This document shows, piece after piece, positions 1 through 47,296 of a stretch of DNA of 47,296 nucleotides. The translations under genes were made by a program, and so were the position numbers. This DNA is from a virus. The stretch spans positions 1 to 47,296 of IMG/VR virus record IMGVR_UViG_3300046507_000149; one strand, 5' to 3'. Position 1 is the first letter of the stretch; each line of letters starts with the position of its first letter. The notes beneath the pieces are model-generated. The model saw only the letters and a program-made list of their open reading frames with translations. It did not search any database and had not been told where the DNA came from.

Positions 1-71
1 AACTTAATATTCGTTTTACCGCAACAATCGCAAGTATTAACTGCGTCATCCGTGCCGAGAATCTTTTGCAT
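1..71 (-). CDS. 5' fragment of the zinc-ribbon protein (complete at 46884..47240)
   Basis: Only the first 23 or so codons are present because the window edge cuts the gene; the ATG is the complement of 69-71. The complete gene is at the other end of the window and should be counted once. The fragment carries the start of a CxxC pair (CDCCG). See the entry at 46884..47240. Confidence 0.9.
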   Translation of the reverse strand, partial: MQKILGTDDAVNTCDCCGKTNIK

Positions 72-80
72 TTCGTTTGC

Positions 81-127
81 TCCGGTTCGTTAGTCGATGG
101 ATAGATATTATCTTTTTACGAACCGGA
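81..127. repeat. 10-bp inverted repeat flanking a promoter
   Basis: TCCGGTTCGT (81-90) and ACGAACCGGA (118-127) are perfect inverted copies around the -10 element of the leftward promoter. The same decamer occurs again in the leader of the rightward gene at 2387, where it supplies the ribosome-binding GGAG. The element is repeated at 47250-47296. Confidence 0.75.
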
Positions 128-133
128 ATGCAA
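105..133 (-). promoter_or_regulatory. Leftward sigma-70-like promoter for the zinc-ribbon/terL unit
   Basis: On the minus strand TTGCAT (128-133) lies exactly 17 bases from TAATAT (105-110). The -10 is embedded in the recurrent palindrome GATAATATC. It faces the zinc-ribbon gene (start at 71, equal to 47240) and, beyond a terminator at 46840-46864, terL. The -35 box lies just outside the duplicated terminal block, so the promoter is only complete in the left copy or on the circle. Confidence 0.75.
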
Positions 134-141
134 GCGCTATT

Positions 142-363
142 TCACAACATCATGACGCGTGTCGGATACGTTCGGTCGAACCATTCGTTGAACACCCCGT
201 GATCTTCGCGACGTTGCGCGGCATGACCGGGCATCAGCGGGATATCGTTCGCCGCGCAGTGGTTGACGGCACGCTCATATGCGCGGTCTGCGTTCTCTGC
301 GACGATGACAAAGCCGAAGTTCTCGCCGCTGCGAGTCGTGACGCCGATGTTATACGTTTTCAT
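142..363 (-). CDS. Hypothetical protein, 73 aa
   Basis: No family recognised. The product starts MKTYNIGV and is a small mixed alpha/beta-looking protein. An in-frame TTG at 444 would add 27 residues but would overlap the preceding gene by 80 bases, so I prefer the ATG at 363, two bases from the stop of that gene. It is the last gene of the short leftward unit that starts at 526. No clear Shine-Dalgarno is seen, which fits coupling to the upstream stop codon. Confidence 0.65.
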   Translation of the reverse strand: MKTYNIGVTTRSGENFGFVIVAENADRAYERAVNHCAANDIPLMPGHAAQRREDHGVFNEWFDRTYPTRVMML

Positions 364-364
364 G

Positions 365-526
365 TCAGATACCACACTGCGCGGCGTCAACGTCCCACAA
401 ATCGGGCAATGCAGGTAAACCGTCAGTGAATCGAATACATTCAATCCACATCCAATCTTGAAATGCTTCGTGCATCAGGGCGTTATCGGCCTGCGCTTGA
501 TCGCGAATGAACAGTTGCGTTTCCAT
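365..526 (-). CDS. Hypothetical protein, 53 aa
   Basis: Starts METQLFIR, with a good GGGAG ribosome-binding site just upstream. A longer in-frame reading up to 682 would run through the promoter and has no supporting start. It is the first gene behind the promoter at 555-583 and ends two bases before the next start. The product is acidic and tryptophan-containing, with no recognisable domain. Confidence 0.7.
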   Translation of the reverse strand: METQLFIRDQAQADNALMHEAFQDWMWIECIRFTDGLPALPDLWDVDAAQCGI

Positions 527-554
527 GATTCGATCTCCCGTTGTTGATGGGAAG

Positions 555-583
555 ATATTATCTTTTCGCGCGGGCATCGTCAA
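555..583 (-). promoter_or_regulatory. Leftward sigma-70-like promoter
   Basis: TTGACG (578-583, minus strand) is 17 bases from TAATAT (555-560), inside the palindrome GATAATATC. The first start codon, at 526, is about 28 bases beyond it. The -10 overlaps the stop codon of the preceding gene, so this is an internal promoter in a densely packed cluster. Confidence 0.8.
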
Positions 584-776
584 GCGTTCTACGTTCACGG
601 TCGTAAATGATCGTAGCTTCACCGATGCTAACGCCGCGCTCCAGGCTGATGCGCTGATATTCGCACGATAGGTAAATGTCAACAGCTTTGATCGTCTGCC
701 CGGCTTCGAGCGCTTCGAACAACTGCGAGCCCGGCGCGGCGTACGTGTCTCGATAGCGGATTGATTTGCTGTTCAT
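558..776 (-). CDS. Hypothetical protein, 72 aa
   Basis: Starts MNSKSIRYRD at 776, overlapping the stop of the upstream gene in an ATGA junction. The in-frame extension to 926 lies wholly over that neighbour and is not supported. Basic C-terminus (DDARAKR). No family recognised. Part of the chain of translationally coupled small genes 1844 to 558. Confidence 0.7.
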   Translation of the reverse strand: MNSKSIRYRDTYAAPGSQLFEALEAGQTIKAVDIYLSCEYQRISLERGVSIGEATIIYDRERRTLDDARAKR

Positions 777-976
777 GCTTCGCTCACCGGGACTAGCGTC
801 ACTTCCCAAACGGGCGGCGAACTCCATCCACCGCGTACGTTCCTCTCGCCGTTGGACATGCAGAACATGCCAGTAACAAGGTACGCAACGCCGCATTCGG
901 TATAAACCGCGCCGCTTTTCATACACTCTGAAAACCGTCCGATCTTTGCGCTATCACGACATGTCAGATTGATCAT
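773..976 (-). CDS. Hypothetical protein, 67 aa
   Basis: Starts MINLTCRD at 976 in an ATGA overlap with the stop of the gene before it, and ends in an overlap with the next start. Several cysteines are present but there is no clear paired CxxC. An alternative start at 1003 would overlap the neighbour more deeply. Function unknown. Confidence 0.65.
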   Translation of the reverse strand: MINLTCRDSAKIGRFSECMKSGAVYTECGVAYLVTGMFCMSNGERNVRGGWSSPPVWEVTLVPVSEA

Positions 977-1170
977 TTCGGCAACCCATTGCGCAATCGC
1001 CATTCGGCGCGGGCTTCTGCTGCGACTGCCATATCTAATTTTGCCTTCGCCTTTTGCCATCGCTTACGCGCCGCGCTTGCCATTCGATCATGATACAAAA
1101 TTTCCTCCGTTTCACTGTACATAACATTTAGCGCGGCGCGCTTACGTTGCTCGTAGTTTTGGCGTTTCAT
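973..1170 (-). CDS. Hypothetical basic helical protein, 65 aa
   Basis: Starts MKRQNYEQRK, with a GAGGGAAGA ribosome-binding site inside the end of the preceding gene and an ATGA overlap with its stop. The product is strongly basic and likely almost all alpha-helical (many Lys, Arg, Ala, Glu), which could suit nucleic-acid or host-protein binding. No family recognised. Confidence 0.7.
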   Translation of the reverse strand: MKRQNYEQRKRAALNVMYSETEEILYHDRMASAARKRWQKAKAKLDMAVAAEARAEWRLRNGLPK

Positions 1171-1373
1171 TCTTCCCTCACTGATAAATATTCGTCGCAC
1201 AGCGTGTCGTACAGCATCTTAACCGTACCGGGTTGCCGTTCAGTCACGCACGCCGCGTAAAGCCTGTGCGTCGGCCCGAAGTCGAACGACAGGCCCGTTA
1301 CGTTCCCGATGCGAACATGCCCCGATGGGAAGATCGCGACGAAGTACGCGCCGTTGTTGAATAGCATCTTCAT
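1167..1373 (-). CDS. Hypothetical protein, 68 aa
   Basis: Starts MKMLFNNG at 1373 in an ATGA overlap with the upstream stop. The sequence GAYFVAIFPSG looks like a beta-hairpin. No known domain. Same coupled leftward cluster. Confidence 0.7.
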   Translation of the reverse strand: MKMLFNNGAYFVAIFPSGHVRIGNVTGLSFDFGPTHRLYAACVTERQPGTVKMLYDTLCDEYLSVREE

Positions 1374-1555
1374 TCCGTCACCTTGAACGGTACGCAAACG
1401 CCGACGATTCCATCAGGGCAAACATGCGTCAAAAACGACGGCATGCCGGTTAGCGGCGCATCGGCGGAAGGCGGCTTTACCGTAGTGATGCAATGCGTGT
1501 ACTCGTCGCCGCATCGAGCGCACTTGTACGAAACGTTGACCTGTGGTGCGTTCAT
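1370..1555 (-). CDS. Small zinc-ribbon-like protein, 61 aa
   Basis: Starts MNAPQVNVSY, with a strong GGAGG ribosome-binding site 6 bases upstream. The cysteine pattern CARC near residue 12, CIT around residue 22 and HVC around residue 44 suggests a single small zinc knuckle. No function can be assigned. Confidence 0.75.
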   Translation of the reverse strand: MNAPQVNVSYKCARCGDEYTHCITTVKPPSADAPLTGMPSFLTHVCPDGIVGVCVPFKVTE

Positions 1556-1556
1556 C

Positions 1557-1844
1557 TTAACCTCCTAGTGTCATCGCGTTTGACAAAGCAATTTCTAGAT
1601 CGGCAACTTCTTTACGCCGATATTCGAGTTGCCGCGTGAGGCGTTCAATCAGGTAATTATTCGCGGCTTCGAACGTCGGGAAATATTGCGAATACTCCGA
1701 TACCTTCGCATGCACGCGGTCAACCGTTTTCGACTTGCCGTACGTTATAGGAACTCGAATGGTTAGCTGCTTCGCGGTTTCCTTCACCACGTTCACGGCT
1801 TCAACCGTGTCACCGAACTTCCGCACTTCGTACCATGTTGCCAT
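1557..1844 (-). CDS. Hypothetical protein, 95 aa
   Basis: Starts MATWYEVRKF, with an AGGGGG ribosome-binding site. The first 60 residues look like a small beta-rich fold and the last 35 like a charged helix, possibly a coiled coil. It is the first gene of the leftward cluster 1844-558 and lies directly after the palindrome at 1871-1879. Function unknown. Confidence 0.75.
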   Translation of the reverse strand: MATWYEVRKFGDTVEAVNVVKETAKQLTIRVPITYGKSKTVDRVHAKVSEYSQYFPTFEAANNYLIERLTRQLEYRRKEVADLEIALSNAMTLGG

Positions 1845-1870
1845 CTTAACCCCCTAGTGTTTGACGAAAA

Positions 1871-1879
1871 GATAATATC
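1871..1879 (-). promoter_or_regulatory. GATAATATC palindrome upstream of the 1844 gene cluster
   Basis: The conserved 9-mer sits 26 bases before the start at 1844 and just downstream of a terminator. Unlike the better promoters, no good -35 hexamer lies 17 bases away on the minus strand (GTGGCG at 1895-1900, within the terminator stem). It may be a weak promoter or an operator only. Confidence 0.5.
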
Positions 1880-1887
1880 ACACGCAA

Positions 1888-1917
1888 AGAAAAACGCCAC
1901 GGGTTTAGCGTGGCGTT
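1888..1917 (-). terminator. Rho-independent terminator, leftward
   Basis: AACGCCAC (1893-1900) and GTGGCGTT (1910-1917) form a perfect 8-bp stem with a 9-base loop. On the minus strand it is followed by a T-rich run. It ends the transcript of the acidic-protein gene at 1940..2173. Confidence 0.85.
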
Positions 1918-1939
1918 CGGTCCTACGTACGACGTGCTG

Positions 1940-2173
1940 TTACGCAGTTGCACCCGTATCCGCACCATCCGAAGTGCCGTTTCCCGGCTCATCCGTGCCG
2001 CTCACGACGTTCGTCGGGCCATCTGTCGGCCCTTCTTCCGTCGCATCTTCGCTGCCGAACAGGTTTTCGACAGCTTCGAGCGCGTCATGCAACGCACCTT
2101 CGATGCCTTCAATGCCGCTTTCGATCAACAGTTCGACGCGGGCAATCAATGATTCTTTGGTTACGTCAGCCAT
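1940..2173 (-). CDS. Acidic low-complexity protein, 77 aa
   Basis: Starts MADVTKESL with an AAGGAG ribosome-binding site. Residues 1-40 form an amphipathic, leucine-rich helix. Residues 41-77 are Gly, Thr, Asp and Glu rich and probably disordered. Very acidic small phage proteins sometimes mimic DNA, but nothing here proves that. It is a single-gene unit, with its own terminator downstream and the multi-copy palindrome region upstream. Confidence 0.75.
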   Translation of the reverse strand: MADVTKESLIARVELLIESGIEGIEGALHDALEAVENLFGSEDATEEGPTDGPTNVVSGTDEPGNGTSDGADTGATA

Positions 2174-2233
2174 ACATACTCCTTTCAGGTTAGGTCAATC
2201 CGCACCATTTGGCGGGAATCGACAGCATATCAG

Positions 2234-2328
2234 GTAATATCTACATGTCAATCAGCATAAGATAATATCGAAATTACCGTGCGGAAACAAACACTTACAT
2301 TCTGTCCCTATTGCAAAAAGATAATATC
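2234..2328. promoter_or_regulatory. Divergent control region with three GATAATATC-type boxes
   Basis: Boxes lie at 2234-2241 (variant GTAATATC), 2261-2269 and 2320-2328 between the leftward gene at 2173 and the rightward gene at 2387. The middle box makes a rightward promoter, TCTACA (2240-2245), 17 bases, TAATAT (2263-2268). On the other strand it makes a leftward one, TTGTTT (2285-2290), 17 bases, TATTAT (2262-2267). The 2320 box has a weak -35 but closely resembles the promoter at 12739. Confidence 0.65.
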
Positions 2329-2386
2329 GTTGCTACATTGTGTCTCAGGGCAAGCCGCCCTTGTCTAACGAACCGGAGTTTCTACC

Positions 2387-2965
2387 ATGAACAAAACGCA
2401 TCTGCGCACCTATGCAAACACCATTCGCGCCGCGCTTGTGAATCGTCGCGACGCCCTGAAGATGGAACTGGCGGTAATGTTCGCCGTGATTATCGAGTCG
2501 GAAGGCAACAAGCGACTTGCACGGGAAGCGATCTATCAGGTCTATAACAGCACCGGCAGTTACCAGTGCGCCGTGCCATCTGATCGTGACTGGAAGTCAG
2601 TAGGCCGTCAAATTAGCGCCGGGTTCGCGCTATACGATTTCGTCGGCGCGGAAGAAGTCGCCGCCTGGGCGAACGGTCATAAGCACGGGGACTTGATTCA
2701 GGCGTTTGCGGACCATATTGCGCCGCTGAAGTTGGGCACGGTAAACGAGATTTTGACCGTATGCGAAAAGGTTCGCAAGCCGCGCAATCGCATCGGCGGT
2801 CATGTCGTACCTGAAGGCGCGTTCGAAGTCCGCACTGAGCATGTGCAGTTCTACATTCCGCCCGACGTGAAGGCCGAAGAAGTCATGAGCGTGATCAACA
2901 AGCTAATGCAGTACGCAAACACCCTGCTTGATCACAACAAGGCCGAACACCGCAAGGCGGCTTAG
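2387..2965 (+). CDS. Hypothetical protein, 192 aa; lone rightward gene in the left arm
   Basis: Starts MNKTHLRTYA after CCGGAG, 8 bases upstream. It reads against all neighbours and has its own promoter region. Mostly helical, with a hydrophobic stretch near residues 28-40 too short and mixed for a sure membrane segment. No family recognised. Its leader shares AAAAAGATAATATC and CTAACGAACCGGAG with that of the gene at 46884..47240, so the two may be expressed together early in infection. It converges on the 51-aa gene at 2962 with a 4-base overlap. Confidence 0.8.
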   Translation: MNKTHLRTYANTIRAALVNRRDALKMELAVMFAVIIESEGNKRLAREAIYQVYNSTGSYQCAVPSDRDWKSVGRQISAGFALYDFVGAEEVAAWANGHKHGDLIQAFADHIAPLKLGTVNEILTVCEKVRKPRNRIGGHVVPEGAFEVRTEHVQFYIPPDVKAEEVMSVINKLMQYANTLLDHNKAEHRKAA

Positions 2966-3117
2966 CCTGGGCGCATGGCGCGCGTGATGATTTCGTGCGC
3001 CATCGCTACAAGCCATTGTTCTTCCATCGATACGGGCGGCACGCCCCAGGGGCGCGGCGTAAAGTACGGCCCGTTCGTGTAGATCACAAGCATGTCAGAT
3101 TCCCAATACTGTTCCAT
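2962..3117 (-). CDS. Hypothetical protein, 51 aa
   Basis: Short leftward frame starting MEQYWESDML at 3117, with GGGGG five bases before the ATG, ending TAA at 2962-2964. It is rich in Trp, Tyr and Pro. It lies just beyond the terminator at 3138-3169, so it depends on read-through or an unseen promoter. Codon pattern and ribosome-binding site support it; function unknown. Confidence 0.55.
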   Translation of the reverse strand: MEQYWESDMLVIYTNGPYFTPRPWGVPPVSMEEQWLVAMAHEIITRAMRPG

Positions 3118-3130
3118 GATGACCCCCGAA

Positions 3131-3169
3131 AACAAAATGCCCCGTGAAGCTGCGAAGCGACACGGGGCA
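3131..3169 (-). terminator. Rho-independent terminator, leftward
   Basis: TGCCCCGTG (3138-3146) pairs perfectly with CACGGGGCA (3161-3169) around a 14-base loop. The minus strand continues into a T-rich run (TTTTGTTTT). It closes the operon containing the two XRE regulators. Confidence 0.85.
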
Positions 3170-3215
3170 AATCACGGCACTCAACGCGACGTGTGGAGAC
3201 AGGATGCGTGAACCG

Positions 3216-3443
3216 TTAGCCATGATCGTAGCACACCCCAAGTAGGTAGTCCGTGTTCACGTCGAAGAACTTCGCGAGTTCTATTATCTGCCAGAAGCCC
3301 GGATAGACACGCCCGGATTCCCACTGCGCTATGCTTGCCTGCGAACAGCGCAACGCCGCCGCCAGTTGAAACTGTTTAAGCCTGCGTTCGGTGCGCATGC
3401 GACGCAATCGAGCCCCGAAGCCAAGCGGACCGTTATCACTCAT
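3216..3443 (-). CDS. XRE/Cro-type helix-turn-helix regulator, 75 aa
   Basis: Starts MSDNGPLGFG at 3443, overlapping the preceding regulator by 8 bases. Residues 10-65 fit the HTH_3 (XRE) fold: LRRMR..RRLKQ, then the recognition helix CSQASIAQWESGR, then FFDVNTDYLLG. It is a DNA-binding domain only, the size of a Cro protein. Second of a tandem pair and last in its unit. With no integrase in the genome, a lysogeny switch is not implied; it may repress early phage or host promoters. Confidence 0.88.
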   Translation of the reverse strand: MSDNGPLGFGARLRRMRTERRLKQFQLAAALRCSQASIAQWESGRVYPGFWQIIELAKFFDVNTDYLLGVCYDHG

Positions 3444-3645
3444 TGCCGAACGCCAGATAGTCGAGCGATACGCCAAGCACGCGGGCTACTTCAATAAAGG
3501 TGAACATGTTCGTACCCTTCGTGCCGTTCTCAAGGTGCGTAATGGTCGTGTGATTGCTGTGCGTGCGCCGGGCAAGCTCATCAATCACTAGCCCCTGCTC
3601 TTTGCGAGCGCGCCGGATGCGCTCACCGATAGTTTCGTTGCTCAT
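3436..3645 (-). CDS. XRE-family helix-turn-helix regulator, 69 aa
   Basis: Starts MSNETIGERI in an ATGA overlap with the gene before it. The motif pattern IRRARKEQGL, ELARRTHSNHTTITHLENG and LGVSLDYLAFG is typical of XRE repressors of the Cro/CI size class. Together with the next gene it forms a tandem regulator pair made from one mRNA. The two recognition helices differ (THSNHTTITHLE against CSQASIAQWE), so they should read different operators. Confidence 0.9.
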   Translation of the reverse strand: MSNETIGERIRRARKEQGLVIDELARRTHSNHTTITHLENGTKGTNMFTFIEVARVLGVSLDYLAFGNE

Positions 3646-3860
3646 CGTTTACCCCAATGCTTCCATGCTGATTGCGCCCACAATCCGCCGTACACGAAGC
3701 ATAGCGCGAACATGCCCCATTGCTGGCTTTGATATGTCGCGATCATCCACAGCGGTTGCACGCCTAGGCCAAAGAAGCATGCGTACCGTTGGCGCGTCGC
3801 GTGAAGGCTTAGATACGTTGCAGCGAGCGACATGAACGCTATGCACGCCTGAACTAGCAT
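3642..3860 (-). CDS. Small membrane protein, 72 aa
   Basis: Starts at ATG 3860 in a TGATG junction (a GTG at 3863 would add one residue). Two hydrophobic segments, about residues 1-20 and 28-60 (PLWMIATY, MFALCFVYGGLW), suggest two membrane spans. No family recognised. Coupled upstream to an unknown protein and downstream to the two regulators. An inner-membrane role such as exclusion is only a guess. Confidence 0.75.
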   Translation of the reverse strand: MLVQACIAFMSLAATYLSLHATRQRYACFFGLGVQPLWMIATYQSQQWGMFALCFVYGGLWAQSAWKHWGKR

Positions 3861-4189
3861 CACGCGTCCCCTAGCATGCGTACCGTGATGAACAGCACGT
3901 TGCGGTAATGCTCATCTGTCAGGCCGTCGCGCGGCCGCGCCAGTGCTGCTCCCGCTGCATCGAGTTCGTACGATTCGGTTGCGCGCTCGATGCGCAATGC
4001 CATATCGGAGACCATCAGGCCGTATAGCGTCGTACCGTGGTTGCGTCTGATGCCGTCGATCAACTCGCGGTACAGTGCAAAGCAGTTGAACCGACGACGA
4101 AGGCGCGTATCCGATTCTTCGAAGATAACGCCGTTCCACAGAAAGCCCGGTAGATGTTGGGCGGACACTTCGCGGGTTAGTTCTAGCAT
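3860..4189 (-). CDS. Hypothetical protein, 109 aa
   Basis: Starts MLELTREVSA, with AAGGAGA upstream; first gene of the leftward unit that ends with the XRE pair, 50 bases beyond the promoter at 4240-4267. Mostly helical, arginine-rich in the middle, with no recognised domain. Confidence 0.78.
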   Translation of the reverse strand: MLELTREVSAQHLPGFLWNGVIFEESDTRLRRRFNCFALYRELIDGIRRNHGTTLYGLMVSDMALRIERATESYELDAAGAALARPRDGLTDEHYRNVLFITVRMLGDA

Positions 4190-4239
4190 GATGGTCTCCT
4201 TAAAACATTAGGATACTGCGGAAAATGTTTGTAATTTAA

Positions 4240-4267
4240 ATAATATCTTTTCCACAGGGGAATGCAA
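4240..4267 (-). promoter_or_regulatory. Leftward promoter of the XRE-regulator unit
   Basis: TTGCAT (4262-4267, minus strand) is 16 bases from TATTAT (4240-4245), within the palindrome variant GATATTATT (4239-4247). The palindrome lies about 50 bases before the start codon at 4189. This intergenic stretch is much more AT-rich than its surroundings. Confidence 0.65.
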
Positions 4268-4269
4268 GG

Positions 4270-4575
4270 TTATTTCGTCGTGGCGAACGCCCGGAAGTCA
4301 GTGCGCCCCGTAGCGATATGCTCAAGATTGCCTTCGCGGTTTGTCCTGAATTCGCCCATTGGCAGGAAGATGCGCGGGAATTGCACATGCCACACGCCCG
4401 CGCCGGGCACTGGCGTACCGTCTGCGTACTTCGTCGGCATGCAGACGCTGCAAAGATGTTGCCCTTTGCGATCTTCGATACCCGTCCAGTCAAAGAAGCC
4501 AGTTGGGGTTTTTGGTTGCATGCCAAGTGCCGTGTTTTCGCAGCACCCGCAACGCTCGCATTGATACAGACTCAT
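4270..4575 (-). CDS. Zinc-ribbon-like protein, 101 aa
   Basis: Starts MSLYQCERCG at 4575 in an ATGA overlap, with GGAG eight bases upstream. The cysteine pattern CERCGCCE near residues 6-13 and HLCSVC near 42-47 looks like a two-knuckle zinc ribbon, followed by a beta-rich tail. Last gene of the leftward run from 5868. The in-frame extension to 4755 is out of keeping with the neighbouring gene. Function unknown. Confidence 0.75.
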   Translation of the reverse strand: MSLYQCERCGCCENTALGMQPKTPTGFFDWTGIEDRKGQHLCSVCMPTKYADGTPVPGAGVWHVQFPRIFLPMGEFRTNREGNLEHIATGRTDFRAFATTK

Positions 4576-4889
4576 TGTGCGCTCCTTCGTACGTATTCCA
4601 TGCCCTGCAACCGTGTCGTCAGTTCGTCGGCATCGAGCAAGCGCAGCTTCCATTGCGCAATCATCAGTTGCGGGTATCGCACGACTTGACCGGTCCTGCC
4701 GCCATTGACGTGCACACCCCATCCGTCGAACATCGCGCCGTCGCGCACCATCCATAGCTTCCCGCGCGCTACGTCGTGTCGCTTGAACGCCTCATCGGCA
4801 AGGCCGAACAACGTAACTACACGGTTGACGTTGTTCGGCCATTCAGAAACGACAATAACGGCGCGTTCGCCCGGTTCCCATTTGCTCAT
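4572..4889 (-). CDS. Hypothetical protein, 105 aa
   Basis: Starts MSKWEPGERA with GGAGA upstream, 11 bases after the preceding gene. Residues 5-60 (GERAVIVVSEWPNN, GKLWMVRDGAMFDGW) look like a small beta-barrel and the C-terminus (KLRLLDADELTTRL) like a helix. This layout recalls small SH3-like phage proteins, but I cannot name a family. Confidence 0.75.
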   Translation of the reverse strand: MSKWEPGERAVIVVSEWPNNVNRVVTLFGLADEAFKRHDVARGKLWMVRDGAMFDGWGVHVNGGRTGQVVRYPQLMIAQWKLRLLDADELTTRLQGMEYVRRSAQ

Positions 4890-4900
4890 TGTGCGTTCTC

Positions 4901-5161
4901 CTATGCGAACAGCTTCACCCCTTTCGTAAGCCGAAACAAGCCGTGCAGGGTCGGCGTCAACTGCCCGTTCTCGTCAACGTATGCGACCGGCTGACTGTAC
5001 GTGACGTCCGGTACGATGCGCCCTGCGAGTGCCTGCCAGAAGGTGAGCGCGATAGACTCGATAGCTTCTTCGCGCGTCACGCTCGCATCTTCACTCTGCA
5101 TGCGCGCAATCATCGAGTCGCGTAATCCCTGCCACTCGATGCGCTGTTCGTCGTCTGTCAT
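4901..5161 (-). CDS. Hypothetical protein, 86 aa
   Basis: Starts MTDDEQRIEW at 5161, in an ATGA overlap with the stop of the gene before it. Acidic and helical in its first 50 residues. No domain recognised. Confidence 0.75.
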   Translation of the reverse strand: MTDDEQRIEWQGLRDSMIARMQSEDASVTREEAIESIALTFWQALAGRIVPDVTYSQPVAYVDENGQLTPTLHGLFRLTKGVKLFA

Positions 5162-5868
5162 ACGCGTGTACAACCGCAGATATAGCCTACGCCGCTGTCA
5201 TCGCGTATCTTCTCTTTGCACGTCATGCACACGCCGCGATAGATGAACTCGCGCACGCCTTCCGCAGAGTCGTTGTGAAACGCGCCGCTAGTTACCCGCG
5301 CAGCAGCATGTGCAGTACGCAGCATGTACAGCAGTTCGCCGTGCGACACTTCGAACGATTCGCCGTCAATCGTGATCAATAGATCGGTTACGGCCGCTCC
5401 CTGCACCTCGTACGATTCGCGCGTCTTTTGCCATTCTTCCGTATCAATGTGCAGGTTGACGTGCGTGTAGTGATCGACGCGGATCGGCTTCGGTGCGCGT
5501 GCATGTACGCCGTGTTTGAGCAACAACGCTTCGAGTTCTTGCCATGCAGGTTGATTGCCCCATCCCTTCGCGTATTCGATAACCGCATCGAGCGCGGCAT
5601 ACGCAGCGTCGCGTTGCTTCTCTGCGAGTCGCATGTTCTCACCGGTCACTTCGAGCGCTGCATTCGCGGCGTCGCGTTGCTTCTCTGCTGTGTCGCCGCG
5701 CAACGTCCAACCGTCGTACATACCGTTAAGGTACGGCCGGTCGCCGTAAGTTTCTCCGACTCGCAAGCCGCGCATGTACTCCGGGTTCGTATCCAGTTCA
5801 ACACCCAAGCTACGGGCGCGCGCAACGTATGCAGCTTCGAATGCGTCGCGGTCGATATCGTTCGTCAT
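5158..5868 (-). CDS. Hypothetical protein with internal duplication and C-terminal zinc knuckle, 236 aa
   Basis: Starts MTNDIDRDAF with GGAG upstream. The middle, about residues 60-105, holds a near-exact repeat of the segment AEKQRDAA.AAL spaced 21 residues apart; a 20-base identical DNA repeat (5606-5625 and 5669-5688) underlies it. It should form a coiled coil. The C-terminus has CMTC and CGC, a likely zinc site. Segments of the form EKQRDAA recur in many phage proteins of unknown role. First gene of a leftward unit, following terS by 33 bases. Confidence 0.75.
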   Translation of the reverse strand: MTNDIDRDAFEAAYVARARSLGVELDTNPEYMRGLRVGETYGDRPYLNGMYDGWTLRGDTAEKQRDAANAALEVTGENMRLAEKQRDAAYAALDAVIEYAKGWGNQPAWQELEALLLKHGVHARAPKPIRVDHYTHVNLHIDTEEWQKTRESYEVQGAAVTDLLITIDGESFEVSHGELLYMLRTAHAAARVTSGAFHNDSAEGVREFIYRGVCMTCKEKIRDDSGVGYICGCTRV

Positions 5869-5898
5869 GACGTGTACTCCTTTAGTTGGTGAGATTAG

Positions 5899-5927
5899 AT
5901 ATTACTTCTTTTCCGCGTTACCGTCCA
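5899..5927 (-). promoter_or_regulatory. Possible leftward promoter overlapping the end of terS
   Basis: TGGACG (5922-5927, minus strand) is 17 bases from TAATAT (5899-5904), set in the variant box GTAATATC (5898-5905). The distance to the start codon at 5868 is about 30 bases, as at the other promoters. The -35 box lies inside terS. Confidence 0.5.
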
Positions 5928-6687
5928 TCCACGCCTTATACTGCGCGGTCGCTTCATCCGGCGTCAACGTAAGTACGGTAGGTGCGTTCTGGATCGCGCT
6001 TCCATCCGGGTTCTGCAATACGACAGTCTGCTTAAAGCCGCCTAGCATCTGCCCTGCCTTCGTGAGCGCGTCGGACTGATCGCGTAGCTGAATGTCGAGC
6101 CCGTCTTTCGTTACCTTGATGCGCTTGATTAGGCGGCGTTCTTCCGGCGTCAGTTGCGTAGTGTCCGCAATGAACAGGTCCGCATGCCCTTCACCCATGC
6201 AGTGCGGACACGCCGGGTTAGGCGCAGCGTTGAATGCGAACCCGTAGCCGCCTTCGTCAGTCGGCGGTTTGCGCGCCCGCTTCTTTGGTCCGCGCGCAGC
6301 TTTGCGTTCCATTTCGGCTTCGTCGTGAATCCGCACAGCTTCGTTGAACTCGTTCTGATCCTTCCACTGATACGCGAAGTTCACGCCGTAGCAGTAACGA
6401 CAGTTCAGCCGACGATGCTGCACGATGCGCCCAGGGTCCGCGAAAGCAACCCGTAAGAATTCGTTCGTCACGTCCGCAACGTTCTTTATCGAGCGTTCGG
6501 CCGCTTCGTCACGCCTGCGTTTAATTTCCGCTGCGATGCCTGGTTCCCTTGCGAGTTCGAACGCCCGACGATTGACCGTCCGCTCCAACATTCGCGAACA
6601 ATCATAATTTTGTCGATACGCATCGCTCAATGTCACGCCTTCAACAACAGCGTCAACAAAATTTTGCTGCCTTGCCGTAATAGTCAT
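5902..6687 (-). CDS. terS: Terminase small subunit, 261 aa
   Basis: DNA-recognition subunit of the packaging motor. Residues 3-65 match the Terminase_2 small-subunit fold: TARQQNFVDAVVEG, then DAYRQNYDCS and a helix-turn-helix-like stretch. Unusually, the middle carries two cysteine pairs, CRYC (residues 96-99) and CPHC (160-163), separated by a lysine/arginine-rich linker, which suggests a zinc-stapled insertion. The C-terminal part (TKAGQMLGGFKQ) is typical of oligomerising ends. It starts at ATG 6687 behind GGAG. It lies about 7 kb from terL on the circle, on the same strand, which is unusual because the pair normally sits together. Confidence 0.85.
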   Translation of the reverse strand: MTITARQQNFVDAVVEGVTLSDAYRQNYDCSRMLERTVNRRAFELAREPGIAAEIKRRRDEAAERSIKNVADVTNEFLRVAFADPGRIVQHRRLNCRYCYGVNFAYQWKDQNEFNEAVRIHDEAEMERKAARGPKKRARKPPTDEGGYGFAFNAAPNPACPHCMGEGHADLFIADTTQLTPEERRLIKRIKVTKDGLDIQLRDQSDALTKAGQMLGGFKQTVVLQNPDGSAIQNAPTVLTLTPDEATAQYKAWMDGNAEKK

Positions 6688-6715
6688 CTGTCACGCTCCG
6701 TAAAATTATTGCTTC

Positions 6716-6998
6716 TTTACCACTTTGCCCGACGAAAGTGGTAAAGGTCGAAACCCTTACTGGACGGGGCTTCCAACTACATTCTTTATTTCTTTTACCA
6801 CTTTCAAGAAAAAAAGTAATAAGAAGTGGTAAGCCTCTAAGCCTTATCCAGTAAGGGTTTCGGCGATTCTTACCACTTTTACCACTTTGTCGCTTAGAAG
6901 TTCCTTCAACTTCGACCAAAACTTCATCAGAATTATTTGCGCACATTCCCTTATAAAACCTTGCTGCGAGACCCGGTAAAAGTGGTAAGTGGTAAAAG
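6716..6998. other. Candidate replication origin: repeated TTACCACTTT boxes and nested inverted repeats
   Basis: Box copies in both orientations lie at 6716-6726, 6735-6745, 6792-6803, 6824-6833, 6870-6879, 6878-6888, 6978-6988 and 6987-6996. They form an 11-bp hairpin (6716-6726 with 6735-6745) and a 14-bp inverted pair (6869-6882 with 6976-6989). A separate perfect 16-bp inverted repeat, CGAAACCCTTACTGGA, pairs 6749-6764 with 6847-6862. The stretch between is AT-rich, with an A run at 6809-6815. It lies between terS and the primase-helicase cluster. A leftward TTG-started frame (6653..7012) spans it but looks like a by-product of the repeats. Confidence 0.65.
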
Positions 6999-7205
6999 GG
7001 AAAGGTGCGCAACCCCTCTACCGTCGATGTTTGGCATCTGCTTCGTACGCAGAAACCGCGACAAAGCTATGGATGAGCCCGGATCGCTGCCATCTTCAGC
7101 GCACCAACGATGCCATGATGCCGTAACGTCTTTAAATTTTGTCCATACGCACGGTTGCCGCGTGCAGCATGTTCTAAACCACAGTTCATAATTTTCCATG
7201 TTCAT
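6951..7205 (-). CDS. Small winged-helix-like protein, 84 aa (paralogue of the next gene upstream)
   Basis: Starts MNMENYELWF in an ATGA overlap with the stop of its neighbour. It aligns by eye with the product of 7202..7408 (YELWFR/YAAWFR, ASWHRWC/ESWVSYV, GSSIALSRFL/KSSLVRWLL). Both resemble the C-terminal region of the D5-type helicase next door (LFMSWQQYA, TSTALTRKV). That region of D5 proteins is thought to be a winged-helix DNA-binding domain. The 3' end of the gene runs into the TTACCACTTT repeats. I infer a role in origin recognition; not proven. Confidence 0.6.
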   Translation of the reverse strand: MNMENYELWFRTCCTRQPCVWTKFKDVTASWHRWCAEDGSDPGSSIALSRFLRTKQMPNIDGRGVAHLSLLPLTTFTGSRSKVL

Positions 7206-7408
7206 TTTAGAAATACCCCGTTGATGAACGAACCCTGATCATTAGTTCCTAGCGCCAACAGCCAACGAACCAATGATGATTTACTTCCTTGCTCACCATC
7301 ACCAACGTAACTAACCCATGATTCCCACAATTCAGCCTTGCGCACGATCTTGCAACGATTGAAGCGGACGTTCTCACGAAACCACGCCGCGTATTGTTCT
7401 TCGATCAT
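7202..7408 (-). CDS. Small winged-helix-like protein, 68 aa
   Basis: Starts MIEEQYAAWF at 7408, in an ATGA overlap with the stop of the primase-helicase gene. The segment ELWESWVSYVGDG, then SLVRWLLALG and FINGVFLK, parallels the C-terminal domain of the upstream helicase (residues 843-896). It is thus a detached, diverged copy of that domain. With the next gene it forms a tandem paralogue pair between helicase and candidate origin. Alternative: an unrelated phage helper with chance similarity. Confidence 0.6.
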   Translation of the reverse strand: MIEEQYAAWFRENVRFNRCKIVRKAELWESWVSYVGDGEQGSKSSLVRWLLALGTNDQGSFINGVFLK

Positions 7409-10134
7409 TGCGCACCCCCGAACGTAATTTCTGCCGCTGACTTTAATCTCACGCCAACCCAACAACGCCCCTTGATGCCGTTCTTATGCTGATCGCGCAT
7501 GAAGCCCGGTCGCCCCGTCACCTTCCGCGTGAGCGCCGTTGATGTTCCGATGAAGCGCATCATGCCTTTGGGCGTTGCGTACTGTTGCCACGACATGAAC
7601 AGGTCCGCCGCGCTCACCGCGTACGAAGGATCGAATTCAAGCCGCGTATCAATCCACTCTTTCAACAAGTCCATATCTTCGCGATATTCTTCGCGGGCCG
7701 TCAGCACATGCGACGGCGGACACAGGCCGATGCGTTGATATTCAATTGCTCCTTCAACAAGCCAGTTCAGCACGCCGGACATTTCCGCAGTAATCTTTGC
7801 TGCACGGTCCGTATCTTCCTTGATGTTCGGGTCTTTCTTGAAATTGCGCTCGAACGGAATGAGCATGATGCGCCGCCATATCCCTTCGTCGTCACCCTTG
7901 ATGATCGGTCGATGGTTGACGGACATAATGCCAACGAAGCGCGGACGATATTCGATGGACGTTTTTCCCTGCACGCCCCGCGCAACGATAGTGTCATCGC
8001 CCGTCAGGGACTTCACGATTGCTTCGCGAAGGTGCGCGCTTTCGTCCACTTCAGAAATAGTCAGCATGCGCGCCGTACGAAGCCGTAGCAAGTCTTCACG
8101 CGGGCCGCCGCCGTTCGAGCGCGCAGCACCATCTACCGCCGTGAACGTGTCGGACGCTGCTGTTTTTGCGTATTCGCCCAACGTACGGGCAATGGCGTTA
8201 ATGATGGTTGATTTACCGTTGGCCCCATGACCGTACGGAATAACAAGTATGGATTCCTTCGGGTTGCCCAACAGCGTATATCCCATCAGGCGTTTGAAGA
8301 ACATCACCATATCCATATTATCGAAGAAGGCTTCACGCACGGTCTGTTTGAACCACGGGCAATCAACGCCCGGCAGATAGTCAACGCGAACATACTGCGT
8401 AATGCGCGCGTTGCGGTCCGGTGGCAACCATGCGCCAGAACGCAAGTCGATAATGCCGTTCGGTGCGCCCATGAGTGCCGGGTCCGCATCGAGCACAGCG
8501 GCGCGGGCGAATACAAGCGGGTCGGACTGCGCGAGCGTCACCATGTTATGCACCATCGCTTTCTTCTGGCTATCGCGCGCCCATCCCATCAACGTTCCGC
8601 GAACATCTTCGTTTTCTTCGTCGCGTGCTTCCTTGTAGATCGCACGAACGGATTCACTGGCAAGGTACGCCACTGCGCGAGCGCTGATAGCCGTCCACCG
8701 CGTATCGTCCCATCGATACCATTGTTCGGTCTCGTCAACGAACATAAGGTTTCGGCCGTATGTGTCCATCATGCGCGCGATGTTGCCGAATTCGGTCAAC
8801 TCGCGATGTTGCCCAGGCGCGATAGCGTCACGCTCAGGCATCAGGATTGCGCGGCACCACGGCAAACGCTTCTTCACCTGAATTTCTTCGAAGCGCCGGT
8901 ACAGGTCATGCGCGAGCGATTCGGCAAGATCGGCCGTCAGACGCGGGTCCGCACGCGCGATTAACGCCGCCGTTTCGAGTTCCGTAGAATCCGCAGCAGA
9001 CTGGAAGGCGCTCCGGTGTTGATCAATGCACGCCTTGCGCGACGGGTCAGCGGTCGTGACGGTGATGAGGGACGGCGTAGCAGGATCGGACGCGGCTGTT
9101 CCCTGCGACGCTGCCAACGTTCCATTGCTACTTGCAAGTCCGGCTTCGCCGGTTGTTTGTCGCTGTCCGTACACGTCGCGTTGTTCAGCATGCGCCACTC
9201 TGAACTGGCGAAGTATCGAATAACGTATGTAAGTATCTTGCCCACGGCGGGATTCCCATTTATCGCGATAGAGTTTAGACAGGCGCATGATGCGTTCAGT
9301 GCGAATAGCATCGCGCCCCGTCCAGAACGACAGAATGCCGATCAACGCGTAATCCATATCAGATTGTCCGGCGTAGCATCGGCGTAGCACTTCCATGTTG
9401 CCGTCGAACAGGTCGGAGAATGTCGCGTGGTTCGATGGTTGACCGGTGAACACTGCGGCGGCGTCCAGACGTTCAGCACGGCGCATGCGTGCAATCAGTT
9501 CGGCATCGTCGGCGGGACCGTTCCAAGCTGCGCACGGCTTGTCGAATTCGATATCGAGAACTTCACCAGGCATCGCCTGCGGCGGGAAATAGTTCTCAAC
9601 AAGCCATTGCACTTGCGGCGTAAAGTCGAGTTCGATATTGCCGAAGAACTGGCCTGACAGACCGAACGCGATACCGCGCATGTCCGTATAGAATTCCATG
9701 TTCGCGCGATGAACGTCCTTGCGCCGATGTTCGGGAACAGTGCCGCGCCCGAACAGGTGTAGACCCGTGCCGGACGATGACCATTCCCATGCGCAACCTG
9801 TGAAGCCTGCCGTGAGTTGTTGCGCGAGCGGCGAAAGCTGGCCGTTCGACAAACACTTATCAATGTCGAAAAACCAGTATCCCGTATCACGCGTTAGCCA
9901 GAAGCCTAGCGTATAGGCGTAACCATCGTTGAGAGTGCGCAGACGATGCAGCGTTGCGCGAGCGGCGGCGAATGTTTGCCAGTTTGAAGAATCCGATGCG
10001 TCCATACGAAACTTCGAACCATCGGGATAGCACGGCACTTTTTGAAACTTGTTTTCTTCGGCGTCCCATGTAAGACGCCAAACAAACCATTGGGGAATGT
10101 CGAGCATTCCGCCAAGTGCGGTTATTGTGTCCAT
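7405..10134 (-). CDS. Bifunctional primase-polymerase / D5-type replicative helicase, 909 aa
   Basis: Primes and unwinds DNA at the phage fork. Residues 1-200 look like an archaeo-eukaryotic primase (PrimPol) domain with the metal-binding pair D90 and D92 (WFFDIDK) and H126 in SSSGTGLHLF. A linker rich in Ala, Ser and Thr (about 320-360) follows. Residues 450-800 are the D5_N plus SF3 helicase: Walker A GHGANGKST (635-643), Walker B-like ISEVDE (693-698) and the arginine finger GIWRRIML (751-758). The end is the winged-helix-like part. Its size fits PrimPol-D5 fusions of phages and plasmids. It starts at ATG 10134 with a weak ribosome-binding site. A terminator separates it from the gene upstream, so it needs its own promoter, which I cannot see clearly. 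Confidence 0.92.
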   Translation of the reverse strand: MDTITALGGMLDIPQWFVWRLTWDAEENKFQKVPCYPDGSKFRMDASDSSNWQTFAAARATLHRLRTLNDGYAYTLGFWLTRDTGYWFFDIDKCLSNGQLSPLAQQLTAGFTGCAWEWSSSGTGLHLFGRGTVPEHRRKDVHRANMEFYTDMRGIAFGLSGQFFGNIELDFTPQVQWLVENYFPPQAMPGEVLDIEFDKPCAAWNGPADDAELIARMRRAERLDAAAVFTGQPSNHATFSDLFDGNMEVLRRCYAGQSDMDYALIGILSFWTGRDAIRTERIMRLSKLYRDKWESRRGQDTYIRYSILRQFRVAHAEQRDVYGQRQTTGEAGLASSNGTLAASQGTAASDPATPSLITVTTADPSRKACIDQHRSAFQSAADSTELETAALIARADPRLTADLAESLAHDLYRRFEEIQVKKRLPWCRAILMPERDAIAPGQHRELTEFGNIARMMDTYGRNLMFVDETEQWYRWDDTRWTAISARAVAYLASESVRAIYKEARDEENEDVRGTLMGWARDSQKKAMVHNMVTLAQSDPLVFARAAVLDADPALMGAPNGIIDLRSGAWLPPDRNARITQYVRVDYLPGVDCPWFKQTVREAFFDNMDMVMFFKRLMGYTLLGNPKESILVIPYGHGANGKSTIINAIARTLGEYAKTAASDTFTAVDGAARSNGGGPREDLLRLRTARMLTISEVDESAHLREAIVKSLTGDDTIVARGVQGKTSIEYRPRFVGIMSVNHRPIIKGDDEGIWRRIMLIPFERNFKKDPNIKEDTDRAAKITAEMSGVLNWLVEGAIEYQRIGLCPPSHVLTAREEYREDMDLLKEWIDTRLEFDPSYAVSAADLFMSWQQYATPKGMMRFIGTSTALTRKVTGRPGFMRDQHKNGIKGRCWVGVRLKSAAEITFGGAQ

Positions 10135-10147
10135 TTATTGCCTATTA

Positions 10148-10177
10148 CGTAAAACAGGCCGCATCGATGCGGCCTGT
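10148..10177 (-). terminator. Rho-independent terminator, leftward
   Basis: A perfect palindrome, ACAGGCCGCATC (10154-10165) with its mirror (10166-10177), followed on the minus strand by TTTT. It closes the operon of small genes (10955 to 10180) before the primase-helicase gene. Confidence 0.85.
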
Positions 10178-10179
10178 AG

Positions 10180-10545
10180 TTATTTGTACTCGCGGTCGAG
10201 ACCCCTGTACGCCCCGATACTACTCAACCCTAGCGACACGGGCGAATCCTTATCATACAGGAAGGCGATTCCGTTCCAGTACCAGTTGCGATCTGCTTCC
10301 GTACCGTTAGGAAACCTTACGTGATAGAAGCCGTGGCGCTCAGGCGCACCCGCCGACGACGGTATCCACACAGTAACGCGCGGTTCGGTCATTTCCTGCA
10401 ATGTTGCTTCGCCGTCGTAAATATCGTGAAGTGCGCCGCAATCGCAGCGATGCGTCAAATGTTCGAAGCGATGCGCAAGCACGTAAAGCGTGAACGTGTG
10501 GCGCGCGCCGCAACACACGCAGTTATAGCCTGTTGAACTCGACAT
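10180..10545 (-). CDS. Zinc-ribbon protein, 121 aa
   Basis: Starts MSSSTGYNCVCC, overlapping the preceding small gene by 23 bases. CVCC (residues 9-12) and CDC (34-36) suggest an N-terminal zinc ribbon. The rest is a beta-rich domain with tryptophans (VTVWIPSS, RNWYWNGIAF). No named family. Last gene before the terminator. Confidence 0.72.
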   Translation of the reverse strand: MSSSTGYNCVCCGARHTFTLYVLAHRFEHLTHRCDCGALHDIYDGEATLQEMTEPRVTVWIPSSAGAPERHGFYHVRFPNGTEADRNWYWNGIAFLYDKDSPVSLGLSSIGAYRGLDREYK

Positions 10546-10699
10546 GTGATAGTTCCGTTAGTAGTTGGTCGATGGGTTCGCCACGCTCCAATGCTTCGCG
10601 AACGCGGCGAATGACAGATTCCCGACCGAACATAAAACCGCGTTCATACGCACGGTCCGCCGTCGAGTCGGGATTTTGCGAAGGCAGTTTAGACTGCAT
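10523..10699 (-). CDS. Hypothetical helical protein, 58 aa
   Basis: Starts MQSKLPSQNP at 10699, overlapping the upstream stop by 11 bases, and ends TAA at 10523-10525 inside the start of the next gene. The second half (ESVIRRVREALERG, DQLLTELSHVEF) is strongly amphipathic helix. Overlaps on both sides argue for a real coupled gene. Function unknown. Confidence 0.6.
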   Translation of the reverse strand: MQSKLPSQNPDSTADRAYERGFMFGRESVIRRVREALERGEPIDQLLTELSHVEFNRL

Positions 10700-10958
10700 A
10701 GCGATAGTGCGTTACGCGAGACCACGCCATGATGTCTTCAGCCTTCGTAGGTCCGCGTTCGCCGTACGCGCCGCGATGGTAAATCATCGCGGCGCGGTTA
10801 ACCGGGCAATGTGAGCCCGACGTGTGTTCGATCCACGCTTGCGGTGCAGGCATGCCGGGCGGCGCAACCTGCGCATCACACAACACTGCTTCGGCCTGCG
10901 CGAGTGTGCAACGCGCGACGAACATTTTCCAAGCGATATTAAGTTCGTCGCGCGTCAT
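10689..10958 (-). CDS. Hypothetical protein, 89 aa
   Basis: Starts MTRDELNIAW at 10958 in an ATGA overlap with the preceding gene. Helical in the first half (two cysteines), then Trp, His and Pro rich. No domain recognised. Confidence 0.7.
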   Translation of the reverse strand: MTRDELNIAWKMFVARCTLAQAEAVLCDAQVAPPGMPAPQAWIEHTSGSHCPVNRAAMIYHRGAYGERGPTKAEDIMAWSRVTHYRYAV

Positions 10959-11467
10959 GATCCCACCACACGATACGCGACGACATGGGCGGACCAATCA
11001 ACGTCGTCCGCGAGTACGTTAGAAGCGATGCGGCCGTTATCGAAGCGCACGTCAACGCGAGACACACCCCGAACGTAGAGCGGCAACGATTCGCCGTTAA
11101 TGTGATCGCGCCATCTGTACCGATTTGATGCAGCGACGGCAAGCCGCCATTCCTTCACGTCTTCCCACGCCAACGCGGACGGCAACGAGTACTTTCTATG
11201 TACGCCATTGACCAAGATCACGTCCACATAATCAGAGTCGCTCAACGCAGCGGGACGTTGGCCGTCGATCACCGCGAAGTAACCCGGCGTCGTCACCGGA
11301 GCGGGCTTCGACACTGGCGCGCCCTGCGTGCCGAGCAGTTGCGCAATTGCCTTGCGCATGTTTTCTTCGAGAATGGCGACAACGATCTCATCGACCGACA
11401 TTCCGTTGTCGCGCAATTCGACAATGCGGTGAACGTCGTTGCGTACCGCTTCAATTGCTTCGTTCAT
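10955..11467 (-). CDS. Hypothetical protein, 170 aa
   Basis: Starts MNEAIEAVRN with AAAGGA upstream. Residues 1-45 form a helix-turn-helix-like stretch (ELRDNGMSVDEIVVAIL) that could be a coiled coil or DNA-binding arm. The rest is beta-rich (VDVILVNGVHRKY). Function unknown. Confidence 0.72.
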   Translation of the reverse strand: MNEAIEAVRNDVHRIVELRDNGMSVDEIVVAILEENMRKAIAQLLGTQGAPVSKPAPVTTPGYFAVIDGQRPAALSDSDYVDVILVNGVHRKYSLPSALAWEDVKEWRLAVAASNRYRWRDHINGESLPLYVRGVSRVDVRFDNGRIASNVLADDVDWSAHVVAYRVVGS

Positions 11468-11469
11468 TT

Positions 11470-11664
11470 CTAATCCTTTGGAAGTTTCGCGTTACCGTAA
11501 CGCGGGTAATACCAGGCGAATTCGGGGCGCTTGCCGCCTGCGCATCGTTGCCACTTCGACCAACCGGGCAAACCTTCACGACGGGAACGTTCAAACCACA
11601 CTCCATCGGCACGCATCGCGCACTGACGTTTGCCTAGGTTCCCAATCGCGAAGATTTTGTTCAC
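11470..11664 (-). CDS. Hypothetical basic protein, 64 aa (GTG start)
   Basis: Begins with GTG at 11664, overlapping the preceding stop as GTGA. Basic, with many Arg, Lys and Trp (GWSKWQRC, FAWYYPRY), consistent with a nucleic-acid contact, though nothing specific is recognised. Confidence 0.65.
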   Translation of the reverse strand: MNKIFAIGNLGKRQCAMRADGVWFERSRREGLPGWSKWQRCAGGKRPEFAWYYPRYGNAKLPKD

Positions 11665-11822
11665 GGTGCGGGCGCGATGACGACGCGTGCAACCGGGTCC
11701 GCAAGCTGCGTGTTCATTTCATCGAAGCACGCCGACGCGAATTCGAATGCCGTATCGCGTGAATCGAACTCGAACAGTGAACGCAGACCGAATTTCGTCA
11801 CTACCTTTACATGGAATTTCAC
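11661..11822 (-). CDS. Hypothetical protein, 53 aa (GTG start)
   Basis: Begins with GTG at 11822, overlapping the upstream stop as GTGA, and ends TGA at 11661-11663, again overlapping the next GTG. The sequence (MKFHVKVVTKFG, SLFEFDSRDTAFEFASACF) reads like a compact beta-alpha unit. Two successive GTGA junctions make the reading convincing. Confidence 0.62.
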   Translation of the reverse strand: MKFHVKVVTKFGLRSLFEFDSRDTAFEFASACFDEMNTQLADPVARVVIAPAP

Positions 11823-12661
11823 GGGCGGTACTCCACGGTAACGGGCGTGATGCGCCAGTTGTTGCGAATGTGCGGTTCAACGTGGTTGAAGCCCCAACGA
11901 ACCACGGCGATAGCTTCGGCGCGCGACGGATAGCCGTAGCGCATCACGGTCTTACCGTCGAAGATCACATGCCACGGTCCGCCAGGCGGCTTACCCGCTG
12001 CACGGCGACGCTCGCGGGTAAGCCGCCGTGCGAGTTTGTGGATACGTGCTTTTGCCGCGCCGTCGAAGTCGAGAAAGCCCGGTGAAGCAGTTACCTGTGT
12101 ACCTTCGATCTTGAACCGCACGGGCTGATCGTTGACCGTAACGGTTCCCGATGCTTCGAACGGAAAATCGACGCCCTTCATTCCGCGTTCGTCGCCGTAC
12201 ACCAGCTTGTTGCGCGTCGCTACGTCCGCAGCAGTGAACCCGGCGCGATGTAAGAGCCCTGCCAAGCGAAGCGACTTATTCGTAACCGCATCGCCTTGCG
12301 CGATCATTTCCGCAGTGCGTTGGTCGGACCACGGCATGGGCTTCGGCTTGCCGCAGTATTGACATTGCGATTCGCCGTTTATGCCGTGCGGGCGATACGA
12401 ACAGGATGCGCCGGACGCTGCGCACTCGTCGGGGATAGCGGGCATCATGGCGGCGTCGCGCGGATTGTTGAACGCGGCATCTTGAGACACTTGCAGGCCA
12501 GATTCAAGCCGCGCTTTCATCGCGTTAAGCGCCGCTTCGTATCCGCCGACGTTGGCGACGAGTTCGTTACCGTGTTCCACGTCGTAGCGACGGCCGTTAG
12601 GTGTGATCTTGAAACCGTGCTGCGTTGCGAATTCCTTCGCGCGTTGGCTAGGCGTTGTCAT
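11819..12661 (-). CDS. Hypothetical protein with zinc-finger-like segment, 280 aa
   Basis: Starts MTTPSQRAKE at 12661 with AAGGGG upstream. Residues 1-55 (FATQHGFKITPNG, ELVANVGGYEAALNAM) look like a small DNA- or RNA-binding unit. Around residues 80-110 cysteines (CAASGASC, CQYC) suggest a zinc site. The segment from about 195 to 235 is very basic (RIHKLARRLTRERRR). No family recognised; nucleic-acid binding is inferred from composition only. It leads the leftward run 12661-10180 behind the promoter at 12739. Confidence 0.72.
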   Translation of the reverse strand: MTTPSQRAKEFATQHGFKITPNGRRYDVEHGNELVANVGGYEAALNAMKARLESGLQVSQDAAFNNPRDAAMMPAIPDECAASGASCSYRPHGINGESQCQYCGKPKPMPWSDQRTAEMIAQGDAVTNKSLRLAGLLHRAGFTAADVATRNKLVYGDERGMKGVDFPFEASGTVTVNDQPVRFKIEGTQVTASPGFLDFDGAAKARIHKLARRLTRERRRAAGKPPGGPWHVIFDGKTVMRYGYPSRAEAIAVVRWGFNHVEPHIRNNWRITPVTVEYRP

Positions 12662-12737
12662 ATAAGCCCCTTGTTCGTTTGATGATGAACCCAAGTATCG
12701 CGACGATTGCGGCGAACTCTAAAATGAATGTTAGCAC
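12648..12737 (-). CDS. Possible 29-aa membrane peptide
   Basis: A GTG at 12737, immediately beyond the -10 palindrome, opens a short frame with one hydrophobic span (ILEFAAIVAILGFII) followed by KRTRG. There is no ribosome-binding site, so it would have to be leaderless. The composition looks like a single-span peptide, but it may be chance. Confidence 0.25.
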   Translation of the reverse strand: MLTFILEFAAIVAILGFIIKRTRGLYDNA

Positions 12738-12738
12738 G

Positions 12739-12767
12739 ATATTATCTTTTCGCAATACAGGGACGAA
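12739..12767 (-). promoter_or_regulatory. Leftward promoter of the 12661-10180 unit
   Basis: TAATAT (12739-12744, minus strand) inside GATAATATC, with a weak -35, TTCGTC (12762-12767), at 17 bases. Its surroundings match the box at 2320 closely: GTCCCT, ATTGC, AAAAGATAATATCGT and GCTA occur in the same order in both. The match beyond the core suggests a shared class of promoter. Confidence 0.6.
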
Positions 12768-12791
12768 AAAATACCCGTGATTCACACGGGT
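12766..12791 (-). terminator. Rho-independent terminator, leftward
   Basis: ACCCGTG (12773-12779) with CACGGGT (12785-12791), followed on the minus strand by a run of T (12766-12771). It ends the transcript that contains the TetR-like gene, and abuts the promoter at 12739-12767. Confidence 0.85.
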
Positions 12792-12798
12792 ACAGAAT

Positions 12799-13080
12799 TC
12801 AGGCGCGCAGTTCTTTCGGGATGCGCACGCCGGTAACGCCGAGTTCGAGCCCTTCCTTAACCAGCTTCTTATGCTTGGCGTCAACGGCGGCTTGCAGGAT
12901 CGCGGCGCGCAGCGTGGCGCGGCCTTTGAAGTACACGCCGACGCAACCGGGCGTTACCCCTGCTTCTTCTGCGACAGCCGTGCGCGTGGCGTCCTTGATG
13001 CTTGTACGTTTCGCGACTTTGAAGGCCGCATCTAGAATCAGTTTCTTCCGGGTTTCCGGTTCCATCCGTACGTGTGCCAT
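12799..13080 (-). CDS. Mini TetR-like DNA-binding protein, 93 aa
   Basis: Residues 10-60 match the TetR N-terminal helix-turn-helix: KLILDAAFKVA, then TAVAEEAGVTPGCVGVYF and GRATLRAAIL. TetR regulators are normally 190-220 residues, with a large ligand-binding half; here only the DNA-binding half and a short basic tail remain. It would be a ligand-independent dimeric binder of a palindrome. It starts at ATG 13080 behind GAGG and is the last gene before the terminator. It is a candidate reader of GATAWTATC. Confidence 0.75.
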   Translation of the reverse strand: MAHVRMEPETRKKLILDAAFKVAKRTSIKDATRTAVAEEAGVTPGCVGVYFKGRATLRAAILQAAVDAKHKKLVKEGLELGVTGVRIPKELRA

Positions 13081-13082
13081 CG

Positions 13083-13295
13083 TTATTCCTCATCAGTGGT
13101 ATTAGGTGTGGGCGATAATATCACCACTTCACACGGCACGCAACGCCAACCGCGTTCTTTCCACCATCCCCACGTATGGAAACGGTCGTCATCGCCACGC
13201 GTACCGACAACCGCGTATTGCGCCGCGCCCCGCGTGGACGACAGTGATTTAAAGTCAATCAGGCCGTTAGGCGCTATGAGAATGAATGTTTGCAT
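13083..13295 (-). CDS. Hypothetical protein, 70 aa
   Basis: Starts MQTFILIAPN at 13295 in a TGATG overlap with the nuclease gene. Tryptophan-rich core (FHTWGWWKERGWRC), beta-rich. The C-terminal coding region holds a GATAATATC box (13114-13122), 34 bases before the TetR-like start. No family recognised. Confidence 0.7.
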   Translation of the reverse strand: MQTFILIAPNGLIDFKSLSSTRGAAQYAVVGTRGDDDRFHTWGWWKERGWRCVPCEVVILSPTPNTTDEE

Positions 13296-13789
13296 CACAA
13301 TGAACCCTCACCCGTGGCGAACGCTGCATCCCCGCCGTAACTGTTGACAAGATCGATAAAAGTTTTCTGCGCCGCCGCATGTTTATCGGCCGGTCGCAGC
13401 GTCCACGTTTCTTTCTTGCACTCGCGCGCGACGAACACGCCGACGACGGAACCAATCATTTCAGACGTGATCACTTTGCGCCGGATGCCGATAAGATCGC
13501 TCGATTTGATACGGTCGTTCATCTGCTGCGAATCGTTGGCGAGACCGTACCGAACGTAGCCGCCTTCGTCCGTCTTGAACGCGCCGACGTTGTTGCGCCA
13601 TAGGATAATATCCTTCTTCGCAGCTTCGAGCCGTATCAACGATTGCTGACGCGATTCGCTGCCGGGTTCCCCTGCGGCTTCAGGGTCGTTCATGGCGGCA
13701 CGCCCGGCGATGCCCAGCAACCCTTCGAGTTCAGCGAGCGCGGCGGCCGGTACGCCGTTACGTGCGCCCCACATGCGTATCAGGGACAT
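13295..13789 (-). CDS. VRR-NUC family nuclease, 164 aa
   Basis: PD-(D/E)XK nuclease of the VRR-NUC type, the class thought to cut branched DNA such as Holliday junctions. The core is visible from about residue 65: WRNNVGAF, YVRYGL, SSDLIGI (catalytic Asp), then FVARECKKE (the E-x-K pair) and AAQKTFIDLV. A stand-alone short VRR-NUC is common in phages. Coupled to its neighbours by overlaps of 10 bases and of one base (TGATG). It probably resolves recombination or replication intermediates before packaging. Confidence 0.88.
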   Translation of the reverse strand: MSLIRMWGARNGVPAAALAELEGLLGIAGRAAMNDPEAAGEPGSESRQQSLIRLEAAKKDIILWRNNVGAFKTDEGGYVRYGLANDSQQMNDRIKSSDLIGIRRKVITSEMIGSVVGVFVARECKKETWTLRPADKHAAAQKTFIDLVNSYGGDAAFATGEGSL

Positions 13790-13986
13790 TGGGCGCGCTC
13801 CGAATGTTGTTTGCGCAGCAGTTCGAAGGTAACGCTATCGCCCTTCTGAAAGTACGTGCCGCCGCCTATCGGTTGCCAGTCCGTTTGACGGATACGCATA
13901 GCAGCTTCGAACGCGGCAAGATGCGATGAAAACTTAGCGCTTACGCCGTCGATTTCTATCGTAACGTCAACTATGCAAAAGCTCAT
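13780..13986 (-). CDS. Hypothetical protein, 68 aa
   Basis: Starts MSFCIVDVTI in an ATGA overlap with the preceding gene. Beta-strand-rich (VDVTIEIDG, GGTYFQKGDSVTFELL) with a central helix. Unknown function. Confidence 0.7.
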   Translation of the reverse strand: MSFCIVDVTIEIDGVSAKFSSHLAAFEAAMRIRQTDWQPIGGGTYFQKGDSVTFELLRKQHSERAQCP

Positions 13987-14249
13987 TTCGCACCCCGACG
14001 CGACTTGCGGCGTGCTGCACGGTTGCCCTGCTTCGGGTTGCTGTACTGCAAATCGATTGCGCATTTAAGCGCTTCGCGTTCGACAATCTCGCGTTGTTCC
14101 GGCGTGAGCATCGCAGTAAGTTCGGCTTGCACTGCCTGCTTTTGCTCGAACGGCCAATCCTGCCGAACGATTGCTTCGGTGCGCGCAAGGTACTCGCGCG
14201 TGATGGGCGACATTGCTTCAATCGCCTGTTTTGCTTTGAGCGTTGACAT
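13983..14249 (-). CDS. Hypothetical helical protein with basic tail, 88 aa
   Basis: Starts MSTLKAKQAI with AAGGGG upstream, 9 bases after the helicase stop. Almost wholly helical, ending in a cluster of Arg and Lys (AARRKSRRGAK). That tail suggests DNA contact, perhaps as a partner of the helicase or the nuclease on either side. Confidence 0.72.
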   Translation of the reverse strand: MSTLKAKQAIEAMSPITREYLARTEAIVRQDWPFEQKQAVQAELTAMLTPEQREIVEREALKCAIDLQYSNPKQGNRAARRKSRRGAK

Positions 14250-14258
14250 ACAGACCCC

Positions 14259-15968
14259 TTAGAAGGTTAAGACGATGCCGCGTTCGGCCATCTGTTTAGA
14301 TATTTTCTCACGAAGTATAGCCGCATCGCCGCTGCCCAGGGCAAGCGCCTGTAAAACGTCGATGCCGAACAGCAGATAGAAGCGCTTGTAATTGACTTCG
14401 TTCGATACGTCGGGATAGCTGCCCGCCCATAGCTCGATCACCTTGCGTAAGGCGTGCTGTTCGATCTTCCGCGCCTGATGCCGCTTGCGTACGACGTGAT
14501 GTAACTTTGGATCGGACGGCAACACGGGCGGCGCATCGGCGTTCACCAGTTCGATATCACCACGCACGCGGGCTAGATATTCGTCCGACAGCAGATAGAT
14601 ATCCCCGTCCACTTCATTAACGCCGCCGCGCTCGATGGTTTCCGGCGCGTGTCCGCAGTACGGGCAAGCCGTGTAATACCGTTCGTACGGTTTGAAGCAT
14701 GACGTGCAACCACGCAGCGGGATTTCGTCTCCTGCCTTGCGCGACTTCGTACCGCGACCGTCGAACTTCCACACGCGCGCCTTATCGGGCGGCCCTTCGA
14801 AACGATGGAAGTTACCCGCATGGTCGAACACGCGTCCGCGCGGCTTCGATGACTTGGCGATAATATCCAGACGCGTTGCGGGGCTCAACGTATCCCATAT
14901 GTCTTGCTGAAAGTCGGTGATGAGCAGACGCAGCACGCGGCCGAACTGCTGACAGTAGACAACGAAGGATTCGGTTGTGCGCGCCATGCTTACGCCTGCG
15001 ACGTTCGGCAAGTCGAATCCTTCACCGACGAGATCGACGTTAATCAGATTCCAGACCGTGCCCGCTTCGAGCCCTTGTAACGCATCGTCGCGTTCATCGT
15101 CGGTCGATTCGCTGCTGATCACGCGCGCCGGTACGCCCGCCGCCGTGAACGCTTCGAGCAGGCGTGCGGCATGATCGAGATCAACGGCGAATGTGATCCA
15201 TCGCAGACCCCATGCCTTCGAACAATAGGTATTAACCACGTCGCCAACGATGGACTTCGAGCGCTTCACGGCTTCTGATAGCTGGCGTTGGTTCAGGTCG
15301 CCCGTGGTGGAACTGACTTCCACGCCGCTTAGGTCAAGATCGGACGGGGCGATAGTTTCGATCCAGTAATCGAGCAAGTACCCGTTGTCGATCAACCATC
15401 GCATCGGCGGGCCTTCGATCATCGCATCGCACATGCCGTCAGTCCACGACGATAAGCCTTTGCCGTCCGGTCGTTCCGGCGTTGCGGTGAAGAATACGCC
15501 GCGCTTTAGCGACTTGAAACGGGCAATCGCCTTGCCCCACTTGTTGCCGCGCAAGAAGTGGTGCCCTTCGTCCCCGATGACGTTTTCCACGCGCTCGAAA
15601 TAGCCGTCAGCATCGGCGCGTGTCGCAAGCGTGTCAACCGATGCAATCGACCATGCCGCCGTAGGGTTGTACGTGGTGCGGCCTAGCCGCTTCATGTGTC
15701 GGCGTATAATTATGTCTCGCGTTTTCTTCGGGGCGATAATATTGTGCGGTATGCCCGCCTTCGCCCATTGTGTAGAAAGCTGTCCGACGAGTTCGCGGCG
15801 GTGTGCGATTGCCACGCCTGCGCCGTCCACGTCACTTGCGACAGACTGCGCCGTTACCGTCTTGCCGCTGCCCGTGGCGCTTACCGCCATTACAATCCTT
15901 GCTCCTTTACCCCATGCGTCGAAAACACCATCTTTGATCTGCTGTTGGTAGGTTCTAAGTTTCGTCAC
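14259..15968 (-). CDS. SF2 DEAD/DEAH-box helicase with zinc finger, 569 aa (GTG start)
   Basis: ATP-dependent nucleic-acid translocase. Counting from GTG 15968: motif I ATGSGKT (31-37), motif II DEGH (133-136), motif III TATP (161-164), motif VI QQFGRVLR (near 360). A four-cysteine zinc ribbon (CTSC, CPYC) lies at about 445-465. The architecture matches phage helicases often placed with DUF2800/DUF2815 genes. The open frame reaches 16097, but that would put the start over the divergent promoters and the opposite gene. GTG at 15968 has AGGT eight bases before it. Confidence 0.88.
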   Translation of the reverse strand: MTKLRTYQQQIKDGVFDAWGKGARIVMAVSATGSGKTVTAQSVASDVDGAGVAIAHRRELVGQLSTQWAKAGIPHNIIAPKKTRDIIIRRHMKRLGRTTYNPTAAWSIASVDTLATRADADGYFERVENVIGDEGHHFLRGNKWGKAIARFKSLKRGVFFTATPERPDGKGLSSWTDGMCDAMIEGPPMRWLIDNGYLLDYWIETIAPSDLDLSGVEVSSTTGDLNQRQLSEAVKRSKSIVGDVVNTYCSKAWGLRWITFAVDLDHAARLLEAFTAAGVPARVISSESTDDERDDALQGLEAGTVWNLINVDLVGEGFDLPNVAGVSMARTTESFVVYCQQFGRVLRLLITDFQQDIWDTLSPATRLDIIAKSSKPRGRVFDHAGNFHRFEGPPDKARVWKFDGRGTKSRKAGDEIPLRGCTSCFKPYERYYTACPYCGHAPETIERGGVNEVDGDIYLLSDEYLARVRGDIELVNADAPPVLPSDPKLHHVVRKRHQARKIEQHALRKVIELWAGSYPDVSNEVNYKRFYLLFGIDVLQALALGSGDAAILREKISKQMAERGIVLTF

Positions 15969-16014
15969 GTCGCTTACCTGTTTGTCAAAAGTTCGCCGGA
16001 TTGAATAATACCGC

Positions 16015-16065
16015 TTGCGCAACCGTTCGTCAGTAGATATTATCTCAACCGTTGCACCCAACAAC
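16015..16065. promoter_or_regulatory. Divergent promoters sharing one palindromic -10 box
   Basis: Rightward: TTGCGC (16015-16020), 17 bases, TATTAT (16038-16043). Leftward: TTGTTG (16059-16064, minus strand), 16 bases, TAATAT (16037-16042). Both -10 hexamers lie in the single palindrome GATATTATC (16036-16044), so the two RNA polymerases would compete for the same site. It drives the helicase unit leftward and the replication operon rightward. Confidence 0.65.
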
Positions 16066-16087
16066 TCAACCCGCAAGGATCGAAACA

Positions 16088-17014
16088 ATGTCTGCATTTC
16101 TCGTTTTTCAGTTCCCCATCGACGCTACCTTCGAACAGGTTAGCGAAGCCGTTGCGATTCACTTCGGCGGTGAGCCCGTCAATCTGTCAACCGGCGACAG
16201 CGCACCGATGCGCGATCCGTCCGCCGTATTTACCGGCACGGCGGCATTGAGCATCAGCAGCGGCGCAGACGTGAACGCCGCTCATCCGACCGTCGAACTC
16301 GATGTTCACGGTTATCCGTGGGATGATCGCATCCACAGTTCGAGCAAGTCGAAGAACGCCGATGGTAGCTGGCGCGGCCGCAAGGGTGTTCCGCCGCCGA
16401 CGATCACCAAGGTTAAGGCCGAACTCGCATCAAAGGGCTTCGGTAAATCGCTCCCGCCCGCGAGCGTCGCCGCCGCAGCGAGCGCGCCGACAGCCGAACA
16501 GGCGAATCTTAACAACAACGACGAAGCCGCCCGTGTTGCGCGCATCGAACACGCTCGCAACGTCGCGTTCAGCAAGTGCGGTGCGCAACCGTGCAGCGAT
16601 GACGTGTTCGGCAAGCTGCAACGCGGTCAACTCGTCACGGTTGAACCGCACGTAGCGAACTGGTTCACGGCGTGGCAACAGGAATTCAACGCGGCATACG
16701 CGGCATACGCTCGCGAAACGCTCGCTGAAAATCCGTCCGTAGCGATGGGCTTGCAGGCGATCAACCCCGACGCGTCGAGCAACGCCGCCGTGCAGATTAG
16801 CGGCAATGCGCAAGCGGAACAACCCGCTGCGGCCGCTCCGAACGCCGACACGTTCGCGGGCTTCGCGGCGAAGTACGGTCCGCATCTGGCGTCGCCTGCG
16901 CTTGCCGAAGTGTTGGGGACGTTGGGCGTGCAGGGTGGCTTTGCAGGGCTCGCAACTCAGGAACCGATGATTCCGGCAGTGCGCGCGTTGCTGGCGGCTA
17001 AGGGCATCGCCTGA
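16088..17014 (+). CDS. Conserved phage replication-cluster protein, 308 aa
   Basis: Starts MSAFLVFQFP at 16088 with AAGGA eight bases before it; the frame reaches back to 16052 without support. Residues 75-105 contain a motif seen in many phage proteins (ELDVHGYPWDDRIHSSSKSK, then DGSWRGRKGV). After a low-complexity Ala-rich stretch the C-terminus has a repeated helical unit. The molecular role is not known to me. It sits first in the operon with the Cas4-like nuclease and the SSB, so a role in replication or recombination is inferred. Confidence 0.8.
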   Translation: MSAFLVFQFPIDATFEQVSEAVAIHFGGEPVNLSTGDSAPMRDPSAVFTGTAALSISSGADVNAAHPTVELDVHGYPWDDRIHSSSKSKNADGSWRGRKGVPPPTITKVKAELASKGFGKSLPPASVAAAASAPTAEQANLNNNDEAARVARIEHARNVAFSKCGAQPCSDDVFGKLQRGQLVTVEPHVANWFTAWQQEFNAAYAAYARETLAENPSVAMGLQAINPDASSNAAVQISGNAQAEQPAAAAPNADTFAGFAAKYGPHLASPALAEVLGTLGVQGGFAGLATQEPMIPAVRALLAAKGIA

Positions 17015-17016
17015 TC

Positions 17017-18138
17017 ATGTCGAACACGTCGCCGTACGCGCTTCGTTTCTCACAAGCCGCAAAATGGGTTCGCTGCACGGCCTATACGCGTATGGTGCGG
17101 GACGCGCCGGAACTTGGCGATGTTACCGTGCGTGAGGAAGGAACCGCGTTCCATTGGGCGGCGTTGATGGTGTGGTTAGGTCATACCGTCAACGTCGGAA
17201 CGATTGCGCCAAACAAGGTTGCGATTGATGACGATATGCTCGACGGCATCGACGCTTACTTGGATCGCATTCGCACATGGGGCGGCACGCCACGGCTTGA
17301 ATTTCCGGTTGCCGCGCCGCGTATTCATCCCATGTGCGGCGGGACGGTCGATGTTTGGTCGTTCGACGTGTACAAACAGGTGTTGCACGTAGGCGATGCG
17401 AAGTACGGTTATCGTGCGGTGAGCGCTTATGAGAACTGGCAACTTCTCTGCGGCGCGTCCGGCTTGCTCGATCACCTGGGCGTTGTTGATGATCGACACA
17501 TAACGGTTGAAATGAGCATCTTCCAACCGCGTCTGTATCGCAGCGGCGGCCCTTGGGATAAGTGGACGGTTAGGGCGTCTGACTTGCGCGCGTATTTCAA
17601 TACGTTGCGTAACGCCGCAGAGCAGGCAATGTCGGACCGTACCATGTGTCAAACCGGGCCTTGGTGTAACGATTGTGCCGGTCGGCTTAACTGCGATGCG
17701 TTCCACGAAGCTGTAGAAAACGCGTTGGACGTTGCAAGTGAGCCCATCGACAACGACGTTACGGCGCAGCGTACGAACGACGAACTGTTACGCGTTGAGC
17801 GCGCACTGGATATTCTCGATGCCCGACGTTCGGCACTCGAAGCGCGCGCCGAAATGTTCATGCGTGACGGTAAGCAGTTGCGGCATTACAACCTTGAATC
17901 GGGGCGTTCACGCCTGCATTGGAAGGAGGGTATGGTAGATGCCCTAAAAGGTTTGGCGGTAACGAAGCAGATTCCGTTGTTCACTGAAAAGCCGATCACG
18001 CCGACTCAGGCGAAGAAGGTTTTAGAGCCCGCATTGGTTGACGCATTGAGCGAACGCCATACGGGAAAACTTAAAGTAGTTCGCGTGTCGCATGAACGCG
18101 CCGCGCGTGTTTTCGGAGATATCAGCAATGGCGACTAA
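17017..18138 (+). CDS. Cas4/AddB-like PD-(D/E)XK nuclease (DUF2800), 373 aa
   Basis: Probable single-strand exonuclease of recombination. The nuclease core has GGTVDVWSF (Asp), then HVGDAKYGY (D-x-K) and a following helix ENWQLLCG. One N-terminal cysteine (C20, KWVRCTAY) and a C-terminal cluster, C-x5-C-x2-C-x5-C (about residues 210-225), are placed as in the iron-sulphur ring of Cas4 and AddB. Starts three bases after the previous stop and overlaps the SSB gene by 11 bases. Family assignment is by pattern; the biochemical role is inferred. Confidence 0.85.
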   Translation: MSNTSPYALRFSQAAKWVRCTAYTRMVRDAPELGDVTVREEGTAFHWAALMVWLGHTVNVGTIAPNKVAIDDDMLDGIDAYLDRIRTWGGTPRLEFPVAAPRIHPMCGGTVDVWSFDVYKQVLHVGDAKYGYRAVSAYENWQLLCGASGLLDHLGVVDDRHITVEMSIFQPRLYRSGGPWDKWTVRASDLRAYFNTLRNAAEQAMSDRTMCQTGPWCNDCAGRLNCDAFHEAVENALDVASEPIDNDVTAQRTNDELLRVERALDILDARRSALEARAEMFMRDGKQLRHYNLESGRSRLHWKEGMVDALKGLAVTKQIPLFTEKPITPTQAKKVLEPALVDALSERHTGKLKVVRVSHERAARVFGDISNGD

Positions 18139-19216
18139 CAATCCAGGCGTGGAATTCCTTACCCCTGTTGGCCGACTCGTACAAGGTAGCGTGTGGCTTC
18201 TCAACGAAACGGACCGTGAAGGTAAGCCACTCGTTACGCAAGACGGCAAGCCGAAGAAGCAATGCTATTTCGCGCTCGCAATCGACAAGCAAAACCCCGA
18301 ATGGGGTGCGTTTTTCGCGAAGCTGGCGCAAGTCGCACAGGCGGGTTATCCGCAGTTTTTCAACCCGCAAGGCCAGTGCGTGAAGCCCGATTTTGCGTGG
18401 AAGGTCGCGGACGGCGACGGCATCGACGCGGACGGCAAGCCGAACAACGCTAAACCCGGATGGGCGGGATGTTGGGTTGTGCGGTTCTCGTCGTCGTTCC
18501 TGCCGCGTTGCTTCGAGAAAGGCAAGTACGCGCCGACGCAGCAATTGCAGGATGAGCGCGCGATCAAAACGGGCTTCTTCGTGCGTGTCGGCGGCCTCAT
18601 GTCTGCGAACATCGGTTCGAAGAAACCGGGCCTGTATCTGAACGCCGATCTTGTCGAACTTAACTTCGTCGGTGAAGAAATTCTTCCGGCAAACATTCGC
18701 GATGCGTCGGCGGCGTTGGGTGCGCAGCAATCGACGTACGTCCCGCAAGGTGCAATGCCGGTCGGTTCGCCGGGCGCAGCGATGGGCGGTATGGGCGGCG
18801 CAGCGATGGGCGGTATGGGCGGCGCAGCGATGGGCGGTATGGGCGGCGCAGCGATGGGCGGTATGTCGGCTAACGTCGGTTCGCCCGGCGCAGCGATGGG
18901 CGGTATGGGCGGCGCAGCGATGGGCGGTATGGGCGGCGTACAGCCGGGTATGGCGGCGCAACCGGGCTCGATGGTTCAGCCTAACCAAGGTTTCGTTGCG
19001 GGCGCAATGCAAGCGGCGGGCGTCGGCGGCGCAGCGATGGGCGGGTTTCCGCAACCGGGCGGCATGGGCGGCTTTCCGCAACCGGGCGGCGCAGCACAGC
19101 AACCGCAATATCAAATGACGCCGAAGGCGGGCGCTTACACGTTCGATCAATTCTTGCAAAACGGCTTCAGCGTCGAGCAAATCCTTAGCGACGGTTACGC
19201 CGTACGCGTGGCGTAA
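18128..19216 (+). CDS. DUF2815-type single-stranded-DNA-binding protein with Gly-Met repeat tail, 362 aa
   Basis: Starts MATNNPGVEF at 18128 behind GGAG; the upstream in-frame ATG at 18092 lies inside the nuclease gene. Residues 1-200 resemble phage DUF2815 proteins, OB-fold ssDNA binders (GRLVQGSVWLLNE, GCWVVRFSSSF, VGGLMSANIG). Residues 215-275 are an eight-residue Gly-Gly-Ala-Ala-Met repeat, then Gln/Pro-rich repeats. The last 25 residues (YTFDQFLQNGFSVEQIL) look like a conserved contact peptide, analogous to the acidic tip of bacterial SSB. The tail is much longer than I would expect for this family. Confidence 0.8.
   Translation: MATNNPGVEFLTPVGRLVQGSVWLLNETDREGKPLVTQDGKPKKQCYFALAIDKQNPEWGAFFAKLAQVAQAGYPQFFNPQGQCVKPDFAWKVADGDGIDADGKPNNAKPGWAGCWVVRFSSSFLPRCFEKGKYAPTQQLQDERAIKTGFFVRVGGLMSANIGSKKPGLYLNADLVELNFVGEEILPANIRDASAALGAQQSTYVPQGAMPVGSPGAAMGGMGGAAMGGMGGAAMGGMGGAAMGGMSANVGSPGAAMGGMGGAAMGGMGGVQPGMAAQPGSMVQPNQGFVAGAMQAAGVGGAAMGGFPQPGGMGGFPQPGGAAQQPQYQMTPKAGAYTFDQFLQNGFSVEQILSDGYAVRVA
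18772..18937 (+). repeat. 24-bp tandem repeat array inside the SSB gene
   Basis: The unit GGCGCAGCGATGGGCGGTATG plus three bases is repeated almost perfectly, four times in 18772-18865 and twice more in 18883-18937, coding for Gly-Gly-Ala-Ala-Met-Gly-Gly-Met. Exact DNA identity between units suggests recent expansion by slippage. A long open frame on the opposite strand is a by-product. Confidence 0.85.
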
Positions 19217-19236
19217 GGTATTATCGTCTGAGTTCC

Positions 19237-19266
19237 ACGGGGCGCACAGTGCGCCCCGTTTTTGTT
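19237..19266 (+). terminator. Rho-independent terminator, rightward
   Basis: ACGGGGCGC (19237-19245) pairs with GCGCCCCGT (19251-19259), followed by TTTTTGTT. It lies 20 bases after the SSB stop and would cut transcription before the MazG and polymerase genes, making the SSB group more abundant than the polymerase. Confidence 0.88.
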
Positions 19267-19279
19267 ATAGGGGTCAATC

Positions 19280-19555
19280 ATGCCAATGTCGAACGAAGGG
19301 CTTTCCAAACTTATAGAAGAGTGCGGCGAAGTTTTACAAGTCGCGGGCAAGATACAAGGAGCGGGCGGTATTGACGTACGGCATTGGGATGAAGTCGTCG
19401 TCAAACAGACATTGCGCGAACGGCTCGAAGATGAAATTGGAGATTTGCTTGCTGCGATAAATTTCGTCGTGGATAAAAACCGGCTGAGTCTATCGAAAAT
19501 ACAAGCGCGGCGTGATTGCAAGTTGGATCAATTCCAGACGTGGGACGCGGAATGA
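19280..19555 (+). CDS. MazG-like nucleotide pyrophosphohydrolase, 91 aa
   Basis: All-alpha NTP pyrophosphatase fold: the metal-binding patterns EECGEVLQ (E-E-x-x-E) and LEDEIGDLLAAI (E-x-x-D) are visible. Such enzymes cleave (d)NTPs to NMPs and may act on alarmones or abnormal nucleotides. Starts MPMSNEGL at 19280 after AGGGG (19286 is an alternative). Its stop overlaps the polymerase start (ATGA), so it is co-translated with the polymerase. Confidence 0.85.
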   Translation: MPMSNEGLSKLIEECGEVLQVAGKIQGAGGIDVRHWDEVVVKQTLRERLEDEIGDLLAAINFVVDKNRLSLSKIQARRDCKLDQFQTWDAE

Positions 19556-21597
19556 ACGCACCTTTCCCATTCAAGCCGACACGCTCGCGCAAAGTCGCGG
19601 ATACGGAATGCGCACACGGCTACTGGCTGTTGAAGTTCAAGGATATAGCAACAGGCGTAATCGATAGTTTCGCGATATGGCCGGGTTCGCCGCCGCTCGA
19701 TGTTGCGCGCATTCGGCAAATTCTCGCTACCTGCACAATGATTACGTTTAACGGCAATCATTACGACGTGCCGATGATCTCGTTAGCGTTGAGCGGGGCG
19801 GATACGGTCGCATTGAAGCACGCCAACGATATGATAATTCCGGGTAACGGCCTGCCGGGTTTGAAGTCGTGGGATTTCTACCGGCACTTCGGTATCGAGC
19901 CGCCCGCGACGATGGATCATATCGATATTATGGAAGTCGCGCCGGGCGTGCGCATCAGCCTTAAAACGTACATGGGCGCGGTGCATTCGATGAAGATGCA
20001 GGATTTACCGTTCGACCCGAAGCACGTATTCACGCCCTTTGATCGCGTCGAAACCGCCGTGTATTGTGAGAACGATCTACAGGGGACGATAGACCTATAC
20101 CTTGCAATCGAAGATCGCGTAAGACTTCGCGAAGCCCTGAACGAACAATACAAGCCGTTCGATGACTGGTTCGATGCGCGAAGCAAGTCCGACGCGCAGA
20201 TTGCCGAAGCCGTGTTCAAAGCGAAGGTTCGCCCGGCGAAGCCGCAACCGCGCTTCATTCCACACGGCTATCAGTTCTATTATCGAGCGCCGCCGTTCAT
20301 TCAGTTCCGTTCGCCTGAGTTGCAAGCGATCCTGCATACGGTACAGACGCACCCGTTCATGGTGAGCGACAAGGATCAATTACCGAAGGATCAACGCGCG
20401 AGCGTGATCGAAGGTGAAGAATTAGATGAAGAATACGACGGCACGAAGATAAAAACCGGCGTCGTCATCCCCCAGGCAATCAAGGATATCCGTTACAAGC
20501 GCGGCGTATCAATGTATAAGTTCGGCATGGGCGGCTTGCACTCGCAAGAAAAGGGCGTTCATTGGCATAGCGTACCGGACAAGTTTGAAGTTGAAGATGA
20601 CGACGTTGAATCATATTATCCGTCGTTGATTCTCATGATGAAAATGTTCCCCGAAGCAATCGGGGTCGCGTTCCTCATGATCTACCGCGAGATTTACGAT
20701 ACGCGCGTCGAAGCAAAGCACAAGGCCGCAGCGTGCAAGAAAGCAGGGGATACCGAAGGTGCGAAGCATTGGAAAACAATTGCTGACGGCCTGAAGATTG
20801 TCTTGAACGGCACGTTCGGCAAGTTGGGCTCGAAGTATTCGATCCTGTTCGCGCCGGAACAAATGATCCAAGTCACGCTAACCGGACAGCTTGCGTTGCT
20901 GATGCTCATCGAAGACTTGGAAGATCACGGGATACCCGTCGTATCGGCCAACACTGACGGCATCGTAACGCGCGTGCCGGACGGCTTGCAGTGGTTGAAG
21001 AACAATATTATTTCTGACTGGCAGACGCGTACGGGTCTGAAAACTGAGCGGACGAATTACGCCGCGATCTACATGCAGTCGGTGAACAGCTACGTCGCGT
21101 TCAAGAAAGACGGCGAAGTTAAAACAAAGGGCTTCTTCGCAGAGCCGGGCGTGAGCAACACGACGAAAGTTCCTGCACGCGCCATCTGCGCCGACGCGGC
21201 AATTGCATTTCTGAAAGACGGCACGCCGATAACCCGCACAGTGCGCCAGTGCCGCGACGTTCGCCGGTTCGTCACGGTCCGAAACGTGAAGGGCGGCGCG
21301 GTTAAATACGCATGGTCGGACGTGCAACGCATGATGCGCGGAACCGAACTCGAAGCGTTCGAGCAGGAACCGGAAGTACGCACGTACCTTGGAAAAGTCG
21401 TTCGGTACGTGTACGCGAAAGGTGAAGAATTCGCGATCAACTACAAAGACAACGGGAAGAAGGTAGCCGACAGCGACGGCGCACGCCCTATGATGCAGTT
21501 GCCGCCCGATTTCGCCGTGCCGGAATGGATCGACTACGAACGATATGAAGAAGAAACAATTGAAATGTTGCGCAATGTTGGTGTACAGTACGTATAG
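19552..21597 (+). CDS. Family B-like DNA polymerase with 3'-5' exonuclease, 681 aa
   Basis: Replicative polymerase. The start is ATG 19552 (ATGA overlap with MazG). Exonuclease motifs: D17/E19 (ADTE), NHYD ending at D72, and YCEND (171-175). Polymerase motif A is DVESYYPSL (351-359), motif B K415 to Y429 with NGTFG, and motif C ANTDG (466-470). Motif C lacks the first Asp of the usual DTD, having Asn instead, as in some phage relatives. No protein-priming insertion is obvious. It fits with the PrimPol, SF2 helicase and SSB as a nearly self-sufficient replisome. Confidence 0.9.
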   Translation: MNAPFPFKPTRSRKVADTECAHGYWLLKFKDIATGVIDSFAIWPGSPPLDVARIRQILATCTMITFNGNHYDVPMISLALSGADTVALKHANDMIIPGNGLPGLKSWDFYRHFGIEPPATMDHIDIMEVAPGVRISLKTYMGAVHSMKMQDLPFDPKHVFTPFDRVETAVYCENDLQGTIDLYLAIEDRVRLREALNEQYKPFDDWFDARSKSDAQIAEAVFKAKVRPAKPQPRFIPHGYQFYYRAPPFIQFRSPELQAILHTVQTHPFMVSDKDQLPKDQRASVIEGEELDEEYDGTKIKTGVVIPQAIKDIRYKRGVSMYKFGMGGLHSQEKGVHWHSVPDKFEVEDDDVESYYPSLILMMKMFPEAIGVAFLMIYREIYDTRVEAKHKAAACKKAGDTEGAKHWKTIADGLKIVLNGTFGKLGSKYSILFAPEQMIQVTLTGQLALLMLIEDLEDHGIPVVSANTDGIVTRVPDGLQWLKNNIISDWQTRTGLKTERTNYAAIYMQSVNSYVAFKKDGEVKTKGFFAEPGVSNTTKVPARAICADAAIAFLKDGTPITRTVRQCRDVRRFVTVRNVKGGAVKYAWSDVQRMMRGTELEAFEQEPEVRTYLGKVVRYVYAKGEEFAINYKDNGKKVADSDGARPMMQLPPDFAVPEWIDYERYEEETIEMLRNVGVQYV

Positions 21598-21605
21598 ATA
21601 ATATC
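21597..21605 (+). promoter_or_regulatory. GATAATATC box after the polymerase gene
   Basis: The box begins at the last base of the polymerase stop codon and is 13 bases before the next start (21619). A -35 is weak (TTGGTG with 15-base spacing). With so short a leader it may serve as an operator, or as a promoter giving an almost leaderless transcript for the MazG-like gene. Confidence 0.45.
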
Positions 21606-21618
21606 TTTACGGGGTTGC

Positions 21619-21783
21619 ATGATGGAATGGTGGCTACTGGCAATAGCGGGGTCGATACTCGCAGGCGTGTTTCTTGCACTCGCGAGCGTCGCGCCGTTCG
21701 CATCGCATCCCGATCTGGACAAAATTCAGCGTCCGATTAACCCGGCGATTTCCGCCGACATTGAAAGAAGGGGTACAGAATGA
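21619..21783 (+). CDS. Small single-span membrane protein, 54 aa
   Basis: Starts MMEWWLLAIA at 21619 (or 21622) behind a GGGG-type site and ends in an ATGA overlap with the next gene. One hydrophobic span, residues 4-28 (LLAIAGSILAGVFLALA), then a polar tail. No family recognised. Confidence 0.68.
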   Translation: MMEWWLLAIAGSILAGVFLALASVAPFASHPDLDKIQRPINPAISADIERRGTE

Positions 21784-22211
21784 AACTGCATGAAGAAGTG
21801 GAAGTTGCACAGGCCGCGCAAATTCTCGTTGACGTTTGTCACGGCGCATCGGCGCGGGCCGGATGGTGGAAGGATAAAGACGGCTTCGACCTAAAAGCCG
21901 TGATCAATAACCCGGTCGGAACATTGGAAAAGTCTTTCTCCGGCGCGCTCGTCGCGCAGAAGCTTTGCCTGGTGCATTCGGAAATATCCGAAGCGATGGA
22001 AGGGCATCGCAAAGGCTTGATGGACGACAAATTGCCGACACGCCCCATGATCGAAGTCGAATTGGCCGATGCGTTGATTCGTATCTGCGATCTCGCTGGC
22101 GCGCTGCGGCTTGACTTGTCGGGCGCTATCGCGGATAAACTCGCGTTCAACGCCACGCGCGAAGATCACAAGCCGGAAAATCGCCAGAAGGCGGGCGGGA
22201 AGGCGTACTAA
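21780..22211 (+). CDS. MazG-like pyrophosphohydrolase, second copy, 143 aa
   Basis: The core from residue 60 (LVHSEISEAMEG, then VELADALIRICDLAG) has the E-x-x-E-A and E-x-x-D-A pattern of MazG-like enzymes. The end, FNATREDHKPENR..GGKAY, is typical of a phage/bacterial subfamily. Starts at 21780 with AAGGGG. Two different MazG-type proteins flank the polymerase in one operon, which points to active control of the nucleotide pool or of (p)ppGpp during infection. Confidence 0.82.
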   Translation: MKLHEEVEVAQAAQILVDVCHGASARAGWWKDKDGFDLKAVINNPVGTLEKSFSGALVAQKLCLVHSEISEAMEGHRKGLMDDKLPTRPMIEVELADALIRICDLAGALRLDLSGAIADKLAFNATREDHKPENRQKAGGKAY

Positions 22212-22282
22212 TGGCGTGGGGCGTGGTGTGGTTGCTGTACGCCGGGTTCGTGCTGATCTTCTGGCGCGGACGTTCTGAATAA
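22211..22282 (+). CDS. 23-aa membrane peptide
   Basis: Starts MAWGVVWLLY in a TAATG junction with the MazG-like gene. It is nearly all one hydrophobic span (GVVWLLYAGFVLIFW) with a charged end, RGRSE. Translational coupling makes it credible despite its size. Last gene of the rightward operon. Confidence 0.5.
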   Translation: MAWGVVWLLYAGFVLIFWRGRSE

Positions 22283-22286
22283 GACA

Positions 22287-22310
22287 AGGCCCGCTGCGTG
22301 CGGGCCTGTT
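22287..22310. terminator. Bidirectional terminator between convergent operons
   Basis: AGGCCCGC (22287-22294) with GCGGGCCT (22300-22307) around a 5-base loop. It lies between the rightward replication operon and the leftward lysis genes, five bases after one stop and six before the other. Confidence 0.8.
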
Positions 22311-22312
22311 CG

Positions 22313-22822
22313 TTACTGCATCTGCGCGGCGTATGCCTTACATGCCGCTAGTTGCCCTTGGACTGTGTTGATTGCAGTCCGTAGGGTGAAATAAGCTGAT
22401 CGAGCATCGGGAGCAAGTTCGGCGTATCCTGCATCACCAGCGCTGGCGGCTTCGGACACTGTTGCACCTGAAGCACCGGGGATGGTTGCGGCGACGTGGA
22501 TGCGCAACCCGCAACCATGACCGTTATCGATGCAATCACGTAAAGTCTGAGTTTCATTGTTCGCCTTCTGGATAGTGTTCGCGGCATCGAGCGCCGCCGC
22601 TTCTGCGGATTTCTGCAACGCATCGCGCGTTTGTACGGCGTCCGCATAATCCGCCAACAATTGCTTATTGCGCGCGCTTTCCTGATTTGCGTACGACGCT
22701 TGCAGCGTGGCGATTTTCTTCGCGTCCACGGCATGCGTGACGTACGCTGTACCGGCGACTAGCAACGCGGCGATGATCGCCAATACGGCAAATTCGATTC
22801 CGGTTTTCAGTCCATCAGACAT
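22313..22822 (-). CDS. i-spanin (Rz-like), 169 aa
   Basis: Inner-membrane half of the spanin complex that fuses inner and outer membranes in the last step of lysis. N-terminal anchor at about residues 10-30 (FAVLAIIAALLVAGTAYV), then a long helical, coiled periplasmic part with Gln and Ala. Starts at 22822, overlapping the endolysin by 16 bases. The outer-membrane partner gene is nested completely within it in another frame. Confidence 0.85.
   Translation of the reverse strand: MSDGLKTGIEFAVLAIIAALLVAGTAYVTHAVDAKKIATLQASYANQESARNKQLLADYADAVQTRDALQKSAEAAALDAANTIQKANNETQTLRDCIDNGHGCGLRIHVAATIPGASGATVSEAASAGDAGYAELAPDARSAYFTLRTAINTVQGQLAACKAYAAQMQ
22348..22557 (-). CDS. o-spanin (Rz1-like lipoprotein), 69 aa, nested in the Rz gene
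   Basis: Starts MKLRLYVIAS at 22557, with AAGGCG upstream. A lipoprotein signal ends in the lipobox VAGC (Cys about residue 18), followed by a Pro, Ser and Gln rich mature part, typical of Rz1. It lies wholly within 22313..22822 in a different frame, the classic embedded arrangement. The longer in-frame reading to 22734 has no start support. Confidence 0.85.
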   Translation of the reverse strand: MKLRLYVIASITVMVAGCASTSPQPSPVLQVQQCPKPPALVMQDTPNLLPMLDQLISPYGLQSTQSKGN

Positions 22823-23304
22823 AATTGATATTCCTGATCTCGCCGTAACGGGATGCCACGGCAGTTATTGGACGGGTCGTTACAGTCATGTCCGCCGACG
22901 AACGTATATCGTTTGATTTCCTCGCAAGCGTCTTTGCGCTTGCCCGCGTTGAGCAATGCGAGGAACGACGACTTCGCGCATTTCGTCGCACCAAGGTTAT
23001 ATCCGCAGAAGGAAATAACCGCCGCGCGTTGCGGCTTCGACAACGGCACGCGTACCAGTCGTTCAACGTCGCTATCAGCCGCCGCAACGGCTTGCGCATC
23101 GAGCCGGTCACATTCGGCCTGCGTCAGCTTTTGATGCGGTTTGATACCGCTCGTCACGCCCATGCACGCAGTCCATTTACCGCCAGAATCCTGATAGGCC
23201 GTCAGGCGGTCGCCTTCCTTGTCGTGCAAGAATTGCGTTGCAATGGTAAGGGCCGAAGCCCCTGCCGCGATCAACGCAAGCACCCGTTTGCTAAGTGTCG
23301 TCAT
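22807..23304 (-). CDS. Endolysin, GH24 lysozyme with probable SAR anchor, 165 aa
   Basis: Muramidase that breaks the peptidoglycan. The catalytic triad spacing of T4 lysozyme is kept: E30, D39 and T45 (HDKEGD, YQDSGG, KWTACMG). Residues 8-26 (VLALIAAGASALTIATQFL) are weakly hydrophobic and rich in Ala, Gly, Ser and Thr, the hallmark of a signal-anchor-release endolysin that is exported by the host Sec system and held inactive. Extra cysteines (C47 and several near the C-terminus) may form disulphides. ATGA overlap with the holin candidate. Confidence 0.9.
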   Translation of the reverse strand: MTTLSKRVLALIAAGASALTIATQFLHDKEGDRLTAYQDSGGKWTACMGVTSGIKPHQKLTQAECDRLDAQAVAAADSDVERLVRVPLSKPQRAAVISFCGYNLGATKCAKSSFLALLNAGKRKDACEEIKRYTFVGGHDCNDPSNNCRGIPLRRDQEYQLCLMD

Positions 23305-23639
23305 CTTCGCCTTTTCTCTAAAGCGCGTAACCTGTTTTCATGGTCCGCTAGTTCATTTTTGACCGCGCTTTGGTCCCTCGCCGCGTCCCCGATAGTATAC
23401 GCGCTGTCCGAATACACGCCCAGGGTGCGCTCGATGTTCGACGTTGAGCCCTTGAGCGTGGAAACGTCCCGCGCCATGACAGCGATTGCCTGCCCTTGAT
23501 CGCGTTGCGTGCTGTACATGTTGAAGCCGAAGCCGATTACACACGCCGCGATACTGTAAATCGGCGCGATTAACGCAAGCGGTACTTTCAACGTCGCGGG
23601 CTTACCATCTTCGGCCGCATTAACTTTAAATTCGGTCAT
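23301..23639 (-). CDS. Putative holin, 112 aa
   Basis: Starts MTEFKVNAAE at 23639 with AAGGGGCG upstream. One clear membrane span at about residues 20-42 (VPLALIAPIYSIAACVIGF), then a polar helical, coiled C-terminus ending KRRR. Position directly before the SAR endolysin and coupling to it support a holin or pinholin. An antiholin or a membrane-bound accessory is possible. In-frame upstream sequence to 23684 overlies the leader and is not used. Confidence 0.68.
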   Translation of the reverse strand: MTEFKVNAAEDGKPATLKVPLALIAPIYSIAACVIGFGFNMYSTQRDQGQAIAVMARDVSTLKGSTSNIERTLGVYSDSAYTIGDAARDQSAVKNELADHENRLRALEKRRR

Positions 23640-23652
23640 GGTGTGCGCCCCT

Positions 23653-24933
23653 TTACGCGAATTCAAAAACGGTAACGTAGCCATCCTTCCCTTGACCCCC
23701 TGCCTGTGCGGGCGAATTCACATTGGTTTGCGAACCGCCTGCGCCGCCGCACCCGAAGTCGAGCGCGGGCGCGCCGGGCGCGTTAGTCCCGCCAGTCGGA
23801 CCCATGCGCCCATCGCCGGACGCGCCACCACGGCCGCCAACGCCAACGCCGAAGTTAGGCACATTCCCGTAATCACCTGCGCCGCCGAAAACCGATTTAA
23901 GAAACACGCCGCTGCTTACGACAGGTGCAAGGCCGCCTAGTGCCTGTCCTGCGATCATCGGCGGACCAACCGCAACTGACGGTTGAACAGCCGGGCCGCC
24001 TGGGCACGTCACATACACAGCCCCGCTGCCGAACGTTGTATCGCCGCCCGCAATGCTTGGGTTAAGTCCGGCAGGGCCGCCCAAACCGCCCAAACCGATA
24101 ACAACCGGAACGCCCGTGAACACCTGATTCACGAACATTGCTTCGGCGTACGATCCACCTGTGCCGCCTACCGCTGCCGCGACGTTTGACGGTCCGGTTG
24201 ACGGGCAACCCGGCGCACCACTGCCCGCACCCAACGAATGAACGATAGTTCGCGTTACCGCGCCGATGGAAGTAAACGTGTTCGCGCCTACCGTGGTGTA
24301 CAAGCCGCCGTCCACCGATTTGTACTGAACGCCGCCCGATACCTGATAGCGCGTGATACGCAGCAATCGGCCGGTCGCCTGTTGTAGTTGCATGGCATGC
24401 GTTGGGTTCGTTGCGGGCGCGACGTTGAACGTCTGCGCGACGTTGCCGGGGTACGACTTAAGCGAAACCGGCGTAACGATCAATCGCGACGACGTACCCG
24501 CAACCACGTCTGCCGCTGCCGCGACAATGCTTGCGATAGGTTGCCAGTTATTATCTGCGCCGGGCACCGACGTATTGCCGTCTACCGTCGAAACGTACGT
24601 TTCGAACGTCACGCCCGGCGTTGTGGCGCTATAGCGAACCTGCGCATACTTCGGGTACGCCAGTGCGACGCCGCCGTTATTCGCGGGCGTGATCCACTCA
24701 GGGATGCCGACACGCTGCAACGCGCCGATTGCCTGCGTTACGACGAACATCAGATAGTTTTCCGCCGAACGGTCTACCGGCTTAGCGGCGGGGTCCGTAG
24801 CAAGATCGCGTTGATAGTCGAATCCCCATCCTTCGGTAAATGAAACACTGCCATCCGGTTGCGTCGCATCAGGTACGGCGGATTGATCGCCGCCGAATGC
24901 GAACGGTACGCCAAAGAACTTTTGATCGCTCAT
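23653..24933 (-). CDS. Tail fibre / adhesin with glycine-rich tip, 426 aa
   Basis: Receptor-binding candidate. Residues 1-230 look like a fibre stem and linker domain (ENYLMFVVTQAIG, WQPIASIVA). Residues 240-415 are glycine-rich, with repeated GG-x-GG and short hydrophobic strands (VVIGLGGLGGPAG, TTFGSGAVYV, VGGRGGASGDG). The pattern resembles the polyglycine-II sandwich of gp38-type adhesins of T-even phages and glycine-rich fibre tips of other phages. Last structural gene before lysis. Fibre is well supported; the gp38-like fold is inference. Confidence 0.78.
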   Translation of the reverse strand: MSDQKFFGVPFAFGGDQSAVPDATQPDGSVSFTEGWGFDYQRDLATDPAAKPVDRSAENYLMFVVTQAIGALQRVGIPEWITPANNGGVALAYPKYAQVRYSATTPGVTFETYVSTVDGNTSVPGADNNWQPIASIVAAAADVVAGTSSRLIVTPVSLKSYPGNVAQTFNVAPATNPTHAMQLQQATGRLLRITRYQVSGGVQYKSVDGGLYTTVGANTFTSIGAVTRTIVHSLGAGSGAPGCPSTGPSNVAAAVGGTGGSYAEAMFVNQVFTGVPVVIGLGGLGGPAGLNPSIAGGDTTFGSGAVYVTCPGGPAVQPSVAVGPPMIAGQALGGLAPVVSSGVFLKSVFGGAGDYGNVPNFGVGVGGRGGASGDGRMGPTGGTNAPGAPALDFGCGGAGGSQTNVNSPAQAGGQGKDGYVTVFEFA

Positions 24934-24954
24934 ATTTTTATGCTCCGAAAATGT

Positions 24955-26670
24955 TTAACGAATTCTGCGCCAGTTGAGCGCACCATTTGCTGTCATGGTG
25001 CCGCCCGTAAAGTTAGCGTTGACAACAAGATACACGTTACCCGCCGAAGCAAGCGTAATCCGTTGACGTGGTACAACTTGCCCTTGCGGTTGCCCTGCCG
25101 GAAACGCCAAGTTGAGAAAGCCAAGCGTGCCAAGTCCACCGAGTGTTGCAGATACGGTATTAGTGCCGTACTGAAGCAACGTAGGCGAAGTTCCTGCGGC
25201 GGGGACGAATGTCGCCACGCCCCATACTTCATAGTCACCGGCCGCAAGCGGAACGCTCGTAACGTTTGCAGGCGTGCCGGTTGTGAGCGATACCCCTGTT
25301 GCCGTTTGCTGCCCGTACTCGCCAACTGAACCGGCCGCCGCATTGTCGTTCGTACCCGTACCCTTGAGTACGACGCCGCCCGTACCTTTGCCGCTCAACG
25401 CAAGTTGAATGTTCGTGTCGCTGCCCAATGCTGCCAACGTCGGCGCAACACCCGTGGCGGCGTTTGACGTCTGCACATAATTGACGGCGCTTGCCGCGCC
25501 CGCGACGTTCAGAAGCGGAACCGTCGAAGCGTTCAACCACTGCACAAGATTATCGGAGAACTGTTGCTTCACACCTGCCGCTGTTGTCGTTCCGTACGCG
25601 GCGATGGACGACGTTTTAACGCTGCCGGGTCCGTACCACTGGAAGCTATGCCCCTTCGCCAGTGCAAGCGCAATGCCCGTGCCGCTCGTACCATCAGAGC
25701 CCGTTAGTGACGTGGAACCGAACACAACGCCGATATCGAACTTTGCGTTGTTGTTCTGGAAATTAATACCTGCCGTCGTGCCGTACAGAGTGCCGGGGAA
25801 ACCGCCGCCCGATGCAAGCTGTATGCCGATGGTCTGATCGTTCGCCTGTGCGTACGGATCGGTTACGGGCGTGGACGACGTGAAATTCATCGTGTCGATT
25901 TCGAGACCGTACGCGCCCCCGTTACCGTCCGCCGTCGTATCGCGGAACGCTTCGAGATACGCGCCCCATGCAGCGTTAGCCGCTTGCCCCGTGTTCGCGT
26001 TGTTCACGCCCATTCCGGTTGCGGCGATAACCTGCGAACCGCTCGACGGGCGTCCGGCTGTCTGCGCGCCGAAAACTGCGGTCGTCAGTGCGTCGAGCCC
26101 TGGGCTATCGTTCAGTGCCGAGAACTGCGAAGTCTGCACGTAGCCATAGGTACGGCCTTTCGCAAGCTGATACGTCGTTAGCCAATCGGCCTGTACAGCC
26201 GTGTTGGTCCCATCGTTCAATGCGGCCGGACCGACGAAAAGACGATCACGCACACGATTTACTTTCCCGCCCGCGTTCGCGTAGAACTGCCCGCTAGGGT
26301 ATTGCTTGAACGTATCGAGAAATGCTTGAACGTTCGTCGGCGTCGCGCCAGTGCCGGTCGGATCATAGCCGACGAGTGCCGCGCCTTTCGTGCGGTCGCT
26401 GTTGTTCGACACGGCAGACAGGACATACGACGCCACTGCGGCAAGCGTAGTTTTCGCCCATGCACCCGCTTTGCGGATAGACCATGCTTCAGTCCCGTCA
26501 AGCGCGCCGGGCGCGGTCTCGTTATCGGGGTTAAGTTCGCCCGTTGATATGACGAACGTCCGCAGCGATTCGACGGGAATATCGGCCGTTGCGCTAGTAA
26601 CCACGCCGGTTGCGGTATCCCCGTTCGCGAGCGTGCGTGCGCCCATCGGGTAACTTCCTTGCTTCGCCAT
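24955..26670 (-). CDS. Tail fibre protein, 571 aa
   Basis: Starts MAKQGSYPMG with AAAGGAC. Low in cysteine, rich in Gly, Ala, Ser, Thr and Asn, with many short beta strands, as in trimeric fibres. The C-terminal segment (ITLASAGNVYLVVNANF, then ALNWRRIR) resembles the jelly-roll ends shared by many phage fibre proteins. Lies between a baseplate gene and the glycine-rich adhesin, so it is probably the long fibre or spike carrying it. Confidence 0.78.
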   Translation of the reverse strand: MAKQGSYPMGARTLANGDTATGVVTSATADIPVESLRTFVISTGELNPDNETAPGALDGTEAWSIRKAGAWAKTTLAAVASYVLSAVSNNSDRTKGAALVGYDPTGTGATPTNVQAFLDTFKQYPSGQFYANAGGKVNRVRDRLFVGPAALNDGTNTAVQADWLTTYQLAKGRTYGYVQTSQFSALNDSPGLDALTTAVFGAQTAGRPSSGSQVIAATGMGVNNANTGQAANAAWGAYLEAFRDTTADGNGGAYGLEIDTMNFTSSTPVTDPYAQANDQTIGIQLASGGGFPGTLYGTTAGINFQNNNAKFDIGVVFGSTSLTGSDGTSGTGIALALAKGHSFQWYGPGSVKTSSIAAYGTTTAAGVKQQFSDNLVQWLNASTVPLLNVAGAASAVNYVQTSNAATGVAPTLAALGSDTNIQLALSGKGTGGVVLKGTGTNDNAAAGSVGEYGQQTATGVSLTTGTPANVTSVPLAAGDYEVWGVATFVPAAGTSPTLLQYGTNTVSATLGGLGTLGFLNLAFPAGQPQGQVVPRQRITLASAGNVYLVVNANFTGGTMTANGALNWRRIR

Positions 26671-26672
26671 TT

Positions 26673-27416
26673 TTAGTCCTTTGCGAAAATAAATTGCCCG
26701 TTCGTATCCAGCAACGGTTCACCGCCTGTATCTAAAATCTGTTCTGACACAGTGCCCGCACCAAACGTGCCGTTCTCGAAGTTGTCGTTGAACGTGCCGA
26801 ATCCGAAAATCCCTTGCCGCGTTCCAGAAATGAACTTCAGTTCAACGCCTGCCGGACGCGGCAGAATGTCGAAATTTTCCAGAACGAATTGTAATTTGCT
26901 GTTTGGCGGGAACAGGTAAACATACGTCATCGTCATGTCTAGCCCGTCCAGAACGTACATTTTCCCATACGGGGAAAGTAGCTCTGCGAGCATGGCGTTA
27001 ATTTCGGTAACGCTGCATCGGTTGATGAGTCGATAATATCTAAGGCGCAGCAAAATGCGCTTCTGTTCAAGCGTCAACCCTACGCCCGCTTGCGACGAAC
27101 CGAAGTTGCCGTGATTGAAGTTCACACGCCCATTGGACGCCGGGCCGAAACCGAACTGAGGGCCCTGATTGTCCGGCGCGATGAATTCGAGCGGCAAACC
27201 AAGGATGATCGCCCACACGGACAGGCCGAACTCGTTAGCCGTGCGAATGTCGAACACGTCGGCAATCCAGTTCGTCCAGAACGTACTGACGTTCGCTTCA
27301 TACCAGTCCTGTTTCTGCTGCAACAACGCGGTCATCTTCGGCGCGTTGTTGTCCTGCCATAGCAACGCGCGCAGCAGATTTATAGAAAAGTCGAACTGTT
27401 GAATGCGTGTAGTCAT
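26673..27416 (-). CDS. Baseplate wedge/tail protein (DUF2612-like), 247 aa
   Basis: Starts MTTRIQQFDF in an ATGA overlap with the baseplate J gene. Length and position, directly after J and before fibres, match the P2 gpI-type wedge tip that attaches fibres. Internal features: TNWIADVFDIRTANEFGL, then a glycine-rich loop and LLSPYGKMYVLDG. Assignment rests on the family pattern and on gene order. Confidence 0.82.
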   Translation of the reverse strand: MTTRIQQFDFSINLLRALLWQDNNAPKMTALLQQKQDWYEANVSTFWTNWIADVFDIRTANEFGLSVWAIILGLPLEFIAPDNQGPQFGFGPASNGRVNFNHGNFGSSQAGVGLTLEQKRILLRLRYYRLINRCSVTEINAMLAELLSPYGKMYVLDGLDMTMTYVYLFPPNSKLQFVLENFDILPRPAGVELKFISGTRQGIFGFGTFNDNFENGTFGAGTVSEQILDTGGEPLLDTNGQFIFAKD

Positions 27417-28624
27417 GGGATGATCACCGCTTGAACAGAGCTAAGCGTTATCGTCGCTTTCTGATTCAGCGCAACCGCCAGTTCGGTTGTCTGCCACACG
27501 GGCGACACGCTGAACAATGCAACTTCCACTTTAGCAACGAACACACCCGGCAACGCGCGGCCGACAGCACCGGAAATATCGAACGGCGAAACCTGCCCGC
27601 CGGTGACGAAACCCGGATAGCCGTCGATCTTGCCTTTCGAGTAGTCGAACACAGCTTGCGGTACGGCCGATGCAAGTTCAGCGGTTGACGTACCCTGCCG
27701 CAGCGTGACACGCGTCATGACGGGAACAGGTGTCGGACGGTCGAAAAGAACGTGGTATGTCTGCCCGCTGCTAGGGTCAACGATTGGAATGTCGGTTGCA
27801 CCATTCCAGTTCGCCCCTGCGCTTTTATTCGCGATAAGCGCCGTGGCAATATCGATATCGGCCCCGCCATCGACACACGCCCATACGCTATGCTTTTTGA
27901 GAAATATTCCGTCGATGGTCGTATCAACGTCGGTGTAATTCTCGCGAAACGACAACGACGCGACGCCCGGTACGTCGTTAAGGGCCGATACAATCGCTTC
28001 AGGCGTTGACATGCCCTGTTCCGCGAGAGTGTCGTTACGCCGGGCTCGTAACGCTTCGTCGCTTTCCTGATCGCGTCCGACGGTCCCCGCAAACGCGTTG
28101 CTGATGGTTTCCCATCCAAGTACTTCAGTTGCAATCGACAGGTCGTTTATCGGGCACTCTACAGGCCCGGCAGTTTGGCACTGAAAGTCAACTTCCATTG
28201 TTCCGCTTGTCGGCAGTTGCACCGAACGCGTGTTGACGAAAAACGCTTTCGACGTTGCGCCGACAGCCTGCAACTGCCCCGCGAGAAACAGCGCATTCGG
28301 CGCACCAGTGATCGTCACGTTAGGAACTACCGTGAACGTCGCGGCTTCGCGCTCGATACCTAACCATGCGCAGATAGCGTCGAGAAATACGCCGCCTGCC
28401 TGATTCGGATTGATCATGTTCGCAAGCGCCGCCATCATTTGCGAAACACGCGTACGCGCCGTCGTTTCGGCGGTGATCATCTTGCCTTGCGGCGTGTCGT
28501 TCGTGAGCGCAATGTCTGCGCCGTAGGCGGTTTGAAATTCCGTCTGTACCTGCGTGAGAAAGTCCGACGTATCCGCCGTGATAATGCCGGTCGTTTCGAT
28601 GTAGTTATATGGCGTCGTACTCAT
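27413..28624 (-). CDS. Baseplate J-like protein, 403 aa
   Basis: Wedge protein of the contractile-tail baseplate (P2 gpJ / T4 gp6 family). Typical signs are an N-terminal helical part with GGVFLDAICAWLGI, the segment VGRDQESDEALRARRNDTL, and a VPGVASL motif. Length fits the family. Coupled to gp25-like and DUF2612 neighbours by ATGA overlaps. Confidence 0.92.
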   Translation of the reverse strand: MSTTPYNYIETTGIITADTSDFLTQVQTEFQTAYGADIALTNDTPQGKMITAETTARTRVSQMMAALANMINPNQAGGVFLDAICAWLGIEREAATFTVVPNVTITGAPNALFLAGQLQAVGATSKAFFVNTRSVQLPTSGTMEVDFQCQTAGPVECPINDLSIATEVLGWETISNAFAGTVGRDQESDEALRARRNDTLAEQGMSTPEAIVSALNDVPGVASLSFRENYTDVDTTIDGIFLKKHSVWACVDGGADIDIATALIANKSAGANWNGATDIPIVDPSSGQTYHVLFDRPTPVPVMTRVTLRQGTSTAELASAVPQAVFDYSKGKIDGYPGFVTGGQVSPFDISGAVGRALPGVFVAKVEVALFSVSPVWQTTELAVALNQKATITLSSVQAVIIP

Positions 28625-28971
28625 AGAACACTCTGAATTGTGGTTGTTCCGTAAATGGTTTGAATGGTCGCGTCGTAATTCAGCGTGTTTTGAACCCGCT
28701 TAACGCTGAACGCCGTTACGCTAACCACGCCCGGTACAGCCTTCAACACCTTACGCGCAGACGCTTCGAACGCGACAGGGTTGTATTTCTCGAACGCGGT
28801 CGCAGCGGTCGGCACGCCTTCCTGCATGGCGTACTGCATTTCGTACTTCTGCGCCCGCATGGCCGTTACGCAGTTCTGCGCAACGGCGGCCGCGCCGCTC
28901 ACCATCGCAAGATCGTTGCTTCCGGTAAGGTACATATCGCCCTTATCATCAATCGCAAAACTTTGCGCCAT
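28621..28971 (-). CDS. gp25/W-like baseplate wedge protein, 116 aa
   Basis: Starts MAQSFAIDDK at 28971 with AAGGAGA nine bases upstream. Small gp25-like lysozyme-fold wedge subunit: DMYLTGSNDLAMVSG, EMQYAMQEGVP, then VPGVVSVTAFSV. Directly precedes baseplate J, as in most contractile phages. Confidence 0.85.
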   Translation of the reverse strand: MAQSFAIDDKGDMYLTGSNDLAMVSGAAAVAQNCVTAMRAQKYEMQYAMQEGVPTAATAFEKYNPVAFEASARKVLKAVPGVVSVTAFSVKRVQNTLNYDATIQTIYGTTTIQSVL

Positions 28972-28984
28972 CGCTAGAATCTCC

Positions 28985-29698
28985 TTAATTGTGCGGCGGC
29001 CCGACTTCTCCACCTTGCGGGTCGGTGTGGATATGGGTCGATTGCGTCACGCCGCCGATCACTGCATCAGGCATCACGACAGGGGAACCCGTGAACGTCG
29101 CTCCGGTTCCACCGCCCGTCTGATTCATCACGATTGCAGGCGCGGTAACTTCGAACAGGGTCGATGCGGTCGCGCGGATCGTCGGTGCGGTCAAACGAAG
29201 TTCGTCGGCATCGAGCGCGATGCGAACCGTACCATCGAGCGATTGCAATACTGCCGCGTCGTCATCTTCCGAAGCAATCGTGTACTTGGCGAACGCATCA
29301 GGGATAAAGCGCCCATCGTTGAACGAATGAATCCGAAACGTGTTCGGCGGCGACTCTTTCAACGATTGGACGAACAGCGAAATATCGCGGTCGCTTGCTT
29401 CGATCCATCCCAAGTCGCCGGGCTTCAGTGGGAAGTTCAGCACGAAGCCGCCGCCTGCCAACGCGAGAACAGGAACGCTCGCAATCGACGCGCGGCTAAC
29501 GGTCTGCCCGTTCGTCTTTACCAACGTAACAAGCGGGCGAACAGTTGCACGATTGCGCGCACGGTCGTAACCAATGACGATAGCGGGCAATTGACCGTCC
29601 GCCTTCATCATTTGCTTTCGGAATATCGTGCGCAGTGCCCCGCCCGCGCTGTCGTCATCGGCGGGGTTCTTCGAAGGGATGACGGGCGGTGTACTCAT
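28985..29698 (-). CDS. Central baseplate spike (gpV/Gp138-like), 237 aa
   Basis: Membrane-piercing tip. Residues 25-120 fit the OB-fold N-terminal domain of Gp138-type spikes (LPAIVIGYDRARNRATVRPL, LKPGDLGWIEA). A beta-helical middle (LDADELRLTAPTIRA) follows. The end carries THIHTDPQGG, the H-x-H pattern that binds an iron ion at the tip of phage spikes. Coupled to the hub gene at 29695. Confidence 0.87.
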   Translation of the reverse strand: MSTPPVIPSKNPADDDSAGGALRTIFRKQMMKADGQLPAIVIGYDRARNRATVRPLVTLVKTNGQTVSRASIASVPVLALAGGGFVLNFPLKPGDLGWIEASDRDISLFVQSLKESPPNTFRIHSFNDGRFIPDAFAKYTIASEDDDAAVLQSLDGTVRIALDADELRLTAPTIRATASTLFEVTAPAIVMNQTGGGTGATFTGSPVVMPDAVIGGVTQSTHIHTDPQGGEVGPPHN

Positions 29699-30576
29699 GC
29701 CTGGGTAAGCGCCGAAGAGTTGTACAGGTCGTATCGTTTCGTCCCTTCCAAAATCGTATAGAAGGGAACGTCACGGCTCGCGATCTGGAAACCATACTGA
29801 TAAATCGTATAGTCGCCATTAAGTAACGGGTTCATTTTACTATCAAGCGTGAAACCGCCGCCTATTACCGCGCCCGGCGTAAGGAGCGTGACGACACGTA
29901 CGCCCCATTCAGTCGGTTGCGGTTGCCCGATCATCCCCGTTTGAGCGCTGATAGTATGGTTTTCGTTTTGCAGCGGCTTACCGCGATCCTTGCATACGAG
30001 TGTGTTGCCCGTCGTGTACACGTCGTAACTTCCAAGGTTCGAAATGTGTTCGATTTCCTTGATGCGCGAGCCCGTGTAGCTATAGTTGGCAATCTGCTTA
30101 TCGGTCGCTTCGAAGCGTGGCGTAAGACTCATGCCGGACGCCGCATTTTTAACGATGTTGGAAAGCGGCGTACTCGTCAGATTTTGAGACTGCGCGATAA
30201 TATCGTATTTGTAAAACTGATTCGCCTTGCTGTTGATGTTCAGCATGATATCGGGCGGTTGCGTTACCGTGCATCCGGTAATGTCACCCTGATACAGCAG
30301 AAACAACCCCGTGCTTTCACGCCCGGCGTACAGCGCAACCGACTTGCGCGCCTGATCGTAGTTCCACGGCGTAAGCTGCGTAAGCAACTGATTGCGCAAT
30401 GCCGCCGACAGGTTCGCAATCTGAATGTTGCATTCGTTTTGCAACGGATTCGCGCGCAGCGTGCCCGCCGCTGCGATGTATGGCGGCTTGTTCGTGTCGC
30501 CGGTCTGCGAGTCGATAGTTACCTGAGTCTGTCCGTACGTGAACACGACTTTAAAAATGCGGTCATCGAATAGCAT
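29695..30576 (-). CDS. Baseplate hub protein, 293 aa
   Basis: Starts MLFDDRIFKV at 30576, two bases after the stop of the plug gene. Position between spike and Dit-like proteins, and the segments TIDSQTGDTNKPPY and LYQGDITGCTV, suit a gp27/gpD-type hub onto which the spike sits. The open frame extends to 30765 over the neighbour without support. Confidence 0.8.
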   Translation of the reverse strand: MLFDDRIFKVVFTYGQTQVTIDSQTGDTNKPPYIAAAGTLRANPLQNECNIQIANLSAALRNQLLTQLTPWNYDQARKSVALYAGRESTGLFLLYQGDITGCTVTQPPDIMLNINSKANQFYKYDIIAQSQNLTSTPLSNIVKNAASGMSLTPRFEATDKQIANYSYTGSRIKEIEHISNLGSYDVYTTGNTLVCKDRGKPLQNENHTISAQTGMIGQPQPTEWGVRVVTLLTPGAVIGGGFTLDSKMNPLLNGDYTIYQYGFQIASRDVPFYTILEGTKRYDLYNSSALTQA

Positions 30577-30577
30577 G

Positions 30578-30901
30578 TCACACCCCGCTTGCGCGAAGCG
30601 CCGCAAGTTCGGCCGCGCTCGCGTACAGCAGAATGTGCGACACGCCGAACGATGCGTAGTTAGGCAGTTCGTCGTTAGCCGTGTAGAACGCGAAGTTTCC
30701 CCCGATGCCTTCGAGATATTCATACGGCAAGATCGGACGCAGCGGAACGCAGCGCACGCTATCAACGATCTTTACGTTGTTGCGCAACACGGTCGCGTAC
30801 GTAATGTCGCCAATCGTGCGCAAGGTAATATCATATTTCTGTTGGTCGAGCGTGATCGACAGGGACTGATTGACGAGTTGTTGCAAGGGTACGATTTGCA
30901 T
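30578..30901 (-). CDS. Small baseplate plug-like protein, 107 aa
   Basis: Starts MQIVPLQQLV at 30901 right after the preceding stop. The pattern (SLSITLDQQKYDITLRT, then CVPLRPILPYEYLEG) resembles the short plug protein family (DUF6983-like) described in cyanophage baseplates. Gene order Dit-plug-hub-spike supports it. Family membership is by eye. Confidence 0.68.
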   Translation of the reverse strand: MQIVPLQQLVNQSLSITLDQQKYDITLRTIGDITYATVLRNNVKIVDSVRCVPLRPILPYEYLEGIGGNFAFYTANDELPNYASFGVSHILLYASAAELAALRASGV

Positions 30902-30902
30902 A

Positions 30903-31493
30903 TTATTTGCTCTTAAAGAATGCCTGCGACGCATCGTACAGAACGGAACTCTGCGGTTGCTGTTCGCCACGCTGCACCGTGCTTTGATCGGTCGGCGTTT
31001 CGACTTGCGATGCGGGCAACGCCTGATACTGCACCGTAATAAGGTTCACTTCCCGAAGTCGCAGACTGATTGCGAGCATGCCGAACAGTTCCGGCGACTC
31101 GTCATGCGGCATGCCTTCGATCACCATATTTTCGAACGTGTCGGCGTTCGTGCGCACCGTCAGAAAATCGCCCTGCGTGAAGGCATCCTTGATTTGATCG
31201 TATGTCGAATCGAAGTCTTGCGCGTTGACGAGAATCCCAAGTTCGATAGACACGGGCAAGACGATGCGATAGTCGGTTACGGGCGAACCATCTTCTAACG
31301 GATGATCCATCAGTTTGGACAGCGGACCGACGTTCGCCTTCATCGACTCTGCTGCTTCGAACAGTTGCAAGCCCGTGTCAGGATCGACAATCGCAACAAC
31401 GTCATACGTGTAGTTCGAATTGAACTGGTTAACCGCGTCGCCGTCGTCCGTAATCGGTTGCAGCGACGCATCAAAGCCCGGAATTGTACTCAT
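30903..31493 (-). CDS. Dit-like distal tail/baseplate protein, 196 aa
   Basis: The N-terminal half has the pattern KLMDHPLEDGSPVTDYRIVLP, typical of Dit-like ring proteins that link tube and hub. The C-terminal 40 residues are Gln, Ser and Thr rich and probably disordered. ATGA overlap with the tape measure gene. Confidence 0.75.
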   Translation of the reverse strand: MSTIPGFDASLQPITDDGDAVNQFNSNYTYDVVAIVDPDTGLQLFEAAESMKANVGPLSKLMDHPLEDGSPVTDYRIVLPVSIELGILVNAQDFDSTYDQIKDAFTQGDFLTVRTNADTFENMVIEGMPHDESPELFGMLAISLRLREVNLITVQYQALPASQVETPTDQSTVQRGEQQPQSSVLYDASQAFFKSK

Positions 31494-33469
31494 GCCATTA
31501 CCCCGTCGTCGTCCTGATCCTGTGCGCTGCGCAGTTGCGTTTGCAAGTGCGAGCTATAGCCCTTGGCAAGTTCCTTCGGGTCCGTTGCGGCTGTGTGAAT
31601 GTGCGTGTCGCCCGTCGTGATAGTCGTTGAACGGTTCGCGGTACGGCTGTTCGCGATGACGTTCGAGTTCTGCCCGTTGACGACACTGTTGTTAGCCATG
31701 TCAACATGCCCTTGCGCCTTTGCAATCATATCCGCATAGGCTTCGCGCTTCGCCACGTTCGCTTCTGCCGCGCCGGGCCGCTCGTAATACTGCGAATGGA
31801 TACGCGCCGCTTCTTCCGGCGTCTGCGCACCCTTGAGCCGTTTGCCTGCGCCCTGTTCCTTGCCGCTTGTTAATTCGTAGTTCATGAAGGCAATTTGTTC
31901 ATCAAGCGTCGATTGTTCGAGCGAATGCCCGGCGTACTTCTCGAAGTCCTTTTTGCGCGAACCTAACCACTGGCCAATGCCTTGCGCGCCGATGCTGTTT
32001 TTAGCGCCGGGATCGCCGCCCGATTCCTGTATCAGCGAGCCCGCCATACCGGCCGCCTGTTCGGGAGTCCAACCCATCTTTACGAGTTTGTCGGCAATGT
32101 ACTTGCCGCGCTCCGTCTGCGACTTCGACATTGCGGCCTTGCGGTCGGCTGATGCTTTCTCGTCGGGTCCGTTGCCCGTGACGGCCGCCCACATGTTTTT
32201 AGCGCCATTAACCACGCTGCCGAAGTGCCCCGCTAAATCCTTGAACAGGCCGCGTACTTTTTCGTTCAGCTTGTCCAGTGCCTTGGTCGGCCCCATCGTG
32301 AACACGTCAACGAGGAATTGAGACAAGGCGACGAAGTACGACGCCATATCCTTTACGCCCGCGTTCAACAGTTTCAGCGATTCGATAATAAGATCGACGG
32401 TCGCGCGCACCACGTCACCGAACCACGGCCATTTCTTCGCGAGTTCGCCAATCAGCGACTTCTGTCCGTTCATGAACGCTTTAACGTCGTCGTACAGAAG
32501 CGCGATAGCCGCGACAATCGCAACGATCAACGCCGGACCCGCAAGGATGGGTGCGAGGAACGCCCACACGGCTACAGCCGCGCTTGCGAACGCGGGAACC
32601 AGTACGTCGGCGGCAACCACGCCCAAGCCGACGAAAAAGGCCGTAACGAAGTTCTTATGCTCACGAAGAAACAGAACAATCCCTTCGATCTTTTCGAGCA
32701 ACCACGTAAGCGGCGGAAGCAGCACGCTTGATGTTTCGCGCGCAACCGTGTCAAACACGATGCCGAGTTCTGCGGTCTGATACTTGAACTTCGCGGCGGC
32801 TTCGGCCTGCGCCTGCGTGACTACGCCTAACTCCTTCATGCGCGCGATATGTTCATCGAACGCGCGACGCCCCTGCGCCAGCAGCGTGATTGTGCCTTGG
32901 TCGAAGCCCAGGCGTTTACCGACGAACTGCTGTTGAACGGCCGATAGCGTGCTGAACTTGTCACTTAGCTTTGACATTGCGCTCAACGGATCGGACACGC
33001 CTTTTTTCATGTCGCTCGCGTTCAGCCCCATACGTTGAAGCATGAACCCATCCGGCGTCATCCCGCCCGGCATGCGCGCGAGTTCTACCAGTTTCGAATG
33101 CAGCGCTGAAAGCGATTCCGTAGCGCCCGCTGCCGTGCCGCCCGCCGTTACGATAGCGTGTTGCCACGCGCTCATAGCTTCGGTGCTGATCGCGAACGCT
33201 GCGGCCTGTTGCTTTAGCTGAAACGTTTGTTCAGCGCTGTTCGTGATCATCGTCTTTACCGCGCCAAGCGCAACGATGCCCGCAAGCGCCGCGCTCGCAT
33301 TCTTCGCTAGATCGATGAAGGCCGCGCCGACTTTCTTAGCGTTCCGGTCGAGCCCTTCCATTTTCTTTCCCAACTTGTCTGTCAGGTCGTCGCTATCTTT
33401 TAGCCCCTTCTTCAGTTTCGAAGTGTCGGCGTCGAATTCGAAGAAGAACGTTTCGAGCAATGAAGGCAT
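31490..33469 (-). CDS. Tape measure protein with tail lysozyme domain, 659 aa
   Basis: Sets tail length and is ejected ahead of DNA. Starts MPSLLETFFF at 33469 after a weak GAGA site. Long helices dominate residues 1-290. Hydrophobic spans near 285-345 (LVPAFASAAVAVWAFLAPIL, LIVAIVAAIALLY) suit membrane insertion. Residues 460-590 match the Phage_tail_lysozyme type (WTPEQAAGMAGSLIQESGGD, IGQWLGSRKKDFEKY). At about 1.5 angstrom per residue the tail should be near 100 nm. Confidence 0.9.
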   Translation of the reverse strand: MPSLLETFFFEFDADTSKLKKGLKDSDDLTDKLGKKMEGLDRNAKKVGAAFIDLAKNASAALAGIVALGAVKTMITNSAEQTFQLKQQAAAFAISTEAMSAWQHAIVTAGGTAAGATESLSALHSKLVELARMPGGMTPDGFMLQRMGLNASDMKKGVSDPLSAMSKLSDKFSTLSAVQQQFVGKRLGFDQGTITLLAQGRRAFDEHIARMKELGVVTQAQAEAAAKFKYQTAELGIVFDTVARETSSVLLPPLTWLLEKIEGIVLFLREHKNFVTAFFVGLGVVAADVLVPAFASAAVAVWAFLAPILAGPALIVAIVAAIALLYDDVKAFMNGQKSLIGELAKKWPWFGDVVRATVDLIIESLKLLNAGVKDMASYFVALSQFLVDVFTMGPTKALDKLNEKVRGLFKDLAGHFGSVVNGAKNMWAAVTGNGPDEKASADRKAAMSKSQTERGKYIADKLVKMGWTPEQAAGMAGSLIQESGGDPGAKNSIGAQGIGQWLGSRKKDFEKYAGHSLEQSTLDEQIAFMNYELTSGKEQGAGKRLKGAQTPEEAARIHSQYYERPGAAEANVAKREAYADMIAKAQGHVDMANNSVVNGQNSNVIANSRTANRSTTITTGDTHIHTAATDPKELAKGYSSHLQTQLRSAQDQDDDGVMA

Positions 33470-33486
33470 GATCTGTTTCTCATGTG

Positions 33487-33513
33487 ATACGGGGCGCACG
33501 CCGCGCCCCGTAT
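33487..33513 (-). other. Strong hairpin before the tape measure gene
   Basis: ATACGGGGCGC (33487-33497) pairs perfectly with GCGCCCCGTAT (33503-33513). There is no T run, so it is probably not a simple terminator. Placed 18 bases before the ATG, it may lower read-through or shape the level of the tape measure protein, needed at few copies. Confidence 0.7.
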
Positions 33514-33516
33514 GGT

Positions 33517-33714
33517 TTATTTCCGCTGTCTACTTTCTGCGGCTTCTGCGGCTAAGCGCTCGTTGGTGCGCTTGACTGCTATTACTTCCCACATGTCAAG
33601 CGCATCTTCCAAACAGTAGACTGTTTGAAGCTCCCTAAGCGTCGCTAATCCTTCTTCGAGAATTGTTGCAATGAATGGGTCAACGTTTCGGTGAGCAACG
33701 TTTGGACTTTCTTT
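33517..33714 (-). CDS. Probable -1 frameshift extension of the tail assembly chaperone
   Basis: In the -1 frame relative to 33645..34079, an open stretch runs from about 33786 to TAA at 33517-33519 and encodes, beyond the end of the first frame, LATLRELQTVYCLEDALDMW and then EVIAVKRTNERLAAEAAE. This looks like a real conserved helical protein, but the frame has no ATG, GTG or TTG until deep inside it. Gene order (tube, chaperone, extension, tape measure) is that of lambda G/GT. No perfect slippery heptamer is seen; AAAGAAA at 33708-33714 is the best guess. Confidence 0.55.
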   Translation of the reverse strand, partial: KESPNVAHRNVDPFIATILEEGLATLRELQTVYCLEDALDMWEVIAVKRTNERLAAEAAESRQRK

Positions 33715-34079
33715 GCCAGCGAACCTAGGAAACTTGATGCTTTGCCGTTCCGAAAATACGCGCAGTTCTTTTCGAGCATCGCCATTTCAAGGCGAATCAA
33801 CGTTTCGAAGTCATCGACGTGGTTATCGATGAGCGCGCGCGTTTTGAGTTGCAGCGGCGTCCCGTTCGGACCCTTGCCGGGCACTGCGACATACGACATA
33901 AGCCGCAGCATCAATTCCTCATTGCGACCGTAGTCGCCGAGTTTAGGGATTGCCGAAACGGGATACTGCGTGATGACTTCACGCGCCACGGTCGCGGGCA
34001 ACTTCGAAATGATGTAAATCACTTCTTCGCCGCCCGGCGTCGTGACCGTGATTTCTTCCGGTTGAATGAGATCGGCCAT
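33645..34079 (-). CDS. Tail assembly chaperone, 144 aa
   Basis: Starts MADLIQPEEI at 34079, five bases after the tube gene. Beta-rich N-terminus (EITVTTPGGEEVIYIIS) then helices; length and location between tube and tape measure fit gpG-type chaperones that coat the tape measure during assembly. Its 3' end overlaps a -1 frame that continues to 33517, so part of the product is probably longer. Confidence 0.75.
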   Translation of the reverse strand: MADLIQPEEITVTTPGGEEVIYIISKLPATVAREVITQYPVSAIPKLGDYGRNEELMLRLMSYVAVPGKGPNGTPLQLKTRALIDNHVDDFETLIRLEMAMLEKNCAYFRNGKASSFLGSLAKKVQTLLTETLTHSLQQFSKKD

Positions 34080-34083
34080 GATG

Positions 34084-34518
34084 TTAGTTCATCGATTCGA
34101 AGGCGAAAACGTACGGCTTCGTTTTGAAACGCGCCGACGACGAAATTGCGTTCGTCGGTACGTAGTCGGTCGGCACGCCGGACTGGAAATTCTTCGCCGT
34201 GCCATCGGGGTAAATCAGCGTCGCGTCGATGGTATCTTGAACCGGACGTTTGCCACGCCCGACGCGGTTCGCGTCGAACAGCAAGTTCAAGTTGATATCG
34301 TCGTCCGTATCGGGAATGACGTTGACGGTAAGGCCGATGGGAACAGCCTTGCCCCACGAAATGAGTCGACCATTTAGACCCATTGCCTTATCGCGAATCT
34401 GAATGCTAGGCGCGTCAACCGGGTCCGCATCGTCTGCGAATTCGGTGATTGTTAGCCCGTTCGGGAACGTCGTTGATGCAAAGATGGTAAGGACTGTTCC
34501 GAAGCCGCCGATATCCAT
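34084..34518 (-). CDS. Tail tube protein, 144 aa
   Basis: Starts MDIGGFGTVL with AAGGAG. Forms the inner tube of the contractile tail. The size, beta-rich sequence (FPNGLTITEFADDADPVDAP) and position straight after the sheath fit DUF3277-like tube proteins that accompany DUF3383 sheaths. Confidence 0.85.
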   Translation of the reverse strand: MDIGGFGTVLTIFASTTFPNGLTITEFADDADPVDAPSIQIRDKAMGLNGRLISWGKAVPIGLTVNVIPDTDDDINLNLLFDANRVGRGKRPVQDTIDATLIYPDGTAKNFQSGVPTDYVPTNAISSSARFKTKPYVFAFESMN

Positions 34519-34540
34519 TTTTGATACTCCTTAAGTGTTT

Positions 34541-34558
34541 GCCCCGCTTCGGCGGGGC
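34541..34558 (-). other. Short GC hairpin between sheath and tube genes
   Basis: GCCCCGC and GCGGGGC with a TTCG tetraloop on the plus strand (CGAA on the transcript). No T run follows. It may act as an mRNA-stabilising or attenuating structure between two highly expressed genes. Confidence 0.65.
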
Positions 34559-34564
34559 ATGCGG

Positions 34565-36109
34565 TTAGATGAGCGTGTGCGAGCCGACGACTTTGCGAAT
34601 CAGGTCATCTTTGCTGTAAACAAGCGAATACGTCGCCTGCCAACGCGTGATGTTGCCCGCGCCGACGTACGACGACAGTTCCACGTCGTACCAGTAGCCG
34701 TTATTTTGCACCTGTTGCCAGGCGTTATCGTCGCCGGTAAGTTCGGTGATGAAAAGTTGTTGATCGACCGTGAGCGGCTTGCCGACGCTGAACGTCCCGT
34801 TCAGTTGCGCGGCGGGGATGATTTCTTTCGTCATCTTGCCGAGAACAAGGCCGCGCCCGTTCGTGTTCGCGCTCAACTTCGCCACGGCAAGCTGCAACGA
34901 CATGAACGACGTGCCTGCGAACGCTTTCAGCCATTGTTCATTCGCGTATACGTTCGAGTCGCGCGGGTCGGTTGCGCCGCCCATCATCACGCCGTCCTGA
35001 TAGAACGATAGCATCGTTCCGTTGACTTGCGTCTGACCGTAATAGTTGATCGCGAGACCGTCCATAATGCCCGCAACGCCGTCGTCACTCACGCTTGGCG
35101 TTTGCCCGTCAAACTGAACGTACATGTAGCCGGTCGTGCCGTTGCGCTGCGTGAAGTCGGTCGCGGCTTCAATGATCATGTCCATCATATCGTGATATTC
35201 GGCGGCCTGCGAAGCCTTCGAATAGATGATGACCGTTCCGCCGATACCGCCAAGCGCTGCCGCTGCCGCCTGATAGTTCGTATCGTCTACGCCGTACTCG
35301 AACTTGTATTGAACGTTGTACGTTTCGTTCTGCTGCGCGAGTGCTACGGCGTCGCTCAACGCGATAGCGGTCCCGCCGTTCGAAACGAACAGGAACGTAC
35401 CGAAGTTGTTGTTCTGCTGCACCGACGCAATGAGCGTCGCGACCGGCGTCACTACCGGCGACGCTGCAACGTACGCCGCACCCTGCGTCGTCTGCCAACC
35501 AAGTAGCGTCGCGATATCGTTCGCGGGCGTCGTCGTTTCGGGGATGATGCTGATCGATTCAGCCGTCGTCGCTGTCGAACTTCCCGCGAAGTCGAAGCGT
35601 GCGCCAACCGGATCGTACGTCACCGTAGCCGTGACGAGTTCGACGGCGGCATTGGCGCGCAGTGCGGTTTGCAGTTCGCTCGCAACGTCAGCGAGCGATG
35701 TAGCTGCCGCGAACGAAACGCCCGAAACGCTGACTTCAGTCCCGCCGAACGAAAAATGAATCACGCCTGCCGTTACGGCCTTGATTGCCGTCAGCGTTGC
35801 TGCCTTGTTTGCGCCGCCGTAGATGCCTACCGGATTCGCCTCACGCTGCCAACGCGCGAACTGCAAGACTTTTGCGCGACGGGTCAACTTCGAGATAAAG
35901 CTGAAATATTTGACGGCGCGTTTGTACTCTTCCGACGACGTACCGAAGTACGCGCCTACGCTGTCCGCATCGGTCGCTTCGATGAGCGCGTCGCTCGAAA
36001 CCATCGGGTTAGGCGTGAAGATTCGCCCGCAAAACGAACGTGCGGCAATCTGGCTTTGCGCCGCCACGCCCGAAGTAATATCCACATATTTCTTAAAACT
36101 GATCGGCAT
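34565..36109 (-). CDS. Contractile tail sheath protein (DUF3383), 514 aa
   Basis: Starts MPISFKKYVD with AGGAGA. DUF3383 sheath signs: ITSGVAAQSQIAARSFCGRI at the start, SEEYKRAVKYFSFISKLTRR, TVIIYSKASQAAEYHDMMDM in the core, and AQLNGTFSVGKPLTVDQQ near the end. Defines the phage as a myovirus. Length is normal for the family. Confidence 0.93.
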   Translation of the reverse strand: MPISFKKYVDITSGVAAQSQIAARSFCGRIFTPNPMVSSDALIEATDADSVGAYFGTSSEEYKRAVKYFSFISKLTRRAKVLQFARWQREANPVGIYGGANKAATLTAIKAVTAGVIHFSFGGTEVSVSGVSFAAATSLADVASELQTALRANAAVELVTATVTYDPVGARFDFAGSSTATTAESISIIPETTTPANDIATLLGWQTTQGAAYVAASPVVTPVATLIASVQQNNNFGTFLFVSNGGTAIALSDAVALAQQNETYNVQYKFEYGVDDTNYQAAAAALGGIGGTVIIYSKASQAAEYHDMMDMIIEAATDFTQRNGTTGYMYVQFDGQTPSVSDDGVAGIMDGLAINYYGQTQVNGTMLSFYQDGVMMGGATDPRDSNVYANEQWLKAFAGTSFMSLQLAVAKLSANTNGRGLVLGKMTKEIIPAAQLNGTFSVGKPLTVDQQLFITELTGDDNAWQQVQNNGYWYDVELSSYVGAGNITRWQATYSLVYSKDDLIRKVVGSHTLI

Positions 36110-36120
36110 TTTAAATTCTC

Positions 36121-36687
36121 CTATACGCGAGCAAAAACGGTATTAAAGGTATCAATCGTCGGCGCGGTAAGCGTGACTTCCTTGCGATGCGAAAACACAA
36201 TTTCGAAAAACGGCACGTTCTCGTTTTGCTCCCGATCATCCACGATGTATTGTGAGTTGATCTGAGTCACGCGCAATAGCCCAACATTCAGCGGGCGCAA
36301 CGTTTCTATCGTTGCATCGTTTTGCAGGATGAACCGTGCAACGTCGAGTACGTCAGATTCGGTCATTGCATCCGGGTCGGCGGGCGATTGCGGTATCAAT
36401 GCTTCGATATGATACGTTGATTCCATGCGCTGACCCTGAATGTGCATCATCAGGCCCGTATCCGCGTCATACTTCGATTGCCGCTTCGGATATCCACGCG
36501 GTACGCTACCCGCCCAATTAACGTAAATCGTCGGCGTGAGTTCCGCGCCTTGCTGCCGTGGTTGAAACGCTCGCGCGCTCGTCAGACCGGCCGGAACCGG
36601 GCGCGTGTTGTACGGGTTCGCGATATACGCCGCGATGCCCGTATCGAGCAACGTCACAAGCTGTATGAGCAGTTGCGATTCATCCAT
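36121..36687 (-). CDS. Tail terminator / neck protein, 188 aa
   Basis: Starts MDESQLLIQL at 36687, overlapping the gene before it by 8 bases. Segment IYVNWAGSVPRGYPKRQS and the final beta-rich part (VPFFEIVFSHRKEV) resemble neck terminator proteins that cap the tube (LIC_12616 type). Directly precedes the sheath gene. Confidence 0.75.
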   Translation of the reverse strand: MDESQLLIQLVTLLDTGIAAYIANPYNTRPVPAGLTSARAFQPRQQGAELTPTIYVNWAGSVPRGYPKRQSKYDADTGLMMHIQGQRMESTYHIEALIPQSPADPDAMTESDVLDVARFILQNDATIETLRPLNVGLLRVTQINSQYIVDDREQNENVPFFEIVFSHRKEVTLTAPTIDTFNTVFARV

Positions 36688-37075
36688 TGTTTGTTGCCCC
36701 TGTTGCCGGACCAATCAGCACGCAGACGGCCGTTCCCCAACTGTCCTGTCCCGTCCAATCGATACCGCCGTTCAACTGATAACGGCCGCCGTTCCATTCG
36801 ATCACGTCGCCGGACTTCGCACGCTGCACCGTCACGATTTCCTGATTCGGCACGAACCACGTAACGTATGTTTTTTGAAAGTCGAGCCCCATTGCGGAAT
36901 ATTTCGTACGATCCACCGCTTGCACGCTGCCACCTTCAATTGTCACTGGCGCGGCGTACGAAGTCAGAAATACGCCGTTCGGTTGCTTCGTGCGTCCGGC
37001 GTCCGCGAAATACTGCACTGCTTCAGACGCGATCAACTGAAGCGCGCACCCCAACAAGTTGATGCCTGGTATCAT
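36680..37075 (-). CDS. Connector/collar protein, 131 aa
   Basis: Starts MIPGINLLGC in an ATGA overlap. Beta-rich with GLDFQKTYVTWFVP and GDVIEWNGGRYQL, a pattern of phage collar or stopper proteins near the neck. Assigned from position and general look; the exact role is uncertain. Confidence 0.65.
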   Translation of the reverse strand: MIPGINLLGCALQLIASEAVQYFADAGRTKQPNGVFLTSYAAPVTIEGGSVQAVDRTKYSAMGLDFQKTYVTWFVPNQEIVTVQRAKSGDVIEWNGGRYQLNGGIDWTGQDSWGTAVCVLIGPATGATNNG

Positions 37076-37635
37076 TTTCTAATCACCGTGTAAGTTAGCG
37101 TCGCGCGCATGTAGCCCGTAAAGTCGAGCGGATCGTCACTTACGCCCGACAAATCCAACGTTCCCGCTGCTTCTTCCTTCTGCATCTTGTGGCGCAAGTC
37201 GATAATGTCACCGTAGCCCGTAATCGTTCCGCCTTCCTTGATGAACTTGCGGATATACACGGTCAACTTCGACAGCGGCGGATTACGCAACGTCGCCAGT
37301 GTTTTATCAACGTCGCCACGCGCGACTAGCGCGAGCGCGTTTAATGCCTGTTCGGTGTTCATCTGCCCGGCGACGATCTGTTTCGCGTAATAGCGCAACT
37401 GCTTCGACCAATCGCCCTGTTTGTCCGTTATCGTCGGACGCATGAAACTGCGTGCCGGTATGCCGCGCGATGGTGCGCCGAATTCGTGAATTGAAGCGAC
37501 GTACGCGGTCGGCGTGCCGTTCGGATACTTCGCGCTGCTGAACCATCCAATGCGAACTTGGAAGTCGTCCATATCCTTCACCAACGCATTTAGCTTGATG
37601 CGCGTTGGTGCGGGCTTACGGACGACACGCCCCAT
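37072..37635 (-). CDS. HK97 gp10-like head-tail joining protein, 187 aa
   Basis: Starts MGRVVRKPAP at 37635, two bases after the stop of the adaptor gene. Contains VASIHEFGAPSRGIPARSFM, the signature of HK97 gp10-type and minor tail/neck proteins, and a basic lysine-rich start. Probably sits at the head-tail joint. Confidence 0.82.
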   Translation of the reverse strand: MGRVVRKPAPTRIKLNALVKDMDDFQVRIGWFSSAKYPNGTPTAYVASIHEFGAPSRGIPARSFMRPTITDKQGDWSKQLRYYAKQIVAGQMNTEQALNALALVARGDVDKTLATLRNPPLSKLTVYIRKFIKEGGTITGYGDIIDLRHKMQKEEAAGTLDLSGVSDDPLDFTGYMRATLTYTVIRK

Positions 37636-37637
37636 GA

Positions 37638-38087
37638 TTAGAAGCAACGACCGAAGCCGCCGCCGATGCGTCGGAAACCGCTCAACTCAGGGGCACCGCC
37701 GTACACCCATCCACCGGCCGACTTCATCGACAGCAACGCCCACAACATTTGACCGTACGGCGTCGTGTTGAGCCAGTACGACCAACCATCTTTCACGGGC
37801 GGCGGTAACGTCGTAATGCTCACCTTATCGATGGTCGCGGAAGTCATCACCATAGGCGCGCCCTTGTTGCCGGATAGAAGCACGCTAGACCACATAAGAT
37901 GCGCCGTAAGTTGCATCAATGCCAAGTCGAGCGTATCGCCATTCAGGCCCGCGCAATAATCTTCGAGACCCAAGTATTCACCCGCGACCGTGAACCACGT
38001 CTGCAACAGCAAATCGGGGTACTTCGTCGCGTCCGCGAATACGGGAAACAACGTTCGAAACTTGGCTGTGTCTAGCGTGTGTTCCAT
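37638..38087 (-). CDS. Head-tail adaptor (DUF4054-like), 149 aa
   Basis: Starts MEHTLDTAKF with AAGGAG. Helical first 80 residues (FRTLFPVFADATKYPD, LALMQLTAHL) as in DUF4054/gp6-type adaptors that bind the portal. The end is glycine-rich (FRRIGGGFGRCF). Confidence 0.8.
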   Translation of the reverse strand: MEHTLDTAKFRTLFPVFADATKYPDLLLQTWFTVAGEYLGLEDYCAGLNGDTLDLALMQLTAHLMWSSVLLSGNKGAPMVMTSATIDKVSITTLPPPVKDGWSYWLNTTPYGQMLWALLSMKSAGGWVYGGAPELSGFRRIGGGFGRCF

Positions 38088-38096
38088 GACGACTCC

Positions 38097-38540
38097 TTAG
38101 CGGCGACGCTTCACTTTCGAATCGGTCATACCCTTGGGCACGGCGACGACGGCTTCTTCGTCTGCGTCCGCGAGTTCCGCCGCCGCGACGTAATCAGAAG
38201 GCGTCAACGGCGCGGAGTTGTCACGCTCCGAAGTGTGTTCGCTGACGGCGGCTTCGACTTCCACCTTCTTTTCACGGACAGTGATGAAGCCGTTCTTCTC
38301 ATGCTGCTGAAACACGACGTTCTGGCGCAAATGCTGAAGCGCTTCGGGCGTGATCGCCGTATATGAGCCAAGCGACGTGACAAGATGCTTGTTCGCCAGG
38401 CCCGCATCGCCCTTGATATGAACGTGCCCTTCGATGATGTTCTCACCTTGGGGCGACTTGCGATATACGGGGTATTGTTGGCTGTTCGTCAACGTCGAAT
38501 AAACGTGTACCGTCTTTTCACCGACAAAAATATCTTTCAT
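38097..38540 (-). CDS. Head-associated protein, 147 aa
   Basis: Starts MKDIFVGEKT. Beta-rich N-terminus (KTVHVYSTLTNSQQYPVY, VHIKGDAGL), acidic Ala-rich middle, basic end KVKRRR. Found between capsid and adaptor genes. Family not recognised; a head-completion or minor virion role is inferred from position. Confidence 0.68.
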   Translation of the reverse strand: MKDIFVGEKTVHVYSTLTNSQQYPVYRKSPQGENIIEGHVHIKGDAGLANKHLVTSLGSYTAITPEALQHLRQNVVFQQHEKNGFITVREKKVEVEAAVSEHTSERDNSAPLTPSDYVAAAELADADEEAVVAVPKGMTDSKVKRRR

Positions 38541-38558
38541 GGTCTTGTTCTCTGCAAA

Positions 38559-38592
38559 GTTAAAAAGGGCGCTAAGTTGCCCTAGCGCCCTT
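38559..38592 (-). terminator. Rho-independent terminator after the major capsid gene
   Basis: AAGGGCGCTA (38565-38574) and TAGCGCCCTT (38583-38592) form a 10-bp stem, followed on the minus strand by TTT and then AAC. Partial termination here would make the capsid protein more abundant than connector proteins. Confidence 0.82.
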
Positions 38593-38624
38593 CTATTGTA
38601 CCGCGCGCCGAATACGCGCCGGGT

Positions 38625-39761
38625 TTAGATGCCGGTCATGCGATACACAGCGTACGGACGCTTCAGCAGCACGCCTGCCGTTGCGTTCGTATAGCCTTCG
38701 ACGTAGCCCTTCACCTTCTTTTCGACGCCCAACGTGAACATCTTCGTCGGAACAGCCTGAATGAAGGTGCGGTTGTCGTCCGTGCCGCTGTCCATCACCG
38801 CTTCCGCGTAGAAGTACAGAGCAGATGCGCCGCCGTTCGCGTCCGCCAGTTCCGGCGCGGTTTCGAAGCGCGCGTTCGCGTAATTCTTCTGCATGTACTC
38901 GTTGACCGAATACCCCAGTTCGGTCGGCGTGCCGAGATAATTCGTGTAGCCGTTCGGCAGACCAATCGTGATCGGATCACGATTCGACTTGATGCGGCCC
39001 ATCGAATTAACTTCGAGCGCGGTCATACCCTGCCGCAAGTCCGCGATGATTTCAAGCGTGGTTTTCAGCGACCACAACGGCGAACCGGCCGCACCGTTCG
39101 CGGCAGTCACGTACGCGGGCAAGTTCGGATCGTTCAGGAAACCGAACGTCCGGCCGCTGCCGTCGTTGTAACCGTAGAACGCGACGCGGTTGCGTTGGAT
39201 TTCGAGCGCTTCGCCGACTTGCACGCGCTTTTCGTCGGCGGACGCAACTTGCACGCTGCCGCTGCGCGCTTCTTCGAGCGGGGCAACCTGCAAGCCTGCT
39301 TCGAATCGGACGATGGTGCGATCTTCGAAATTCAGGTTCCACGACGTGAGCGCGATGTTGCCGCCGTCCGTGTACGGTTGCGCCGTGCCGAGCGGTTCAA
39401 GAATCTTCAGAACGACAGATTCATCTTTCCATTCACCGATGGTGGAAAGACCGACGAACTCATCTGCATTGCGAACCGCCGTGATGACGCGCACCAAGCC
39501 CGGCAGAAAGTTTTGCAGGAACTGCCACAGACCCGGAATGGAAGGCGGCGTCATGCCCGAAATGGGCGCGGGCGACAGACCGACGTCGTTCGAGTCCATC
39601 GCGTGTTGCAGCATTTCGCGGACTTGCTTTCCGTTCATGCCGCGCAAGTGAATGCCGTAACGTTCGAGTTGCTCGTAATGCTGAACGTCTGCCGCGTCCA
39701 TCACCATTTCCGTAATGGTGCGCGGGTCCAGACGCGAATATTGTGTTGATACAGCACGCAT
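38625..39761 (-). CDS. Major capsid protein (DUF2184), 378 aa
   Basis: Starts MRAVSTQYSR with AGGAGA. DUF2184-type HK97-fold capsid: FVGLSTIGEWKDESVVLKIL, EALEIQRNRVAFYGYNDG and the end VKGYVEGYTNATAGVLLKRP. Its own strong ribosome-binding site and a downstream terminator suit high expression. Confidence 0.9.
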   Translation of the reverse strand: MRAVSTQYSRLDPRTITEMVMDAADVQHYEQLERYGIHLRGMNGKQVREMLQHAMDSNDVGLSPAPISGMTPPSIPGLWQFLQNFLPGLVRVITAVRNADEFVGLSTIGEWKDESVVLKILEPLGTAQPYTDGGNIALTSWNLNFEDRTIVRFEAGLQVAPLEEARSGSVQVASADEKRVQVGEALEIQRNRVAFYGYNDGSGRTFGFLNDPNLPAYVTAANGAAGSPLWSLKTTLEIIADLRQGMTALEVNSMGRIKSNRDPITIGLPNGYTNYLGTPTELGYSVNEYMQKNYANARFETAPELADANGGASALYFYAEAVMDSGTDDNRTFIQAVPTKMFTLGVEKKVKGYVEGYTNATAGVLLKRPYAVYRMTGI

Positions 39762-39822
39762 GTTTGTTTCTCCTAAGTCTGAATGATCGATTTATTACGT
39801 GAGGCGTTCGCGTGCTGCGAAA

Positions 39823-40356
39823 TTACGGGGTCGTCGGACCGAGTGCGAGCGGGCCGGTCAAGCTGATCGTGCAAAGGCCGTTCGCGGTCGGTTGCGGAAG
39901 ATCGTTCACCATCGCACCGTGAATCTGCGTCGTGCCTGCCGGAAGTGCCGCACCCGGCGCGACCGATTGCAGAATGCCGGTAGCGTTCGCGAACACGACG
40001 TAATCACCGATATGCACGTTCGCGTTGCTCATCTGCGCGATAAACGCGTAGTCGGATTCCACGAATTCAGCTTCGACGTTGTTCGGAAGAACGACGGACG
40101 GCGCGAGCGGGCCGCCTGCCGCCGTACCCTTCGACACGTATTGCTTCGGGCTTGCCAGAAGGCCGTAGAACACGCCGGTTCCGCCTGCCGACACTGCGCC
40201 GCCCGTATTCGGTTGCGTGAATGCACGGCCAACGACGTTTTGCGTCGGATCGGTTGTCACGATGAAGCCGGGCTTAGCGCGGCGCGAGCCATGCTTGCGC
40301 GATTCACCGACGACGCCGAAGCCGTAGTCATATCGCACGGTAGTCTGCAAAGTCAT
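39823..40356 (-). CDS. Capsid decoration/cement-like protein, 177 aa
   Basis: Starts MTLQTTVRYD with AAGGAG. Glycine- and proline-rich beta protein (KPGFIVTTDPTQNVVGRAFT, GDYVVFANATGI) lying between scaffold and capsid genes, as decoration proteins do. Role inferred mainly from position. Confidence 0.7.
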   Translation of the reverse strand: MTLQTTVRYDYGFGVVGESRKHGSRRAKPGFIVTTDPTQNVVGRAFTQPNTGGAVSAGGTGVFYGLLASPKQYVSKGTAAGGPLAPSVVLPNNVEAEFVESDYAFIAQMSNANVHIGDYVVFANATGILQSVAPGAALPAGTTQIHGAMVNDLPQPTANGLCTISLTGPLALGPTTP

Positions 40357-40417
40357 TTTCTCTACTCCTTAGAAGGTATGTCTGATCGCTGCAACGCCGA
40401 AACCGGCGCGGCCTGAT

Positions 40418-41125
40418 TTACTTCTTGCCCTGTTCGAACTTCTGAAGGAACGCGGGCTTGTCTTTTGCGTCCATCGCGTGTTGCGCGCCGACGGTCGTCA
40501 GGGTGCGTTGCGTCGGCGGGGTGCGACCGTGCATCCACGCCTTCACTGCTGCGACTTCGTGACCCTTGGTGACGGGAATACCCGCTTCCTTCGCGACGTG
40601 TTCCGCAACTTCCTGTTCGCCCCAATCCTTGCCGTCCATCACCGAATCGAAATTGCCGATGAAGTGAGAAGCCTGTTCAGCCAGGCGCGCGCCGTTGCGA
40701 ACGTCCGCGAGTACGTCGCGAGCATCGGTGACGGGTTGCAGCTTCGACGTTGCGGCCTTCACTGCTTTCTGCACTTCCTGCGCGACGATCTTCGCAATGT
40801 CCGAAACGTCCATTGCCTTGTCGCCGGGCGTTGCGGCCGCTGCGGCCTTCTTTTTCTTTTCTTCGTCTTCTTCATCCACGACGATAGCTTCGTCGGGAAT
40901 GTCGGCTTCGGCCGCGCCGGACGCGACGACGCCAATCGACGCGATTTGCTCGATTACCGGTGCGGCCTGTTCGATGAGCGCCGACAGTTGTTCGAGTTCA
41001 CCAGCGGGCGCGCGTTCGCCTTCGGGCTTGTCCGCTTCGTCCTTCACGAATTGCAGCAGACCGGCGAGAACGTCGGACACGCGCTTGATACGCGGGGTCA
41101 TTTGAACGGGTTGCTTCTTAGCCAT
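40418..41125 (-). CDS. Possible internal-start scaffolding protein, 235 aa
   Basis: Inside the fusion gene, ATG 41125 (MAKKQPVQMT) is preceded by GGAG (41135-41138) with a 9-base gap, a near-ideal ribosome-binding site within coding sequence. Translation from here would give the helical C-terminal part alone, as lambda Nu3 is made from within gene C. The stronger production of scaffold than of protease is what assembly needs. Confidence 0.55.
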   Translation of the reverse strand: MAKKQPVQMTPRIKRVSDVLAGLLQFVKDEADKPEGERAPAGELEQLSALIEQAAPVIEQIASIGVVASGAAEADIPDEAIVVDEEDEEKKKKAAAAATPGDKAMDVSDIAKIVAQEVQKAVKAATSKLQPVTDARDVLADVRNGARLAEQASHFIGNFDSVMDGKDWGEQEVAEHVAKEAGIPVTKGHEVAAVKAWMHGRTPPTQRTLTTVGAQHAMDAKDKPAFLQKFEQGKK

Positions 41126-42061
41126 AATCCCATACTCCATAGAATCGGTTATAAAGGTAAATTCTTTTGCGTCCATCACGGCAATATCGGGTCCGCTCCG
41201 ACCATCATTAACGGACGCTAGATGATTGCCCCGCATCGTGCGCTGAACATAAGTATAAGGCATGCCGTTGTACTCGCCCGGCGCATACTCGAAACGGCAA
41301 CGATAACCAAGCGACAATTCGCGCTTCGTCTGAATGCGATCTTCATGCGTGGCTGTCCACACCTTCAGATTGCCCTTCATCTGTTTATCTTCAGGGTCGT
41401 AATAAATCCGCTCACCGATCACGCCTTCAATCGGTTTTGCTTCGACCGGCGTCAAGTCGTCACCCTGTCCCAACATCACATGATCATCGATCCACGGTAG
41501 CAGGCGGAACGAACCCGACTCCACGGCTTCGATAACTTCTTCTTCCGGCCGGAACACGTTGTAAAACGCGTTCGGGTCCGGCGCACCCTTGATGCGTTTG
41601 CCGAGATACGGGAACACGCCCACGGCCATAATCGGGTTATCGTCAATTTCCAACCATCCGTTAATGTCGCGCTCGCGCTCGTCCATCGCTACGCCGTCCG
41701 CAAGCGCTGCGCCGATGATATGCGACGTTGCTGCGAACAGCGGCGCGGGCAAGCCTGCCGGGTCGAACCAACCGTAGCCCGTGTGTTCGTGATTCAGGCA
41801 AACGGGAAACTGTTCGCAGCGTGCAGCGTACGCGCGGAAGTTCTCGTATTGACCGACGATGCGCAACGGCATCAACGGAACGTATCCGGTTTCTTCCATC
41901 GTTTCGCGGCGCGCAGCTTCGTCGCTCGACTCGCCTTCTTCGATGCTGCCTGCCGGTAGACCCCATGCGCCGCACGGTCGGCATAGCAACAGCACGCGCC
42001 CCTGCGGATTGATGAACACAATGCCCGATGCGGGCGCTTCGTTCAGTTCATTCGTCGTCAT
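40418..42061 (-). CDS. Nudix hydrolase fused to DUF2213 prohead protease and scaffold, 547 aa
   Basis: Three regions in one frame. Residues 12-130 are a Nudix domain: GSIEEGESSDEAARRETMEE with the following TG reproduces the GX5EX7REUXEEXGU box. Residues 140-330 are the DUF2213 head protease, with candidate catalytic residues in DDHVML (His), KRELSLGY (Ser) and GNHLA (His). Residues 330-547 are helical and charged (EEDEEKKKK), like a scaffold. Starts MTTNELNEAP at 42061, overlapping the upstream gene by 14 bases; the open frame to 42160 lies over that gene. A Nudix domain on a capsid protease is unexpected. Confidence 0.85.
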   Translation of the reverse strand: MTTNELNEAPASGIVFINPQGRVLLLCRPCGAWGLPAGSIEEGESSDEAARRETMEETGYVPLMPLRIVGQYENFRAYAARCEQFPVCLNHEHTGYGWFDPAGLPAPLFAATSHIIGAALADGVAMDERERDINGWLEIDDNPIMAVGVFPYLGKRIKGAPDPNAFYNVFRPEEEVIEAVESGSFRLLPWIDDHVMLGQGDDLTPVEAKPIEGVIGERIYYDPEDKQMKGNLKVWTATHEDRIQTKRELSLGYRCRFEYAPGEYNGMPYTYVQRTMRGNHLASVNDGRSGPDIAVMDAKEFTFITDSMEYGIMAKKQPVQMTPRIKRVSDVLAGLLQFVKDEADKPEGERAPAGELEQLSALIEQAAPVIEQIASIGVVASGAAEADIPDEAIVVDEEDEEKKKKAAAAATPGDKAMDVSDIAKIVAQEVQKAVKAATSKLQPVTDARDVLADVRNGARLAEQASHFIGNFDSVMDGKDWGEQEVAEHVAKEAGIPVTKGHEVAAVKAWMHGRTPPTQRTLTTVGAQHAMDAKDKPAFLQKFEQGKK

Positions 42062-42950
42062 CGTGATAACCCTTCGGTAAAGTGAAAACAGGTCGCATCG
42101 TACAGCGGCAGAACGGCGCTTGCCCAGGTATGCCGCGTTCGCCCTTGCCCGGTCCGTCAAGATGAGGCAGATAGTTTTCCGCTTCCGGGTCGAAGCTGAA
42201 TATTTTACCGTTCAGCACGTCGCGATGATATTCGCGTGGATGGTTCGAGCCGCCGCCGTGTATCCATTCAAACTCATTGAGCCCGGCTGACTGCATGCGC
42301 CCCTTGTTGATGCCGTTAAACGCCTTACGCGTCTGATCCATCGCGACATTCTTCGCCCAATTGCGTACGGCGACTTCCCGTTTCTCGAACGCCGGTATCA
42401 GGTCCGCAAGCCCGTTGCCGTTCTGAATCGAGCGCATCACGTCGCCCTGCATCTGTTCGAAGTACTTCGACGGTACGCGCTTTATCAGCGCTACGTTTTC
42501 CTTGATGCTTGCATCGAGAATATCGCGCAGTTCGCCGCTGATCGCGGAAACGTCCAACGTAACATCGCCGCTCAACTCCTTAAGCGAAATGCCTAGTTTC
42601 TTTTCGCTGTTGTCGGCGGTTTCATCGATCATGCTCAACGCCGTTTCACTGGCGACACGCCCGAACGCCTGTTCCCACTTTCGTTGCAACGCGTTGAAAA
42701 CGATTTGCACCTGATTTGCCGGGCTCGCATCCATCACGGCGTCATCGGGTACGCCGTTCTCGCGCAGACACGCCAACACTTCGCGGCGCGCTTCTGCGGT
42801 CATCTTGTCGATAAGCCGCGTCATGCGCTGCGCGTAGCGTGTCGCAATGGTTTCGCTGACGTACAGCGGTTCACCCTTTACGAGTGGAACCTTGAACCGG
42901 TCAACCCATTCTTTGCGCTTTTTGACAATGCGAACTTTACGGGCGGGCAT
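42048..42950 (-). CDS. Mu gpF-like head morphogenesis protein, 300 aa
   Basis: Minor head protein that acts with the portal. The C-terminal third is typical of the Phage_Mu_F family: VAMDQTRKAFNGINKGRMQ, FEWIHGGGSNHPREYHRDVL and GQAPFCRCTMRPVF. The N-terminus is basic. Follows the portal stop by three bases. Confidence 0.88.
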   Translation of the reverse strand: MPARKVRIVKKRKEWVDRFKVPLVKGEPLYVSETIATRYAQRMTRLIDKMTAEARREVLACLRENGVPDDAVMDASPANQVQIVFNALQRKWEQAFGRVASETALSMIDETADNSEKKLGISLKELSGDVTLDVSAISGELRDILDASIKENVALIKRVPSKYFEQMQGDVMRSIQNGNGLADLIPAFEKREVAVRNWAKNVAMDQTRKAFNGINKGRMQSAGLNEFEWIHGGGSNHPREYHRDVLNGKIFSFDPEAENYLPHLDGPGKGERGIPGQAPFCRCTMRPVFTLPKGYHDDDE

Positions 42951-42953
42951 AAC

Positions 42954-44561
42954 TTAATCTTCCCGTGCCGAATCATCACCGCTGCCAGGCGTGCCGGGTC
43001 CGCCTTCCGCCGCAGCACCGAACATGTCAGAAGGTGAAGGGCTATCTTCAATCTTCCGCACGGGCTCACCGTTACCGTCAACATCATCTTCTCCTTCTGC
43101 GCGTTCGGCGGGCGTGATGCCCGTTAGGCCCATCGTCGGATCGTTGCGAACGACTTCGTTAATGTCCACGGCATCAACCGCGCCCATGTCAAAAATCAGT
43201 TTGAACGTCTGCGCCTTTTTGAAGTTCGTATCGGCGCGTTCAGATTCGGTCGGAGCATCGAGCGGGTTAAATTCGACGGCGACGGTAACGGGTTGCCGAA
43301 GATGCGATTTGACGACTAGCGCATGATGCCGGTCGATCATTGGGCGCATATCGTCCTGCGTCGATTCGCATTCTTCGTGGTAGCTCGATTCTTCGTAGTC
43401 GCCCGTGCTGTTAAAGCCGGTCGGAACGGTCCCCATCAGCTTAGTGGCGGGCGTGCGCGCGATTGCCGACACAAGCTGATACTGATTCATGATGATTTTG
43501 TCGAGATCGCTTAGCGCCGTGTCGATCTGCTCGATATCTTCGCCTTCCTTGTCGATCACGCGCACTTGGAAATTATCGCGTAGATTCATCCACCAGTTCA
43601 GCGTTTTGTCGAAGTCTTTTTTGTTCGCCATGACTTTTGCTGCGTCCACCTTCATGATGGTGGAGCGCTTCGTCATGGCAAGCATTGGCCCTTCGTTCGC
43701 CGTGCGTTCCGCCGCGTACACGCGTTCCATGATCTGTTGCGGAAGGGACACGCCGCCGTAGATGTACGAGGGCTTCATAAAGTCCATCACTTCATCGTTG
43801 ATGTAAACGCACAGGTGCGAACGATGGTACTTGCGGTTGTTGATGAGCCAGTAGGTCGGTTCGTAGAAGTGAGGCGATACCGGGTTGCTCGATGATTCGG
43901 CGTCGAGCATCGGCGCGCACCAGTACGGATCAACCTGAACGACGCCCTTGTATGCGCCCGGCAGAACGCCGTTAATGTTGAACGGCTTTTCGTAATAAAG
44001 CGGGTCCGGCGAATCGACGCGGAACAGCGCAATGCGAATGCCGAAAATACGCCCCTTGCGAATGAACTGCACCGCGTGCTTTTTGATGGCGTACGCACGG
44101 TCGTATGCTTCGATGAACTTCGCGGCCTTCGGGTCGAGTTCGTTTCCATCGCCGCCGATGATCTTGTAGCCCTTGCGCATCGAGTCGCGCGGCATCTGCG
44201 AACAGGCTTTATTGACTAGCCAGTTCTGCGCGACGATTGCGCACATTTGATGCCCGATGAACGCTTGCTGTGCGTACCAAAGGCTAATTCCTTCCGACAT
44301 GTTCGCGCCGGGAAAAGAATTAAACAACGCGTCGCCGTCGTCGTAATCGCCGTCCATTGCCACGCCTTCAACGGGCGCGGGCGCTTTCGGCAAGCGCGAT
44401 AGTGCTTCGGCCTGAATGGCCGTAACGATTTCCTGTATGCGCTGCGCGCGGTCGTCGGACGGATCACGGTCGATGTTATGCGTGCTGAAAATACCGCTGC
44501 GCGCCGGAACTCCGACAGACTGTGACGTGTTTTGCTCTTTTTTGCGGAACGGCCAAACCAT
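42954..44561 (-). CDS. Portal protein (DUF1073), 535 aa
   Basis: Dodecameric portal of the DUF1073 type: AQQAFIGHQMCAIVAQNWLV, CSQMPRDSMRKGYKI, PSYIYGGVSLPQQIMERVYA and LMGTVPTGFNSTGDYEESSY. I choose ATG 44561 (MVWPFRKK) because GGGG lies six bases before it. ATG 44573 is four codons upstream and its only AGGGG is locked in the terminator stem. First gene of the head operon. Confidence 0.88.
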   Translation of the reverse strand: MVWPFRKKEQNTSQSVGVPARSGIFSTHNIDRDPSDDRAQRIQEIVTAIQAEALSRLPKAPAPVEGVAMDGDYDDGDALFNSFPGANMSEGISLWYAQQAFIGHQMCAIVAQNWLVNKACSQMPRDSMRKGYKIIGGDGNELDPKAAKFIEAYDRAYAIKKHAVQFIRKGRIFGIRIALFRVDSPDPLYYEKPFNINGVLPGAYKGVVQVDPYWCAPMLDAESSSNPVSPHFYEPTYWLINNRKYHRSHLCVYINDEVMDFMKPSYIYGGVSLPQQIMERVYAAERTANEGPMLAMTKRSTIMKVDAAKVMANKKDFDKTLNWWMNLRDNFQVRVIDKEGEDIEQIDTALSDLDKIIMNQYQLVSAIARTPATKLMGTVPTGFNSTGDYEESSYHEECESTQDDMRPMIDRHHALVVKSHLRQPVTVAVEFNPLDAPTESERADTNFKKAQTFKLIFDMGAVDAVDINEVVRNDPTMGLTGITPAERAEGEDDVDGNGEPVRKIEDSPSPSDMFGAAAEGGPGTPGSGDDSARED

Positions 44562-44571
44562 AGCGGACCCC

Positions 44572-44611
44572 ATAAATTAAAAATCCCCTACATGATACAG
44601 CGTAGGGGATT
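44572..44611 (-). terminator. Rho-independent terminator before the portal gene
   Basis: AATCCCCTAC (44582-44591) with GTAGGGGATT (44602-44611), followed on the minus strand by TTTAATTT. It ends the unit 45134 to 44633 and leaves no obvious promoter for the portal gene, so head genes may depend on antitermination or leakage. Confidence 0.82.
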
Positions 44612-44632
44612 CGGGGTCGGACTGGCGGGGCG

Positions 44633-44815
44633 TTACGCGGTTCGTTCCACGTACACGCCATGCGGACAATACGATTCGCCAACTTGCATACTAGCGATCA
44701 TATCGAATTCATCTTCGCTCCAATCCGTCATATGTTCGACGGCTTGTAGCGAAAGGTTCGTGTCAGTGCGATACACGACATTGCCGCTTCGATCTTGCAT
44801 TTTGTAGCGTCGCAT
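44633..44815 (-). CDS. Hypothetical protein, 60 aa
   Basis: Starts MRRYKMQDRS at 44815 with GGAG nine bases upstream; the in-frame ATG at 44830 lacks spacing for a ribosome-binding site. Acidic C-terminal half (SEDEFDMIASM). Unknown. Last gene before the terminator. Confidence 0.68.
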   Translation of the reverse strand: MRRYKMQDRSGNVVYRTDTNLSLQAVEHMTDWSEDEFDMIASMQVGESYCPHGVYVERTA

Positions 44816-44819
44816 GGCG

Positions 44820-45134
44820 TTATTCTCCATATCCTGGGTTCGTGCTGAAGCGCGACGACGGCAAATACTCTGCGCCGCCCTTGCCGTCCGTAAGCATGAT
44901 GCGTCGATGCGTGGCGAACGTCCAGCACCCTGTGCGGATCGTGCGGCCTTCCGGCGTTTCCATGTGCCACCAGTAGAAACCGGAGAACGGGCACGGTTGC
45001 ATGCTCAACGCCAGAATCGCGCCGTCAGCCTTGCGCGCGAACGCGATATCGTTTGACTGAACTTGCGCTTGTGCGCATGAGTGCATGCCGAGTAACGCGC
45101 CGCATGCGATTGCCGCCGACAGAATAAATTTCAT
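44820..45134 (-). CDS. Secreted/periplasmic protein, 104 aa
   Basis: Starts MKFILSAAIA with AGGGG. A Sec signal peptide of about 24 residues ends in AQAQ, a fair signal-peptidase I site. The mature part of about 80 residues has cysteines (CPF, GCW) that could form a disulphide, and Trp/Tyr-rich strands. It has its own promoter, so it may be a separately expressed accessory gene (for example periplasmic exclusion). That role is speculation. Confidence 0.78.
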   Translation of the reverse strand: MKFILSAAIACGALLGMHSCAQAQVQSNDIAFARKADGAILALSMQPCPFSGFYWWHMETPEGRTIRTGCWTFATHRRIMLTDGKGGAEYLPSSRFSTNPGYGE

Positions 45135-45166
45135 CGCGAACCCCTTCGTTTGTTGGTAACGAAAAG

Positions 45167-45195
45167 ATATTATCGAACGGGCCGCGACGTGTCAA
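45167..45195 (-). promoter_or_regulatory. Strong leftward sigma-70 promoter
   Basis: Perfect -35 TTGACA (45190-45195, minus strand), 17-base spacer, -10 TAATAT (45167-45172) inside GATAATATC. It is the best consensus promoter in the window. Transcripts begin just before the secreted-protein gene (start 45134). The -35 overlaps the stop codon of terL. Confidence 0.85.
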
Positions 45196-46793
45196 CCGAA
45201 AATACCGCGACGCGCCTGCGACGGCGAATACAGAATCATGATCGAATCGGAGTAGTTCGGGGAAACCATGCCATCAGGTTTCTTTTCAATCATGATCTTG
45301 CCGGACGTTGCGGGCTTGTAGATCGGCTGATGTAGCTCCATCCGAATCTTTTGCAGGTCCGGCAAAGCTGACGACAACGAGATAATTTCTTCGGGGTCAA
45401 CAACGATTTTTTCCACCACGGCCCGGTACGTGTTCTCGAAGCGTGTCCGCAACGCCCAATAATCCTGTGCCTTGCGGTTCTGGAAGAAGTTTTCGTTCGT
45501 CACGCCCCGATAGCCGCCCGGCACCTGTTTATTCTTGTCGCGCACTTCACCGGACCCGCGAAACGCTACGGCGTCAATCTTCGGCAGTGCGGCGCGGTCC
45601 GGTAGATTGTTGATCGCCTCGTTGTCGCCGCGTACGCCAACACCCAGGCCGTCCGAATCGTACTGATACGCGTCAACACCCAACGATACGCAGATGTTGT
45701 TCACGCGCATTGTCGTTCCGTAGATGTTCGAGCCCTTCCCGCTCCATTGTTCCGCGTAGTCAAGCAAGATGCCGATGCGTGACGTGAAGGCGTTCATATC
45801 CTTGCCTTCGTCGGCAACGTCGAGCGCAGCGAACCGCGAACCCGTGACGTTCAGACCCAACTTCACATGCGCATCAACAGCCGCATCGATCCATTCAAGC
45901 GGGATAAGCACGCCTTCCGCCGATGCGCTGTAATCGATATCGATTTCTTGCGCGACGACGAGTGCGTTAAATTTCGCCCGTTGCTTTTCATACCATTCCT
46001 GATCCTTGCGCGGGTCTGCCGTCCAGTGCATCGTTTTAACGCGCACACGCCCGCTATGGCGCTTCTCTGCAAACGAGTTCGCCATACCGTTGACGCTCGA
46101 TATATCGATTCGGCAATTCGTCGTTGCAGACAGCGACGTTTCGACAGCTTGCGGATTTTCCAGGTGGGCGGCTTCGTCCACGAAGTACCACGACGCGCGG
46201 CCGCCCCGCCCGATGTTCTTGCCGCCTTCGCCGCGTATCACTGAGCCCGTTTCAGGGATCATGATACGCATGTGCGACGAGTGCGTATGGTTGAACAGGT
46301 TCCATCCGGCGCGGAACTCAGGCGGGAGATTTTGCAGGAAGAAGCGCACCTTAAAGAAGATGCTGTCAGGGTCGCCCGCCTTGTCTACTAAATCCTCTTT
46401 GCGCGAACCGAAGCCCGCGACGAAGCCTTGATGCGTGACTGCCACCGCACCGGACAGCGACGCCGCGCACCACGTTAGCCCCATGTCGCGAGACTTGTCG
46501 GATAGCCCATTTTCGCGGTCGCGCCAACATTCGAGAACCCATTGCATCCATTCGAGTTGCGCGGGGAACGGGATAAAAGGCATTATCGGAGAACGCCCCA
46601 TGTTCACGTCGATACGCGGATCGAACGTCATCCCCCAATCTTGAACCATGTCGATAGGGTTGTTTTTGTAATGCTCTTTGACTGCTGCGAGCAACCCAGG
46701 GTCGCGGCGCAAGGCGGCGAGTTTGTCCACGCGCCATTGCAGCACGGCGTTATAGTCCGGGTTTTTGAAGTCGAGCGGGAGAGGATAAGGCAT
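45192..46793 (-). CDS. terL: Terminase large subunit, 533 aa
   Basis: ATP-driven packaging motor and nuclease. ATPase: Walker A-like SDKSRDMGLTW (98-108), Walker B WYFVDEAAH (202-210). The nuclease Asp residues are D325 and D328 (LDVADEG), D379 and D381 (YDSDG) and D516 (NYSDS). Starts MPYPLPLDFK at 46793. No Shine-Dalgarno is seen, and a hairpin lies three bases upstream. A circular assembly suits headful packaging, but the cutting mode is not shown by the sequence. Confidence 0.94.
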   Translation of the reverse strand: MPYPLPLDFKNPDYNAVLQWRVDKLAALRRDPGLLAAVKEHYKNNPIDMVQDWGMTFDPRIDVNMGRSPIMPFIPFPAQLEWMQWVLECWRDRENGLSDKSRDMGLTWCAASLSGAVAVTHQGFVAGFGSRKEDLVDKAGDPDSIFFKVRFFLQNLPPEFRAGWNLFNHTHSSHMRIMIPETGSVIRGEGGKNIGRGGRASWYFVDEAAHLENPQAVETSLSATTNCRIDISSVNGMANSFAEKRHSGRVRVKTMHWTADPRKDQEWYEKQRAKFNALVVAQEIDIDYSASAEGVLIPLEWIDAAVDAHVKLGLNVTGSRFAALDVADEGKDMNAFTSRIGILLDYAEQWSGKGSNIYGTTMRVNNICVSLGVDAYQYDSDGLGVGVRGDNEAINNLPDRAALPKIDAVAFRGSGEVRDKNKQVPGGYRGVTNENFFQNRKAQDYWALRTRFENTYRAVVEKIVVDPEEIISLSSALPDLQKIRMELHQPIYKPATSGKIMIEKKPDGMVSPNYSDSIMILYSPSQARRGIFG

Positions 46794-46796
46794 GGC

Positions 46797-46828
46797 GGTT
46801 AGTCGGATATGGTCCGATCATTCTAACC
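46797..46828 (-). promoter_or_regulatory. Hairpin directly upstream of terL
   Basis: On the transcript, GGTTAG pairs with CTAACC (46823-46828 with 46797-46802) and inside it TCGGA with TCCGA (46813-46817 with 46803-46807). The structure fills the place where a ribosome-binding site should be, three bases before the ATG, so it may control terL translation. Confidence 0.6.
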
Positions 46829-46829
46829 G

Positions 46830-46864
46830 CTGAAAAGAAAACGCCCCGTCGAGTGCGGGGCGTT
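46830..46864 (-). terminator. Rho-independent terminator, leftward
   Basis: AACGCCCCG (46840-46848) pairs with CGGGGCGTT (46856-46864), followed on the minus strand by TTTTCTTTT. It separates the zinc-ribbon gene from terL. Confidence 0.87.
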
Positions 46865-46883
46865 GGGTGTGCTGTGGTGCGGG

Positions 46884-47240
46884 TTATGCGAAAATTTCCG
46901 CGCGCTTTTCGTCGGCTTTAGCACGTTCGATAGCGCAAGATTCTTTAAATGCTTTGCCGACAAGTCCAGCTTTCATTGCGCGAGTCTTTGCCACTTCGTA
47001 TTGCAGCGCTTCGACCGTCGCGTTGTAAATCTTTTCCTTACGTGCCTTTTCGGCGGCGTCGCGGTCTGCTGCTTCCTTCGTCGCCTGCGCTGCTGTGCGC
47101 CCGGTCCACTTTGTTACGCACGTTGAACCGTAATGCAGAACTTCGCCGTCAACATCAACAGCAAACGTGAACTTAATATTCGTTTTACCGCAACAATCGC
47201 AAGTATTAACTGCGTCATCCGTGCCGAGAATCTTTTGCAT
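46884..47240 (-). CDS. Zinc-ribbon protein with basic helical tail, 118 aa
   Basis: Starts MQKILGTDDA at 47240 behind CCGGAG. CDCC (residues 14-17) and a later Cys in HYGSTCVTKW form a treble-clef-like zinc site, found in many small phage and plasmid proteins. From residue 50 on it is a long charged helix. Single-gene unit with its own promoter and terminator. This is the complete copy of the gene cut at the left edge of the window. Function unknown. Confidence 0.8.
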   Translation of the reverse strand: MQKILGTDDAVNTCDCCGKTNIKFTFAVDVDGEVLHYGSTCVTKWTGRTAAQATKEAADRDAAEKARKEKIYNATVEALQYEVAKTRAMKAGLVGKAFKESCAIERAKADEKRAEIFA

Positions 47241-47296
47241 TTCGTTTGCTCCGGTTCGTTAGTCGATGGATAGATATTATCTTTTTACGAACCGGA
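47170..47296. repeat. Terminal direct repeat, right copy
   Basis: Identical to 1..127. It holds the start of the zinc-ribbon gene, its leader, the GATATTATC box (47273-47281) and the 10-bp inverted repeat. The -35 box of the promoter lies beyond it, so only the left copy has a complete promoter. Confidence 0.93.

What the first reader, a model, noticed from the sequence alone, without database searches (positions are those of the whole stretch)
105..2328. A genome-wide near-palindrome, GATAWTATC, coincides with the -10 box of phage promoters
Intergenic copies or one-base variants lie at 104, 554, 1871, 2234, 2261, 2320, 4239, 5898, 12738, 16036, 21597 and 45166. At 104, 554, 2261, 16036 and 45166 the TAATAT or TATTAT core is exactly 17 bases from a TTG-type or similar -35 (16 at 4239). 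Sigma-70 does not require the outer GA and TC, so their conservation suggests an overlapping operator that one regulator reads at all units.
Basis: partly seen in the sequence, partly recalled or inferred. Interest (0 to 1): 0.75.

Follow-up and report, generated by a model that had tools for sequence, protein, structure and literature searches.

The report
Dispersed phage operator overlapping core promoters
A 9-letter palindrome, GATAnTATC, sits inside about ten promoters of this Burkholderia-type phage and of three relatives, and is best explained as the landing site of a small phage-made TetR-like repressor that controls all of them, including its own gene.

Summary
The motif is real. Exact GATAWTATC occurs 15 times against 0.23 expected (14 distinct, because the record's ends overlap by 127 bp). 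In the window and BcepB1A it is concentrated in non-coding DNA (8 of 14 sites in 6.6% of the window; 8 of 9 in BcepB1A). It is kept at orthologous promoters in three other phages about 70% identical in DNA. A TTG lies exactly 17 bp before the TAWTAT core at 14 of 68 oriented sites, against 4 of 580 in unrelated viral DNA. At a second set of sites the motif is instead in the spacer just after the -35, so it is not simply a -10 box. The only recognised DNA-binding regulator shared by all four phages is a 93-aa TetR-like protein (12799-13080). Its own promoter carries the motif in all four phages, in rare codons. The XRE genes are not shared. Two distant phages with homologues of this protein (KsaM-C1, Scuro) have their own dispersed palindrome over the -35, also in front of the TetR-like gene. 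Best reading: a promoter-overlapping operator regulon of a mini-TetR in apparently virulent phages. It works like P1 C1 or L5 dispersed operators but is not homologous to them. Binding and repression are inferred, not shown.

The parts
104..112 (-). operator/-10, class I: TTGCAT(133-128)-17-TAATAT(110-105), about 35 nt before the start codon of the gene that runs off the record's left end
   Evidence: same as 47273-47281 through the 127-bp end overlap
554..562 (-). operator/-10, class I: TTGACG(583-578)-17-TAATAT, upstream of gene 365-526
1871..1879 (-). operator after a terminator hairpin, upstream of gene 1557-1844; no clear -35 (like B28203 and F5627)
2233..2241 (-). one-mismatch copy GATATTACC in the spacer of TTGACA(2251-2246)-16-TATGCT, toward gene 1940-2173
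2261..2269 (+). operator in the divergent region; class I in both directions (TCTACA-17 on +, TTGTTT-17 on -); orthologous to BcepB1A 26422
2320..2328 (+). operator, class II: TTGCAA(2311-2316)-3-motif-5-TACATT(2334-2339), upstream of gene 2387; orthologous to BcepB1A 26472
4239..4247 (-). one-mismatch copy GATATTATT, TTGCAT-16-TATTAT, upstream of gene 3860-4189
12738..12746 (-). operator, class II: TTGCGA-3-motif-4-TAACAT, upstream of gene 11819-12661; orthologous to B36856 and C2070
12799..13080 (-). 93-aa TetR-like regulator, helix-turn-helix only, no ligand domain; proposed reader of the motif
   Evidence: Pfam TetR_N, orthologues in all four phages, fold like LuxR bound to DNA
13114..13122 (-). 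operator/-10 of the TetR-like gene, class I: TTGCGT-17-TATTAT, inside the 3' end of gene 13083-13295; kept in four of four phages
16036..16044 (.). operator between the divergent replication operons (helicase on -, 16088 on +): TTGCGC-17-TATTAT on +; orthologous to B41085 and C5404
21597..21605 (+). operator between DNA polymerase and gene 21619; orthologous to B46400 and C10734
45166..45174 (-). operator/-10, class I: TTGACA(45195-45190)-17-TAATAT, upstream of gene 44820-45134; orthologous to B23197
2387..2965 (+). 192-aa conserved protein of unknown fold with two upstream motif copies; alternative reader or target gene

Best explanation
GATAnTATC is the operator of one phage-encoded, dyad-symmetric repressor, most likely the 93-aa TetR-like protein at 12799-13080. 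Copies are built into about ten host sigma-70-type promoters of early and accessory genes. In class I the operator is the -10 region (TTG...-17-TAWTAT); in class II it fills the spacer directly after the -35. A bound dimer would block RNA polymerase at either place. The protein's own promoter carries a copy, so it should limit itself. These phages show no integrase and BcepB1A is described as virulent, so the circuit most likely tunes or shuts off early transcription during lytic growth, as Cro does, rather than maintaining lysogeny. Shown here: the motif, its register to the -35, its conservation, its presence upstream of the regulator gene, and the predicted fold of the regulator. Inferred: binding, repression and timing.
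For: Strong enrichment, concentrated in non-coding DNA. Orthologous placement in BcepB1A (G002), G001 and G003+G004 at about 70% DNA identity. TTG at exactly 17 bp: 14/68 oriented sites against 4/580 in unrelated viral loci, Fisher p 1e-11, or 5e-9 after merging orthologues. Class II geometry: 6/68 against 9/578, p 0.003. Outer G 29/29 and outer C 28/29, while the centre base varies A/T/C. The TetR-like gene is the only recognised HTH gene found in all four phages. The motif lies in its promoter in 4/4, once as GATAGTATC (half-sites kept, centre changed), using Ile ATA and Leu TTA/CTA codons that are rare in these genomes. Unbiased test: of all palindromes in the 100 nt before the TetR-like gene, GATAnTATC is the most over-represented genome-wide in W, B and E and (as AGATAnTATCT) in C; in KsaM-C1 it is TGAC-n6-GTCA (14 against 1.1) and in Scuro TGACA-n4-TGTCA (5 against 0.02), both overlapping the -35. 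AlphaFold model pLDDT 86; its first 65 residues or so match LuxR bound to DNA at 1.1 A. No tyrosine integrase; BcepB1A virulent (PMC3517404).
Against: No binding or transcription data exist here. Three other phages with distant TetR-like homologues (PD0307, SppYZU01, VP16T) show no dispersed palindrome before that gene. In E (G003) only one further exact copy was found, a coding one, and its divergent promoter has only a degenerate version. Several sites (1871, B28203, F5627) have no recognisable -35. The motif is only 9 bp, short for a TetR dimer. Gene 2387, with two upstream copies, is a possible alternative reader.
Confidence: 0.66

Rival explanations
1. It is only a conserved sigma-70 -10 box: this phage group happens to favour TAATAT/TATTAT promoters and nothing else reads the motif.
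For: TTG exactly 17 bp upstream at many sites; the outer G can act as the -14 G of an extended -10.
Against: The outer C at -6 is kept 28/29 though sigma-70 does not need it. The core is never the consensus TATAAT. Class II sites have the motif in the spacer with a separate TANNNT -10. Other sigma-70-like candidates without the motif are present in the same genomes.
Confidence: 0.1
2. The motif is read by the product of gene 2387-2965 (conserved, divergently placed, two motif copies upstream), not by the TetR-like protein.
For: Two copies before the gene in both W and B; the gene is conserved in W, B and F.
Against: No DNA-binding domain by Pfam or fold search, low-confidence model. Its homologue in Karil-Mokiny-1, 61% identical, lives with no copy in the 37 kb read.
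Confidence: 0.12
3. A phage-specific positive factor (alternative sigma or activator) recognises the motif as a promoter element and switches these genes on.
For: Nearly invariant 9 bp; A-rich asymmetric flank on the -35 side; some sites lack a usable -35.
Against: Many sites have a good host -35 at the optimal spacing. The motif occurs at two different registers to the -35, which an alternative sigma would not tolerate. Spacers are 16-17 bp, not the long spacers of MerR-type activation. No sigma-like gene was recognised among the proteins scanned (not all were).
Confidence: 0.08
4. The XRE proteins at 3216 and 3436 read the motif.
For: XRE proteins often bind palindromes over phage promoters; both are in the early region.
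Against: No orthologue of either in BcepB1A (best 25% identity, E 0.001) and no HTH_3 match in G001, G003 or G004, although the motif is shared.
Confidence: 0.03

Closest known systems
Phage P1 C1 repressor and its dispersed operators
   Same: One phage repressor with many copies of one short operator spread over the genome and overlapping promoters, including its own control region (22 operators, PMC8546580).
   Different: The P1 operator is a 17-bp asymmetric sequence and C1 maintains lysogeny; here the site is a 9-bp palindrome, the candidate reader is TetR-like, and no integrase is present.
Mycobacteriophage L5-type immunity repressor with operators and stoperators
   Same: Many identical sites across the genome, read by one phage protein (PMC9283540).
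   Different: L5 sites are asymmetric 13-mers read by a monomer, oriented with transcription and partly stopping elongation; here the conserved sites are palindromic and lie inside promoters, and the coding copies are mostly not conserved.
TetR-family repressors such as TetR, LuxR/HapR/SmcR, EilR
   Same: Same helix-turn-helix fold (LuxR-DNA, 1.1 A over 65 residues); palindromic operators over promoters; autoregulation.
   Different: The phage protein is 93 aa and has no ligand-binding domain; its operator is short and present many times in one small genome.
Cro-type lytic repressors and anti-CRISPR-associated (Aca) HTH repressors of phages
   Same: Small phage HTH proteins that damp early promoters, including their own (from general knowledge; Aca: PMC9410906 abstract).
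   Different: Act at one or a few sites; different HTH families; not dispersed over about ten transcription units.

Membership tests
TetR family of transcription regulators | N-terminal TetR helix-turn-helix domain | tested here: met
   Pfam TetR_N above cut-off in all four phages; listed top PDB fold matches are TetR-family regulators
TetR family of transcription regulators | C-terminal ligand-binding and dimerisation domain | tested here: not met
   93-98 aa; only short helices follow the HTH domain. A TetR-like HTH protein, not a full-length TetR repressor
TetR family of transcription regulators | Binds a palindromic operator as a dimer | not testable with these tools
   Palindrome present in its own promoter in 4/4 phages; binding needs experiment
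Phage repressors with genome-dispersed operators (P1 C1, L5 type) | Many copies of one operator across the genome, over promoters | tested here: met
   14 distinct exact copies, about ten in promoters, conserved in relatives
Phage repressors with genome-dispersed operators (P1 C1, L5 type) | Maintains lysogeny in a temperate phage | tested here: not met
   No tyrosine integrase match in five records, no prophage relative found, BcepB1A described as virulent (PMC3517404); other routes to lysogeny were not tested
Stoperators (L5 type) | Conserved asymmetric sites outside promoters that stop elongation | tested here: not met
   Palindromic; the four non-promoter coding copies are broken in orthologues, apart from 30196 kept in E only
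Sigma-70 promoters | -35 TTGACA-like and -10 TATAAT-like hexamers 16-18 bp apart | tested here: met
   Met at class I and class II sites, not at 1871, B28203, F5627

The most novel reading that the evidence does not exclude
A family of ligand-domain-less mini-TetR proteins in the replication module of virulent phages runs genome-wide regulons through short palindromes built into core promoter elements. Each phage lineage has re-invented both the palindrome and its place: GATAnTATC at the -10 or spacer in the BcepB1A group, TTGACGnnnnCGTCA over the -35 in KsaM-C1, TTGACAnnnnTGTCA over the -35 in Scuro. The regulator's recognition helix differs in step.
Probability: 0.5. Interest if true: 0.72.

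Novelty: new variant of a known kind. Interest (0 to 1): 0.6.

Why it matters
Dispersed-operator networks are best known from temperate phages, where they hold lysogeny. Here an apparently virulent phage group carries one, with a named and very small candidate regulator and exact operator coordinates, so the idea can be tested at once. The parallel palindromes in KsaM-C1 and Scuro would let one watch a regulator and its operators change together, and would give phage annotators a way to find the promoters of such phages from sequence.

Tried and rejected
XRE proteins as readers: not conserved. Coding copies 13604, 14859, 27032, 30196 as functional sites: motif broken in orthologues; 30196 is kept only in E. 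KsaM-C1 GGTAnTACC as a related operator: all copies coding. Other viral contigs with paired GATAWTATC (120 stretches): used as control, TTG at 17 bp in only 4 of 580 oriented sites, so they are mostly chance. Phages sharing the polymerase or terminase but without the TetR-like gene (Psp6, Magia) have no copy. Prophage relatives in genome contigs: helicase query found none, TetR-like query gave only generic cellular TetR proteins. Plasmids: no match. Fold of the 2387 protein: low confidence, no match. Rfam: nothing. No paper found on a phage TetR-like operator network.
Full report
What the window is. The record is a 47,296-bp IMG/VR virus whose first and last 127 bp are identical, so it looks like a complete, circularly assembled genome and site 47273 is the same as 104. 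It is a relative of Burkholderia phage BcepB1A. The BcepB1A identity of locus L002/G002 is inferred from its length of 47,399 bp, which I recall as that of BcepB1A; I did not find a named record. DNA polymerase is 76% identical, and most structural and replication genes are collinear at about 70% DNA identity. Two further relatives were found: G001 (18.8 kb) and a fourth phage split over G003 (25.8 kb) and G004 (8.3 kb), whose ends overlap by 82 bp. Below: W = window, B = G002, C = G001, E/F = G003/G004.

Is the motif real? Exact GATAWTATC occurs 15 times (14 distinct) against 0.23 expected from shuffles. It is the most over-represented 9-mer of the genome, and several intergenic copies extend to AAAAGATAATATC. 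With my own gene calls (a simple codon-usage predictor, not curated), non-coding DNA holds 8 copies in 3.1 kb against 0.018 expected (W), 8 in 3.7 kb against 0.025 (B) and 3 in 1.5 kb against 0.009 (C). In B only one of nine copies is coding, and that one is the orthologue of W13114. In W five copies are coding against 0.47 expected after shuffling synonymous codons. W13114 is discussed below; the other four are broken in the orthologous genes of B, C and E, except that 30196 is kept in E. I treat them as chance or lineage-specific. W554 straddles the predicted stop of gene 558-776.

Conservation. At 45166/B23197, 2261/B26422, 2320/B26472, 12738/B36856/C2070, 13114/B37239/C2456/E5162, 16036/B41085/C5404 and 21597/B46400/C10734 the motif is kept between phages whose surrounding DNA is only about 70% identical. 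Among 29 promoter-placed sites the half-sites are GATA 29/29 and TAT 29/29 plus C 28/29; the centre is A, T or once C (C2456 reads GATAGTATC on the + strand). Kept half-sites with a free centre are what a dyad-symmetric protein would select for. The set was partly chosen for matching the motif, so these counts describe it and do not by themselves prove constraint; the orthologous placement does.

Register to the promoter. TTG lies exactly 17 bp before TAWTAT at 14 of 68 oriented sites; no other spacing from 13 to 21 exceeds 4. In 580 oriented sites from unrelated viral loci the 17-bp count is 4. Fisher p is 1e-11, or 5e-9 when orthologues are merged. The best case, TTGACA-17-TAATAT, is the same in W45166 and B23197. 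Call this class I. Other sites have no -35 there, but have TTGNNN only 3-4 nt before the motif and TANNNT 4-5 nt after it: W2320, W12738, B36856, B46400, F1938, and the one-mismatch copy W2233. This class II arrangement occurs at 6 of 68 oriented sites against 9 of 578 controls (p 0.003). It is a weaker result: I noticed it before testing it, TANNNT is common, and the sites are not all independent. If it holds, the motif cannot be just a -10 box, since it occupies two positions relative to the -35. A few sites (1871, B28203, F5627) follow a terminator and have no clear -35; I do not explain them.

Which protein reads it? The XRE genes have no orthologue in B or in the C and E/F records. The TetR-like gene carries the motif about 28-35 nt before its start in all four phages as part of TTGCRW-17-TAWTAT (once TACTAT). 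The site lies in the 3' end of the preceding ORF, where in W, B and C it uses Ile ATA (4-14% of Ile codons) and Leu TTA or CTA (3-9%), so the DNA, not only the protein, appears constrained. The AlphaFold model (pLDDT 86) is a TetR helix-turn-helix with two short extra helices and no ligand domain; it superposes on DNA-bound LuxR at 1.1 A.

Independent check in distant relatives. Five named phages encode homologues (32-40% identical) in the same replication module. For every phage I listed all perfect palindromes in the 100 nt before this gene and counted them genome-wide. In W, B, C and E this returns GATAnTATC (14, 10, 4 and 2 copies; weak in E). In KsaM-C1 it returns TGAC-n6-GTCA (14 against 1.1 expected), in practice TTGACGnnnnCGTCA, with ten copies in non-coding DNA; about half have a TANNNT 17-18 bp downstream, so here the palindrome covers the -35. 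In Scuro it returns TGACA-n4-TGTCA (5 against 0.02). Only 9-15% of genes in each genome have the palindrome upstream, and the TetR-like gene is among them each time. PD0307, SppYZU01 and VP16T gave nothing. The recognition-helix region (GLVGVY in the BcepB1A group) differs in the phages with other palindromes. This is correlation, not binding.

How it probably works. A repressor bound at the -10 or in the spacer would exclude RNA polymerase. The promoters served are those of early and accessory units, the two divergent replication operons and the regulator itself; I saw none directly before the structural operon. With no tyrosine integrase found, no prophage relative found and BcepB1A described as virulent (PMC3517404), early shut-off or tuning is more likely than lysogeny. 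I did not test for other routes to lysogeny.

Place among known systems. It works like the dispersed operators of P1 C1 (22 sites, PMC8546580) and of L5-type repressors (PMC9283540), but it is palindromic, promoter-bound and tied to a different protein family, so it is filed as a new variant of a known kind. I found no paper on such a network, within an open-access library only.

Noticed in passing
1-127 and 47170-47296: The two ends of the record are identical over 127 bp, so the genome is assembled as a circle and one motif copy is counted twice.
   Followed up: yes
L130 (KsaM-C1), e.g. 11429, 13968, 14025, 18230, 20997, 30078, 33621: Dispersed palindrome TTGACGnnnnCGTCA, 14 copies of TGAC-n6-GTCA against 1.1 expected, covering the -35 of promoters, also before that phage's TetR-like gene.
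   Followed up: partly
L131 (Scuro) 21960, 22970, 26266, 28351, 33394: TGACAnnnnTGTCA, 5 copies against 0.02 expected, four of them just upstream of genes.
   Followed up: partly
L135 (Karil-Mokiny-1), e.g. 20634, 26814, 30047: Another AT-rich odd palindrome, GAAATnATTTC, 9 copies against 0.14 expected, at some sites close to start codons.
   Followed up: partly
18764-19090: Tandem 24-bp repeats (GGCGCAGCGATGGGCGGTATGGGC) in gene 18128-19216, giving an Ala/Met/Gly-rich tail region.
   Followed up: no
1871-1925, and G002 28203, G004 1938 and 5627: Terminator hairpins directly followed by the motif and a start codon; at 1871, 28203 and 5627 there is no clear -35.
   Followed up: partly
2387-2965: Conserved 192-aa protein, also in the jumbo phage BcepSauron and in Karil-Mokiny-1, with no known domain or fold.
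   Followed up: partly
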